Source: Daucus carota subsp. sativus | Lineage: Eukaryota; Streptophyta; Magnoliopsida; Apiales; Apiaceae | DNA: 64,000 bases | Direction of reading: 5' to 3' | Assembly (NCBI RefSeq): GCF_001625215.2 | Contig: NC_030382.2 | Coordinates: 47,519,364-47,583,363 of the forward strand | Shown: positions 1 to 64,000 of the stretch, one piece after another | How positions within the stretch are numbered: position 1 is the stretch's first letter | How the letters are laid out: each line of letters opens with the position of its first letter | Position numbers and translations under genes: made by a program | Notes under the pieces: model-generated | Told to the model about the DNA's origin: nothing | Databases searched by the model: none | The model's input: the letters and a program-made list of their open reading frames with translations, nothing else

Positions 1-205
1 CTATATTTTTGACTAAAATCTACATGTATCATATAATTGAGAAAGATAATAAAAATTATACCATTAAAAAGTATATTTAGTCTATTTTAATATGCAACTT
101 TCGGATCTTAAAAATAATGAATGGATAATTTTAATGTTTAGTAAAAAATTGGCCAATTTGACCCCTCAAATATTAAAATGGACATGTAAAAGGGGACGGA
201 GGGAG
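1..205. mobile_element. Stowaway-type MITE, cut by the window edge
   Basis: The right terminus GGGGACGGAGGGAG is followed by TA at 206-207. That is the end signature of Stowaway (Tc1/mariner-like) MITEs. The interior is AT-rich, as in the other Stowaway copies of this window. The left end lies outside the window or is too worn to see. Confidence 0.55.
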
Positions 206-571
206 TATATTTCTACTATCATTTTCATCAAATAATTTATTTGCCCCCATGGTTGAGGTGTTCCATACTACCCTAGTAAATATATGGTCATTAGACATCT
301 CTCTTAAAGGAAAAACAAATACATGAGAAGAATGCTTATCTTGAATCTTCTCGTTTTTTTAAATGAAGAAGTAAAATAAATGTAGTGTTTATCATCAACA
401 TAAGCAAATAAGTTAGCTAGTTCGCCACATATATTCTAACTTTAGAAAAAATTTGAATACATTTACATATTTCATGTGACCAACTTTGTTGTGTATGGCG
501 AGTTTGAGTTTATCACAAGTTCGAAAACATCACTTTTACTCGAATAATGATAACTATTAAACAAAACTAGC

Positions 572-673
572 CACGTGGTAGAAAAACTTAAACACTTGTA
601 ACAAACACTCGTGCATGTGTGCCACGTGTTCATCTTTACATGTCAAGCTAGCATGTCTATGACACTATAAAAA
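572..673 (+). promoter_or_regulatory. Seed/ABA-type promoter: two G-boxes, RY element, TATA box
   Basis: Two CACGTG G-boxes lie at 572-577 and 623-628; the second sits in TGCCACGTGT, a good ABA-response element. An RY core TGCATG lies at 612-617 and a TATA box (TATAAAAA) at 666-673, about 100 bp before the ATG at 771. ABRE plus RY is the usual combination in seed-maturation promoters bound by bZIP and B3 (ABI3/FUS3) factors. The motifs are seen; seed expression is inferred. Confidence 0.6.
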
Positions 674-770
674 GGACACACTATTATATACAAACCACCA
701 TCAAAGAAAACAAGATTTCCTTTCTACATAAAATACTCTTTTAGTACCCGTGCTAAGTTCTCAAAGGAAA

Positions 771-1633
771 ATGTATTTCAAGATCCATCTTTTATTCCTA
801 CTAATTTCCTTGCTTGCTGCAGATTTCTTGCATACTACTTCAGGTACACACATCATAAAGGATCAATAGATATATAATATCATTAATTATAAGTACATGT
901 ATACAGTATAATATGTTAGATGATCTAGATTTTTTTATATTATAATCTTATTTAAAATAACATTATATAATTATTTGTGTTTTTAAATGATACAGGATCC
1001 CAACTGCTTAATGAAAAGCAATTTGAAGACCAAGCATGCGTAGTAGTTGGAGGACAACAAGTTTGTGGCCAGCCTTCAAGACGTCAACAACCTGGTGGGC
1101 GACAAGTCCAACAACCAAGTATCCCTAAACGACAACAACCTGGTGGACAACAAGGTAGTCAATATGGAAGGAACCCACATCAATGTGACAATATAGTTGG
1201 AGGACAACAATCATGTGGCCAACAACAAGGACAACTAGGTGGAAGTCAACAAGGACAAGGACAACATGGTAGCCAACAAGGACAACTAGGTGGAAGTCAA
1301 CAAGGACAAGGACAACATGGTAGCCAACAAGGACAACTAGGTGGAAGTCAACAAGGACAAGGACAACAAGGTAGCCAACAAGGACAATCACAAGGACAAC
1401 TAGGTGGAAGTCAACATGGAGGAGACCAAAAACAATGTGGCAATATAGTAGGAGGACAACAACAATGTCAGGGACAACAAGGTAAACAAGGACAAGGACA
1501 ACAAGGTAGCCAACAAGGTAAGCAAGGACAAGGACAACAAGGTAGCCAACAAGGACAAGGTGGAAACAACCCATGTCAAGATGGATACCAACAAGGTCCA
1601 TATGGTCAACAACCTTGTCATAAACATGAGTGA
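771..1633 (+). CDS. Secreted Gln/Gly-rich repeat protein (236 aa)
   Basis: Two exons, 771-843 and 996-1633; the intron has GT-AG ends and phase 1. The start is the first ATG about 100 bp after the TATA box. Residues 1 to about 24 form a signal peptide (MYFKIHLLFLLISLLAADFL). The mature part is almost entirely Gln, Gly and Ser. A 17-residue unit (GQLGGSQQGQGQHGSQQ, 51 bp) occurs three times in tandem from 1229 to 1381, with shorter GQGQQGSQQGKQ repeats after it. Three copies of a Cys-bounded motif, C-x2/3-[IV]VGGQQ-x-C, punctuate the repeats, and the C-terminus carries one more Cys pair. There is no membrane segment after the signal peptide. I do not recognise a named family; it resembles low-complexity structural, wall or storage-like proteins. 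The promoter suggests seed or ABA expression. The tandem repeats make copy-number variation likely. Existence is well supported; function is unknown. Confidence 0.8.
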
Positions 1634-1847
1634 GCACAAAATTAAGCAAGTGATACTGTGTCAATTTCCGGTTTCAATAATGTTTACCCTAATAAAACAC
1701 GAACATATATGATTATATGTTCAGAATAAAGAATGTTATAAGTAATCACTTTTTTCTTAATAAAATGGTATGTTTGTATGAAAGTATGTTTGTATGAAAG
1801 TTTTTGTGATTTTAATCTAATTTTGATAGTGGAAAAAATGAGATTAT

Positions 1848-2019
1848 GCCCGCAAGGGTTGGTTCAGCTGGTTAAAAAGGGGACTTGTATCCTCCTAGTC
1901 ACAGGTTCGATTCCCGAAATGAGGAGAATTTGTGATTATGCCTCCTGGATCAAAGTTTGTCGCTTAAGTGCGGTTTACCTGATTCACGTAGTTTGCAGCG
2001 GGTTCCTACGTTAAAGTAA
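1848..2019 (+). mobile_element. tRNA-derived SINE with 15-bp target-site duplication
   Basis: A pol III box A (GGTTCAGCTGGTTA, about 1861-1874) and a box B (GGTTCGATTCC) about 40 bp later mark a tRNA-like head. A non-tRNA body follows, ending in an A-rich tract. The element is flanked by a 15-bp duplication, AAAAAATGAGATTAT at 1833-1847 and AAAAAATGGGATTAT at 2020-2034, with one mismatch. A truncated relative lies at 44005-44100. Open reading frames crossing it are not genes. Confidence 0.85.
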
Positions 2020-2252
2020 AAAAAATGGGATTATATAGAAAAATCCAAGGAAACAACTTATATTGATTAATTATAAAAAAAAAGTATTGATATTTGAAAA
2101 GTCAAACTTTTCTATCATGATACGAATATAGATTTGAAACTTGAATCCATTCATACATGTAAGATCATGACATGTATGGATAAACCTTATTCATATTTAA
2201 TGAGTCGAATAAACTTTTAGGAACGAGTCGATAAATTTTTTTCATACCCAAT

Positions 2253-2687
2253 CAGTGGCGGATACAGGATTTAATATATGGTGTGTCACTAATCCGACCT
2301 TTCATCTTGTCACTACTCAACAAGCAAATAAAGCAATGAATTTTATTAAATTATTCTACTGTGACATTTTCATAAACACGTTGTAAACTCAATTTTTGTG
2401 TCAAAGTGTATATTTTTTGAAATTTGAGAAACCCAAATTTAAGCAAGACAATTTAGACCATGTATATGTGGAGTTTGAAAGATAGATAGATGGATTTTTA
2501 AATTAAATCCGATCTTTCGAGTCTGGAAAAGTGAAAGAGCACAAGTACGCGAGCAGTATGAAATATAGAGTTTAACATTTTTTATGAATACTGCTCAAGG
2601 AGGACACATATATATACTAGAATATTATTTTTTTTAAATAATGGTGTGTCACGTGACACACCATTCCATACTATACATCCGCCCCTG
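2253..2687. mobile_element. hAT-type MITE, 435 bp, 8-bp TSD
   Basis: The left end begins CAGTGGCGGATACAGG. The right end, read inverted, begins CAGGGGCGGATGTATAG, and both arms continue into ATGGTGTGTCAC. The exact 8-bp duplication TACCCAAT flanks it at 2245-2252 and 2688-2695. An 8-bp TSD and CAGNGGCGGA termini are typical of hAT elements. There is no transposase coding capacity, so it is non-autonomous. The exact TSD suggests fairly recent insertion. Confidence 0.9.
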
Positions 2688-3136
2688 TACCCAATGACTT
2701 CTTTAAGTTCGTTAGAACCGGTTCATGTGATCTTCTTGGAGCAGGTTATGCGCATAAGCACAACCATAAATGTGCTAGTACATAAATTTTACTTTTTAAT
2801 TTCTAAAAATGATCCACACCCATTCATTTTGGGTCTATATTTGTTCGAATTATATATTTCGCTAATTAAATACGTCTGCACAAAAAAGTATTATATGAAA
2901 TCTGAAATAGTATAATCAACCCCGAATAATATTCAAATAAATGATAAAATTATATTCATTTATTTTCTATACAGTTTTCACTTTGGGGTCCCATCATTTC
3001 TATACATACCAAAAATAGTAACTTTTAATAATATAAAATACCATCATATCTATTACTTTTTTCCACTATCTCTATTTTATAATAATATAAAACACTATTA
3101 CATGTGCTACTTTGATCCACTATCTCAAATCTATTA

Positions 3137-3374
3137 CTCCCTCTGTTTCAATTTACATGTCCGCTTTTAATAAAAAAAAAATTCTTTCAGTTTAGTTGTC
3201 CACTTCAACTTTCATTAATATATAATTATATTTCCAAAATCAATTCTACGCCACACATCTTTTATTTATATTTCCTAGATCAACTTCACTCCACATATTG
3301 TGGTCATTTAATGTATTAATTTATGAAACTGTGTGAATTTTTGAAAGTAAACATCTAATTTGAAACGGAGGAAG
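3137..3374. mobile_element. Stowaway MITE with an extra terminus beside it
   Basis: The left inverted repeat starts CTCCCTCTGTTTCAA after TA (3135-3136). The matching right repeat, inverted CTTCCTCCGTTTCAAATTAG, ends at 3374 before TA (3375-3376). The match extends over about 30 bp. A second Stowaway-like right end, GAGACGGAGGGAG, lies just outside at 3386-3398, again followed by TA. This could be a second insertion remnant or an older outer end. Confidence 0.8.
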
Positions 3375-3468
3375 TATAATTGATTGAGACGGAGGGAGTA
3401 TAGATTTTATAAATAAAATTTTTAATATATACTTAATATCGAAGTGTAACAAAATATATCACATAAAA

Positions 3469-3513
3469 TTTATTATTAACATTATCGTATTATACGATAA
3501 TGTTAATAATAAA
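3469..3513. repeat. Perfect 45-nt palindrome (22-bp arms, 1-nt centre)
   Basis: Positions 3469-3490 are the exact reverse complement of 3492-3513 around a single T at 3491. The arms contain ACATTATCGTAT. It lies 168 bp upstream of the p24 start codon and about 95 bp from a Stowaway MITE. Perfect arms imply recent origin or maintenance. It could be a mini foldback element. Confidence 0.9.
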
Positions 3514-3680
3514 AATAGAATTAAACCATTCAAATCTGTTTCAATTTTGGTTTGTAAATTTGCAAGTCTTGCTCCTATATCTCCTCTGCCCTGTCTTGAC
3601 AAATCCATACACAACTCAAGTTACACACACGCGACCTCGTACGTAAGTAAAGCTTTGTAGTTCGACCAGATTTACAAACC

Positions 3681-6600
3681 ATGGTACTAAAATTCTTGAT
3701 ATTTCTTGCTACGATTCATGGGTTTTTAACATCGATTACAGAGTCAGTTCGGTTTGATCTTGAATCGGGCAACACTAAATGCATTTCTGAAGATATCAAA
3801 TCCAACTCAATGACTGTTGGGAATTACAGGATTGTTAATCCTAGTGAACCCCATCATTTTCATCCCTCTTCTACTGAACAAGCTCATCAGCCTTTGCCTG
3901 AGTCTTATAAACTTACTGTCAGGGTAATTTTTTATTTTTTATTTTTCACCCTGTTTGTTATATTCCCCTTTTTGGGTTTTTGGGTTTGTGATGTTTTGTT
4001 TGTGATTTATTTTCGAGTTGGAATTTTAGTTGGATTGTGTGTTGTTCTTGTTAAATATAGAACTTTTACTTGGGTAAATTGGTTTTTTTTTTTACCAGGT
4101 ATTGACAATGAATGAAGTATATAGGATTTTAGTCTTTTTCATGGTATCTTTGATCAAGCAGGAAAATTAGTTGCTCTCCGATCTAAGGATGTGGTCTTTA
4201 AGAGGATTGGTTTTGCCATCCGTATGTGTGTAGTCAAACAAAGGCGGCTAATATATGTTTAATGTGGAGTTTAGGTATGATTATTGTTTGGGATGCTGAA
4301 GTATGTGTTACTGAATGCAGGTAACGTCTACGTCTGGAAATAGCTATCACTATGCGGATCATGTGCAGAATGGTCAGTTCAGTTTTCAGGCAGTGGAAGC
4401 TGGAGATTACATGGCTTGCTTTTGGGCTGTTGATCAGACTCCGCCCGCAACATTGACTATTGACTTTGATTGGAAGTCGGGTGTGGCCACCAAGGACTGG
4501 TCTAATGTTGCCAAGAAAGGATCTATTGATGTAAGCTGTCTCTCATTGTTTGTTTAATTTCATTTTGGATGACTGTTATAAGGCTGATCATTTGAAGGTA
4601 ATGGAATTGAAGGAGAATGAAATAATTTTCTAACTTTTAAATTATATATGGATACAAAGTTGTTCATATGGTAGAAAGCATCAAGTAATTGGAACAGAGT
4701 TTGGATTGTTAATTTTTGTAATATACTGATCATAGCAAAATCTTCTGTTAAGTTGTTAGTATGTTAGAACCTGTAGTATTTAAATGCCACTTGTTTTAGT
4801 TTTAGCAAGTTTTGGGTAATTCGTTGATACTGTCAAGCAGTGCACTATAATACACAACTAAACAATTTAGCAAATAAACAAGAACTGATTCAAATAATCC
4901 CTTCATTATTAACAAATATATTGGTGGCGAACTCGCTTTGGGGAAAAACCTTTGTCTATTCTATCCTATTACCCGGTACTCATCATCGATACTAGCAAAC
5001 AAATTGGATGGCCTCTTTATTACTATCGTTTATACTTAATTTTTTACATCTATGCTTTACCCGGGCCATTAAATTTACGAGTGTTACTGCTTAAAACCCT
5101 TGCCTCAAACAATATTCTGACCAGGAAACACTATATACTATTATTTTAAAGTGCTACTTAAATGGTATGTAGTCCTATTGAGCATCTTGAAACCTAAATT
5201 GTAAAATACAAATTTGATTTCTAACATACAACTGAAAGTAGTAAAAAAACTTATTAGAATGAAAGCACAAAGTATGGTTAATATATGACAAAAAAAAAGG
5301 GTATGGTTAATATAGTTAACAATTTACTCTCTTATTTGTTACCAGGCTATGGAAATAGAGGTGAAGAAATTGTATGAAACTGTTACATCCATCCACGAGG
5401 AGATGTTTTATCTTCGCGAAAGGTAATCATGAACTTATATTCCAATAAGAATGTCATTACTATGTACATATCATCACTTCTTTACAGCACTCGCGTCTTC
5501 ACTTTTTAGTTTCTAAAATGTCCTGCACTTTTTATTATGAAATCAACAAAGGCCGCCATTATACTAGTATGTGGATATTCCACTCCATTTGATTACTGAA
5601 CATCCTGGACCCCAAAATGTATTTGAATATTACCACTGCAGGCCTTGGATAATCAAAATTTCATCGATTAAGATGACAGGCTTGATCATGTAATGAATTA
5701 ACTTGGATTCACACAATAATAAGGAAGGAAACAACTTATATTACTCTTCAGCAAAGTCTGCTCACAATTACAGAATGAAAAATATAGCTACGATAGGGTT
5801 TATACTGCCTCAATTCGAGGAGAGGCTGCCTCCACGAGTAACAGAAAACACAAAACACTTTTCAATACCCTAACCCTCCTTCTCTTCTGCTTATATATTT
5901 TCCACCTTATCCATGTCATTTCCCTTTTTACCCCTCCTTTTAAAAGTCAGCAACGCAGGTTGACTCCGTGAATTCCTTGCAGATCATCAAAAGGTTTAAA
6001 GTTATTGTCCCAGACTCCTAGTACAGCAGCTTCTTTAATACCATTAAAACTCAAATTGTGTGGTATTTTTTATTACAATCTTTTTTTGGTGGCCTTCTCT
6101 AAACTCCCATGATGTGAGCAATTATCCAATTATTTTTGTTCATCTCCCTTACCCTAATCTTCTAATTAAGATACGAGTCAGGCTAATGTGGTTGTTGCTC
6201 TGAGTAGACAGTACTGTTATGGTTTTCCTGCCAAATGCCAATAACATATGTTATATAGAGTGGATAGTTTGCAAGGTTGCTAGCTAATTACTTTTGATAC
6301 TACTCTTATAATATACTGATAACATGCACAAACCATCATAAATCATTCATAATAGAGTGTTTGGAGGTCTTGAGTTCTGTAGACATGATAGCGAATGTTC
6401 AAGGATTAAAGTAAATACATTCCACACGGGCAAGTCATATAAAAGTCTACGTGATGCCTAGAGACTACAAGTCAAATTCATTTCAGTAATTTGTAAAATT
6501 TGTTGTGAGCTGACAAGGGACAGATCAAATATTTACATTTAACCCTTAGCTGATGCCTGAGAGACATTTTTTTTGACAACTGCTATCCATTTGCTTCAGG

Positions 6601-6744
6601 GAAGAAGAGATGCAAGAACTTAACAAGGCTACAAACTCAAAAATGGGATGGCTCAGTTTGCTGTCACTTATGATTTGCTTATCAGTTTCGGGTATGCAGT
6701 TATGGCATCTGAAGTCATTTTTCGAGAAGAAGAAGCTTATTTAA
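3681..6744 (+). CDS. p24-delta family cargo receptor (emp24/gp25L, GOLD domain)
   Basis: Four exons: 3681-3923, 4321-4530, 5346-5422 and 6600-6744, giving 224 aa. It is a type I membrane protein of COPI/COPII vesicles that selects cargo, including GPI-anchored proteins, for ER-Golgi transport. Visible features are a signal peptide (residues 1 to about 22), a lumenal GOLD domain (about 24-120) with two Cys, a coiled-coil stretch (about 145-190), one transmembrane segment (about 195-212, MGWLSLLSLMICLSVSGMQL) and a short tail with FF and the dilysine ER-retrieval signal KKLI at the end. Length and layout fit the plant p24-delta subfamily. The introns at 3924-4320 and 5423-6599 hold no other gene that I see. 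The reading frame is intact throughout. Confidence 0.95.
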
Positions 6745-6872
6745 CAGAAGTTACGTATCACCGGTAGTCTGCAGTATTTAATACTTAATAGTAAAATTTA
6801 TGTTGCACGTTACACAGTGGTTTGGTTTGTAAATTGTATTTTAAGTAAAGACCGAAGACTTGAAGACTTTGT

Positions 6873-7076
6873 GCCTGTTTGGCCACGGAAAAGTACTTTT
6901 ATTTTAAAAGAGTTGCCTTCTTCTTTTCTTGATCCGTTTAAGTAAAAAAGCAGGAGAAGCTTCTTTCCCAAACACTTTATTCAAGTCTTAACTTGTTTCC
7001 AACTTTTACTTCACTTTTTTACTTTAATCAATAAGCACTAATTTTAAATCCACCCAACAGCTTCTTTACCAAACAA
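6873..7076. mobile_element. Degraded terminal-inverted-repeat element (CTGTTTGGCC type)
   Basis: The left end GTGCCTGTTTGGCCACGG and the inverted right end GTTTGGTAAAGAAGCTG resemble a better-preserved element at 44226-44472 and share its interior wording (AAGCACT...CTTATT). It is short and non-coding. I could not find a convincing target-site duplication, so ends are approximate. The rest of 6745-7500 is AT-rich spacer. Confidence 0.4.
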
Positions 7077-7596
7077 CTTAATTGTTTTTGAATTTTACGT
7101 TGTTCTTTAACTTCTGGTAATGTAACTTACAATTATTCTTTACTCATAATTTATAGACAAATGCACAATAAATTTTAAAATTCATTGTCACTTTAATTTA
7201 ATTTAGACGCTTTTTGGGAATATAAATTGTCAAATTAAGAATAAATTTTGAAAAAAAAAATATATTCACATATATTTTAAAAAAGTATTATTAATAAAAT
7301 ATATCATATTTATTATTTAATAAAAATAAATATTTATTTTTTTAAAAAGTGTATCTTCATATATTATTTTTGAAAAATAAAATTCACAATCGTCATTCCT
7401 CAATTTACTAAACAGCCCAGAATACAAACTTTTTGTTTTAAATAAATGAAAGACCCGAATCCAATTATTAGGATTTAGCGCGTTACAACTTGTAACTTAC
7501 AAGTAACAGAGGTAGAAAAAGGGGGGAATCATAAACCCTAACATCCAGTACACACACGTCCATCTACAAAACCTCCCTGTGTGTTGATTTCTCAGA

Positions 7597-8145
7597 ATGT
7601 CTAAAACGAGAGTTTTTGTGTTGTTCATGTTCTACTTATCAGTCACCAGCTGTTTCTTCCTGGTGTCAAAATGGGCCAGTCAAAACACTGTCAAGCCCAT
7701 TAATCCCTGGAAGCGAATTGACGTGGTGATCACATTGCTTCTCGCTGCCCCCGTGTTGTTTCTCGTTCAAGTGCTGCCTCGTAAGGGGGCGATCACTTCT
7801 TTCTTAACCAAATTTCAGACCCTCGGTGACCATTTTACCCTCAGTGGTTTGATGATTGTTTTGGGGAGTTTGGCTCATAGGTATCTGATGAAGGACCCGG
7901 GGAGGATCGAAGCGTGGCTTCTCTGTTTTATGTTTCTGGCGTTAGTGCTCTTCATTGTCTTGCATGCTACCAAGGAGGTATCCAACCATATGTGTGGCAT
8001 GTTGTTTTTTCAGCAATTCAGTTTGGTAGTAGCTAATCTTGTTAAACGTGATTACGCGTCTGCCATTGCTTGTGCTGTCACTGGCTCTGTTTGCTTCGTT
8101 GTTCTGCGTACTGAATTTGGAGGAGCTGAGGTGATTGCTGGTTGA
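7597..8145 (+). CDS. Small multi-pass membrane protein of unknown function (182 aa)
   Basis: A single-exon gene. The ATG is the first in the transcript-like region after a typical C/A-rich leader. Hydrophobic segments lie near residues 5-23, 42-61, 81-96, 104-123 and 155-170, giving about four or five membrane spans linked by short basic loops (RKGAITSFL, KRDYAS). A basic Trp-containing segment (NPWKRIDV) precedes the second span. Codon use and GC content (higher than the flanks) are those of a real gene. I do not recognise the family. It lies between p24 and VIK, 850 bp after the p24 stop, on the same strand as p24. Function is unknown; the membrane location is inferred from hydrophobicity. 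Confidence 0.8.
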   Translation: MSKTRVFVLFMFYLSVTSCFFLVSKWASQNTVKPINPWKRIDVVITLLLAAPVLFLVQVLPRKGAITSFLTKFQTLGDHFTLSGLMIVLGSLAHRYLMKDPGRIEAWLLCFMFLALVLFIVLHATKEVSNHMCGMLFFQQFSLVVANLVKRDYASAIACAVTGSVCFVVLRTEFGGAEVIAG

Positions 8146-8661
8146 GCTCAGCTGTGTTCATGTGTATGTTCATATTTGTAAGAAGTAGTACTAGTTAAGT
8201 ACTGGGTTTATATGGAATTGTCTGAGACTTGAGTTTTTTTGTTTTTTTTTGCTAAGAGAGACTTGAGTTTATATGGTTGTAATAGTGCTTGTTTTCATCA
8301 GTGTTTTACTCTGGCAAATTTAGTTCATTCTAATCTTATTAAGGAAATTAGGGATCTCAGTTTGTAACTCCTCTCTGCCTAAATTTTTACAATTCTACCT
8401 AATTCTACACAACCATATATATTTCATGAGAATACTAACTATATTGACCATCAAACCAATCGACTCTGGACTAAAGATTCAAAAGATGCAGGATATTAGT
8501 ATTGAACAACTTGTTTCAAGATTGCTTGTTTCAGAAAAATTGAAAATGAATTAGGTTATACATGGAAAATTTTCAAAATAATTTTATATATTCTACATGA
8601 TTCTTCTAAACACTTGAAGACATATATTTATGCCCTGTGGGCGATTTTATCAGCCTCTGCA

Positions 8662-11600
8662 TCATGATGTTGGGTCATGCTTGACGTGTGAAGAAGTAAA
8701 GATTTTCCAGTGGTGATCTGATGGTAGAGTTTCTTTAATTTTTTCAAGCCTTTTGAGGATATCCAGGAACGAAGGTCTCTTGTTCATATCTGCTGCCCAG
8801 CAATGTTCCGTCAACCTGAATAGAGGTCAATGGTACAGGAATTAGTACCTATACTTATGTGAAACACAAAGAAGTGCAAACCTAATGATCCATTAAGCTT
8901 AGCTATTTAGAAATCACATACATATCTGAAATTTTGTAGAGTCATACACACTATATATCGATAAACTTACTCTCTTAGTTCTTGAGTATAGCCTTTTGCC
9001 CTAAACATAGGCCTGTGTCCTTCTGCCGCATATTTGGCTGCTTCATAAGGTTCATGGTGTGATAATGGTGGATCGCCTTCTAACATCTGCAACAAAATAC
9101 TTGATCTGCTAAGCAGAGTTGAATGATTTGCTTTATAATCTTTTCCAGAATATCAAGAACGAAAATATTACCTCATACAGTATCATTGCAAAAGAGTAAA
9201 CGTCAACCTTCTTATCATATTTACGATGCTTGAAGACCTCAGGAGCCATGTACCGGTCTGTTTGTTTCCATCAAGGAGATATTCCCACATAACAGAAGAA
9301 AAAAGTGAGAATAAGTGTAAAGTTATTCTAACAGGAGAAAGTACCACAGTATAAAACAAACACTCACAACTTCCAGTCTCGCCGGTCATTTTGTACACAT
9401 CATGAGAATTTTTCACCTTGATAAGCTTGCTTAGTCCGAAGTCTCCAACTTTTAAGTGGTCAGCACTGGAGTTGACCAGAAGAACATTTCTGAAAAAGTC
9501 ACCAGTCAGAACATATATACAGACAATAGTACACTTCTACCACCAATTCGTCTATACTCCTGTGCAGTTCTGTTGCACTGTCGACATGTAAACTCTCAAA
9601 AATAGAAGCAAACAAACCTCGGTTTTAAGTCTCTGTGTATTATGACATTCGGCTCATTGTGAAGATAAGCAATGCCTCTACAAATCAAAATTTATAATTC
9701 AGTACTAATTTATAATTCAATTGCAAAAAAAAATAAAAATAGCTAACAACCTACTTCAAGTTAGATCACATGAAATTGCTAATAAACTGAAAAGTACAAA
9801 AGGAAAAATTGAAGCACACTCCATTCATAATTCAAGAGAAAGTTGGAATTTTTATTTATTTTTATCTATCCTCTTAAAATTTGGACCATCGTGGTTCTGC
9901 TTTAATCTATGACCACATCGAACTAACAGTTGGTACTACTTGGATGGTAGTTGGTATTGTGACTAACCTGCAATAGCCTTGAGGATGACAGATACTTTTA
10001 AACTGAACGACAACATAGCAGAAGTGACTGTGTACAAGTCATTTTGATGGATATAATATATGTCATCACAATTTGGTCAACTCAAGGTTTGGATTTGACT
10101 GAGTACTTGTCTGCTGAATCTTGTATTCTTGTGGTGCACCACATAATACTTCAATCAAAGCTACAATATAATTTTTAGTTTACAAGGATGTAAAAAGCAC
10201 CTCTCTCCATTGTTCTGATACAAATCAACTTCTTTTTGTTCACATGATTTTATAATGCAACAGTTACCATAGGCCAAGTTAAGATCCACTTGTTTCCCCT
10301 AACACCAGGCTGAAAATATACCTGGATCTCTCACCAGGAAACTGGAAGCCTGGGGAGAGCGTTATCTCAAGTTCTATATGCAAAAAAATTATTGTTTCTA
10401 CAATTGAAGTACTTAAATGACTTGTGCTTCAATTTTCTACAATTGAAGTAATTAAACTTTATAATAAAAAAACAAAAAATCACAAGAGATAACAGAAACT
10501 TAAAAAGACAAAGATCCAAATACCTGGCGATGTCTAATGCAAAGCTGACAGCTGTTGATGGACTAAGTGCACCCTTTCCCTTTAGATACTGATGGAGATC
10601 ACCCTATAACCATACATACGATGAAAATTATATGGACTACTGGACATATCTTAGTTTGGAGAAGCAAAAAGATATCATGCAAATTTTCCCTTATTTAGTA
10701 TGTGTGACATACATGACATGCCTAGTACAAACTTATACTGCTTGTATCCCACAATTTCACTTGTAAAGTAAGAAAATGGTAAATAAAGAAGAAATGTGAC
10801 ATATTATATACAGAATGACTTTAGATTCAACAGTATATATGATAATACTAAAACCACTGTATAAAACATATGGAAATCGACTTACCCCTCGCAAAAATTC
10901 AGTAATTAACATTAACGGCTTCCTATCAGTAACTGCTCCAAGAAATTGCACTATATTTGGGTGGCGAAGCTTCACTAGCAAATTCACCTCGTGCCTGAAG
11001 TCCTGACTGCATTATCAAAGAGAGATGAAAATGAAGGACCTTACGAGGACTGCACTGGTAGTGGTAACAGAACTTCTTAAAGTTTATAAAATACTAATGA
11101 CAGCATTCTTTAATGACCAACAAAGTCAGTCAGAAATATAGGACAAATGATAATCTATTTCATATCCCATTGCTCCAAATACTTGAACAACATATTCCCA
11201 GTACCTCTTTTCCAGGATATTTGCCCTCTGTCGACTCTTTGAGTTGAATTTACCAATGTCATAATAAATCATTAAGCATATAACTGAATTTTGACATGCT
11301 AATATTGATGTTATACCAAACTGCAAGTAGTTTTTCATGGTCATATTTGCTCTGCAAAATATTTATATCAGATATGAATTTGTCGAGTAAGACTAGAAGA
11401 TATTTTACATAAAAGTAACTAGAGGACTTTATCCATTTCCAACGTAGGCTTATTATTTTTATACTTTCTAGGCCATGGAAAAGATGCCTGATTTTTTTTG
11501 TAAAATACAAAGGTACAAGGTCATCCATCATCTACGGTGGAGCTGAAGGAATATATACCAGGAAAAAAAAAGTAAGAACAAGAAAGAGCACTCACATTAC

Positions 11601-13393
11601 CAATCTATCATCCGAAAGACTTGGAAGGATGCGCTTCACAGCTACAGGTGTCCCACGCCAACCTGCTTTTATGATCTCACCGAAAGACCCCTAACACAAA
11701 TTTAGAAGTAAAAGGCACATATTCAGGTAACTCTGAAAAATTAACTGACTTGTATTTTGCTGTCTAATTAGACTTCGTAACTATATATATTACAGTAATG
11801 GAGTAAGAAAAAATAAAACAAGACTAAGACAATACATGAGTCATATTCACATTTGAAATAATTGTGTTATCCTATAATATTATACTAACAATATTCTGCT
11901 GAAGAATGACTACAAGGAGTAACAGCTAGAACTTACAAGAAAATTTGCTCCAGGTACAACAATTTCTAACATATCTAACAGGAAGCATCAACCACATGAT
12001 GATAAATGAATTAGAAGCAGATATCATATACATAGAGAGATTATTATGCATTCCCTGCACCTTTTTGCTTTAGAATAGCAATCAATAGATGAAATCATGA
12101 TCCTAAGGTAGATAATTTATTTAATGCATAGTAACTCCAATCAAGTGTTTCCATCATTAAGTATAAATATCTTTACAATCAAAGTAATCTAATAAAACTC
12201 TATGAACTTTGATAATTATAAATCAGGTGTTTCCATCATTAAGTATGAATATCTTTACAATCGAAGTCATCCAATAAATCTCTATGAACTTTGATAATTT
12301 ATAAATCAGGTGGTCAGCACTTCCTTGTTCAAAGTGACTCCATCTACTCATGAAAACACCTTTCCCCTGTCAAACTTTTATTCCAGTTATTTCCATCAAG
12401 ATTATTCTCTAATAATTGTTGCTGTGAGTTAAAACTTGAGACCACAAGTCAACAAATAAATACAGCAATCATGAAAATGCTTAAATGCACATACATAAAA
12501 TAATTATGATTCTTGACAACCGTATCTATCGTCATCAAAACAAACCTTCCCGATCATAGCTGAATGTGTGAAGTCCAGCTCTGATGGATCGATCTCCCAA
12601 TCACACTTTTGAGGTAAAGGTGGTGGAACAGGTTTTGGTTCAAAATGACTTCCACTCTGCCCCTGCAACCATAATTACTAAAACTCAGTCCACATATCCC
12701 AAGGAATACTAAGAACAAAAACCTGCATCATCACAAAACACTACAAATTACCATTTAAAAAAACCTAAATGCGTGGATGACTTACATATGATAGGCCACC
12801 ATGCGACTTTAACAGCTCGATCATTCCATGTTTTTTGGCTCCTTCTGCATCGGCTAGAGGCTGTCATGAATTATGCATCAAGTTCAGGTATCATACTTAT
12901 AAACCAACTCTATGAGTCCATGACTATATAACATCATAACATCAGCATGCTAATACTCACAGCTAAAAATCAAACAAAAAATTCAAGGACATTTTAACTA
13001 CTCGTATACTAAATTATAAGTTTCAAATCATAAATCACATAGCTAATACCATACAATCATAAATAAAAAATATATAAAAATATATATAAAAATGACCGTG
13101 TTCTTCCAGCGATCTTGCGAATTAACATCAGCACCGAACTCAATCAAGCACTTAGCGACATCGATCCAACCGTGAAGCGAAGCAACATGAAGCGGAGTTC
13201 GATTATCGTAATCAATAGCGTGAACGAGCTTAGGATCTTCTTCTAGAAGCTTCCGAACCGCGGACTCATCGTTATGATGAGCGTGCCACAGAATCAACGA
13301 CGTCCTGCTAACTTTCGCCTTGCTCTGCTTCTTCGCGTCCGGCGCCGCGTCGCCGGCGGCAGAGTGGCCGGAACTTCCTCCGCTTTCACTCAT
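8662..13393 (-). CDS. VIK: VIK: Raf-like (MAPKKK group C) kinase with ankyrin repeats
   Basis: Eleven exons (high to low): 13393-13097, 12860-12786, 12662-12546, 11690-11596, 11006-10886, 10603-10524, 9677-9618, 9489-9368, 9257-9172, 9086-8971 and 8815-8662. All junctions keep phase; 440 aa. An acidic/Ser-rich N-terminus is followed by ankyrin repeats (about residues 30-125, including TPLHVASLHGWIDVAKCLI and GADVNSQD). The kinase domain has the glycine loop GKGSFG (162-167), Lys182 in VAVK, HRDLKPRN (276-283), DFG (298-300) and MAPE, so it looks catalytically intact. In Arabidopsis VIK binds the brassinosteroid-receptor-like kinase VH1/BRL2 in vein development and phosphorylates a tonoplast sugar transporter. 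Similarity to VIK runs end to end, so the assignment is firm. Intron 3 carries an 82-bp tandem duplication. The C-terminus ends HVKHDPTS. Confidence 0.96.
12141..12311. repeat. Tandem duplication (about 82 bp, two copies) in VIK intron 3
   Basis: 12141-12222 and 12223-12305 are near-copies. Both start TCA[AG]GTGTTTCCATCATTAAG and end TGAACTTTGATAATT(T)ATAAA; a third copy begins at 12306 (TCAGGTGG). There are few mismatches, so the duplication is fairly young. Confidence 0.85.
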
Positions 13394-15472
13394 TTAGAAT
13401 GAATTAAACGGATCAGAGACTAGAAAATGATTGAATTGCGTATGTGTAGGTAGAGATGGAAGTGAATTGGATATTGATTGAGTGGAATGTATGATTCCTG
13501 ACTATATTTGGTTTTTCAAAGGAGAATTAGATTCTGTTTTTACATGTAATGCGTAAAAATTGGGGTAAAATACCAAAATGGATAGAATTCAAGTTTGGTG
13601 AACAGAGGAGGTCAACGCGCTGCTCTGCAAGTGGTTCCCTCTGGTCAACGCGATCGCTTGTGCACTGTTTTCTACTCAATTAATAATGGATTTAATGTTA
13701 TGCTTATTTTAACAATATTTATAAAATCAAAATATAATCCAATTGGGGCAAGAAAATGAATTTGTATAAGATATGAGAAATTGAGAATTGAGATTCAGAT
13801 TGGCTTTTCAAATAAGATAAGATCTAGAGCTGACCACCTTGTTAGGTTGTTCAATACTCGAATTTTTTGAGAAGCACATGCTATTTAATGATTAGTATAT
13901 GTCTGTTGTCAATTGTCATGTGAGTGATGTATAAATATAACAAGAAAATCAACGCATTTCTTTTTTATCTAAATTGGTGCATTGTCCATATGAAAGCTGA
14001 TTTCAACCATGTGCCGGTCTGATTTAATCTTTCAATTTCACTATAAAATATATTAGATTTGTTATAACATATTTGATTAAATGAGTATCATTTTGCCTCA
14101 TCAAATTTTCAAATTGTGGTGTGCGGGAAAGTCAAAAAATTATATGAAATATTATAAAATAATAAAAAACTATGTAAAAATGGTGGGATCTATCTATAAT
14201 CTCGTTTAATTTATATTAATTTGAAAAATAACTCATTTATTTGTAAATGCAAGGCGCCAAAATAGTTGATAAGATTAATTTTTATATTATAAGAATTTAT
14301 TATACTGAGAAAATTTAAAAATACAAAAAATTAAGAGAGATGTAAGAAAAAAAGATAAAAAGTACAAATTTTGAGTTCATATTAAATATAATTATGAAGA
14401 TAAATATCTATGTATATGATTATATTAGGTCCCATTATTTATATAATATTTTATTGAAATAGGCTACATAATTATACAACCCCAAATCAATTATATTCTA
14501 TTTTTAATCAATTATATTTAATTATTTTCACAATATTCTTTATATATTTAAATTTTGAATGGTCAAGGTTTGGTCACTTGAACAATAAATTAATAATTAA
14601 TTTTGTGTATTATAAATCACATATTTATCATTTTTTTTACTTTTGCATAATCACATTAATTTTTAGGTTAAATAATTATTAAGTAGTACGAATACAAATG
14701 AGTATTGAATATATCATATATTTAAAAATTTTATTTTTATATACGTTTAGTTTTTATATTAAGTGATTATTTAAGTAATTCTACAGGAATCATGTAGAGG
14801 AGCTCTAACTATTCGTCTAACAAAAAAAAATGACACGTGCTGATATTTGATTTGAATATGAATATAACACGAGAGATTGGTTGAATTTGATAAACTGATA
14901 TCCTATCTAAATTCAAATAAAATAAATATAAAATATTCGCAAACAAATCCAAACACTATATACCTGCTACTGCTAAAACCAAATTTTGGTTTCAATTAGA
15001 ATATTAATACTAGAAATTGGATTATATTTGATAAATTGATTCTCAATCAAAATCCGAACACACCGTGGAGGAATGTCCATTTTATTTTATATCGAGATCA
15101 TTTCTCATCATCAATCTCCCAGTTCTAAAACTAAGAGTCCTTGTGGTATGTTTTTACTGACACAAGTACTTTTTAAGTAGGAGAAAATTTTGATAAGTGA
15201 AGATTTTTTCATGCACTGGGTTATTATTGTTAATGAAGTTGGAGGCAGAGAAACCTGCACCTAACTGAAAAATGATTAGTGACCAGAAAATCCAATGAAA
15301 GAAACGCACCACTCCACCCAAGTAGCCTTTTGATTAAGTATGTACTACGGGTAATCAATAATTCTTTTATGTATAAGGTCCTAAATCAAATTATATACAG
15401 TATACTAGTAGTATAGTGTTCTATATCAGCATTTCTTAGATTTCCCTATGTTCCAGTTTCAGCAGCAGTTCT
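13394..15472. other. Intergenic: VIK promoter and AT-rich spacer
   Basis: This stretch lies between the VIK start codon and the end of the next minus-strand gene. The first 300 bp serve as VIK leader and promoter. GGTCAACGCG occurs at about 13610-13619 and 13643-13652; its GTCAA is the complement of the TTGAC W-box core. Beyond 13.7 kb I see only AT-rich DNA with no open frame, RNA gene or clear transposon ends. Confidence 0.6.
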
Positions 15473-18306
15473 TCATTTTAAACCATCTTGGTCCTCAAGT
15501 GACCGCTTCCGTGCTCTCAAATTGAGCTTCAGGTTTTCGGGCATGGGAGGGGTCCTCCCTCTGCGGAAGAGGACAGCAAGAGCCCTCATCTTCTGGCAAA
15601 GATCAAATACCTGCAGATGAATTTCAAATGGGTGAGAAACCATCTTCATCTGAAAGGTTCTTTTAAAAAATAAATTTGTTGTGATTCTTACAGAGGAGGC
15701 TTCAATTTCTGCAACACCTTCACAACCTTGACCTCCTCCTTGCATTAAATCGCAGTATTTTTCAGCCTCATTCTCATCTTCAAACACCTTAGACAAGTAC
15801 AAGTCTACCAGCTAAGTAAAAGGAACTGAATATACACAATTTATAACATTTTAAACATGTAGCAGTACACATGCAGAAGATAATAGCTACCATGATAAAC
15901 AAGGGGACACGTTAATTAATTACCAAAAAACTAGTTATCTAATATACAATAGTGCAAGGCTGATATACATATGTATACAGCCTGTAGGTTTAGATATCCA
16001 CCAGGCACCAGATTCTGTATATGTCTCGGTCCTCTCGGAATTTTGTCATTTGTCTGTGTTGAATAAGGGGTGGAACCAGGGGGAGGCTAACCAAGGCTGA
16101 AGCAATGAGCTTTTTTTATTTTCAGTCATGTTTTCCCTTAAAATTAGCACATTTCTTCATGAGCCCCCACCTAATTGTAAGTAATCAGTAAAACAGTTAT
16201 ATTTTAGATATCAGCCCCAGGACAATTCAATTTCTAGTTCGGCCATATGCCGATCACCAAACTGGGCCAAAACAAATATGGGATTATGTGCAAATATTGT
16301 GAAAAGGACAAGTGGAACACACTGCATGAAGCAGTAAGTCGTAGCCACCATAAAACCACCAGAAAATCGACCAGAAACTTGAAATGATGTTGCTTCTTCG
16401 AAGAATCTACTCTATTTTCACTATTACCAATTATTAGTGTCAAAGTTTTCTTTGCAAAGGGAGTCTTATAAAATGGACTGAACCAATGACTTGACTAGAT
16501 ATATATGCATCTCTAGCTAGCCTTAAGGATTTGTAACTTTGTTAGAAAAATACAAAGAACTTACAAGCACTCCATCACTGATGTCCTCAACAAGCATCTG
16601 AAACTTTGTGGTTTTCCCAGACTGCTTGGCCTGGTTTCTCCACTTTCCTCCTTTGGAAAATAATTTACTTAGCTCGCTTTCAACTTCACTGCTCCAAAGA
16701 CAGATATGAGAAAGGATGATGTTGAGGAATATTCAAATATAAGGAATACCAAAATGTTACACAAACCTGCGATTTCTTCGTGTTTTCATTGTGCATAACT
16801 GGTTTTCTCTCTGGGTTAAAACATAAACGGGTTTTGAAGTGTCCCTCCATGGGTTAGACTCCAGTACTGTTCAAGAAATAGCACAAAGAACACTTAAAGC
16901 CTCGCAATGTATATATGTATATAAAGATGGCATGCGCGTGTGTGTGTTAGGCTACAGAAGCCCATGCTAAACAGGTGTAAATCATAATTTTCCAAATTTA
17001 AACAATCAGATCTACGTTTATTAGTGCAAAACCTTTTGGTTCGTGGGTTTCTGGAATGAGGTATGGGGTTTGTCCATTCCAAACCCATACATGGTGTTTG
17101 GTTGAGAAAAACAAAATCTGAAACCCATACCTTAAACCCCCAAGGTATGGGTTTTTGATACCCAAGTGGGGAGGTGGGTATGAGATGGGGTATGAGCTAT
17201 ATTCATTTTTTATTTTTATTTTCCCTCTCTTTAAGTAATGAAATATTAATGTTTGATACAAAATTAAATCAATGATGCAAAAATATATGACAATAATAAT
17301 TTTATTAATATTTTTAATTAATATATATTAATAACTTATTTTTTATAAAAATTATATATATTGATTCCAGCACTCAACCAAACACATGATATCAGATATG
17401 ATACCTCAAACCCATACCAGCTTAACCCGATTCCTCATTCCAACCCGATACCACTGCTCGAACCAAACGACCCCCTTTTTTTGAAGACATAAAAAGAAAT
17501 AGTTTAAAATAAACTAGCTTTTTTAACAGAGTCAGCCAATCAAAGGATTTTACAATTCACAAAGCAAGTAAATTCTCCTTCGAAGTTTTTGACTGGATTC
17601 AACTCCTATTTCTTAACTATTCTATGGTCCAAACTGTTCAACTATATATCAGAATAAAATTGAGATTTAATCAGTCTAGCTTTAGAGTAGTTGTAACAGA
17701 CAATGGCAGTGTGTGTGAAATATACCCAAGCAACAGCCTACAACAACAACAATTGCAGTAAATTTCACAATGAGAATTCCAAAAGATATATTTCCTCCGT
17801 ATGTTCATCAATTCATTATCATATTATCAAAAACCTAGTACTAGCATAATGAATTGAATATTAATCGCAACTAAAATCGATAACAAGGAACAATAATCGC
17901 AACTAAAAAGGGAATAGGAATAGGTGTAGCTACCATCATAGCTACTGGAATCAAAAGATTGTTGAAGATGTCTCCGCATATCATACGCACGAGACGACAC
18001 CTGCTTCACGAACTCATCCGAAGTACTCGGAATCGTGCCGTCCAATTGAAGAGCTTTCTTCACCTCCTCATCCTCCTCATCATCATTTTTATCTTCATCT
18101 TTTTCTCTATCAACATCTCCTTGGTTGCTCAATTTACACCAAACTTCCACTCTTCTCCTTCTCCGATGTTTCGATAAACACTGAAACCGGCGATCGCTGT
18201 AACTAGAGATAGCTCCGGGGATGGAACTAATTCGCCGCCGGTGATGATGATGATTTGCCGCCAGAAAAACGATCGACGGTGCCACTGAAGCACTCAGAGA
18301 ATCCAT
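15473..18306 (-). CDS. Plastid-type plant protein of unknown function (276 aa)
   Basis: Five exons: 18306-17934, 16866-16767, 16688-16565, 15787-15692 and 15610-15473; 276 aa with phase kept. The N-terminus is rich in Ser, Arg and His and almost free of acidic residues for about 55 residues (SISSIPG-type region, then RRRRRVEVWC), as expected of a chloroplast transit peptide. An acidic run (DEDKNDDEEDEEV) and a conserved-looking core follow (ESNPWRDTSKPVYVLTQREN; MLVEDISDGVLVFEDENEAEKYCDLMQGGG). The basic C-terminus ends RARKRSLEDQDGLK. No catalytic motif is visible. The third exon has a tandem NAGNAG acceptor (see findings). The large first intron hosts a MITE (17033-17475). It resembles a conserved plant-specific plastid protein, possibly the relative of At1g13990; that link is from memory and tentative. 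Confidence 0.85.
16066..16245. mobile_element. Probable hAT-like MITE remnant inside an intron
   Basis: AGGGGTGGAACCAGGGGGAGGC at the left and TTCTAGTTCGGCCAT at the right form a weak inverted repeat. The interior has GAGCCCCCACCTAATTG and GGCTAACCAAGGCTGAAGC, wording common in plant GGGGCGGAACC-type elements. No clear target duplication was found. It lies in the intron 15788-16564 of the plastid-type gene. Confidence 0.4.
17033..17475. mobile_element. Non-autonomous TIR element (TTTGGTTCG ends) in an intron
   Basis: The left end reads TTTTGGTTCGTGGGTTTCTG and the inverted right end CGTTTGGTTCGAGCAGTGG. Several internal copies of AAACCCATACC and GGTATGGG lie in both orientations. The ends and GC-rich repeats over an AT-rich core fit a Harbinger/hAT-like MITE. 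No transposase is present. It sits in the first intron of the plastid-type gene, so transcription must read through it. Confidence 0.55.
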
Positions 18307-19056
18307 CTAAAATTTCGCCGCAAAATCTGTGTAAACTTGTGCGCGTATATGTGTGTTTGTGTGTGTATAGTATAGATATAGGTGCGAAGGTGTGTGCGTA
18401 TAGTGCGGAAATGGAGGAAGAAAAGGCGGAGAAGGAAACTGTAGGTAGGTACGCTTTCCTTAGATTTTTTTGTGTTAATTGGATTTTAGTGGTTCCTATT
18501 TTTCTCTCACTCATATTAAACTCCATATATTTTGTTTAATAAAATGTTGATAATCTTTATTAGAAAAATGTATAAAAATATTTATGTAAAAACCTGTAAT
18601 ATTATTAATAAATATTTTTTGATATCCGCAATTTCTGCGTGTATAAGATACAGGATACAAACCTCACATTCACCATAATTTGCAGTATATAATCAAGATT
18701 CCAGGCATACACTGTTTTTTGTTTTTTTTAAAGAAATGGTTTTTTTTTTTTTTTGACAGAAGAAAATGGTATGTTTGAGAACTAAAGACCTTAGGTACAA
18801 GCTTACATCTTGTAACAGTTAGATGATTGTTTAGTAAATCTCACTTCATAAACATCAGCTATTTCATTTTCACTTTACCTTTCATCTGTCAAACGGTGGC
18901 AACTGTAAACAAAACAATGTTACATTCGAAATGAGAATGTATGGCTGTTGTCATTTTGATCCCAATAGGCAATGCGATTTTGCCAGGCTAACATGGCTTC
19001 GTGGTCAACAAAGCAAGATATTTAAAGCAAAATTTGCTTTTCAGCTTTGCCAATGT
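18307..19056. other. Intergenic: promoter of the plastid-type gene and PAT 3' region
   Basis: On the minus strand this holds the leader and promoter of the plastid-type gene (GT/CA-rich around 18340-18400) and the 3' untranslated region of the S-acyltransferase. No further gene was seen. Confidence 0.5.
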
Positions 19057-22000
19057 TTAAAGCTTTCTGCTGCTACCATAGCCTGACGAAGAACCTGGTC
19101 CCTTAATCCTAGTGATTCTCTCCTCCTGATCGGAGTTGAAGAGAACGTTACTCCAGTTTGTGGACCTTTGAACAGTCCTGGAAGGAACCCGGTCACTGTC
19201 TTCACCCCCAGATGCATCGTATCCGTCACTAGCTGATCTGGATAGAGGGATTCCTGGCAGGGGAAGAGCATCGGATGATGGTCCTGTCAGACGCCTAGCC
19301 TCGTCAAGTCCTGACGATGAGATCCCAAATGGATGAAGATCTGGTGAGTCTAAACTACTCTCAGGGGAAGATGCAACAACTCCTGGTGCATTTGACATTG
19401 CTAGGCTTGTTCTGAAAGCACTTCGTGGTTCGAATTGAAGAGGAGCTAAACTAGTTGATGTCTCGGTAATGTTGCTTTCAGCAGTATCGGTTGAAACTTT
19501 GGCCAATGGTTCTAAAGGTAGGTCTGCAGGAAGTCGAACTCGCTTACTGCCTCGTTTCCTATTAAAGTCCTGCCTGCCATACATGTGGCGGTCACTGCTA
19601 CCAAAGCTGTTGTCCCTATCATGCCTGTAAGGGACATCCCTTCTCGCGACAGGCTGCAGGATTTTTGATCTTCTCCTTGCTTCTGCAGCAGCCTTTGAAA
19701 CATCTTCTGCATTCAACCGAGCTAATGCCCATGGACTTATCTTTACTGGTGCGTTACTCTTTTTCTTCGTCTCTTCTCCCACTGTCTTCTTCCCCAGGGA
19801 ACTTACAGATCTAGTGTCAGAAGGAACTACATCAAACTGGACAAAACAAAAATCAGAGCAATTTTACACCCTACAGTTAGACATGGTGCTAATAAAACTT
19901 CCAGAATTCAATCCGCATGAAGTTTGCACAAAGTCTGTAGCATGTGTTGTATAACACATGGTTGCTCTGTAGAAAGGCATGCCTAGTAAGATGACTGAGG
20001 ATGACCTAAACTACAAGTTTTACCAGGATGAATAAATGCTGTGAAATTTAAAGTGCTTGCAGAAGTGTAGGACATCAGCTTAAATCTTCACTACACTATT
20101 TGTACATCTACCATGAAATTTAAAAAAAATTGCTTTTCGAAAGAGCAAGACATGTGCATAGTTTCTATGTTTCTTTTAGAATGTTTAGAATATATACCTG
20201 GTCTTCGACAAACAGTCGTGGTGGAGTACACCAAGCTCCTCGCTGGAAGGTATTAAAGGAGCTTGCACTGCTCAACCCTGTGAGGGAACTGGCTTGTGAC
20301 ATCTGAGGACTCTGTTGACCTCCAAATCCTTGTTGTTCTTGCTCTCTCAAAGCTATGATATAATCATACGTGCTGATACCCTGTTAGCAAAGAATCAACA
20401 TCAGCGACTCATTTTCAATGGACTACGTATGATTTCAATTTACTTCTTTACCATTTTAATTAAGCCATAAACTTGTTTTGTGCAGAATACGTTGGCCAAA
20501 ATTTATCCAAAAGCTTTTGAAAAGTCGGGATCTAGTATAGGCTAATAGAAGAAAAGATCCAAGCAATTAGAGAACTAACCTTCTTAATAAGAAGAATGTG
20601 AAAGAAGAAAAGCTGAATAATTGGCAGAGTAGCAATCATTGCCAAGATGGTGCACACTGCCTGCATTTATAAACACAGTTAACAGCGATTGCAAAGTATA
20701 TTAATATTCACCCAGCTGACTCTATCCGACAAAAAGAATCTCATAGCATCTGTAAATGTGGACTAAAAGCAAGCTCAATATAAAAAACATTCAAAAATTC
20801 TCACCACCACAATAACGTATGGTACTATAGAGAAACTGCTTCCTAGCTTAGTGGCTATATCTGCAGAGTATCTCTTGTGCTCAAGGAAACAGCGAATCAG
20901 TACAAAAATTCCAGTTGACCACTGAAGTATAAGCTGCAATCTCAAGTCCAAGGTGCACAAACCATTTACAGACCTGTCAATAACTTGAAATAAATGCTGC
21001 TTCTAAAAGCTTATTTTTAGACTTTGGCCTATTATTCTATGAAAGGTTAGATTGCTCTAGAATGTTTAATATAATATATGCAAGTAAAACTTGAGGTTCA
21101 GAAAGCAGAAAAATAAAAAACAGCTGACAATTATGAATCTAATCACAAGTTTAATGAGAAAAAGGTTTTCTATTTCCAGAGTTTGGCAAGAATCAACTAG
21201 AGAAGAATATCAAAATGACAAATTGGCATGATGGGGTAATGACCCTATATACTGTATGCATCTATTAGTCCTCTCAAACATTAGGCATTAAGACAGTAGT
21301 CCTTACCAGCAGAAGGGCAGAAACCATGAGCGAGAAAAACTTCCGATAATTTCTTTTTCCTATACAGTTGTTGAGCCACTATCAAAGAGCCAAAATAAAA
21401 GTCAAAGACATGTCTAGTCAAACTACACGATAGTATGTATTAGAAATCGTTTTCAAATTACCCTGCAATGGTGATCAAAATGGTCCACACATTTGTCACA
21501 AACTCTACAATGCTTGCTGTACTTAAAAACCTGCAAGTTTTCGATCAAATGAAAATTTTTATCAAAATGTGTGACAGTGAATAAAACTAGCCACGAGATT
21601 CCCAAATATTTCTGGCCAAACTACTTTAGTTTCCGAAAATTCATAGCTTATCTTTTGATTTCAGAAACTGTCCACTTGTTAAATCTTCAAAAAATTTTAG
21701 TTCATCATTATAAATTACAAAGTGATAGAAACCAAAAGGTTGGAGAGGCTTCTATGAATGTTTGCATTTTAACGCCTCTTTATATGCCTCAGTGAATTAG
21801 AGAGAGTAGCATTCTGGTAGTCTGGTACTATTATGGCCGGATCAGTAGAACACCTAAAGAGGAAATAATGAAAATGAACATCACCCAGCATGCCAAGAGT
21901 ACATACGAACCTCAACTTCACACAGACTGCAATAGAACATTCCATCTTCACTAGCTTGCTGTTCAGAAGATTTATCATATCGATTTGAGCAGTTGCACAC

Positions 22001-23366
22001 ATAAGCGCATGGAGACAACAAAGCCAACAGGACCTTGGAACACAAAGACTGTTGAGATGCAGCACCTGTCTTTTTTATCTCAGCAGTACAATCCTCTGAT
22101 GCTGCATTTATGTCCTTCATTTCTTTGTCCATAGGTTTCAATTCAGTTGTTGCAGCATTTGCATCGTGGATTGAGGAAGTTGATTCGCCACCAAGTTTTG
22201 ATTCTTGGAGCCGGTCATGCTTTTTGTGCTCCGGAAAATTAATATATTTTTTGGATTTAAAAACCCCTGGATCAGCAGGATCAGCTGCTGCACACCATAT
22301 GTAGAGTCCAAACGCGCATACAATCTGGAAGTGAGTAATGTCACACAATTTACCATGAACAAGATTACAGAGAATAGGCAGCGGTGATTAAAATAACATT
22401 AGAGTGAGAGTGCAGAAATAACACAGACAAGAACATATTCATGAAATATAAAACAGGATCCGATACAAAATCCAAATATATAACCTTGTTGGTTGGGTTC
22501 TATGTGTCCAACAAACAAGCAGGAGTTATAAAAAAAACACGTTCCAGTATGTGTATGAAAACTAGTGTAAATTTATATGAGATAGAAGACATTAAGCATG
22601 CTATCACTGACCTTTAAGAGACTATTAGTCTCCAGTATAGATCATAAGAATACTTTTTTTGCCAAGGAAATTAATTTATATTCTGTTAGTATATGATGAA
22701 GAGAAACTTTGACAATGGCTGGACTAAATGTTTTGTCACAACTGGGCAAAGATATGCAGCTACTTGGCTATTTTGAATCTGAAGAAGTGAAACTGTACAT
22801 GCAAATTTACCACTTGTGTTATAAAGCATTCCCTTGGAAATGTAGCATTATTACCTACCAGTCTACCACCATATACAACAAATTCTAAATGATAACAACC
22901 CATTTTAATGGCATTGTCAAAAAGCTCAGACCACCTTGTTTGCTTGGATTTACAACTTTATTACGAGTAATAAAACAGGAGAACAAATTTGTTAGGAGCA
23001 CAAAAACAGAAGCATGGATCCAGATCTTCACCACTAGAGAAAAAAAAAAACTTAACTTCTCAGCAAAAGAAAAGGTATTAAGAGAATTACAGGCTTACCA
23101 AGGGAGTGTAGATCCCCATCACAATAAACTGATAAAATTGCTTTCCAACAAAAGGGGCAAAGAACACATAGAAAGCAAATCCCAATGCCAGAAACACAGC
23201 AACTGCAACTACCTACACAAATACATACAAAATTCCCAAAATGCAAACCAAGAACATAACAATGAAGCAACAGAAACCCAAGAATACTAATTTAAATACT
23301 CATAAAGATACATAACAAAGAGACCTGAAGAGGATGGTAAGGAAGCTGCCATCCATGTTTCCTCAT
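19057..23366 (-). CDS. DHHC protein S-acyltransferase, plant PAT19-22 type
   Basis: Nine exons: 23366-23325, 23212-23099, 22324-21911, 21530-21462, 21378-21307, 20933-20805, 20660-20580, 20380-20198 and 19836-19057; 627 aa. It transfers palmitate from CoA to cysteines of target proteins. Two N-terminal spans (about 14-35 and 50-72) precede a cytosolic insert of about 100 residues, the Cys-rich DHHC domain (FYCSLCEVEVFKYSKHC...; DHHC at 209-212, Cys212 being the acyl acceptor) and two more spans (about 225-250 and 275-300). The long Ser/Arg-rich C-terminal tail (about 300 residues) is typical of this plant subgroup. The start MRKHGWQLPYHPLQ matches the usual N-terminus. An acceptor-like CAG just before the ATG (about 23372) suggests a 5'UTR intron. 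The catalytic motif is intact. Confidence 0.94.
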
Positions 23367-24131
23367 TTCCACTGTATGTATAAAAATAGCTTCTTGCAGG
23401 CCCAGAAGAATTGCTTAAGCAAGAAAATATTTATTGAGTGATCAAAATGATAACTTGGGGCTTTTACTACAATCTTTCTTCTCTCCCTGATTTGACTTGT
23501 TTCCTTTCAGTTGCCCTCATTTTTAGGTTAAAAATGAGATCAAATGGTCACTACAGAACCAAGACAATAAATGAGCATGTCCCGGCTAAAAAGAAGAAGA
23601 AAATCATCAAGAGTGAAGGAAGAACTGGGTATTTTAGTTCTTGAAAGAGGGTTGTGTATGATTATTGTTTCTTGCAAAATTCTGTAAACAAGAAGCAAAG
23701 ATCTGTATCTGATAAAAAGGAGCAAGTGTTTTGTTTGGACTAGAGGTGGTCTCTAGAGATGTTTTTATTTTGCTATCAATCATGCAATGTAATTACATTA
23801 CAACCCCAGCTTTTACTTTCCCCTTATTTCTAGCATCACCTTTTTCCATGGCCAAATCATGTGTTCAGAGACAACACAACACCCAGTTGCTTGCTTTTTC
23901 TTTTATTAAATCATTTCAAAAATTACCCCATTTATTATTAATATTATTATATAAATATTACTTGTATTTGTTATTTAAAAAAAAATGAACACACTCTCTA
24001 TGACAAGTCTACTGCTGGTTTGGAGTGTAGCCATTTAGTTCACTTCATGGGTATTGTATGGTTACAAGGTGAATTGGGTCTGGTAAGAATTCAAATAAAA
24101 AAGGGGTGTTGTCTATTGGTGTAGTTGTTGC
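23367..24131. other. Intergenic: upstream region of the S-acyltransferase gene
   Basis: It contains the probable 5'UTR and promoter of the minus-strand PAT gene. Short open frames in both directions lack support. No other feature was recognised. Confidence 0.45.
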
Positions 24132-24801
24132 TAGGGCTGTTAACGAAACGAATATTTAATGAAATATTCGGTATTCGAATTCGTTTAACATTATTCGTAT
24201 TCGTTTGTTAACAAATACAAATACGAATTCAAATCTTAAAAAATATTCGGTTTGTTAACGAATACAAATTCGAATAGATAAATATTCGTATTCGCTATTC
24301 GCTTAATTATTCGGAAATTAAATTATATATATATATATATTATTTTATATTATATAAAAAAATATTATATTTTTATTTAATAAGATTATGTACTGGTAAG
24401 GGGAGCTCTTCTAGTTATAGCCACAGACCGACAAATCAGAAACAAAATGTCACACCTTCTGGTTTATCCAGGTTTGTTCAATCAGTAATTTGAATTTTAT
24501 ATTATTTGAGTTGGATGACTGTAGTCTGTATTATTAGTACTTTTTATAGTGTGCTTGAATTGGTGAAATATAGGAGTTTATAACTTTTGTCACGTGTCAG
24601 CAGTTTAGTTATTTTTTTATTTTCTTTTAAATGAGTGCCTTAAACGAATATGAATAGTTCGTGAATTTAACCGAATACGAATACGAATACAAATAACTAT
24701 TCGGATAATAAACGAATACAAATCCGAATATGTATATTTAAACCGAATACAAATACAAAAACTATAGTATTCGTTTCGAATTCGTTTCGTTAACACCCCT
24801 A
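24132..24801. mobile_element. hAT-type non-autonomous element, 670 bp, CGAATA-rich arms
   Basis: The left end TAGGGCTGTTAACGAAACGAA and inverted right end TAGGGGTGTTAACGAAACGAA differ at one position. The exact 8-bp duplication GTTGTTGC lies at 24124-24131 and 24802-24809. Both subterminal regions (about 24150-24310 and 24640-24790) are dense in ATTCG/CGAAT and TTCGTATTCG words in both orientations, like transposase-binding arrays. The core has an AT run (about 24328-24345) and no coding capacity. Confidence 0.93.
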
Positions 24802-24809
24802 GTTGTTGC

Positions 24810-27290
24810 TATGTATTACCAACTGGTTTGTTGATGACTGTTTAGGTAAGACATTTGGAAGTTGTGGCCTAGCCATGTGTCTATGCCCCTCATGCATTTT
24901 GTTTTTCTTGTTTTCATTCCCAGAAACGCATATTGTGCAGATAAGATACAGGACCAGAATATATTGTTTTATACTACAAGATATGGTCAGTTTCCGTGAT
25001 AGTATGTAAATCCGGTTAATGTGATAGCTGATAATTATAGTTGAATTTGTAATTTTAAGAATTTAGCAATTATTATCGTGTTCGGGAAAAAACTTTGTTT
25101 ATTTCGAAAAACAGCTTGTAGTATCCTGTTGTGTTAGTCAGTAGTTATTTTAGCTCATTTTCTACGGTGTTATTTATCACAACAGGTAAGGAGGAGTTGG
25201 CCTGGGTTTTGGGACCGGTGCAGGGGTTCATGTTGTGTTGTTGGATTAATGCAGTTGCCTGACTGAGAGACCCAGGACCCCTCTCATTGGGGGTGTCCTC
25301 TAAAACTGGACTTCTTTTGGGAGCTTATTGTCAGATTTCTCGATTTTCAGCACCACACACATTCATCAAACTTGTAGACTGTAGTAGAAAATGTATCACT
25401 CTTTCACTCTAATGTTTTTAGCAGAAAAAAAAAATGCTCCATGAATGATTTATTTTCCGGATGTGATTCGAGTTCACATGCCACGTAACAAAATTGTTAT
25501 CCAGACAATAATATATAATATATGGTTTTGAGATTACAATTCTCCGCTTATTAATAATGAAACATACGACTCCTGCTACTCATGTTTATTCGGTTAATTT
25601 TCAGAAATAAGTTTCTCATTTAAAAAATAATTTTTTTTTTTTGGAAAAGGTGACTTGCTTTTATAACTAAAAAAATATTATCCTCTATTAGATATGTAAT
25701 TACAATTTTTATATATATATATACGCTTTTCTTTTTACAAAAATAAGTCTTTGTATTTACATGACTACGCTCCGAAAGATTTGATTTATCAAAAATTAAG
25801 AGTCACTCCCCAAATATTACATTAAATTAAATGGTTTTCCAATTTGAATTCTAAGATTCTTAGCAGAAAAAATTATTAGCCTTCTACTTTTTGCCACAAA
25901 CCATTGTTTTATATTTAATTATTTATAAATTATATTCTGTTACGAATAGATTTTGTATATAATATAATCTGGGATGACCATATTATATTCATGCCAGTTC
26001 TTGACCATACTTATCGGAGATGTTCCGGACAATTCATGTATCAATTTTATTTAGACGTATATGAATAGCAGATCAATCAAATAAACGACTAAAAAAATCT
26101 GTAACCGAATATGATTGACACAAGTGCGCAAAGAGAAGCAATTCTTTCCAAAGAGCTTGGTTCTATTTTTCTTGACTAATTTGTGTAATGCTAGTTTTCG
26201 TCTTAAAATATCTACTTATTTCTCAAACAATTTAATTTTTATAAATTTTAGTTTCGTTCTATTTTATATTCCATTTTTTTTTACTTTAATCAAGAGTCGC
26301 GTTTGATGGGAATTTTGGGTGGGAAGCAAGAAAGATGGATGCAAACGTGAGGAAATCCGGGTGGGCACCTAATGAATTGTACATCCGGCGATGGTTGCAA
26401 CTAGAATTGACCACATCACAAGTACCCAACCCACCCTGTTCGCTTCTCAGCAGCCCACCTACCTCCCTGCGCTCTTGCTGCCCCCTAGTAAATGAGGTCA
26501 GTATGATTCTTTTAGACTACAATTTTTTATTCAAATTTCATTTTCCCTCGAAACTCTATTTCAACTTCAATATTACCCCGTCACTTAAAGTGTATTCATC
26601 TTTTTCACGAGTAAGTCGCCTAAAACGCAAAAACTTCAAGTGCCCCCACAAGTCAACATAACTGCGCCCCTTGTGTCATACAGTATACTTTTGAGTTTTG
26701 TCCTTTTTATTATACTTTATAATATTCTTACTTATTTATATTGCACAATCGTAATTAAAATATGGCTTAATTTGGTCACTGTTTACAGAGATGAAATGGA
26801 TATATAATGTATCCTAGTGTCGGTCTAATATTTGACACAATATGGTGCATATAAATTATAATTCCTTGGATTCAAAGCTTTGATGAGTAAAAAGAATTTC
26901 AAGACAGCATAGAGACCACCCGTGACTGTATTTTGTTTCTCTTGCCATCTCTTTATGGTTGTTGCTATTAGAAGCTACCATCATTCACTTGTATTCCCCG
27001 TGACCTACTACTTTCTTCAGGCCTTTTCTTCTTGCAATTGCATGTTGCTGTCTCTCGTTTTTTTCCTTTCTCCTCTTAATATTATTTTTATCAAAATTTG
27101 AATTGTTTTAAGAAATCAGTATATTTAATATGTAATTTTTCGTATCAATAAAATGTGAACGATCTTTTTTAGACAAAAAAAGAAAAGAAGAGGAGACTAA
27201 AAAACTGGAACCGAGGAAATATATGCTAGGCTGATAATTTCCAAATGATGACAACCCCAAGTGATCACCACATAATCCTACCCCATTCGA

Positions 27291-27328
<38 letters not shown>

Positions 27329-28763
27329 ATTTTTAAATAAGTAAATTAATTAATATATTTAACTGACAAATTCTTTTAACAATAGACAATATTAATTATT
27401 TTTTATAAGTGTTGGATATGCTTCTGTTAATCGTTGTGCCTTAAAATTTAGTTAGTAATTATTTATATTACTTTAAACTCACTCTTAAATCCTTATTAAA
27501 ATATTAATTAATCAGACTATTTTTATCATTTGATTGATCTTGCGTCATTCACCATTTTTTTCTTGATTCTGGACTTTAAAAGTCTCATGGTCGGTCCTGT
27601 GCTCACCCTTGGCCCAAATATTGGACTAGTCTAAAATAGGGCTGTCTAGGTTGAAAAGGCTTAAATACTTCACCTTGGGCCGATACTAAACCTTTAAATA
27701 TTTGTGTCCGGGCCGACGACATTTAAAAGAAAATTGTAAAAATTAGAATATTGGTGAATAGAAAATAGTATTATACCATGTCCTATTTTATTTTTTTCCA
27801 AAAAATAGTATTATACCATGTCCAGGACGATGTCAATTTATTTTGGTGTAAAAATAGTTTTACTGAGGCCCTCGTTCTAGAAATCTAAATTGGTCAAATA
27901 TATAATTATATTAAGAACCATAAATGAATATTTACTATCTATAATCAGGGACTGAGTTAACATGGGGCTGAGTTAACATGGGGCAGTGAGATACTTGTAC
28001 TCACTCACCTTCACAATATATGCATATATCTCCAGCACTTTTAACAGAAAATTTGTTTGATCATAATTGTGGAATTGTACCTTCCTGATGAAGACACAAG
28101 TTTGTGGCAAAAATTGTTTCGTCAAGAAAAATTCCTTTTCCCTTCCTGTCTATGGTTGTACAGTACATTTGTACAATATATTCTTTTATAGTTATTGATA
28201 GCTTTCGATTTTCATTAGTAAATAAGATTTGTTGGATGCAAATCGTCTTACTTTTACAGGCCATTCTTGAGCAAAAGACAGTGGCATGCTTAATTTCTTG
28301 TTATTATCCTTTGTAATCGACAGACGGCAGCTCGCTGGGCACCGAAGATAACTAGACTATGCAAGTTCTGAAAATCTACCAGACAGAGCATACATACAAT
28401 GAAAGAAATTGTTGCGACTTGGAAGCAAAAGAACAAACAAACATCAAATAACTGTTTAAGTGTTGATACAGAGTCACAAAGTACACGTAACAAAAAGATA
28501 TACATTACCACACGGGCTTCTATAAAAGAATATATATAAGGTAGTAATTTACAAACAATATTTTTCTCATGTTTTTTTCTCTCTTCTTTTCCCTGCTGGT
28601 ATACCATATGTTTTGCAATTTAATATGATTTCTACTTTCACCATGGTGAAAAACCAATGTCCGAATCAAAGTCCAGCTTCGTACATTACCAACACAGCTT
28701 TACCAAACAAACCACAAATCATGAGTTCCAAGCTGTAATCCTGCATTATTCATTTGAAAGGAA
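24810..28763. other. Gene-poor intergenic region
   Basis: I see no supported gene. Items of note: a more GC-rich patch at 25180-25330 containing a good donor-like CAG|GTAAGG; an unsupported 108-aa frame at 26335-26661; an AAT microsatellite at 27291-27327; a short direct repeat (ATAGTATTATACCATGTCC) near 27768 and 27806; and the WRKY 3' region from about 28500. The remainder is AT-rich. Confidence 0.5.
27291..27327. repeat. (AAT)12 microsatellite
   Basis: About twelve uninterrupted AAT units in intergenic DNA. Confidence 0.95.
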
Positions 28764-31700
28764 CTATGTAGTTTGATCTTCTTTGAACCGTAGAACTCCC
28801 ACTGCCTGTTGATTATTGTTAGGAAACTCCATTCCTCTGGTTAATGTATGCCTGTCAGCTATTATATTGTTTGGTTTTGAGACTAGTAGATGACTATTCG
28901 CTGTGCTGTGGCTGCTGTTTTTAGCAGGAGGTACATCATGTTTATGCTTGCCTTCGTATGTTGTTATGACAGCTTTAGGGTCGCTAGCAGCTCTCTCAAC
29001 ATGTTTGCGAACGTTGCATCCTGCGCTAGTGCACTTGTAATAGCTCCTGCGAATATCACCATTATAATTGAAAAAGAAAAGCGCTACTGTACCATAGTAA
29101 TCATGGCATAAAGTCAGGCCGAGTGTCTAGAATGTTAAAAATCACAAAGGATTTGAATTTTATAGCTGAAACTAGGTCCAATACTTTACAGCATTGATTA
29201 GAAAACAGGCAAGAACGGAAGTTTACTTAGCAGAAGAAACAGTCCATGAGTGAGACAGTGATAGTGAGGACATAAAAGCCGTCCAAATCAATACAAATGA
29301 CAAAAACATGTATAAAAGAAAGAAGACATCATGTGTTGAGTCCTGATAGGAGGAGTTTTTCTTACTAGTCAAATATGAGTTTGACAGAGTCCTTGCGCTT
29401 TGATAAAATATATTGATATAACACAACAAAGACTACAACCAATGAAACAACATAAACAAAGTATGATATGTATAACATAATAACAACATAAACAATTATC
29501 ACATTACGAGATTAAGCTTAAAATCTCTAACAATCCCAGGGAGTATAAGACTATAAGATGCATTTATGATATACCCAAACCTGCTACAAATAACAGGTAC
29601 TTGAGGAAATGTCATTTTAGTATTGGATTTTCTTAATTCATAAATCATACTAGTAAGTAGCTAGAACATTGAAGGGATCATACAGTGTTAATTACTTAGA
29701 AAATTAAATTGCTAGATTTTACTCTTAAGGATAGCTTCCTGTAAGCACAAACATTTCTTCGTGATGTCAAATAAATCATGAAAGAAATCAGTTACCGTGG
29801 ATAAGGATTTCCTTTGACAACTTTCTGGCCATACTTGCGCCACCTAAAGCCATCGTCTAAAAGATCAACTTCACTTGTTGTTTGAACAACAATCCTAGGT
29901 TCTGTGACTGTTCGATGAGATGCCGCAGACTCTATAACCCTGACATCTGTAGGCCTACCAAATTTCATATAAACCGCAGGTTACAATTAGTACAATGAAA
30001 CTCATCGTTTCGGAAGTGACAAGTGGTACAATGGCTCCATATAGGTGGGATAATATTACCTTCTCTTAGCTTCAGGTTCATCTTCGTTCCTTTCAAACAC
30101 TCTAGTTTTAGAATCAGCCACTTCCTCACTGTCACTTGACCCTGATAACTGCTCATGTGTAGCTAGGCTTAATTCTTGATCCTTGACGGACAATGGATAG
30201 CCTGACCTTTCATCATTCAAGTTTCCAGTCTGGTGTTCTGATACCAATCTTGTGTCGTGATGAAAACTCAAACTTTCATTTCCAGCGTCTTTTCCACGCT
30301 TGTTAGATTGTGGTCGCTGATGGTTGTGCTGGCCTTTGTAAACAATTTCAGTTACTTGACCATCAAGGGCACGCTCAACAATCTTCTTGACTGGACAATT
30401 TGAATGTGTGCACTTGTAGTAACTTCGTGGATATTCGCTTCCCTTAACATGCTTCTGACCATATTTTCGCCAGTTGTAGCCATCATCCGCAGGCTTGTCG
30501 ACAGTCAAAGAAGAAGGTTGGGACCTCATATCAGACTGAGATAACTGTGATGATTGCTTCACAAGACTGCGGTCTGGCACAGAAGTAAGCATTTGCTGGT
30601 ATGCGGATGTAGTGGAAACTGAAGCTGTAAACTGTGGGAAAGATACCGCTGGAGCTGCTAATGACGGATATTCTAACTGGTTCTGTGGCTGGGAATGTGA
30701 TTGTAAAGCCTGAACCGTAACTTGTGCTAGTGCCTGTTGGTGAGACGTTCCAAAAGCACCCTATAATCAATAAATAATCACCTTGTCAACAGATAGTAGC
30801 TATAGTGAAGGTCACTTCTTGAAATACTGTACCACCATAAACATGCATAGTTTGACTGTTATCTTGCAAATATCAATATAACATGACCCTGTACAGACAC
30901 TTGGAACTAAAAAGGTAATAGATCAAACTACATATGAAAATCTCTGTTTATAGGTAACGAATTCTGGAAAAAGGTTCTGTTACTAACATGTTTACTTCTA
31001 TTGTAGTGTAGGTAAATGTATTTGGGTTCAAAACCCTTTAGAAATAGGGTGAGAACTTCCCTCCCTACTACCTACACGATATTACTCAACAGTCTCCCCC
31101 TTGTTCGCTCATTCAAAGTATTGCCCCCTTCTTATATCCCCTCTTCGGAGGCCAATAGAGATCGTTGTAATCCATGTCGGAGTGCGATTCGACAAGGGTA
31201 TTATAATTGGGTATGTATGGTCACCTAACCATTTCTAGATCACAATTTTTCTTAGGTAACACTATTAGAGCAAAGTTTAGATTTCTAAAAACGTAAATTC
31301 CTTTTCCACATAATAGATATCATAAGAGAAGCATGACAAATTTAGCAATAGTCAATAGTTAAATTCAACTATGCTTTGAATTAACTTGCACCACCAAACA
31401 TATAACATCATTTACAACATGCTCCAAACCATTATCTCACCACTTCCAATACATAATCATACAAAACACACACACACACAGAGGATATTGTATCACAATC
31501 ATACCTGATTGGCAGAAAATAAACCCGGAGAATCAAGCAAGCAAGCCGGACTCAAACCAGGAGGAATAGTAAACATGGAAGGCTGAGTCACCGCCAAACC
31601 AGAAGGCCTGTTCATCTTAAACCGGAGATCACCGCCGGAGTCATCAGCAGCCACCGGAGCCTCCACAGCTCCGGCAAGCAATTGCGAGAAGGATCGACAA

Positions 31701-31858
31701 TCCGAGTCAGGATCATTCTCACTGAAAAAACTAGAAACCAGAGTCATCGGACCTGGACTCACCGTGGATGCACCAGTAAACAAATTCTCAACGGAGGAGC
31801 GCGGAGGAAGATTCAGCATAGGTCGCCGGATAGAAGTAGATTCCTCGTTTTTATCCAT
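28764..31858 (-). CDS. Group I WRKY transcription factor (WRKY3/WRKY4-like)
   Basis: Four exons: 31858-31505, 30760-30060, 29954-29796 and 29046-28764; 498 aa, normal for group I. It is a nuclear DNA-binding protein for W-boxes (TTGACC/T). Residues about 10-70 hold the N-terminal block of this subgroup ([39 protein letters not shown]). The first WRKY domain has WRKYGQK at 215-221 and a C-x4-C...HxH zinc knuckle. The second has WRKYGQK at 390-396 and [15 protein letters not shown]...HKH. The intron inside the second domain falls within the Arg codon of YPR|SYY, the conserved position for this family. WRKY3/4-type factors act in defence against necrotrophs and in senescence. A Stowaway MITE with W-box cores lies upstream (32222-32462), which could allow auto- or cross-regulation; that is inference. 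Confidence 0.95.
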
Positions 31859-32219
31859 ATATGATATATATATATATATAGCAGATAGATTGTTGAGTAG
31901 AAAATTATTATTGTTATTGGAGTTGTGTATATATGCGCATCTTGGTTCTTGTTACACAAGTACAGCAAAGTTACAAAAACAGATAAACGGAGGAGTTGAA
32001 AATGTTTATGTATGTGTGTGTAAAATATGTGTGTTAGAACAATCTGGTTTTGTTTTATGTGATATTGCTTTTGGGCAAAATCAACTAGGCAGTAAAAAGC
32101 TGGGGAAAAAAGTCCACGGAAGTAGATACGAAAAGCCAAAAAGCCCTGAGCCGTGAAGTTTTTCGTGCCATCTTTCTTTCCTTCCTTCTTTTTTAATTAA
32201 CGATTTAGCAGTAATATTT
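31859..32219 (-). promoter_or_regulatory. WRKY gene leader and proximal promoter
   Basis: Directly upstream of the WRKY start on the minus strand. It holds a short TA run (about 31863-31880) and a GC-richer segment near 32100-32155. I could not place a TATA box or transcription start with confidence. Open frames here, on either strand, look spurious. Confidence 0.4.
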
Positions 32220-32221
32220 TA

Positions 32222-32462
32222 CTATTTATGTCTCATTTTAGTTGTCACATTAATTAACTAAAATTTGACTAAAAATTATAAATTATCTTTTCATTATTTT
32301 CAAAAAATAAAAAATATATCTTAAGGTAGATTAAAAGTTATTTCTGGTAATACATTTTTTTCTATTTTATCAATTGATAAATTATTAACAAATTTCAGTC
32401 AAACTTTGGTCAATTTGACTGACACAAAACCAAATATGACAACTAAAATGGGACTAAGAGAG
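32222..32462. mobile_element. Stowaway-like MITE (241 bp) carrying W-box cores
   Basis: TA flanks lie at 32220-32221 and 32463-32464. The inverted ends pair CTATTTATGTCTCATTTTAG with CTCTCTTAGTCCCATTTTAG and continue GTTGTCA. Four TTGAC[CT] cores lie inside: 32265-32270 and 32415-32420 on the plus strand, 32397-32402 and 32408-32413 on the minus strand. It is about 360-600 bp upstream of the WRKY ATG. Confidence 0.8.
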
Positions 32463-33235
32463 TACTGTTTTCACGAGTCTTCTAGATGTTGTCACAGGAG
32501 AATTTTTGGTGGATTTTATAATTCGATAAAAATAAAAAAATGTGAGAATATTTTTTGAAAGAAGAATTCATGTAAAGTACATATAACATTTCGAGGTTTA
32601 TTTCCGAGTACGTGCGAGTATCACACAGTTGGTTTACTATTTATTTATAGTATTTAAATCTTATTTATCATACATGTAAAATGCATGCTATTTTTAATCA
32701 ATCCTTTAGATTGGATAAATACAAAACTATACTCTTCTTTACTGTGTACCGTGTAAATTGGATTTGGTTGTTAATACTTTCTATGACAACAATACGATAT
32801 TCGCAAAACTTGCACAGCTGTGCAGCTTGCATTCTTGCCTGCACGACGAGCTGCTACAATAAGTATCCGCGTATTTTGTTGATGAACGTGTTTCAGAAGT
32901 TATGTTAATCAATTTTATATGCAATTTGGACACTTGGCACGCAGTTACTTTTTTTCCTGTTTTTATATTAGAATGAATTGTTTTTGATAGATACATTTGG
33001 ATTGATTATACTATATTACTGTAACTATTTAAATAGTATTGTTAAGTGCAGGCCGACCCCGGAATCAATGGCAATCCGACATAATACAGCTCCAAGTCAA
33101 TTACAAATCCAACCATACCGCTCCCCAAGTAACTTTGTACATGCCTTTCGGGGGGAAAAACCTTCGTACGTCGGGTAATGAAATTAAACGTAAAAATGAA
33201 AAATTGTTTGCAAATGAATATTCATAATTATTTCT

Positions 33236-33453
33236 TTTTATTATTGGTCAATTGACTAATTCTTGATCAAAAATTATAATTTACTTTTATATTATTTTAA
33301 AAAACTGAAAAATACAAACTAAAATAGGTTAAAAGTTATTTTCGATTATATATTTTTTTATCAACTGATAAAATATTATTAAATTTCAGTCAAACTCTAG
33401 TTAATTTGACTAGTCAAAAATCAAATGTAACAGTTAAATAGGAATCGAGGGAA
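33236..33453. mobile_element. Older relative of the 32222 MITE
   Basis: The interior shares order and wording with the 32222-32462 element (TTGATCAAAAATTATAATTTAC, AAAAGTTATTT, ATTTCAGTCAAACTC, AATTTGACTAGTC). The right end reads GGAATCGAGGGAA before TA. The left terminus is no longer recognisable, so it is older or truncated. Confidence 0.55.
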
Positions 33454-34443
33454 TACATATCTAATCGACTTTATGTATTTTATTTTATTTTGAAACAGGA
33501 CTTTATGTATCTTATTATATTAATTCCAAAAATACACTCGTATATTTTGAAAATAGTGCAAATTATCCAAATTTGTTTTAGATTTTTTATGCAGGTATGA
33601 ATTGGATGATTTATAAGAATATACGAATCTCGTTATTATTTACATATCACATGAATAGAGCCCATAAATTTTTGGGTTTCTCGTATTTAAAATATATTTT
33701 TGTTCGCTACAAAAATGTATTGTATATATATGGTATAATTTGAACCTTTATTTTCATTTATGATCGAGAGTAATGTGGGCTCACGCAACATTTACTCAAT
33801 CAGACGAATTAAATAGCCCAGCCCAGCCCATCAACTACCATGTCCACAGTCCACGTATATAATTATATCCATAGCTACTGTGCTTGTCTAGCCTCTAGGG
33901 TTCGTGTACCCGCGCAATCCGTACATCTCATAACTGCAATTTGTAAGTTATACTCGACAATTTCACTTCAATTCCGTTTATCATTTACTATATATTTATG
34001 TGTTTAGTTATTACGTTTATGAATGAAAATTGTAATTTAAATTCGAGTTTATGATTACAAGCTTTGGGTTAGTGTTAACTGTTAATTAGCTTGAAATCGA
34101 TCGTGTTAAACTGTAATAGCTGCTGAATTTGATCTGTCTGTGTATATTGTTGAAGCGTCTAGCAACGTAGCTTACTAACAAGATTGGAATTGTAGAAATT
34201 TTTGATTATGCCACACTTTGTAGATGTCCCCCTGTAGTTGTCATTTCATACTTTTTGCCCTCAGAGATCCCGATTCCCGAGAAGGAGTGCTGTTTATTTA
34301 GTATACCGGTGGCGTAGTTGCGATCATTTTGATTTTGTTAAATGATCAATCCTTTCTTTTTTGTGATACGAATGCTTAGCTGATGGTGAACCGTATTACT
34401 ATATTAGGTTATCTTACAATATCTGATCTTTGGTGGATTAGAG
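33454..34443 (+). promoter_or_regulatory. TFIIIA promoter and probable 5'UTR intron
   Basis: AT-rich DNA leads to a likely transcribed leader near 33890-33950 (CTAGGGTTCGTG). A donor-like TTT|GTAAGT lies at about 33953. An acceptor-like TTAG occurs directly before the TFIIIA start codon, so a 5'UTR intron of about 490 bp is plausible. A GC-richer patch at 33048-33180, just outside this interval, was not identified. Confidence 0.45.
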
Positions 34444-37197
34444 ATGGAGAAAGAAGGGCCGATATTCAGAGATATCAGGCGATACTACTGTGAATATTGT
34501 GGTATTTGTCGGTCTAAGAAGTCTCTCATCTCCTCTCATGTATTATCGCACCACCAGGTATGATAATTTATTGTCATCTCTGTATCATAAATTTTAGCTG
34601 TCAAGCTGTGTGATGCATACTAAGATACAACTTCTTAGAAAATAATATATATACAAATTGGCATACAGTTAAAAATACCATTTACATCAAATTAGCTATA
34701 TTTTTAACATGTAAATATGTAGTTATTTTGTATTGGATTCCCTGAAGGTCGATTTCATGAGAATACATATCCACTGATTCTTATATGTGATTTTCTGTTT
34801 ATTAGGATAAGGTGAATGAAATAAAGGCAGATGATAATGGGGAAAAAGAGGGGTTAAAGTCTAATTTTTGTGATGATTGTGGCCTGAGTTTCCGAAAGCC
34901 TGCTCACTTGAAACAACACGTGCAAAGCCATTCCCTTGAGGTACGACTTTTAACCTTGTTAATATACACACTACCATCTCGACTGTGGTAGTTAGTTCGT
35001 ATAATATTATTCATAGACATGGTAATACCCATTTATGTATGTACATCTTGAATTGGTCACAATTATTATAAGTTTGTGTATCTTTCTTGATTATTAGGAA
35101 ACACTAGCAGCATTTAAAAGAAAAAACTTTGTCTATTGAAAGTTGAGGCTAAAAAGAATGGATCTTACTATTTTCAATTACCTTGATTGGATTCAAGTAA
35201 GATCTTATTCTTTGCCAATAATCATGTTTGCAGCCTACTTGTCTATGCCTTGTATCTCTATATTATTTAAATTAGTAGGCCTAGAACATTTTTTGATGGC
35301 ACTGCTTTGGTCTTATGTTCCATAGTTACATCAGTTAAGAGGGATGCTTCTTGCAGGGTTACATGTTTCTTCAACTAGTCACAAATGGAAATAAATTAGA
35401 TGTACGCGTGAAGCACTGGATCCCACAGAAGAACTCCAAAATGCGAGAGGCATCATTGTTTACCTTGAATGGATTAGTATCAGGTAGGGGGACCTCCTGA
35501 GAAGTTCCATCAAGTGAGCCTCACTCACGCGCAGTTTTTTTCCTTTGAGGTGTGAATGACTTTTGTTAATTTAGAATTGTTAACATATATGAATCTTGCA
35601 GGCTTATAAGTTGCTTTGAGTAACATAAATAATTCAAATGTTCCGTGTGAAGCATTGGATCCCATAGAAGAACTCCAAAATGCGAGAGGCATCAAAATCA
35701 ACCTTGAATGGATTAGTATCAGGTAGGGGGACCTCCTGAGAAGCTCCATTAGGTGAGCCTCAATCACGCTCTGGTTAAGATTTGAGGTTTGGATGACTAT
35801 TCTTTGTTTATGTAGAAATGTTGTGTTCAAGTTACACTGAAGGCTAAAGTTATTGTTAGTGATTTGATAACTTTGTATTGCAGAGACCATTTACGTGTCC
35901 AATAGATGATTGCAATTCCAGATACACGAGGAAGGACCATTTGAACCGTCACCTTCTGCAACACCAAGGGAAACTTTTTACATGTCCTTCCACGTACTGC
36001 AACCGCAGATTTTCAAATCAAGGTAACATGAAGAGGCATGTAAAGAAATTCCACAAAGATTCTTTGCCTATTAAAGTTGATGCTCCAAAAGAACATATAT
36101 GTCCAGAACCTGGGTGCGGGAAGGTTTTTAAGTATGCATCAAAATTGAAAAAACATGAAGATTCACATGGTAATACTTCTGCTTAGTCTTCTTCTCTCTC
36201 TCTAAACTATAGTAGTGGGTATATTATCGAATTCTCGGGCATCACTGTACCACTGTGCCTATATATTGCAGTTCTTTTTAGTTTCTTTCTGTTTGTTTGG
36301 AATGTGCTACTGAGGGACCCATTCTATTTGCAGTCAAGTTAGAGTCGACGGAAGCATATTGTACTGATCCTGGATGTATGAAATATTTTACCAATGAGCA
36401 GTGCTTAAAGGCTCATATTCAGTCTTGCCACAGGCACATTACTTGTGAGTTTTGTGGAACAAAGCAGCTGAAAAAGAACATCAAGCGGCACCTACTTACA
36501 CACGATGTTAAGCCTCCATCTGAGAGGATGAAATGCAGCTTTAATGATTGTCTACACACCTTCTCATCTGTAAGACAACTTACCATGTTAATATTACATA
36601 TTTTTTGTTTTGCTGCATCATATTGGTATTTCGTTTACTGTAGATCATATGTGCTCTGATCGAAAGCTAACTTGCTGAGAGAATAATATAGAGCAACTTT
36701 CTTTTATCAAGTGTGATCTGTCAAAATTTGTGACTAGGTCTGACTCCAGTAAATTATACTTTGTTATTCTTTATCGCAGAAATCAAACCTCAATCAACAC
36801 ATAAAAGCTGTGCATTTGCAACAACGACCTTTTGTCTGTAGCATCCATGGGTGTGGCATGAGATTTACGTTTAAACATGTTAAAGACAAACACGAAAAAT
36901 CTGGATGCCATCTTTACACTCAAGTACGTTTGTCGCTACTTTTTACTTGGCACCTGTTTGAATAAGTTCATGCAAAAAATGGGTACGATATGAATGTTGA
37001 AATGGTGTTTGTGTTTGTTTACTGTTCAGGGTGATTTTGTAGAAACTGATGAGCAGTTTCGATCTCGTCCCAGGGGTGGAAGGAAAAGGGTGTGTCCAAG
37101 TATAGAGACTTTTACAAGAAAGAGAGTAGTTCTGCCATCATCTGAATCAGCTTCCATTATAGATCAAGGACCTGATTACAACTCATGGTTGCTTTAA
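34444..37197 (+). CDS. TFIIIA: Transcription factor IIIA (nine C2H2 zinc fingers)
   Basis: Coding exons for the full-length form: 34444-34557, 34806-34940, 35884-36169, 36334-36569, 36780-36923 and 37030-37197; 360 aa. It binds the internal control region of 5S rRNA genes to start pol III transcription, and it also binds 5S rRNA. Nine fingers are visible: YYCEYC...HH, NFCDDC...[11 protein letters not shown]...[12 protein letters not shown]...[12 protein letters not shown]...[12 protein letters not shown]...SCH, ITCEFC...[11 protein letters not shown]...AVH and FVCSIHGC...SGCH. The tail [17 protein letters not shown] is the conserved plant C-terminal motif, rich in basic residues. The spacer between fingers 4 and 5 is short (about 13 residues), unlike the long one I recall in Arabidopsis. 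The intron 34941-35883 contains two 5S rRNA-mimic cassettes; including either would introduce a premature stop. The full-length reading requires skipping both. Confidence 0.96.
35357..35534 (+). promoter_or_regulatory. P5SM copy 1: 5S rRNA-mimic cassette exon of TFIIIA
   Basis: An acceptor CTTCTTGCAG ends at 35356. The 5S-like core (about 35405-35531) contains AAGCACTGGATCCCA, AGAACTCC, GCGAGAG and GGGGGACCTCCTGAGAAG, which follow plant 5S rRNA in order. The ends CGCGTGA (35405-35411) and TCACGCG (35525-35531) can form the closing helix. A donor CAG|GTAGGG lies inside the mimic at 35483/35484, so the candidate exon is 35357-35483 (127 nt). It stays open in frame but shifts phase, and translation would then stop early in the next coding exon. 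In known plants this exon is controlled by ribosomal protein L5 binding. Confidence 0.88.
35602..35775 (+). promoter_or_regulatory. P5SM copy 2: second 5S rRNA-mimic cassette, tandem duplicate
   Basis: An acceptor GAATCTTGCAG ends at 35601. The core (about 35645-35769) repeats copy 1 at roughly 90% identity (about a dozen differences over 124 nt by eye). It includes AAGCATTGGATCCCA, AGAACTCC, GCGAGAG and GACCTCCTGAGAAG. The closing helix is GTGTGA (35645-35650) with TCACGC (35764-35769), one G-U pair. The donor CAG|GTAGGG lies at 35722/35723, giving a 121-nt candidate exon. An in-frame TGA occurs at 35617-35619 if it is spliced after coding exon 2. All parts of a working mimic appear to be kept. 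Confidence 0.87.
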
Positions 37198-38071
37198 TCA
37201 GAGAATCATGCACACAACTGATTTCGTTCAGCTCTTTAGCCATACAACACATAATGGGTCCTATTGTAGAGTTCTTGATGGCTTCATCTGTAGTTTTCTT
37301 CTTCTAGGGTTATATAGAACCTGTACATTTATCTATTTACCAATCAAATCAGTATATAGTTTTCAAGTAGTATAGTAAAAATGGTTTCTGTATTATCACT
37401 TTTCTTGTATAAATGTAGAAATGGTTACTACATGTTTACGGCCCTAATAAATTATTTATGCTGAACCGAGTAGGAATGGATGTAACAGTCAAACATCTTT
37501 AGAACAGAAAAGCATTGCTTTTGGAAGAAGAATACTGTGTTAATAATGTGGTGAAGATTAATAAAAAAACATCATACATCGGAGATCCATAGCAACAAAT
37601 GTCAAGATATGAACTTGAGTTACAAGACCAGAACTCTGTAAACATTGAAGGCAACAAATTTAACACAAAACTAGAATCCTTTGTGCATTTCTGTAATGTA
37701 TATAATTGATCTCAAAATCCAGAAATCGTACACAAAAGCAGAAATTGCATCCAGTTGCAATTTGCACTTTAATTTAACATCTTAGAATGAACCTACCTGC
37801 AGAAGTGGCATGTTTAAATGAATAAAACTTACCTTGGATGTCTGATCACCCCTAGTCCATGGACAACACGTTTTACCATAGATTTTGTATCAAGTAGCAC
37901 GTACCTGTCACTTTTCAGGATAAAATCTTATATATGAGCGGAAAAAGTCATTATTTACAATGTTTAATGTCCATAAGTGCGTCATATGAAGCAACATGTT
38001 GGTAGAAGCCATCGCCGCTTTGAAATAATCTATTTTTTGCTACCGTCTTCAGCCTCTGACATTTTCATGAT
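37198..38071. other. Convergent 3' regions of TFIIIA and MinE1
   Basis: The TFIIIA 3'UTR probably runs from 37198 to about 37450 (AATAAA-like signal near 37446). The MinE1 3'UTR approaches from the right. No gene was seen in between. Confidence 0.5.
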
Positions 38072-39310
38072 TTAGAATCTAAATTCATTTTCATCTGGAA
38101 CATAGAAATCGAACTTGACATCAATGGACTCAGAAGTTTCACCAGAGTCTTTGTATTCAATATTTGTGATTGTACCGGTTTCATCATCTTCTTGATATTG
38201 TGGTTTTACTCGTCGTACAGGCACTGTAACAGAATAAATGGTTCCAAGTGCTGCATCGGTAGAAACACTCAGCTCAACTTTATCCTGGGACTCAATTTCT
38301 ACAAACTCTGATAGGGCCCCTACTATATTGCCCACTATTTTTTGTTTTGCTTCATTACTAACTGCACATCGATCAGAGAAAAGAATCATTTGCAAGCGCT
38401 GCTTAGCAATATTCGCATTAGACTTCCTCTTGGATGCAGGCGATGGGAAGATTAGCTTCCACGCCAGGTTTAAACGTTCAAAGAAACTCATGTTTACGGC
38501 ATTGAGTAAAAAGTTCTCAGCCTCTTGACTGATGGAACTTGAGGACAACTCATATTCACCCCCAGTATCAGAATATTGTTTAGCATTGCAACGGACATTA
38601 TGACAGTCAAAACGGTGGCACCTATAAGTGCCCCCAGAATTACTCAACCCTCCATCCACAAAACCAGTATATTCCACCTGTAAATCGGCATATACATGAA
38701 TTCATACAGCAAAGACGCGAAGCTCATATAAAATTTGTGACCTTCATATTGTGTTCATAACAAACCATACTAACAAGCCTTAGCCATAAATCCTATCTCT
38801 CACGAAGCACTACATCCACACAAGTACCATTCTTTTAGTTTAGGCATATGCGTCCTAATTAATTCGACAGTGGAATTAGGATTCCATAGAAGCCGCGGCC
38901 AAAATAATCATAATATCAGTAACAAAATTTCCCTCTAACATATCGCATTCTAACCGGGTCGAGACTTCAGTCTAGGCGACATATATTTGGCCTAGTTCCT
39001 CCAGTGGATGAAACAACCAGCTTGAAACACATGGCCATACTACTAAAAGAACAAATTTCGATAACATAATCCACATAAGATTAACATGATACCATCTGCT
39101 AACTAATCAGAAGATCCTTCTAAATTTTTCATCATCATGTTCATTGCAATGGAATTCAATTATTCAAGTCTTTCAACTACATAATAATAATACACAAAAG
39201 TGAATATAAAACATAGTATATACCTTGGAGGAGTGCAAATAGTTGCCAACGCAGCTGGACGGGTAAGCGCGTGATGATGCAGAGACCAAAATATTTACAG
39301 ACATCGCCAT
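38072..39310 (-). CDS. MINE1: MinE1, plastid-division site regulator (ARC12 type)
   Basis: Two exons, 39310-39224 and 38677-38072; 230 aa. It is the chloroplast form of bacterial MinE. It works with MinD at the inner envelope to confine the FtsZ ring to mid-plastid. The N-terminus (MAMSVNILVSASSRAYPSS) is a transit peptide. The MinE domain spans about 75-180: NAVNMSFFERLNLAWKLIFP (MinD-contact region), then SNANIAKQRLQMILFSDR, KIVGNIVGALSEFVEIES and TIYSVTVPVRRVKP. The plant-specific C-terminal tail (GTITNIEYKDSGE, DVKFDFYVP) is present. A second in-frame ATG is the third codon, so either start gives nearly the same product. Length and order match the Arabidopsis protein. Confidence 0.96.
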
Positions 39311-39615
39311 TTTCTCTCTCTTTATCTTTGCTTGAAATTGTTGCAGCCATTTATTTAGTTTCGTGTTACGGCCCTATTATATGTTTTTCACAACGCGGCC
39401 CAGTTATCAAATTTGAACCCAGCCCAAAGGGGAAGCGTCTAAAATATTCTTATCAAATTATTTTAGATGTGACCACTCAAATTAATTTTTATATGTGACA
39501 TTCGGAACCAAAGAAGAGATTTTTTAATATGCCATGGCCTGCCACCGACCTTCATTGGCTCCTGGTTAGATATTTTAATTCTATTTTGATGGTTAAACAA
39601 TGGAAGATAATGCTA

Positions 39616-39673
39616 TATTGTACTCCGCGTTGTGCCGGTTTGGCAAAAAACCGGCACAATGCGGAGTACAATA
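39616..39673. repeat. Near-perfect 26-bp inverted repeat with 6-nt loop
   Basis: 39616-39641 pairs with 39648-39673 around the loop GGCAAA. The only exception is one position that would be G-U in RNA. Arms read TATTGTACTCCGCG then TTGTGCCGGTTT. TA occurs at both outer edges, so it may be a tiny mariner-like foldback or the remains of one. It lies about 300 bp upstream of MinE1. Confidence 0.9.
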
Positions 39674-42600
39674 AACACAAATAAGATTCTTTTCAAAAAG
39701 AAAAATGTATTTATATCTTTAAATACAAATAATTAAAAATATATTTCACATTTTTTATTTAACAAAGTTTTTTTTTCAACACAAATAATTAAAGTTTTTT
39801 TTATTTAACAAAGTTAGATATTTGTTTTTAAAAAAATATGAGAATAAGATAAGATAAACATCATTATTTGTGAAATGTGCCACTCACTTCATTTTGATAT
39901 GGATACAGGCTTAAACGGGTTTGCAAAAAATTGTATAAACATATCAAAAAGAAATGGTTAAGACGATGTAATCAATTTATATTTAATTAATATGAAAATG
40001 TGAATAAAAATATCGGATGAATTTTTATTTTTTTGAAAAAAAAAACAAATATCGGATGAACTTAATTTTATGATATAAAATATTATTACTTAACAAAAAG
40101 TGAAATGTAAAAATCGATACGAATCGTAGAGAAAAAGAATACGAGAGAGAGAGAGAAGAGATTTGAATTTTCTGTTCTCGCATTTTTGAGATACATGAGC
40201 ATATCGGCATTCAGTCGAGATGATAAACGATTAAACGTTAACCATCAAGAGTCCCGGCATGATTGATATAGTTTAACCACCCTATGACGCGATTGTCAAT
40301 AAAGATTAAAATATCTTGTTTTTTGTCCGGTAAAAGTATTATAAGTAAGAAAAATCACATGGAATATGTAAAATGAAAAATCTCGAAGATTTTTTTTTTC
40401 ATTTTTTTTACTGTCGGAATCTGCGGCCGCTGCCTTTCGGATGCGCACTGAGTAAATAAAAACAACCGAGAGTACTAACTACGCTTTGCTTGTATAATTT
40501 AACTGCATCAACAATACATGACCTATAAGATTAATCCCCCGTCTGAATATTTTAATCGGATGAACATACTGTGTAGTACAGAAATATAAACTAAGAACAG
40601 CCAAAAAAAATTGAACATAAGTTTTTGTATCGATGGATATATCAAAGTCACTTAAAATCCCGTTTTACAAAACCTAATTTGCGACAACATTTTTCAGAAT
40701 GTTGTACGTATCTACGAAATCGTGTACGGAAAAGTCAACTATAAGATATTTGTTTATAGAAATTGTTCAATATTCGGCGATTATTCGGCGATTTAGCCCT
40801 TAGCAAACTATCCGTTCGGCATAACGTAATACACAAAGTGGTAAGAAATCCAAGGATTGTAAAAGCTATTTGCAAACCTTAATAGGGGACAGATGCGGAA
40901 ACTGATAGTATATGCAACAGAGTACTTGGATAAAGCAAAATGTGAACTACTTTTCTGGTTAAAAGGACTGGTAATACATGAGTGAGGAAAAACTTTGATA
41001 ACCGTGCCAGGATTAACACGAGAAACTCTATGCTTCGTAGATTCTTTCATGTGCTACCGAGGACCACATGGACAAAGGGTATTTTCGTCATACCATTATA
41101 AATGATTTTGAAGGCTGTTTCTGTAATTTTAGATTGGGTTTTTCTAGTGTGTGTCCATACCAACTATTTTTGTTGAGGTGGAGTACTTTTATTGATCATA
41201 ATTTTAGTGCATATGCAGAGGATCATGAATCTGTGTTACTAGTTTTTAGCTGCATAACTTAACCATGATGATTTTTTCGCAACCCTAGTCCATAGGATGG
41301 TATTGGTGGAACCACATAGGGATTGGAAACCCACCTTTATTGTTCAAATTTACCCGTGACAAATTTCAGTACCTTTTAATTTCTGAATTAGAGTACAATT
41401 TTGATTGCATTCTTTTAACTTTTAAATTATATTAATACACAGTAAAATAACAGTTTAAATTATACTCTAAGATGGTACCCGGCATTGGTATATTTTCGGG
41501 TTATTAGTGGCTCCGTCATAAAGATGTATACATTCATTATTTGCGCGTATTATGAGGTTTTATAAAATATAATTTCATTATGTTTTTAATTTTTTGCGTA
41601 AAAGTTAAAATATTATACTTTTGTTTAGGAAAAAATAGAAAAATTATGAAACTATACTTTAAATGAGTCTTAAAAAAAGTGTCAAAAATTAGCATATACA
41701 ATTTCATTCATAGGGAGGGAGTATTTTTTTTATTACCAAAACGAGATCATTTATCTTTATAATATAATTTATGAGCTAAGTTGAATCTGAATCTGCTTTT
41801 TTTTTTTCAGGAGATATGATTGAATTAACTTGAACAGGATAAATTTGTTTAAAATATTAGACAAATTTAATGTTGATTTATGTTCTGTGCAAATGGATTG
41901 TATGGAATTACTACTCTCTAGTCTCTTGATACGATAATGGCGTATTCCTTCATGTCTATTATATATGACATTTGATTTTTAGATGTAATTATTAAGTTTT
42001 GATCCGATATTTAAAATTGATATTTTTAAATTTTCTTTTCTAGATAAAAAATATTTATGTCATATTTTTATTCAAAAAAATTGCAAAAAATTAATAATTA
42101 TTATATTATCAAAACACCTAAAAACGTGTAAAAAGTCAAACGTGCAACACATATACTCGTAACTGCTTTAACAAATGGGCATGACCCACCAACAAATCAA
42201 ACTACAGTCTACATACAAGGTTGATTTGCTGGACATGCCACGTGCACCAATAATGTAGCTACTCTGTCGTATGATCTTGACATAAATTACACCCAACAGT
42301 GTCACAAACACCATAACATCATCATATGTATGATGTATGGCTCAACTTGGAAGTGTACATATACAGTGTATTACCAATAAATTATCAATTTAAGAAAGAT
42401 GGTAACAATTAAAATTCAATTGCACTCTGGAGTTAGAGTACTATAATCCTGAATTACATAATAGCAGAAAGAAATAAAAATTACTGCATACATTTGAGTA
42501 GAAAGCTACAAGCAGATATTATAGAATATATGAATACAGACAACAGAAAATCCGATTCCACCATGGCCCCACTAGTCTGGAACCTACTTGCAAGAGAATC

Positions 42601-44004
42601 AGATCACGCACCAACCAATCAAAACACCAGCAATCCTGTGCCTGTCATGCTAAAGGTAGGGCTGGAAATGGGGAGTTTCTTTTGGCCATTTTAGTTTTTT
42701 ACATAATAAAGCGATATATATAGATATAATTTAATTTATTATTGTGATAAATTAATATATTATTCTGATGTATTTTTTAAATATAAATGGACATATACTT
42801 GCTCAGTTCAAAAATTATTAAAACACTCTTGCTAGAATATACTCATTATGTAAGTTCGATTTAGAACTCATATTATAGAAATTATGCATCCAATAAATCT
42901 AATAAATTTTTTTTTTAATAAAAATGATCTTGTTTGGAACTCTAATTTTTAATAGAGTTTGTGGATATGTTACACGCTTGATTCTTGAACAAGAGAATTC
43001 TCTAATGGCAGGGCTGTTTGGTTTGCTTTGGAAACACCGAATGCAGCAAAAAAAAATTGTGGTAAAACGATACTACACTTTAATGACGTTAATTATTTTA
43101 TCCAATTTTTTCTTGCACTTTCTCAACTTTCTTATTTTTGCTTGTAATTAAAAATCATTCAAGCCTTATCAAATTGGACAACTAAGAAAGTATATTACTA
43201 TGATAAACAAATCACAAATCTCAGACGACCATTGTCACGAGGAAATTTTTGATAAAAACATTTAAGAACAACTAAATTAGAAGACTCACGGGTTTGGTGT
43301 GAGATGGGCAAACATGGAGTATAGGACTAACTTACAAAATATCGACTTTTTTATTTTCCCCTTTTTTCACGCTTGGAAATAGATAAGTAAAAAATCTATG
43401 ACCTGGTCCATAATATTTTATTTTTCAATAATATACTCCTAGCTTGTTGAAGTTTAAGCAAAAATTAGTCGGATTCAAAAATCAGTTTATCATAAATTTG
43501 TCTACACACAAACAAATATAAATAAAGTACCTACTCACAACATGATTAAGAAAATTTGTAAAAGCATTACACTGTAGCACCGAGGTTGTTATTATGTTGG
43601 ATATTATTATTTTTAACAATAGACTTTGTAAATTTCAATAACATAGAAAATAATTGCACTATGTAAGACAAAGTGACCAAAACTCACCAACAAAATTATT
43701 ATGTTATATTAATTATCAAGTAAATACGGGTCAAAATACTACACATGCCTCATCGAGGTGAATGTCATGATGAAACTTTCCTGATAATAACATATCATAA
43801 TTTAATTTTGATACTTTACTGCACAATAGAATATCGGTGAATATCTAAAAATTTAATAATATTGGTATTCTTATCTTGTCGAAAATGGGGATATTATGAA
43901 CATTCATCCTAATATAACATTTAAAATATTTTGATCAGTTTAATGTAAAATAAAGAAATATTAAGTATCTTTTTAAAAGTTGAACACAAAAACGAGTCTA
44001 AGAC

Positions 44005-44100
44005 GCCCGCAAGGGTTGGTTCAGCTAGTTAAAAGAGAGGACTTGCATCTTCTTGTTCACAGATTGTGATTATGCCTCCTGGATCAGAACCTGCCGCTTT
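44005..44100 (+). mobile_element. Truncated SINE, same family as 1848-2019
   Basis: It shares GCCCGCAAGGGTTGGTTCAGCT, box A, and GATTATGCCTCCTGGATCA with the left-hand copy. It lacks the box B segment (about 27 bp missing) and the 3' part. GAGTCTAA at 43994-44001 and 44101-44108 may be its target-site duplication. Confidence 0.75.
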
Positions 44101-44225
44101 GAGTCTAAAAGCGGTAATATATGAACAAAAATTATCAGCAAATTTTTATATCCAAATTTTTTAATGATTGGATTAAAAATTGTAAATCGTAATTTAATTT
44201 TAACCAATCTTTTATGAATAACTAT

Positions 44226-44472
44226 GGGGCTGTTTGGCAACGGCTTTTAAGCCGGCTTCTGGATTTATAAGTTAGAAGCACTTATTTCGTACCGTTTGTG
44301 TAAAAAGTCAAGAAGTGTTTATAAAAAGGTAGGAATACTAGCTTTTGTTTCAAGGGTTCTACTTGTTTTCTAAACACTTTAATCACTTATAAGTCTTAAC
44401 TTGCTTCTAACTTCTACACCATTTTTTTATTTTAAGAAATAAGCACTTATTTTAAACTCATCCAAACGTCCC
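44226..44472. mobile_element. TIR MITE, GGGGCTGTTTGG type (247 bp)
   Basis: The left end GGGGCTGTTTGGCAAC and inverted right end GGGACGTTTGGATGAG form the termini. The interior has AAGCACTTAT in both orientations. TAT is present at both flanks as a possible 3-bp duplication, so a Harbinger-like origin is possible. A weaker relative lies at 6873-7076. Confidence 0.65.
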
Positions 44473-46201
44473 TATATTTGTCGATAATTTACCGTCTTAC
44501 AAGAAATCTGTAGAAAAATTACACATTATTTATCATCATATTGAACTGGTATATTTTAGTTTAACAATCTAAAATATTAAAAATATATTATTTTTAAATT
44601 ATAACCACTATCATTGAAAAACAATTCTCACGGATTCATCAAATTTAATTTAACTATTGATTATAGTCCATCTTTTTATCGGAGTGATTATTTGTGCTCT
44701 AGTCTCTCGGTAACCTCCAGATGCGTGTCTCAGATTCTCTTTACCGACCGAAAAAGTCAGATTTGCATATTTATAAGTCTTGAGATAATCCGGACAGCTG
44801 TAAGAATCGAAGTAATATACAACTTACATTCCTCAGCTCAGAAAGGAAAATTGCTAGTAGCATCGTAAAATAATTTCAGATATCAGATATCATGTCATTA
44901 TCTAATTCACTATAATTTTGGTGATTAAAACGTTCAAGCGATGTATCAACATCAGTTAAAAAAATTATACCATCAGTCACTCTGAATAAGTGTTCTCTTC
45001 ACATAATTCTCGTTTCCCTTATTTCTTCTCGAGAGATCTCGAAAATGTGGTTCATGAACGGATTTAGATAATGGATGTAAGCAAAAGCTGAAATATGTGC
45101 TTGCAGATTATTGGAACGAGAATCTTGAGTATAAATCAACTGTGAGGAGTATATAAAATGTGATTAATTCATGGGAATAAGATTCTGATTCTAAATAAAT
45201 ATATAACTTGTTAATTCAAAATGCGCTATTTGTCTGAAAAACTAAAAACATATAATCTCACGTCATCTCCTACAATCTTAGAATACACATATTCCAGTTA
45301 TAACAAATTGAAATAATTAAAATATATTATTTATAAAATACAATCAATTATATACTTTTCTTGTCCCTCTAATTTATTTATTTTGGAGAACAGGAATTTG
45401 ACACATTTAAAATCCTCATAAAATATAGTAGTTTTACATTAAATTTTTAATTAGGAATTTATTATAATATTAAAAATAAAAAATTATAAAATTATATTTT
45501 ATATATATTTAAAATACGTAAAATAATTGTCAGAAAATGAGAGAAATAATAGAAATAACTATTATCGTTATTCTGGTCAACGCCCTTATAGTTTTATATT
45601 TGATCAAGAATCGAAAGGCAATGCTCCCAATTGCATAGATAATCCAAGTTGTGAAAAATTCAGAATGATACTGAGAAACTGATTTTATTTCAAATTATAA
45701 GAAAAATCGGACGAGTCGCAGATTAATATAGCATATGAAAAATTGAATGAAATCTCTCATACAGTAAATATTCTTATCTTCAAAAATACGTTCTACCTCT
45801 CAAAAAGTAAAATTATTAGTTTTATGTCCAGCTAACATCTTTCATCTTTGGAGGAAAGGTGGGGCTGCACACTTTTATTCATATGCAATTCCAAATCTAA
45901 GAGAAACGATACAAGATGAAAAATCTTCGGTTCAAATATTTCCAAATCAAATAAAGATCCGGTTCGAGCTGTAACGATTATAAATCATAAATGCGTGCAA
46001 AAGTATCTGCTTTTTTAATAATTAATATTACCAGATTTTTCGTAAATCTAATCGAAAAGAAGTAATGAATGTATTAAAAAGAATAAAGTCTAAGAATAAT
46101 GTAGTGTGTAGTACTGGTATTACAAGAGAAGATATGAGAACTGAGAGAATAGAAAGAGACCAAATGTTGACAAATATTGTGTCACTGTTTTAAGAAGAAA
46201 C

Positions 46202-46203
<2 letters not shown>

Positions 46204-46232
<29 letters not shown>
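46204..46232 (+). repeat. (CT)14 tract in the DUF863 gene leader
   Basis: An uninterrupted CT run sits in a pyrimidine-rich region (46200-46480). This probably belongs to the 5'UTR or core promoter of the DUF863 gene. Such Y-patches and CT tracts are common at plant transcription starts. Confidence 0.85.
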
Positions 46233-46235
<3 letters not shown>

Positions 46236-47789
46236 TGTGTGGAGATTTCTTATCTGGGATCTCGCTTTCTCTCTCTCCAAAAACACAATTTTTTATAAAA
46301 TCTATACATTCACTTCTCTGTATCTATAACTTCTTCTTCACCTTTCTTTCATCACACACACTGGCCCCAGCTGATCGAAATCTACTTCATTTTTTCTTCA
46401 TCTATCGCTCCACGATCTAAGCTCGAACTGCTGTTTCAATCTACCCACTTTATTCTCTCTCTTTTTTTTTTATTATTCTCAATTATTACTTTATTTTTAT
46501 TTTTGGCTTCTGGATATACTGTTTAATCATTCAACTTATGTAGATGATTCATCAACACAGGCTGGTTTATGATGTGGATCTGAGGTGAAATTTGATTTCA
46601 TTTCGTGTGTGATTAGATTATAATTTGTTTATTAATTGTTGGGGTTTTTAGGGTAATTAATTTCATTATCTGCGATTAATTGCCTTTGTGTTGCATATGT
46701 GTTTTGTCTAGTAGCTCAGAGTTATTCAACTGCTTGTGAAATGGTGGATTTGATAGTTGATCAGTATGCTGCTGTACTTTTTCGCTTGGATTCTTGTTGT
46801 TTGACAATTGTAGATTTGAAGATAATCTTTTATATTATTCGAGTAATCACTTTTCGGGCTGTTGATGTGGGAGTTGAGTTTCGGTGTGTCTAGTCAAGTC
46901 TATAAGCTGATTGATGAGATTGGAAGTATTTGTCGTATTAAATTTCCTGAAGTCGAATCATATTTAGCAAGCAATTGATTAGGTGCTTGGTTGTTAAACA
47001 GGCTTCAAATTGAAGCACACGGCGTCAGTTTGCGTTTGTTATTGGATACATTGGTTGTATGTAAGATGAAATGTGTTAAGTGGAATCATATTTGACTTCT
47101 GTTAACTCCGCCACTTATGAAATCTCTATAGACAAGCTTTAGATGTCCATGTCAGGTGCCTATTAAACCCAGCATTGCACAAGACTAAACTGTAGTTGCC
47201 ATGTAATTCTTCTGCATGTATTATTATTTTGGTACATTCATCTAGTTACAAATTTTTTGGCCTGGATGAATGAATCATTTGTAAAGTTCAAAGTTACTGT
47301 TGTTACAAATTTGCATATATGTCTGGCCAAGCTACCTACTTAGCAACTTCCCTCCTACTAGCTTTCATCTCTCCATTTTCAGATTGATAAAAATGTGCTT
47401 ACACTTTTAAATGCTTGAATATGGATCTTCTCTTGCAGAAAAAATGTCACTGATTGTAAGTTTTACATGAAATAGTAGATGCTAATTGCATTTGGGCCTG
47501 CTACGTGTTGCAATAGCTAAATGATAGCCTGTAGTGATATTGGCTGAACTAAGGATTTTAAGGGACTTGGGTAGCTTCCTAGACTCGGATTAGACTGTCA
47601 GGTCTTGGGTCCAATTAAAATCTATACCACATCCTACTTACAGTAGAAAATATTTTCTTTCACATACCTATACACTTCAGAGCTCATGTCAGGGTTTTAA
47701 AAGCTATCAGTTGACACTTTTATTGTGCTTCTATAGGGTTGAGATGATTGATACTATTTTGATTTAGTTTGTCCATTTTGTTAGCAGGA

Positions 47790-50700
47790 ATGGGAACCAA
47801 AGTGCACTGTAAAAGCCACACGCCGGGATATTACTCCATGACAGATATGAATGAGGATTCAAATAGTAGCAGTTGGTCCCCATATTACGGGGATAAAAAT
47901 TTGCTGAATGGGCAGTACTATAATGGCATGTTGCAGAAGACGGTAAGAGATGAATATACAGGATATGAGAAGGATGTATTAAGACAGAAGATGATTGAGC
48001 ATGACATGATATTCAAAAATCAGGTATATGCCTTGTCACACATCTGCAGCATTCCCTGTTTACTATTCATGTGCTACATATGAATCACCTGTCCACAGAT
48101 TCAGTTAAGGTATTTAATTAATTGGTATCCTGTTATTCAGGTATATGAACTTCACCGCCTATATAAAGTGCAAAGGGAAATGATGGAAGAAGCCAAAAGG
48201 AAGGAACTATATAAGCAGCAGAGATCAATTGAGACGTCATCGTCATCAAGCTTCTTACCATCTCAAATTCCATCCGATGAAGTTAGGAAATGGCAGTCAC
48301 CTAGCTTTCCATTAGCCAACTCTGGTGGCGTCAGACCCTCCATTATGGGATCTGAAGTCATTGATTCACCTTCCAGTTGGATGAAAGGACAAAACAATCA
48401 AGTCGATCTAGTTTCATACCAGAACAGAGGTGATCTGAAGGAGTCTGCCTTTCTGGACTCTAGACCCTCTAAGGTCAGGAAAACATTGTTTGATCTTCAA
48501 ATTCCAGCTGATGAATACATTGTTACAGAAGAAGAGGAACAGTTTCGAGACATTAAGATGTCTGATACTTCAGTTTATCCACTAGAAGGAAACCACAGAC
48601 TTGCATTGGGAAGTAGTATAAATAAATATCCTGGTGGTGGGAAGACCAATGACATAAGAGATACTTCATCTGGTTCATGTATAAAGAGATCTCATCTCTT
48701 GGCTGATCTAAATGAGCCAATTCAGGCCGAGGAAGGCAATTCTCCGAAATCTGTTAAATTTTCTGGTCGTTCTGTGTGCCATGAGAATACTAGAGGCCTG
48801 GATATGTCTGCTAAACCAAAGTCACAATTTGTGGATTTAACCCAAGATTTTTTCCAGAAGTCTCAGTGCGGAAGTAGTAATGGGAATGTTAGCAATTTAT
48901 CTGAAACAAATAAAGGGGCCAGGAGAGGTTGGTTATCTTATATGTATGAAGGAGGTAAGAATCATCGTCACTCTTCCTCTCTATTCTTTCAAAACACTTG
49001 CTCTTTCTTTTAATGTCCCTTATTTGTTGGTTTATTTACTCGCAAATATTGCCTGTGACTGTCCATCCCTTCAAGAAATAAAAAATCAGGAAGATACTTG
49101 TAGCTAGTTAGAATATCTGTTCAAGTTCTATAAAAAGAAATCTAAAGTTTTGGTGGCTGTCCCAGTTCTTATACATAACTTTGAACTTATATGATATTGG
49201 TTTCTTGTTTGCGAGAAATGGACATATACAGTATAGGATATAAAGAGTGAATTAAATTACTTTATTGACCATTACCAGAAATATGAAATTCTAGCAGGTC
49301 AATTTATGTGCTATTAATCAAATTAGAAGAACAGCAAGTCTCTATTAGAAAGAGTCAACATATATAGGTGTAGCCACACTATCTGGATTTAATTTTCTCT
49401 TCATGTTCAGTTGTCTGTCATCATATCTGAATATTTAAACTATACAGGGAACTGTGGAATTGATGCCAATTGTATTCCTAAATTTCACCAATCAGATAAG
49501 TTGCCTTCAACTTCCCAGCAAACATCATTTATTGTTGGCAAGTCTAAACAATATCAGGGAATTCTTCCACCTGATTCCAGGATGGACGGACCATGGACAG
49601 AGAGAAATCGTGGTAATGAGTTTTCTAACAGAAGTCACGACCATTCTATCTACAACCAGCCAGATTCAGTTGCGACTTCCCATGTTTCCAATCCCTACCC
49701 TTGGTATAATTCCTCGGATGCAGCCAATTCTTGGTCTCGCACCGTCACATCTTGGGGAAAACCTAATCCTAGTTTGACGCAGAAATTGACGTCGTTGCAC
49801 TCAAGGCCGTCTGTTGTATTATCTGAAAACTCGAGTAGGGAAATAAACGTTGGCCCTAGCTTGAATACAGTATTTGGGAGCAAACTTCCTGTTCAGAATG
49901 GATTTTGCCAAGGCTCTTCATTGGTTTCCAAGGAACCTTCAGCAACTTTATCCTCATTTGGTTATAATAATAATAACAATAATCTGAAACGTGATGAGAT
50001 TGATATTGCAGCATCAAGCCACTTAACAAGCCATGCTTCTAAAAACATCTTTAAGGGCTTGAATGTGGTGGATTCAAAGTCTGGAAAGGATTTGGACTTG
50101 AATGTGGTTCTTTCATGTGATTCATTGAACGAGGAACCCCTACCTCAAGATATTGAGATTGTTGATGGAAAAAGGAAGGATAAATACCATTCTACAGCTG
50201 TGTCATGGTTGAGAGAGAAGCCAGTGTATGATGATGTATCCCCTATAACAAGGAAAGACTTTGAATCGGGTTTGTTGCAGCCTTCGCGTGATCTGTTGCT
50301 TATAGGGGAAACTGTAAAAGACCCTAATCCTCTACCTATTCAGAATGTTTCCGCTGTTTTAAGTAGTTGTGATGTTAGGGTGAAGAGGGAGTCGGACTGT
50401 TTAAGCAATGGGAAATTACTTGGATTTCCCATATTTGGAAAAATTGGCATCTCAAAAAATGACTCTGCATCTACATCTGCATCAATTCAAAGTTATCACC
50501 CCGATGGCATAAACACAAAAAATAAAGGGAAACATAGAGGGTTTGATATGAATGTAGCTTGTGATTCAATGGATACTGAGTTTGATAAACCTATTGTAGC
50601 AGAAGCTATTTCAGCCGAGAAGCTAATGGATACAAAATGCAACAACTTTAGAAACATTGATTTGAACTCCTGTGTTAGTGAGGATGAAGATATATTAGAC

Positions 50701-51570
50701 TCTTCTGTTGCAAGCACCAGTGGGAAGAAGATTGCATTTGAGATAGATCTGGAAGCGCCTGTTGTTCTGGAGGCAGTGGAGGCTCTTTCACCTACAAAAG
50801 AACAAAAACAACACGAGGTGTCCTTGCAATCACCTGAGGAAACTGAGAAGCAACAAGATGAAGTAGTTAGAAGTGCAGCAGAGGCAATACTTGCCATTTC
50901 TTATAGTCAGGTTCCTTGTATGGATCCTTCCGAATTGCCAGATCCCCTCAAATGGTTTGCAGATGTAATTTCTGCTTCAGCAGACGAAGTTGAGATGAGG
51001 CCTCAAAAAGATTCTGAAGGCAGAAACGGTAGAGAAACTGAGACGCCAAGGGAGTTGGATGAATACGAGGCCATGACATTGCAACTGACAGAGACTCCGG
51101 AAGAAGACTACATGCCTGAGCCCTTTGTACCTGAAATCCTCAACTTGGAAGATGTAGGCACCGCTTTGTTACCGGGGCGACCCCGAAGAGGCCCGGCAAG
51201 GAGAGGGAGGATGAGAAAGGACTTCCAGAGGGATATCCTTCCAGGCCTCGTTTCTTTGTCAAGGCACGAGGTTACAGAAGATCTTCAGACATTTGGAGGA
51301 CTGATGAGAGCTACTGGTCATCAATGGAATGGAGGAATGACAAGAAGGAACGGCACCAGAAGCGGTGCTGCAAGAGGAAGGAGACGGTGCGCGGTTGAGC
51401 CCCCCCCTGCCATGGTAGTAGCTCCAGTCTGCAGTCCACCAATGCAGAACTTTAATAGTATCCAGTTGGGAGTAGAGGATAGAAGCTTAGCTGGGTGGGG
51501 AAAGACAACTAGACGTGCTCGTGGACAAAGAACTGCTGCAGGTAATAATCTTGCTGTTCCAATTACATAA
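47790..51570 (+). CDS. DUF863 family protein (1,056 aa)
   Basis: Coding exons 47790-48023, 48141-48954 and 49448-51570; the phases agree. The ATG follows an acceptor (TTAGCAG) at 47787, so at least one 5'UTR intron lies between the CT-rich leader (about 46200-46540) and the start. The protein is hydrophilic and Ser/Asn-rich with no membrane span. The N-terminal part has a conserved heptad-like stretch (LRQKMIEHDMIFKNQVYELHRLYKVQREMMEE). The C-terminal DUF863 signature includes AAEAILAIS, MDPSELPDPLKWFADVIS, EAMTLQLTETPEEDYMPEPFVPE, LLPGRPRRGPARRGR and FQRDILPGLVSLSRHEVTEDLQTFGG, then an Arg/Gly-rich tail. DLN-type motifs (LADLNEP, KDLDLNV, NIDLNS) resemble EAR repression motifs. It is probably nuclear; the biochemical role is unknown. 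Confidence 0.93.
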
Positions 51571-53813
51571 ATTTGAGTTTAGGTCCTAATAAATTTATGA
51601 CCATAATCTTTATAGAGGAATTTTAGTTATATAGGGAGCTGATTTTTGGTATGATTTTTCAGAGTGATTTTTTTCTGGCTTTGCCATTTGTAAATGTCTT
51701 TGCACTCATAATTTGGGCGATCCCAATAGAGTACATTGTTTGTCCTTCGATGTATGATTTGTATAACCGGGTTTTATGGAAGTATGAAACTGATGTTCTA
51801 TTGGATATTTCAGATTTTCGTGGATATTTGAAATCAATTGCCTAAGCCCAGACTAATTTTGTTTTGCAATGTCAGGTTAATGGCTGAAGAATAGAGCCAA
51901 AGAAAGCCAACTTAACTCAAACTCAAAAGTTATACTTACTGGGGTTCTTTTGCTATTCTGTAATGGAAATTACGTCACATTAATAATTAGTATACAGCCA
52001 TTCTCAAATCTCTTGCTTCTTTTGATCAATGATGAAGCTTCTCTCTTCAGCATTAGTTCTTAATATGCGGAACTTTTACCTCCAACATTAGTCCTTAATC
52101 GCATAATAAGGGCATCGTTTTCTCTCTCAAAACCGTAGTTGAGAGATGTAATCTATCCTTTTCACTTATTATGCTGAATTTTATGAAATATTGAAAACAA
52201 ATGTAAATATGTTAACGAGAAGAGTCAGAAACGAAGATTTGCCAAGGAAAAAGATGTCAGTCCCTGCTTTTATCAAATCTTTTCTGTACAAAAATACACA
52301 GATCCTTTAAAATTTTAGCACAGGCCGTGGTTCAGCAAGCCTAAGCTAGAACACAAATAAATGGCAGAAAATGAGTAGAGTGTATCTGAGTGACGAGAGG
52401 ATAACAATAATTGCTTTTGAAGAAAAAGGAGTGAAAGCAAAAGCTAGTTAGCGTATGAGTTGATGAAATTTACAAATATGTAAAGGGTCGTTTAAGGACC
52501 AGCCAAATTGGTGATGAAAAGTATTCTAGTGTACCCATCAGTCTATCGCCGAACTAAAGTCAGTTCACAGTTGCCATGATTTGGAAACTTGAAAAGATTG
52601 TCGGCCCAACTTGATACTGTTTTATCAGGTTTACGTGTTTGTCATTTTCCGTTCTTTATCTTTTGCATTGTATTTAGTATTATTTGTTATTGCCGTTTGT
52701 TTACAAATAAATAAACCGATTTTTTATTGTGTATATAAGCAAAAACTAATAATCATTTTTTATTTTAGTTGAGTGATGGATATATATTAATTCCAGTCTC
52801 ATCAATAATAATGGCTCCAGCATGCACAAAAATTTATATTAATCAAAATCTTATAGCAGTAGTTAGTAGTGTGTACCTGTTGACACACTATAAAGACCAT
52901 TAACTTTCCGGAATACCTTTCTTCTTATATTTGCTTCAGAACTAGAATTATTATTTTTCTATTTGTGAATTAAAGAGTAAATTTAATATTTTTATTCGGA
53001 AAATATGCCGATCAACTTCACTATTGTTGGAGCTAATTTGCTCCATGAATGCAGTATCCAGTCAAGTCGTAACCTCGTACAGCTCGCTTTAGGAAGATTG
53101 GTGGAACTGAATCCTTTTGGTGCTTGTTACTACGTGCTCATGTCAAAATTATATCTTGATGGAGTCAGGCTGGTCAGGTGAGAGAGTTGAGCAATATCCC
53201 TGATTAGGCTTGGTAAATGTGCAGAAATTTTTTGGAGTGGGCTTCTCAAGTTAGTTTTGTTATTCATTGCCATGTATCTGAAATGTGTTTTGAGATCATG
53301 GATACTCCAGAATACAGATACTGCAAAGCCGCCCAATCAGAGTTTGTGTAAAATTCCAAAATTTAGTTGTGTTTCCAGTGAAGGGGCACGGGGCAAGACA
53401 CATGTCCCTTTTAAAATATCTCTAACAGCTTTTTTCTATTATAAATTTTAGATAATGTCCTAAAAAATTTTAGAAATACAAAATGTATTTTCTGAGAATT
53501 TGCTTGGTGACTTCAAGATGTACACCGGATCCGCCCCTGAATTTGTTTCCATACATGCCACCCTTGAGAGCTTCCATGTTAGGAATTATTGTCGGAAAAG
53601 AAATTTAAAGAACCTGGATGAAGTTGGATTTCGACAGTTCGACTGACTTCCAATTTTCTCAGCACAACTCATTAACTCAACCTGTGATCAATTTCAAGAA
53701 CCCTATCGCTTTACAGAATTCATTCCTCAGAAAAGCAGCAACATGTTCTGGGTCGTAACCCACGCGTGAAAGCAATGCAAAACAAGGAATTTGCGTCACA
53801 AAGCAACATATTG
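51571..53813. other. Intergenic region before the tRNA gene
   Basis: 51571 to about 52000 is the DUF863 3' region. I see no gene after that. A hAT-like MITE end lies near 53370-53539. Short open frames at 51651-51845 and 53130-53451 look accidental. Confidence 0.5.
53370..53539. mobile_element. hAT-like MITE, right end clear, left end damaged
   Basis: The right end, inverted, reads CAGGGGCGGATCCGGTGTAC, close to the termini of the 2253-2687 element. The left side CAGTGAAGGGGCACGGGGC looks like an internal part joined to a damaged end. No exact target duplication was found. Confidence 0.5.
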
Positions 53814-53822
53814 AAAAAAATA

Positions 53823-53823
<1 letters not shown>

Positions 53824-53903
<80 letters not shown>
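53824..53903 (-). tRNA. tRNA-Leu (anticodon UAG)
   Basis: Read on the minus strand, it starts GACAGTTTGGCCGAGTGG (box A TGGCCGAGTGG). The anticodon stem-loop has TAG at 53869-53867 within GATTTAGGC. A long variable arm follows, as leucine tRNAs have, then GGTTCAAATCC (box B) and the 3' acceptor strand AGCTGTC plus discriminator A. The acceptor stem pairs over 7 bp with one G-U. There is no intron. A run of seven T on the minus strand (53820-53814) is a pol III terminator. CAA just upstream fits plant tRNA promoters. Confidence 0.95.
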
Positions 53904-53905
<2 letters not shown>

Positions 53906-54040
53906 CTTGTTTTTATTCTATAGACATTTCTTCTAAGTTACAAAGTCTAGATCTGACACATTGTTAACAAGAACAAATATAAAAATGGTTGATAATCTAT
54001 GTTGGATGATAATCAATTTGCTACAAGAGAAGTTACAAAT

Positions 54041-54118
54041 GGATGTAAAAAATAATATATACTGAATTCTAGATACAAGGGGATGTAAAAAAGAATATAC
54101 TGAATTCTAGATACAAGG
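54041..54118. repeat. Short tandem duplication (about 40 bp)
   Basis: GGATGTAAAAAA...TACTGAATTCTAGATACAAG occurs at 54041-54079 and again at 54081-54118, with small differences in the A-rich middle. It lies between the tRNA and the GDAP2-like gene. Confidence 0.8.
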
Positions 54119-54240
54119 TTTGAAAAATGCAAAAAATGGCAAATAATGATACACGATAAGTATAAAAATTTCAACCCCCTACACTCTAAAGTTTCAGCTA
54201 ATTAAAAGAATAATAGACAATTGCTTGAACAGGAAGATGA

Positions 54241-57200
54241 CTATGGTCGCTGATAAACATACTTCGTTCTGGGGTCCACCATAAGGCCCTTTCCTCCATT
54301 AACTTCGAGATCATGCCTGCAATAACAAATTCACCAGGAGCTTACAGAAATCACTACTAAATCTAAACCAGTCATAGAGCCATGATTTAGAGTGGAACAT
54401 TAATATTAACAGGACATTGATGTGGGAATAGTGGCTCCGGACATAGTATATAATAAATAGAGTCACTAATAAAAAAACCACAATTGTTTTTATCTACATT
54501 CATTATATCTTCTACTAGATTACAAGAAGAAAATTATAAATTCAAACAGATGACTCACTGGAACACAAAGTCTGGAATAGTAAGCTGTTCCCGAGGAACG
54601 TATTTGAATAGCTGCAAAAGCCTATCAACATATACCACTTTTTTCCACACCTAAATATCATGTTCCAAAAATTGAACAACCTTTTAGAGGACAGGGTACA
54701 AGTTCTGGTTTAGTTATAGATAGTAATTGTAAGAGACAGTAATACATACAACGCCATCAACAAATAGCTGTAATGCGAAAATTGCAGCTTTCAGTCCAAA
54801 AGTAGGGTGAAGCACATATATAGCCTACAAAACCAAATGATAGATTACATATCAGAACTCAGGACACAGGTGAATAGAAGCTTGGCAAAATATATGAAGC
54901 TTAGCATACATGTAGGTTTCGTTGGAGTTTTCGACCAAGTATTTGCTGTAATTTTCTCATCCATCCCAAATCTGGTTGCCTACACAATTTTTTTTTTAGA
55001 AGTAACGAAGTTGGTTTTAACAGCTCAAAAATAAAATAAAATTAGAATGTAAGTGTCACTAAAACATCAACCAAAAACATTAGGAGGCCTTACATCTGTA
55101 GAGATGCTGCAGAATGGAAGTACACAATAGAAAAAGGCTTGTGCATCAAGGGCTCAAACTCCTGAAATTCAATATCTCAAAAAACATTATATTGGTCTAT
55201 GAAGCAAGTAGCAACACTCTAATTACTGGCTTAAAGATGAATGATCTGACTGCAAAAAGTTATTTCAATTTGAATTAATTTACTAGTTCTATATCATAAC
55301 AAATCAATGAACATTATCACTGGACTACCTTTACTACATAAAACACAAACCGTTCCAGATCTAGACATCGTAAAAGAAAGTGTGCCCCCACCACAACCAT
55401 TACTGGCCGACCCTCACTGTCAACTCCACCTCGGTAACTGAAAAATTAAGATAAATAACAGATTCCTGAATGTAAGTATGCAATACTCTTGATGCAAACA
55501 AATCTATGAAACTCCGGTAGAAGCTTCAGTGTAGTGAGGTGAAGGAAACTCAATGATTGAGCCTAAGTAAAGAGTGAATAAGATTTGGCATGTATTCACA
55601 GAGCATATAAAAATATACGATCTGGGATCAAAAGGTCAAAGTTGCTCACACAATTTTCATTTCTGCAATCTCAGAAAGATTAAGAGAATTTGCTTTTGAG
55701 AGATATCTAGAATGAAGTGAATATTCTTCAGCAGCAGATAGGGGAGGTCCTCCAATGTCACCATATCCAAGCATTTTAGCAAAATTAAACCCATTCTGTG
55801 CTTGAGCTGTTTTCTCCCACTGTTCCTTGCGTCTCTGATCTGGATCCTTTATTAGGGACATAAAAGTAGGATCCAGATAAGAATCCAAATACGAAGAGTT
55901 CCTGATGAAGAAGAAAAGGTTTTTTCTTTTATGATCTGTTGATGTTTGTCCAGCATATAAAACGGAGCAATGTGCACAATGATCAGAATAATGTCATATA
56001 ATACAATATGAAAACATTAATACATTCAGGAAAACTGTTTATCCATCTAATAACGTTCAGGCTTAAAACAATAAAATTTAGTCTAAAAGTCTACAACTCT
56101 GCACATAAGACTAATGAATACACCGTTAGTTATCATAACTGGTGATTTGTTAAGCACTATATTGTTTATTTGATATTCTACAGCTGAGATGAAAATGAAA
56201 ACAGAATATTATTTTTTTATTACATAATGTGGTTCCACATTAACTTTGACTACTGCCATCCTCCACCTCTACTAGAAACAGAGTCCAAAAACAAAGCTTA
56301 TGAATAAATAGATTCGCCAAATCACAAATTCTGAGCTATCAAGCCAATCAACATATCTTGAAGGAAAATTCTTGGTACCCAAATTTCTTTCCAAAGAATC
56401 CTAAAATGATATAGATGTAGCTGACATGGCTGCCACCACATAATTTTTTATGTTGAAATGCACGATCCCTGGATTGGCGTTACCTTTTCCCCGGTCTAAT
56501 AATTGTAGTTATTATCTATATTAACAAGATATGGCAGCCATTCAAGTACTTCCAAAATTCCTGTACACAATTAAAAGCACTCATTCTAGCATAGGTTAGG
56601 TTGACTAACCGTCTGACCAATCCAACTTCACTGACAGGAACATCCATAGGAGATTGAGAAGACCTAGGAACAGACTTCTTCACTTTGGGCAAAGGCTTTA
56701 TTCTGATTTTGCGTTCATCTATGGTTGTTTCGCCATTTTCATCCCCAACATCAGCAGGAAGCTTGGAGATGGCCACCTCCTCCTCTTGCTTGTCACGTGG
56801 GAAATAAAGTGGGAGCAACCTAGATTCTCAAAAGATAGAGTGAACTTGAGGTTACTAACAATAACTATTCATTGATGTTATGCAGGATTAGATATTCTTC
56901 ATATTCATTCGATCAGTGCCATACCTCTTATATATCTCAGTGTCATATGAAGTTGTTGTGCAAAAAACAACAGCTGTTACTTTATCTTTCTGTTTCTCAA
57001 GGAACCTCCGCACAGTTCCTGATTAATTGATCAGGTAAGAAACAAAGAACATGCAATAGTGCACAAGTATAATTTTTTGTGTAAAAAACATCAAGCATAC
57101 ACACAAACATTTTCGGATTATCATATATAACAAGCATAACCTCAGTATATATTCCTACATGCAGGCTTTTGAGTAAACTAAACAGTCAAGGACAACGGAA

Positions 57201-59857
57201 AATGACCAACAAGGGAGCTAGATTAAATTACACTAAGATAAACCATACAAACATATTATCAAAATTTTGTAATAGTAATGAGCATGTATGAGCATAATTT
57301 TAACTGAAGTGCAAAAACAATATCAGAGTTAAAGAATAATAATAAAAAAGGCTATGGCCACAAAGGATTTTGACTGGATCAACAGTTCAAACTTCAACTT
57401 CTTTTAAAAAAACATATTAATTTAACAAATGTAAGAGTAAGTTAAAAAGTTGTATAAGACCCTACAACTTAGGTAAATGTAGCAAAAAAAATGAATATTG
57501 CCCAACATAGAGAGAAAATGAGATATAATCTTTTTAGTGACATAAATTATGTCCAAAATTACTGGCTGATGGACTTTTAATCATCCATACATTTCTTGTG
57601 CTCCTTTCTTCTTTCTCTTAATACAGTGATAAGTGATCAACTAGCACATAAAGTTACTTTTTTAAGACAACAGCAATATCAAATTCTTACTTATTGCCAC
57701 ATGAGCAGCTGGTTCACGTGGATAGTTTTTGGACTCCGTGTATATACATCCCATTGCAATACTGAAAAAGTCAAATGTTTAATATAGTAAGTTCGAGACT
57801 GTAGATGTAATACGAGCAATAAATTAAGGAATGTAGTCACAAGTCAACGGACGCAAGCTAGTACACCAAATTACCTATGTAGACCATTCTCAATGAGAAG
57901 CTCAAGGCAAGATCGATAACAGTGACTAAGGGCATTCTCTGCGGCAGTATGATATTTAACTGCATACTTGGGGCCAACTGTATGTATAACTCTCCTAAAA
58001 ATGGAAAAAGACACTCCATTCAGTGTTTGACCAATTATTAAACTGAAGAGCACATTAAAGAATGCTTCAAGTAGCCACATAATGAGTTAATTTTAACAAA
58101 TTAACATATAAATATAATCAGGAAATGATATGTCAAAATTGCTGAACAAACCGGGATCATGAATTTGGTGACACATGCCAAAGTTAGGTCTTACATTATG
58201 TCAATTTCTAATTACTAGGCGTCCAATATGTACAACTGCAACTCCAGTTCATAATGACTAAATTAGTTCAACCTCTTCTATTTCCAATAGACAATTAAAT
58301 ACAGTTAAAGGAGCACAGAAAAAAACTACATTATGGCCTGTTCAAGAAATTGGAGTTCATCTGAAATTCTAAATATTGTACAAATGACATGTTTGGATAT
58401 GAATTTGGTTCAATTTTAAGGCATTGAATAAGCATAAATTTAAGAATTTAAAATAACAACACAACCCTTGTCATTTGAAATGAATTTCTGTTTTTATACA
58501 AAACTTCACTGTAGTTGGTGTAGATATTAACGATTAGGCATATTACATTGAATAGTAAATTTTGATTTTACAAATGTAGAATTCAAAACACGTATACGAC
58601 TAAAATGTTTAGTTAAGTGGCATGTCTAATAACTAACATTTGAAGATAAGTTGCAAATTATTTGTCATTCCAGTAGTATAATTTTATAGAACATTATATA
58701 TATAAACAACAAGAATACATGTAATTGTACTACTAGAAAGTAGAAATATACCCACCTAGCTGGAAGGTCATATGCATTGGTAACTTTTGCCATGCCTGTG
58801 CGACAGCCACCCTATAAAAAAAATAACTTGTGATGTAATTTTCAACTTGAACATATATGACTTGCTGCCAAAAAAGAGTCATCTCCTTCAATGTTTAGTT
58901 GTATAAACAAAAGTCGAAAGCTTAATCTATTAGTAAAATATTACAGGCTCTTGAACCTAAATGCATATTTGATTGATGTAACTTACTAGTGTTGCACATT
59001 CTTCAGCAAGACCAGGTCCAGCAGCGACATGCAAACCAGGGCTGCTGTGTGCTTCATCCATGTTCTGTCAACCATCGATAATTGATCTTATGATTATAAA
59101 AATTTGAGACCATCGATATTGTATGAGATCAACATGCCCTCACTAACTGTTGCTTTATAGGCTTTGACAAAGGTCAAATTATAAATAAGCTACCAACTCA
59201 CTAGAATGACTTTAACCATTTGCTCAGGAGTGACAGGATTACTTTGTAATTAGTCTCCCAATACACAACAGAAACAGGTTAATCCCTGATTTACTTGCTT
59301 TGATGCATTAGAATTGGTTATTTAAGTAGAGCACTAGACAATTGCCAGAACAATATTCAGGCTAACAAACCAAATAGGCAAGAAAACAGAAGAAATTTGT
59401 AGAAGGCTGAGCATTTATGAGAACATATTATGATGTCAGGAGGTGTGAAGTTACAGACAGTAACATCATCTTCCCGATTACATAAAAAAGAGGAAAAACA
59501 CCATATAAACATCATCAAGCTACAATTTCCGCTCACCTCATTGGTGGAGTTGACAACAGCATCCACCTCAAGATTCCAAGGATTCCCTCTCCACAAATAA
59601 ATCTTGGAGTTAATCTCTTGGTCAACAGGAAACCTAGAAACCATTCCATTTACCCCACTCTCACCTCCTCCAGATGACGCAGCAGCTAAAGGATCCGGGA
59701 AATAAGAATTCGGATAACCGGAATTCTCAGCATCAATAGATAACCTAAACTCAGCGTCACTCCAACAAGGAACTTGATCTAGTGTGACCACAGTCTCGCC
59801 ACCACTTTCCGAAGGTGATCCACTTTGAGTAGCGCTAGTCGGCAGAGGCCTATACAT
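54241..59857 (-). CDS. GDAP2-like protein: macro domain plus CRAL-TRIO domain
   Basis: Fourteen exons: 59857-59537, 59064-58987, 58811-58756, 57994-57875, 57761-57691, 57018-56925, 56819-56610, 55901-55650, 55437-55329, 55161-55094, 54979-54910, 54824-54750, 54650-54559 and 54316-54241; 563 aa, phase kept at every junction. The N-terminal macro domain (about 85-240) has DAVVNSTNE, SSPGLHVAAGPGLAEEC and GGCRTGMAKVTNAY, the loops that bind ADP-ribose. A linker with a basic/Pro stretch follows, then a SEC14-type CRAL-TRIO domain (about 400-545: PVMVVVGAHFLLRCLD, FSIVYFHSAA, RNLHAIYVLHPTFGLKA). The C-terminus is DPRTKYVYQRP. This two-domain order is that of GDAP2 and its plant relatives (Appr-1-p processing family, probably At1g69340). 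Its role in plants is not established. It is convergent with the DUF863 gene and divergent from the RING gene. Confidence 0.94.
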
Positions 59858-62400
59858 AGTTACTCCTATTCTTATTCTCCTAGTTGTTGTTATAACCCTA
59901 TCATATACACACAGCTTCTAATTCTCTATTCCTAATAGCTCCTCTAAATCTCGAATTATCAGAAATTTCTTTAAATACAAACAGCTCATTAGACACCACC
60001 AAACCTGATGGAAACCTACACATCAAAATCATATTAATCGAAACATATTGTAATCAAAATCAAAAACACGGTTTTCAATTTCCACATCTAAATTAACTCA
60101 ATTTGCGACAAGTCAATAGAACAAGTGACTGATAATATTGCATCAAGATTGACATGAAACATTATATATACAGATACATACAGATTGGGGGAGCATAATT
60201 AGAGAAGAGTTGTGAATTGATTGAAAGACAGAAAGATAAATAAACGAAGAGAAGCGAATATACCTCTGAGATTCGTGTGAAATTTGATAAAAAGAGAGAA
60301 GAAAGAGAGTTGAAGACGAAGAAGATGAGCTTGCTTCGTATACCAAAGACGACAGCCTCCGTATATTTAATTTAAATTATTTATTGCAATAATTAAGTAA
60401 AAAAAAATAAACTGCCACTGCTATCGTCTATGATTATGGGGCTGTTTGTCTGTATACATCTTGGCCTAGCTGGAGGAAGCTGCTGTATATTTCTGTATTT
60501 TCATATTTGGTCCCTTTTTTTCTTCTCAATTACACTGCTGCCCCTCATTTATCACATGTACTCAATAATCAATGTCAATCTGTCCCCTGTTTTACCTACG
60601 GGTATATAATTTATTTTAAAATAAAATTTTAATATTTAAATATTTTTGAAAGAAGAAAACTTTTAAAATTAAATTATAAAATCTTATTTATATATATCTT
60701 AAAATACATGCCAAACAATCGCAAAATTTGTAAAAAAATAGAAGATACGGAAGGAGTATATAATATATTATTAAAAGAATAATTTTAAATAAAAAATAAT
60801 ATGTATATGGTATATAGTTAATTGAAAATATATTTTCAGAAATTAGATTAGAATTTCTTAGAATATGACAGAAAAAATGATGACATCTCAATCAAATGTG
60901 GAAATTATAAATTATATCTTAAATTTAAGATGTTATCATTTATTTAGTATTTTTTTTCAGATTAAACTTCGCACTCTCACCTTATTTTGGCATGCGAAAA
61001 CTCCTTTTGTTTCTTAATATTATACAATATAAAATACAAGCCTCTCATAAATTTTCTTTTAATTATTTATTGCGATTGAGAAAATAACTCGTTCATATTA
61101 TTATCGTTGTTTTCTGATATTTCAATTTCTGAGATTCATAAATTGTTATTCAAGTCGGTTGTACAAACGAGTGTGTTAAAAAAAGAATGTTGAACGGTGA
61201 GGAGTGACGGAGCTGGAAGGGGGGCTACTAGAATTTTCACGGGAGAGGGAGAGAGAGTTTAGAGAGAGGGGGCGAGAGGGGAGAGAGAGTCTAGTTTAGA
61301 GAGAGGGGGCGAGAGCGAGCGAGCAAGAAAGACTGAAACGATCTCTTCTTTCTTCCAGGTTCACATCACGCCTGTAAGTATGATCCATTCTATGTCTTGT
61401 TTAAAGCTGTCTGCTCTTCTTATTATCTGCTTTGCAATTTCGTAGCTTTTTTACTAGATGCTTTTTAATATTTTACTACACGGTGAATTCCTTCAATTTT
61501 ATTATGAGTATTTTTGGACCTTTGATGTTCTTTAATATAATGCTTAAACATATTCAGTCTCTGATCACCATGTGAATTATCTTCTGATGAGAATCTGTTA
61601 CACGATTGTTTGTAATGTGTTGAAGATTTGTGTTCTTATGTAATTTAGGATATGTGTTGGCATGTGTTAGAATAGTAGATGGATGCATATATAATGATTT
61701 AGTGTTCGTAGTTCTTAGAGAGACTTGATTTTACCTCGTATTATCTGTTTGTTAGCATTAAGTTTGTGGCTGATGCTCAAGACTTTTCAGTAGCATGTGT
61801 GTGGAGAGTGGAGTTATCATACTCATGCTTGCCTAATTTATTTTTGCCCAAAGAGGCTGTTTACGGGGTCTGAACTCGTGGCCTGATGGATAAAAGTTAT
61901 TCAATTTCGTCTATCTTGTGCAGGATGTCTATGTGTAAATGGCTGAGATTTTAAAGCTGCAATTTATGAGAACTTTTGTGTTTTTGCATACTTCTCTTGT
62001 CCATAAACTATAGGATTCAGTTTAAACTAAGTGCTAACTGCTAATATCTACTGTTGTTCTAGAATTTAGGTGTCAAAAAGACTTGATCTTTGGATCTTGT
62101 TATCTGTTTGTCTGTATGTGTATGTGTGTAAAGGCTGAAACTCAGAGTGCATTGATGAGTATAATGTTTTTGAGCATTTTTTAAATCCATGAGGTTTAGA
62201 ATATAAGTTGGGACTGAACTTAATATAAGCATCTATACATTTTCTTAGGTACTTAAGTATGATTTTAGATCTTGTTTCGTACATGATATATTCGATCCAA
62301 GTGCTAATTGTGTTGCAGTCTCTTGAACCGGTTTATATGTAAGATATTGGATGAAGTCATGTCAATAAAATTTCTTATTTGAGCTTCATAATAGTAGCAG
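59858..62400. promoter_or_regulatory. Shared upstream region of the GDAP2-like and RING genes
   Basis: 59858 to about 60360 is the GDAP2-like leader side. The RING gene leader is probably at 61200-61375: it is GA-rich and has a tandem copy of GTTTAGAGAGAGGGGGCGAG (61257 and 61294, 37 bp apart). A donor-like CCT|GTAAGT at about 61375 and the acceptor GTAGCAG at 62400 define a 5'UTR intron of about 1 kb. A worn Stowaway-like end (ATACGGAAGGAGTA) lies near 60746-60758. Confidence 0.55.
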
Positions 62401-62441
62401 GCACTGTTTACCTAATCGATCAAGATTGCCTCTTTGCTGCA

Positions 62442-63236
62442 ATGTGGGGCTTTATCTCAAAGGCCATTGGAAGCGCAGGATTCAAGAAGAGCTCTACAGA
62501 ACAAGGTCGAGCTAGTTTAGAATCTTCAGATGATGAGACCTGCTCAAATGACAGTTCAGAAGAGGGCATGGAATGCCCAATATGCTGGGAATCGTTTAAT
62601 ATTGTGGAGAATGTTCCATATGTCTTATGGTGTGGTCACACACTCTGCAAAAATTGCCTCCTAGGGCTTCAGTTGGCTTCGTTTGAAGTCGCCGATCAGA
62701 AAGTCCGGATTCCGTTTTTTATTTCGTGCCCTTGGTGCCATCTGTTAACTTTGCGACTGCTTTACAAGGGGAACCTCAAGTTTCCTTCTAAGAATTACTT
62801 TATCCTTTGGATGTTAGAGAACTTGAATAATGACAGGATGAAGTCCGCTTCCTTTGCTGCTGAGGATCATCAAGTGGGTTGCTCCTCAAGAAGCACAGCA
62901 TCTACTGGAAGTCATTCTGCAAGTATTAATACCAGAAGACCTCTATGCTTGGGACAGTCTGGGTCAAACAATAATGGCCGTAATGGCATCGCTAGGTTTC
63001 TAGGTCTGGAGAGGCCTCGTAACTTTCCTAAACCCTTAGATTTCTTCATCCGCTTAATTTTAAAGATGTTCTTCATTATCCTGCTCCTCGCAATTGTTCT
63101 TTTTGCAATACCCTGCAGCTTTGTCATCCTGGCTGTGTATTTGCTAGTTACAGTTCTATTTGCAGTCCCATCTTTCCTGGTATTGTACTTCGCATATCCT
63201 GTCTTGGATTGGCTGACAAGAGAATTTGCCATGTGA
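62442..63236 (+). CDS. RING-type E3 ligase-like protein with C-terminal membrane spans (264 aa)
   Basis: A single coding exon beginning after the acceptor at 62400. I chose the ATG at 62442 (MWGFISKAIGSAGFKK) because upstream ATGs lie before the acceptor. The acidic/Ser region (SSDDETCSNDSSEE) leads into a C3HC4 RING: Cys45, Cys48, Cys64, His66, Cys69, Cys72, Cys96 and Cys99, all eight ligands present. The spacing before the last pair is long (23 residues). A Ser-rich linker and two or three hydrophobic segments follow (about residues 205-258; MFFIILLLAIVLFAIP, VILAVYLLVTVLFAVP), ending DWLTREFAM. It is probably a membrane-anchored ubiquitin ligase of the At1g69330 type; substrate unknown. 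Confidence 0.93.
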   Translation: MWGFISKAIGSAGFKKSSTEQGRASLESSDDETCSNDSSEEGMECPICWESFNIVENVPYVLWCGHTLCKNCLLGLQLASFEVADQKVRIPFFISCPWCHLLTLRLLYKGNLKFPSKNYFILWMLENLNNDRMKSASFAAEDHQVGCSSRSTASTGSHSASINTRRPLCLGQSGSNNNGRNGIARFLGLERPRNFPKPLDFFIRLILKMFFIILLLAIVLFAIPCSFVILAVYLLVTVLFAVPSFLVLYFAYPVLDWLTREFAM

Positions 63237-63649
63237 AATGTTCCTTTGTATAGTTATAGATATGTATCCTAGACTCTGAGACTTCTGTGATGTTATACTT
63301 GAATAAACTTTGCTTCTACAAAGTATATATTTAAAATGGTGGCTTCCTTTTTTAGTTAGCTTCGATGTTGTTATATGTGTGTATCTTCATCGTTGTTTCC
63401 AAATTAATGTGTGGATAAAGTTTTAGGCCTATGCTTGATTATATGAATGGTGTTACCTAGTATCAGTGGTGTTATATCGGAAAAAGTAACTCATGGCAAG
63501 AAGTTGTTTTCCCGTTATTCTTGTCACATAAAGCACAAAATACATACAAGAATATAAAATACTGTAACTGACAACATAATTTTCAAACTATTAGAAATTT
63601 GTAATATGAACAAGTTCAGCCTTGTTAGACATTCTTGCACTTATTTCAG
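63237..63649. other. Convergent 3' regions of the RING and remorin genes
   Basis: The RING 3'UTR has AATAAA-like signals near 63302. The remorin 3'UTR comes from the right. No other feature was seen. Confidence 0.5.
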
Positions 63650-64000
63650 TCAGAAGCAGAAACATGAAGCTGGATATTTCCCTGTTGTTCGAATTTTGTT
63701 TGCTTTCTCTTTCACTTGAACCTCTTCATGTCTTCGATTTTCATCTGCCTTGGCTCTTGCTCCACCTGCGATCTGATTTATCATGGCCATTTTGCTTCGG
63801 TACTTCTGCATTGCTTTTGCTCGTTTCTTCTCCAGATCACTCTGCAATTTAAGTAGGTTGTCAGTTTATAAAATCATATCCTTACATTTTAATTTCAGAA
63901 TAGTATATGATATAAAGGCGGAACCTCTATCTTATCCATCTTGCGCTTGGCTGCTGTTTTCTTCTTAGATTCCCACTCAAAAATCTTTGCATTCAACTTT
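63650..64000 (-). CDS. Remorin, C-terminal part (gene runs off the right edge)
   Basis: The last two exons are visible: 64000-63925 (incomplete at its start) and 63841-63650, about 89 residues. The remorin_C coiled coil is clear: KIFEWESKKKTAAKRKMDKIE, then SDLEKKRAKAMQKYRSKMAMINQIAGGARAKADENRR. The protein ends GKYPASCFCF; this hydrophobic Cys-containing tail is the usual C-terminal anchor that is palmitoylated and holds remorins in plasma-membrane nanodomains. The N-terminal region lies outside the window, so subgroup and start are unknown. Confidence 0.92.

Follow-up and report, generated by a model that had tools for sequence, protein, structure and literature searches.

The window that we analyzed is a 64,000-nucleotide stretch of the carrot genome (C2:47519364–47583363; our genome-wide searches covered 441,086,747 bases in 11 contigs), and it contains a TFIIIA gene on the + strand at 34444–37197. 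As modeled with GT-AG introns, the gene encodes a 360-amino-acid product in coding exon 1 (34444–34557), coding exon 2 (34806–34940), which ends after zinc finger 2, coding exon 4 (35884–36169), which encodes fingers 3–5 and had been counted as coding exon 3 in a preliminary description of this DNA, and coding exons 5 (36334–36569), 6 (36780–36923) and 7 (37030–37197, stop included). The preliminary description had named the gene TFIIIA, an identification supported by the 360-amino-acid model, by the C2H2 fingers that Pfam detected in the product (nine when counted by eye), and by the presence, among its 131 PDB sequence matches, of the TFIIIA chains of Xenopus (1tf6, query residues 61–216) and yeast (8ffz, query residues 13–272). 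The top PDB match was Aart, a designed finger protein, because finger repeats match widely. Elsewhere in the window, an open frame at 977–1633 carries many Gln/Gly repeats (of the GSQQGQGQ type), and a near-perfect inverted repeat at 39610–39681, which several miRNA models match on both strands without reaching their cut-offs, resembles a small MITE-type hairpin.

The 943-nt intron that follows exon 2 holds two cassettes, 3a and 3b, 118 nt apart and both between the finger-2 and finger-3 exons, which is where the P5SM exon of plant TFIIIA is located. Through P5SM, TFIIIA output is considered to be coupled to free L5 and, by way of L5, to the supply of ribosomes. Splice sites and the gene model delimited poison exon 3a (127 nt, 35357–35483) and poison exon 3b (121 nt, 35602–35722), both on the + strand, each preceded by the identical acceptor octamer tcttgcag (ending just before 35357 and 35602) and followed by the identical donor TATCAG/gtaggggg (just after 35483 and 35722), with the GTAGGG of each donor (35484–35489 and 35723–35728) lying within a predicted helix IV-like stem. 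The loop-C string AGAACTCC is unbroken in both. From repeat pairs and from alignment of 3a, 3b and the copy in the second TFIIIA gene of this genome (on C9, described below), we delimited a tandem unit of ~245 bp, of which the first copy (3a plus flanks) occupies 35334–35578, with approximate edges, and the second (3b plus flanks) 35579–35815, with an approximate right edge. The repeat search paired 35405–35537 with 35644–35776 (89% over 133 nt, spacing 239) and 35334–35371 with 35579–35616 (74% over 38 nt, spacing 245). The two 5S-like copies that had been described previously, each with an acceptor, a closing helix and a CAG/GTAGGG donor, agree with these exact sites and with the model matches presented below, although one of the accompanying figures needs narrowing: an identity of about 90% applies to the cores, which match in 114 of 127 columns without gaps, and not to the whole unit, in that only 72 of 104 ungapped flank columns match.

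To judge the likeness to 5S rRNA we used the genome's own 5S sequence taken from an array on C8 (of 10,233 first-look candidates we scored 47, every one of which lay on C8, and the 10 that were retrieved were identical). Local scores against this sequence were 51 for 3a, 48 for 3b and 40 for the C9 copy, none of which was reached in 2000 simple shuffles each (top shuffles 44, 40 and 38, respectively), which marks all three as derived from 5S rRNA. The Rfam 5S_rRNA model (RF00001) gave 3a and 3b 13.9 and 13.3 bits (E 5.1 and 7.3), scores that are not significant and fall short of the gathering score of 38, as expected for a mimic rather than a 5S gene; no P5SM family was among the Rfam matches. 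We also built a covariance model, R2, which took its letters from a single sequence, the C9 copy (used twice as input), and its pairing scheme from the three-copy consensus, such that it is independent of 3a and 3b as regards sequence but not as regards structure. In a search of the window, the C9 TFIIIA region (L004) and L008, the only matches of R2 within the window at E≤10 were the cores of 3a (35402–35533, 108.3 bits) and 3b (35641–35772, 106.0 bits), both on the + strand and each running from closing helix to closing helix with the donor inside; the C9 sequence from which R2 was built gave 162.4, and 5S genes, of which five were matched, gave 17.0 each. The earlier concern that a covariance search might score only one copy was thus not borne out, and a genome-wide DNA search with the 3a core found three places at E≤0.001, which were 3a, 3b and the C9 copy. 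Exact pattern searches for the P5SM of other plants gave 0 matches in viral_contigs and genome_contigs, which are not collections of plant sequence. Farther upstream, 35173–35199 resembles the helix-V segment of C9 (score 33, 3/1000 shuffles), 3a (30, 9/1000) and 3b (26, 16/1000), with these frequencies uncorrected for the three queries, and is possibly a relic of a further P5SM copy. We rejected this segment as a third, decayed P5SM, its helix-V likeness being too weak and R2 finding nothing there at E≤10.

When compared with dinucleotide shuffles, the isolated cores had folding z scores of −3.48 (3a), −2.18 (3b) and −1.91 (C9), with 3/500, 15/500 and 21/500 shuffles, respectively, as stable as the core. 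Folded singly, the C2 cores were predicted to form a closing helix, a five-pair P3 and a helix IV-like arm with probability near 1, with 3b missing one closing pair and adopting another register in the lower helix V arm; in the C9 core the loop-C hairpin pairs were weak or absent. Judged on their own elements rather than against the published P5SM consensus, the predicted cores have the P5SM fold, with a closing helix, a loop-C hairpin and a helix IV/V arm across the donor, the outer helices being context-dependent. Indeed, when the whole intron was folded, local folds dominated and the closing helices were predicted with probabilities of 0.84–0.99 (3a) and 0.78–0.90 (3b). Limiting the pairing span to 150 or 200 nt left the outer helices of 3a at 0.00 or 0.02 and those of 3b at about 0.2 or 0.8, and at limits of 300 and 450 nt the closing helix was at 0.81–1.00 in 3a and at 0.78–0.90 and 0.49–0.57, respectively, in 3b. 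The helix IV-like arm that holds the donor stayed at 0.98–1.00 at all five span settings, and the C9 closing helix was not predicted in its whole intron at any of the five (≤0.01). Pairing swapped between the copies was a candidate that we rejected: although the swapped closing helix reached 0.82–0.96 and was better by 5 kcal/mol (−106.2 vs −101.2) when the two cores were folded without flanks, it fell to 0.02–0.06 once the exon start was included and to 0.00 in the whole intron. These predictions support two complete folds standing in series in one intron.

The same predictions bear on a reading that we consider unlikely, in which only one cassette works as an L5-responsive exon, whereas its partner is redundant, seldom included in the message and in slow decay. 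The loss of one closing pair in 3b and the presence there of a G-U where 3a has a C-G would fit a decaying second copy, and the abolition of the 3a outer helices at span limits of 150–200 nt, where those of 3b partly persist, would fit a decaying first one. Against it, the R2 scores of the two copies are nearly equal, and their donors and acceptor octamers are identical.

Isoform models showed that only the double-skipped message encodes the 360-amino-acid TFIIIA. Inclusion of 3a shifts the frame and leads to a stop 26 nt into exon 4, inclusion of 3b brings in its own in-frame TGA (nt 16–18 of the exon), inclusion of both leads to a stop within 3b, and a merged form that extends from the acceptor of 3a to the donor of 3b likewise has an early stop. 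Because the stops in these four of four inclusion forms lie 640, 769, 779 and 888 nt upstream of the last junction, all four are predicted to be unproductive. The two routes to a stop that had been proposed for 3a and 3b were therefore correct, and the isoform logic proposed with them (skip both, 3a, 3b, both) is supported at the level of sequence. An in-exon stop in the normal frame is found in 3b and in the C9 exon and not in 3a, a difference that lends some further weight to the reading with a single working cassette. Nonetheless, each copy has its own acceptor and donor and would introduce a premature stop on inclusion, and by sequence analysis it is confirmed that the TFIIIA intron carries two complete P5SM cassettes.

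The included forms of the C2 and C9 genes differ in what could be translated downstream of the stop. The longest later ATG frame in the three included C2 forms tested was 229 amino acids, starting inside finger 4, and that in the C9 gene was 339 amino acids, starting at finger 3, because exon-4 codon 4 (35893–35895) is ACG in C2 and ATG in C9. A seven-finger product, the origin of which is debated, has been linked to the included transcript in other plants (PMC6164485). Translation of such a product from an AUG may therefore be open to the C9 gene and closed to the C2 gene.

The C9 TFIIIA gene lies at 43.86 Mb, and both C2 neighbors that we searched have their best paralogue nearby: a 719-amino-acid frame at 49411–51570 (C9:43.79 Mb, 61%) and a 201-amino-acid frame at 38072–38677 (C9:43.82 Mb, 79%). 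The C9 block has the same order as on C2 and the same relative orientation, inverted. Ks between C2 and C9 is 0.561 for TFIIIA and 0.486 for the 719-amino-acid neighbor; a study of carrot collinear pairs gives a Ks peak of 0.551 ± 0.06 for the last tetraploidisation, 46–52 million years ago (PMC6995200). By gene order and divergence, the two TFIIIA genes are a genome-duplication pair. The C9 gene carries a single cassette of 116 nt, with an in-exon stop and with the acceptor octamer and donor as in C2. This cassette lacks AGAACTCC in its helix III/loop C-like hairpin owing to a 4-nt gap and substitutions, a loss that is derived because the genome's own 5S, 3a and 3b all have the string. In 5S, helix II and loop C are the parts that L5 is reported to bind (PMC6164485), and since the C9 copy is without the loop-C string, its sensor may bind L5 less well. 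The C9 protein also has a 58-amino-acid insert that arose through internal finger duplication. In C9 exon 4 (L004:3815–4274) these 58 residues are added between fingers 4 and 5, where they may change 5S binding, and one of the added fingers, inspected by eye, appears to have an incomplete set of zinc ligands. When the genome was searched with the exon-4 protein sequence, the four matches at E≤0.001 were the C2 gene, two adjacent halves on C9 and a fragment at C2:35.33 Mb; this fragment (C2:35333236–35333403) is exon-4-like over 56 residues with one stop and 55% identity, and is perhaps a piece of a pseudogene.

To date the tandem duplication we compared the three copies, all from one genome. 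Differences between 3a and 3b occupy 13 of 127 core positions (10%, no gaps) and 32 of 104 flank positions (31%, after 14 gapped columns were dropped; Fisher p = 1.1 × 10−4). Cores likewise differ less than flanks in the comparisons with C9 (21/122 vs 39/103 for 3a and 22/122 vs 37/103 for 3b). Over all compared sites, 3a and 3b differ at 45/231, 3a and C9 at 60/225, and 3b and C9 at 59/225, such that neither C2 copy is closer to C9 than to the other, which argues against a duplication that preceded the genome doubling, barring conversion or faster change in C9. Jukes–Cantor flank distances are 0.40 between 3a and 3b and 0.53 (3a) and 0.49 (3b) to C9, as point estimates. Because the 31% flank divergence is not far from that of the genome-duplication pair (Ks 0.56), the tandem duplication looks old, and it perhaps came somewhat after the genome doubling; a very rough age of ~38 million years follows from simple proportion, with few sites and an assumed clock. 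Given divergence of 10% in the cores and 31% in the flanks, we rejected a young duplication, subject to the caveat of gene conversion, and also rejected as unlikely an assembly artefact, which had been raised as a way in which the second copy might prove spurious.

The pattern of core substitutions suggests that the fold itself has been preserved. The predicted fold of 3a pairs 82 of 127 core positions, and only 4 of the 13 core differences fall on paired ones, of which 3 retain a G-U pair. When the same types of substitution were placed at random, the fold was kept as well in 2 of 400 trials (3a to 3b) and 1 of 400 (3b to 3a). No compensatory double change occurred among 41 pairs in the three sequences, and the evidence from the fold is therefore of avoidance rather than covariation. 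Taken with the slower divergence of the cores, these comparisons and fold predictions make both cores look constrained and the doubled sensor look maintained. The preliminary description had supposed the copies to be either under selection or young; selection is favored by the contrast between cores and flanks and by retention of the fold, and youth is not, although gene conversion may also have kept the cores alike. A dead copy of this age would be expected to drift like the flanks, which, unless conversion intervened, tells against one cassette being redundant.

Conversion, or a later duplication of the core only, would mean that we have over-read this constraint, an explanation to which we give very little credence. 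It would account for the drop in identity outside the core and for the number of core sites that 3a and 3b share against C9, which is 14, the two alternative patterns having 6 and 5. However, the smaller divergence of cores than of flanks is seen in the C2–C9 comparisons as well, for which conversion is a less likely cause, and the similarity extends in the register of one unit into both flanks.

On balance, we think that the gene probably has two L5-responsive P5SM poison exons in series that together impose AND logic for L5. By default, each cassette would be recognizable as an exon and would place a premature stop in the message; L5 in excess over 5S rRNA would bind each 5S-like fold across its donor and cause the exon to be skipped. 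Full-length TFIIIA would come only from pre-mRNA in which both exons were skipped, and because both skips are needed, the pair would form a two-input AND gate that reads a single signal, raising the amount of free L5 needed and cutting leakage of productive mRNA. That both copies respond to L5 in carrot, with AND logic, we infer by analogy with single P5SM exons of other plants, for which published work describes default retention, L5 binding, skipping and decay. An engineered P5SM cassette stayed in the message by default and was skipped when rice L5 was supplied; the model proposed by the authors has retention depend on a splice factor, which is displaced by L5 (PMC4538838). Binding of L5 to the mimic in TFIIIA pre-mRNA favored the nine-finger form (PMC6164485).

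Simple arithmetic for independent sensors of equal affinity in series gives a 2.41-fold higher half-maximal L5 and an effective Hill coefficient of 1.19. If the sensors are independent, the main consequence would thus be a higher threshold with little sharpening, and stronger sharpening would need cooperation between the copies; of the earlier suggestion that a doubled sensor could sharpen or shift the response, it is mostly the shift that survives this calculation. The slight steepening, together with the differing routes by which the inclusion isoforms reach their early stops, would also suit a reading in which both cassettes are used as independent poison exons that raise baseline unproductive splicing and leave the L5 response little changed, or that yield distinct isoforms. 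We regard this as improbable, since both copies have retained their 5S likeness, loop-C string and fold, which is more than a stop-carrying exon would require.

The reading with two L5-responsive exons can be extended, tentatively and with more doubt than conviction, to the history of the gene pair. After the last genome doubling, the C2 duplicate may have gained a second P5SM and become a high-threshold AND gate for free L5, with the C9 duplicate losing its loop-C string and gaining its 58-amino-acid insert, such that sensing and coding roles were divided. On this view the gene would hold a natural eukaryotic tandem RNA sensor, which would have persisted in its doubled form over tens of millions of years and would be expected across related Apiaceae.

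Among the papers listed in our literature searches, a set outside which the founding P5SM papers (Hammond 2009, Fu 2009, Barbazuk 2010) lie, no tandem P5SM was the subject of a title or of an abstract opening, and an earlier mention is possible. The carrot cassettes resemble the single-copy P5SM exon in their gene, their placement in the intron after the finger-2 exon, their donor-spanning 5S-like fold and their premature stop, and differ in that two stand in series: earlier reports describe one 5S-derived exon per TFIIIA gene (PMC8909551, PMC5568362) and TFIIIA as a single-copy gene (PMC6164485), whereas TFIIIA is present here as two genes, of which one has the doubled cassette. Another likeness for the arrangement may be the tandem 'pseudo-cooperative' riboswitches, such as tandem TPP riboswitches, which are presented as two complete, independent sensors of one signal (PMC9481103). 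By analogy, the TFIIIA pair, in which two predicted sensors for one signal follow each other ahead of a single coding sequence, may work like a tandem riboswitch without being a member of that class, since its ligand would be a protein (L5), its output exon skipping in nuclear pre-mRNA, and its host a plant. The poison exons of splicing-factor genes are similar in being conserved exons whose inclusion leads to a premature stop, and differ from the carrot exons in that the latter have an rRNA-mimicking fold for recognition and are doubled. Gene models and isoform tools that expect a single 5S exon could misread TFIIIA here. To our knowledge, most work on the effect of sensor number has used tandem riboswitches of bacteria, and the doubled sensor of the C2 gene, together with the altered single sensor of its C9 duplicate, offers a natural experiment on sensor number.
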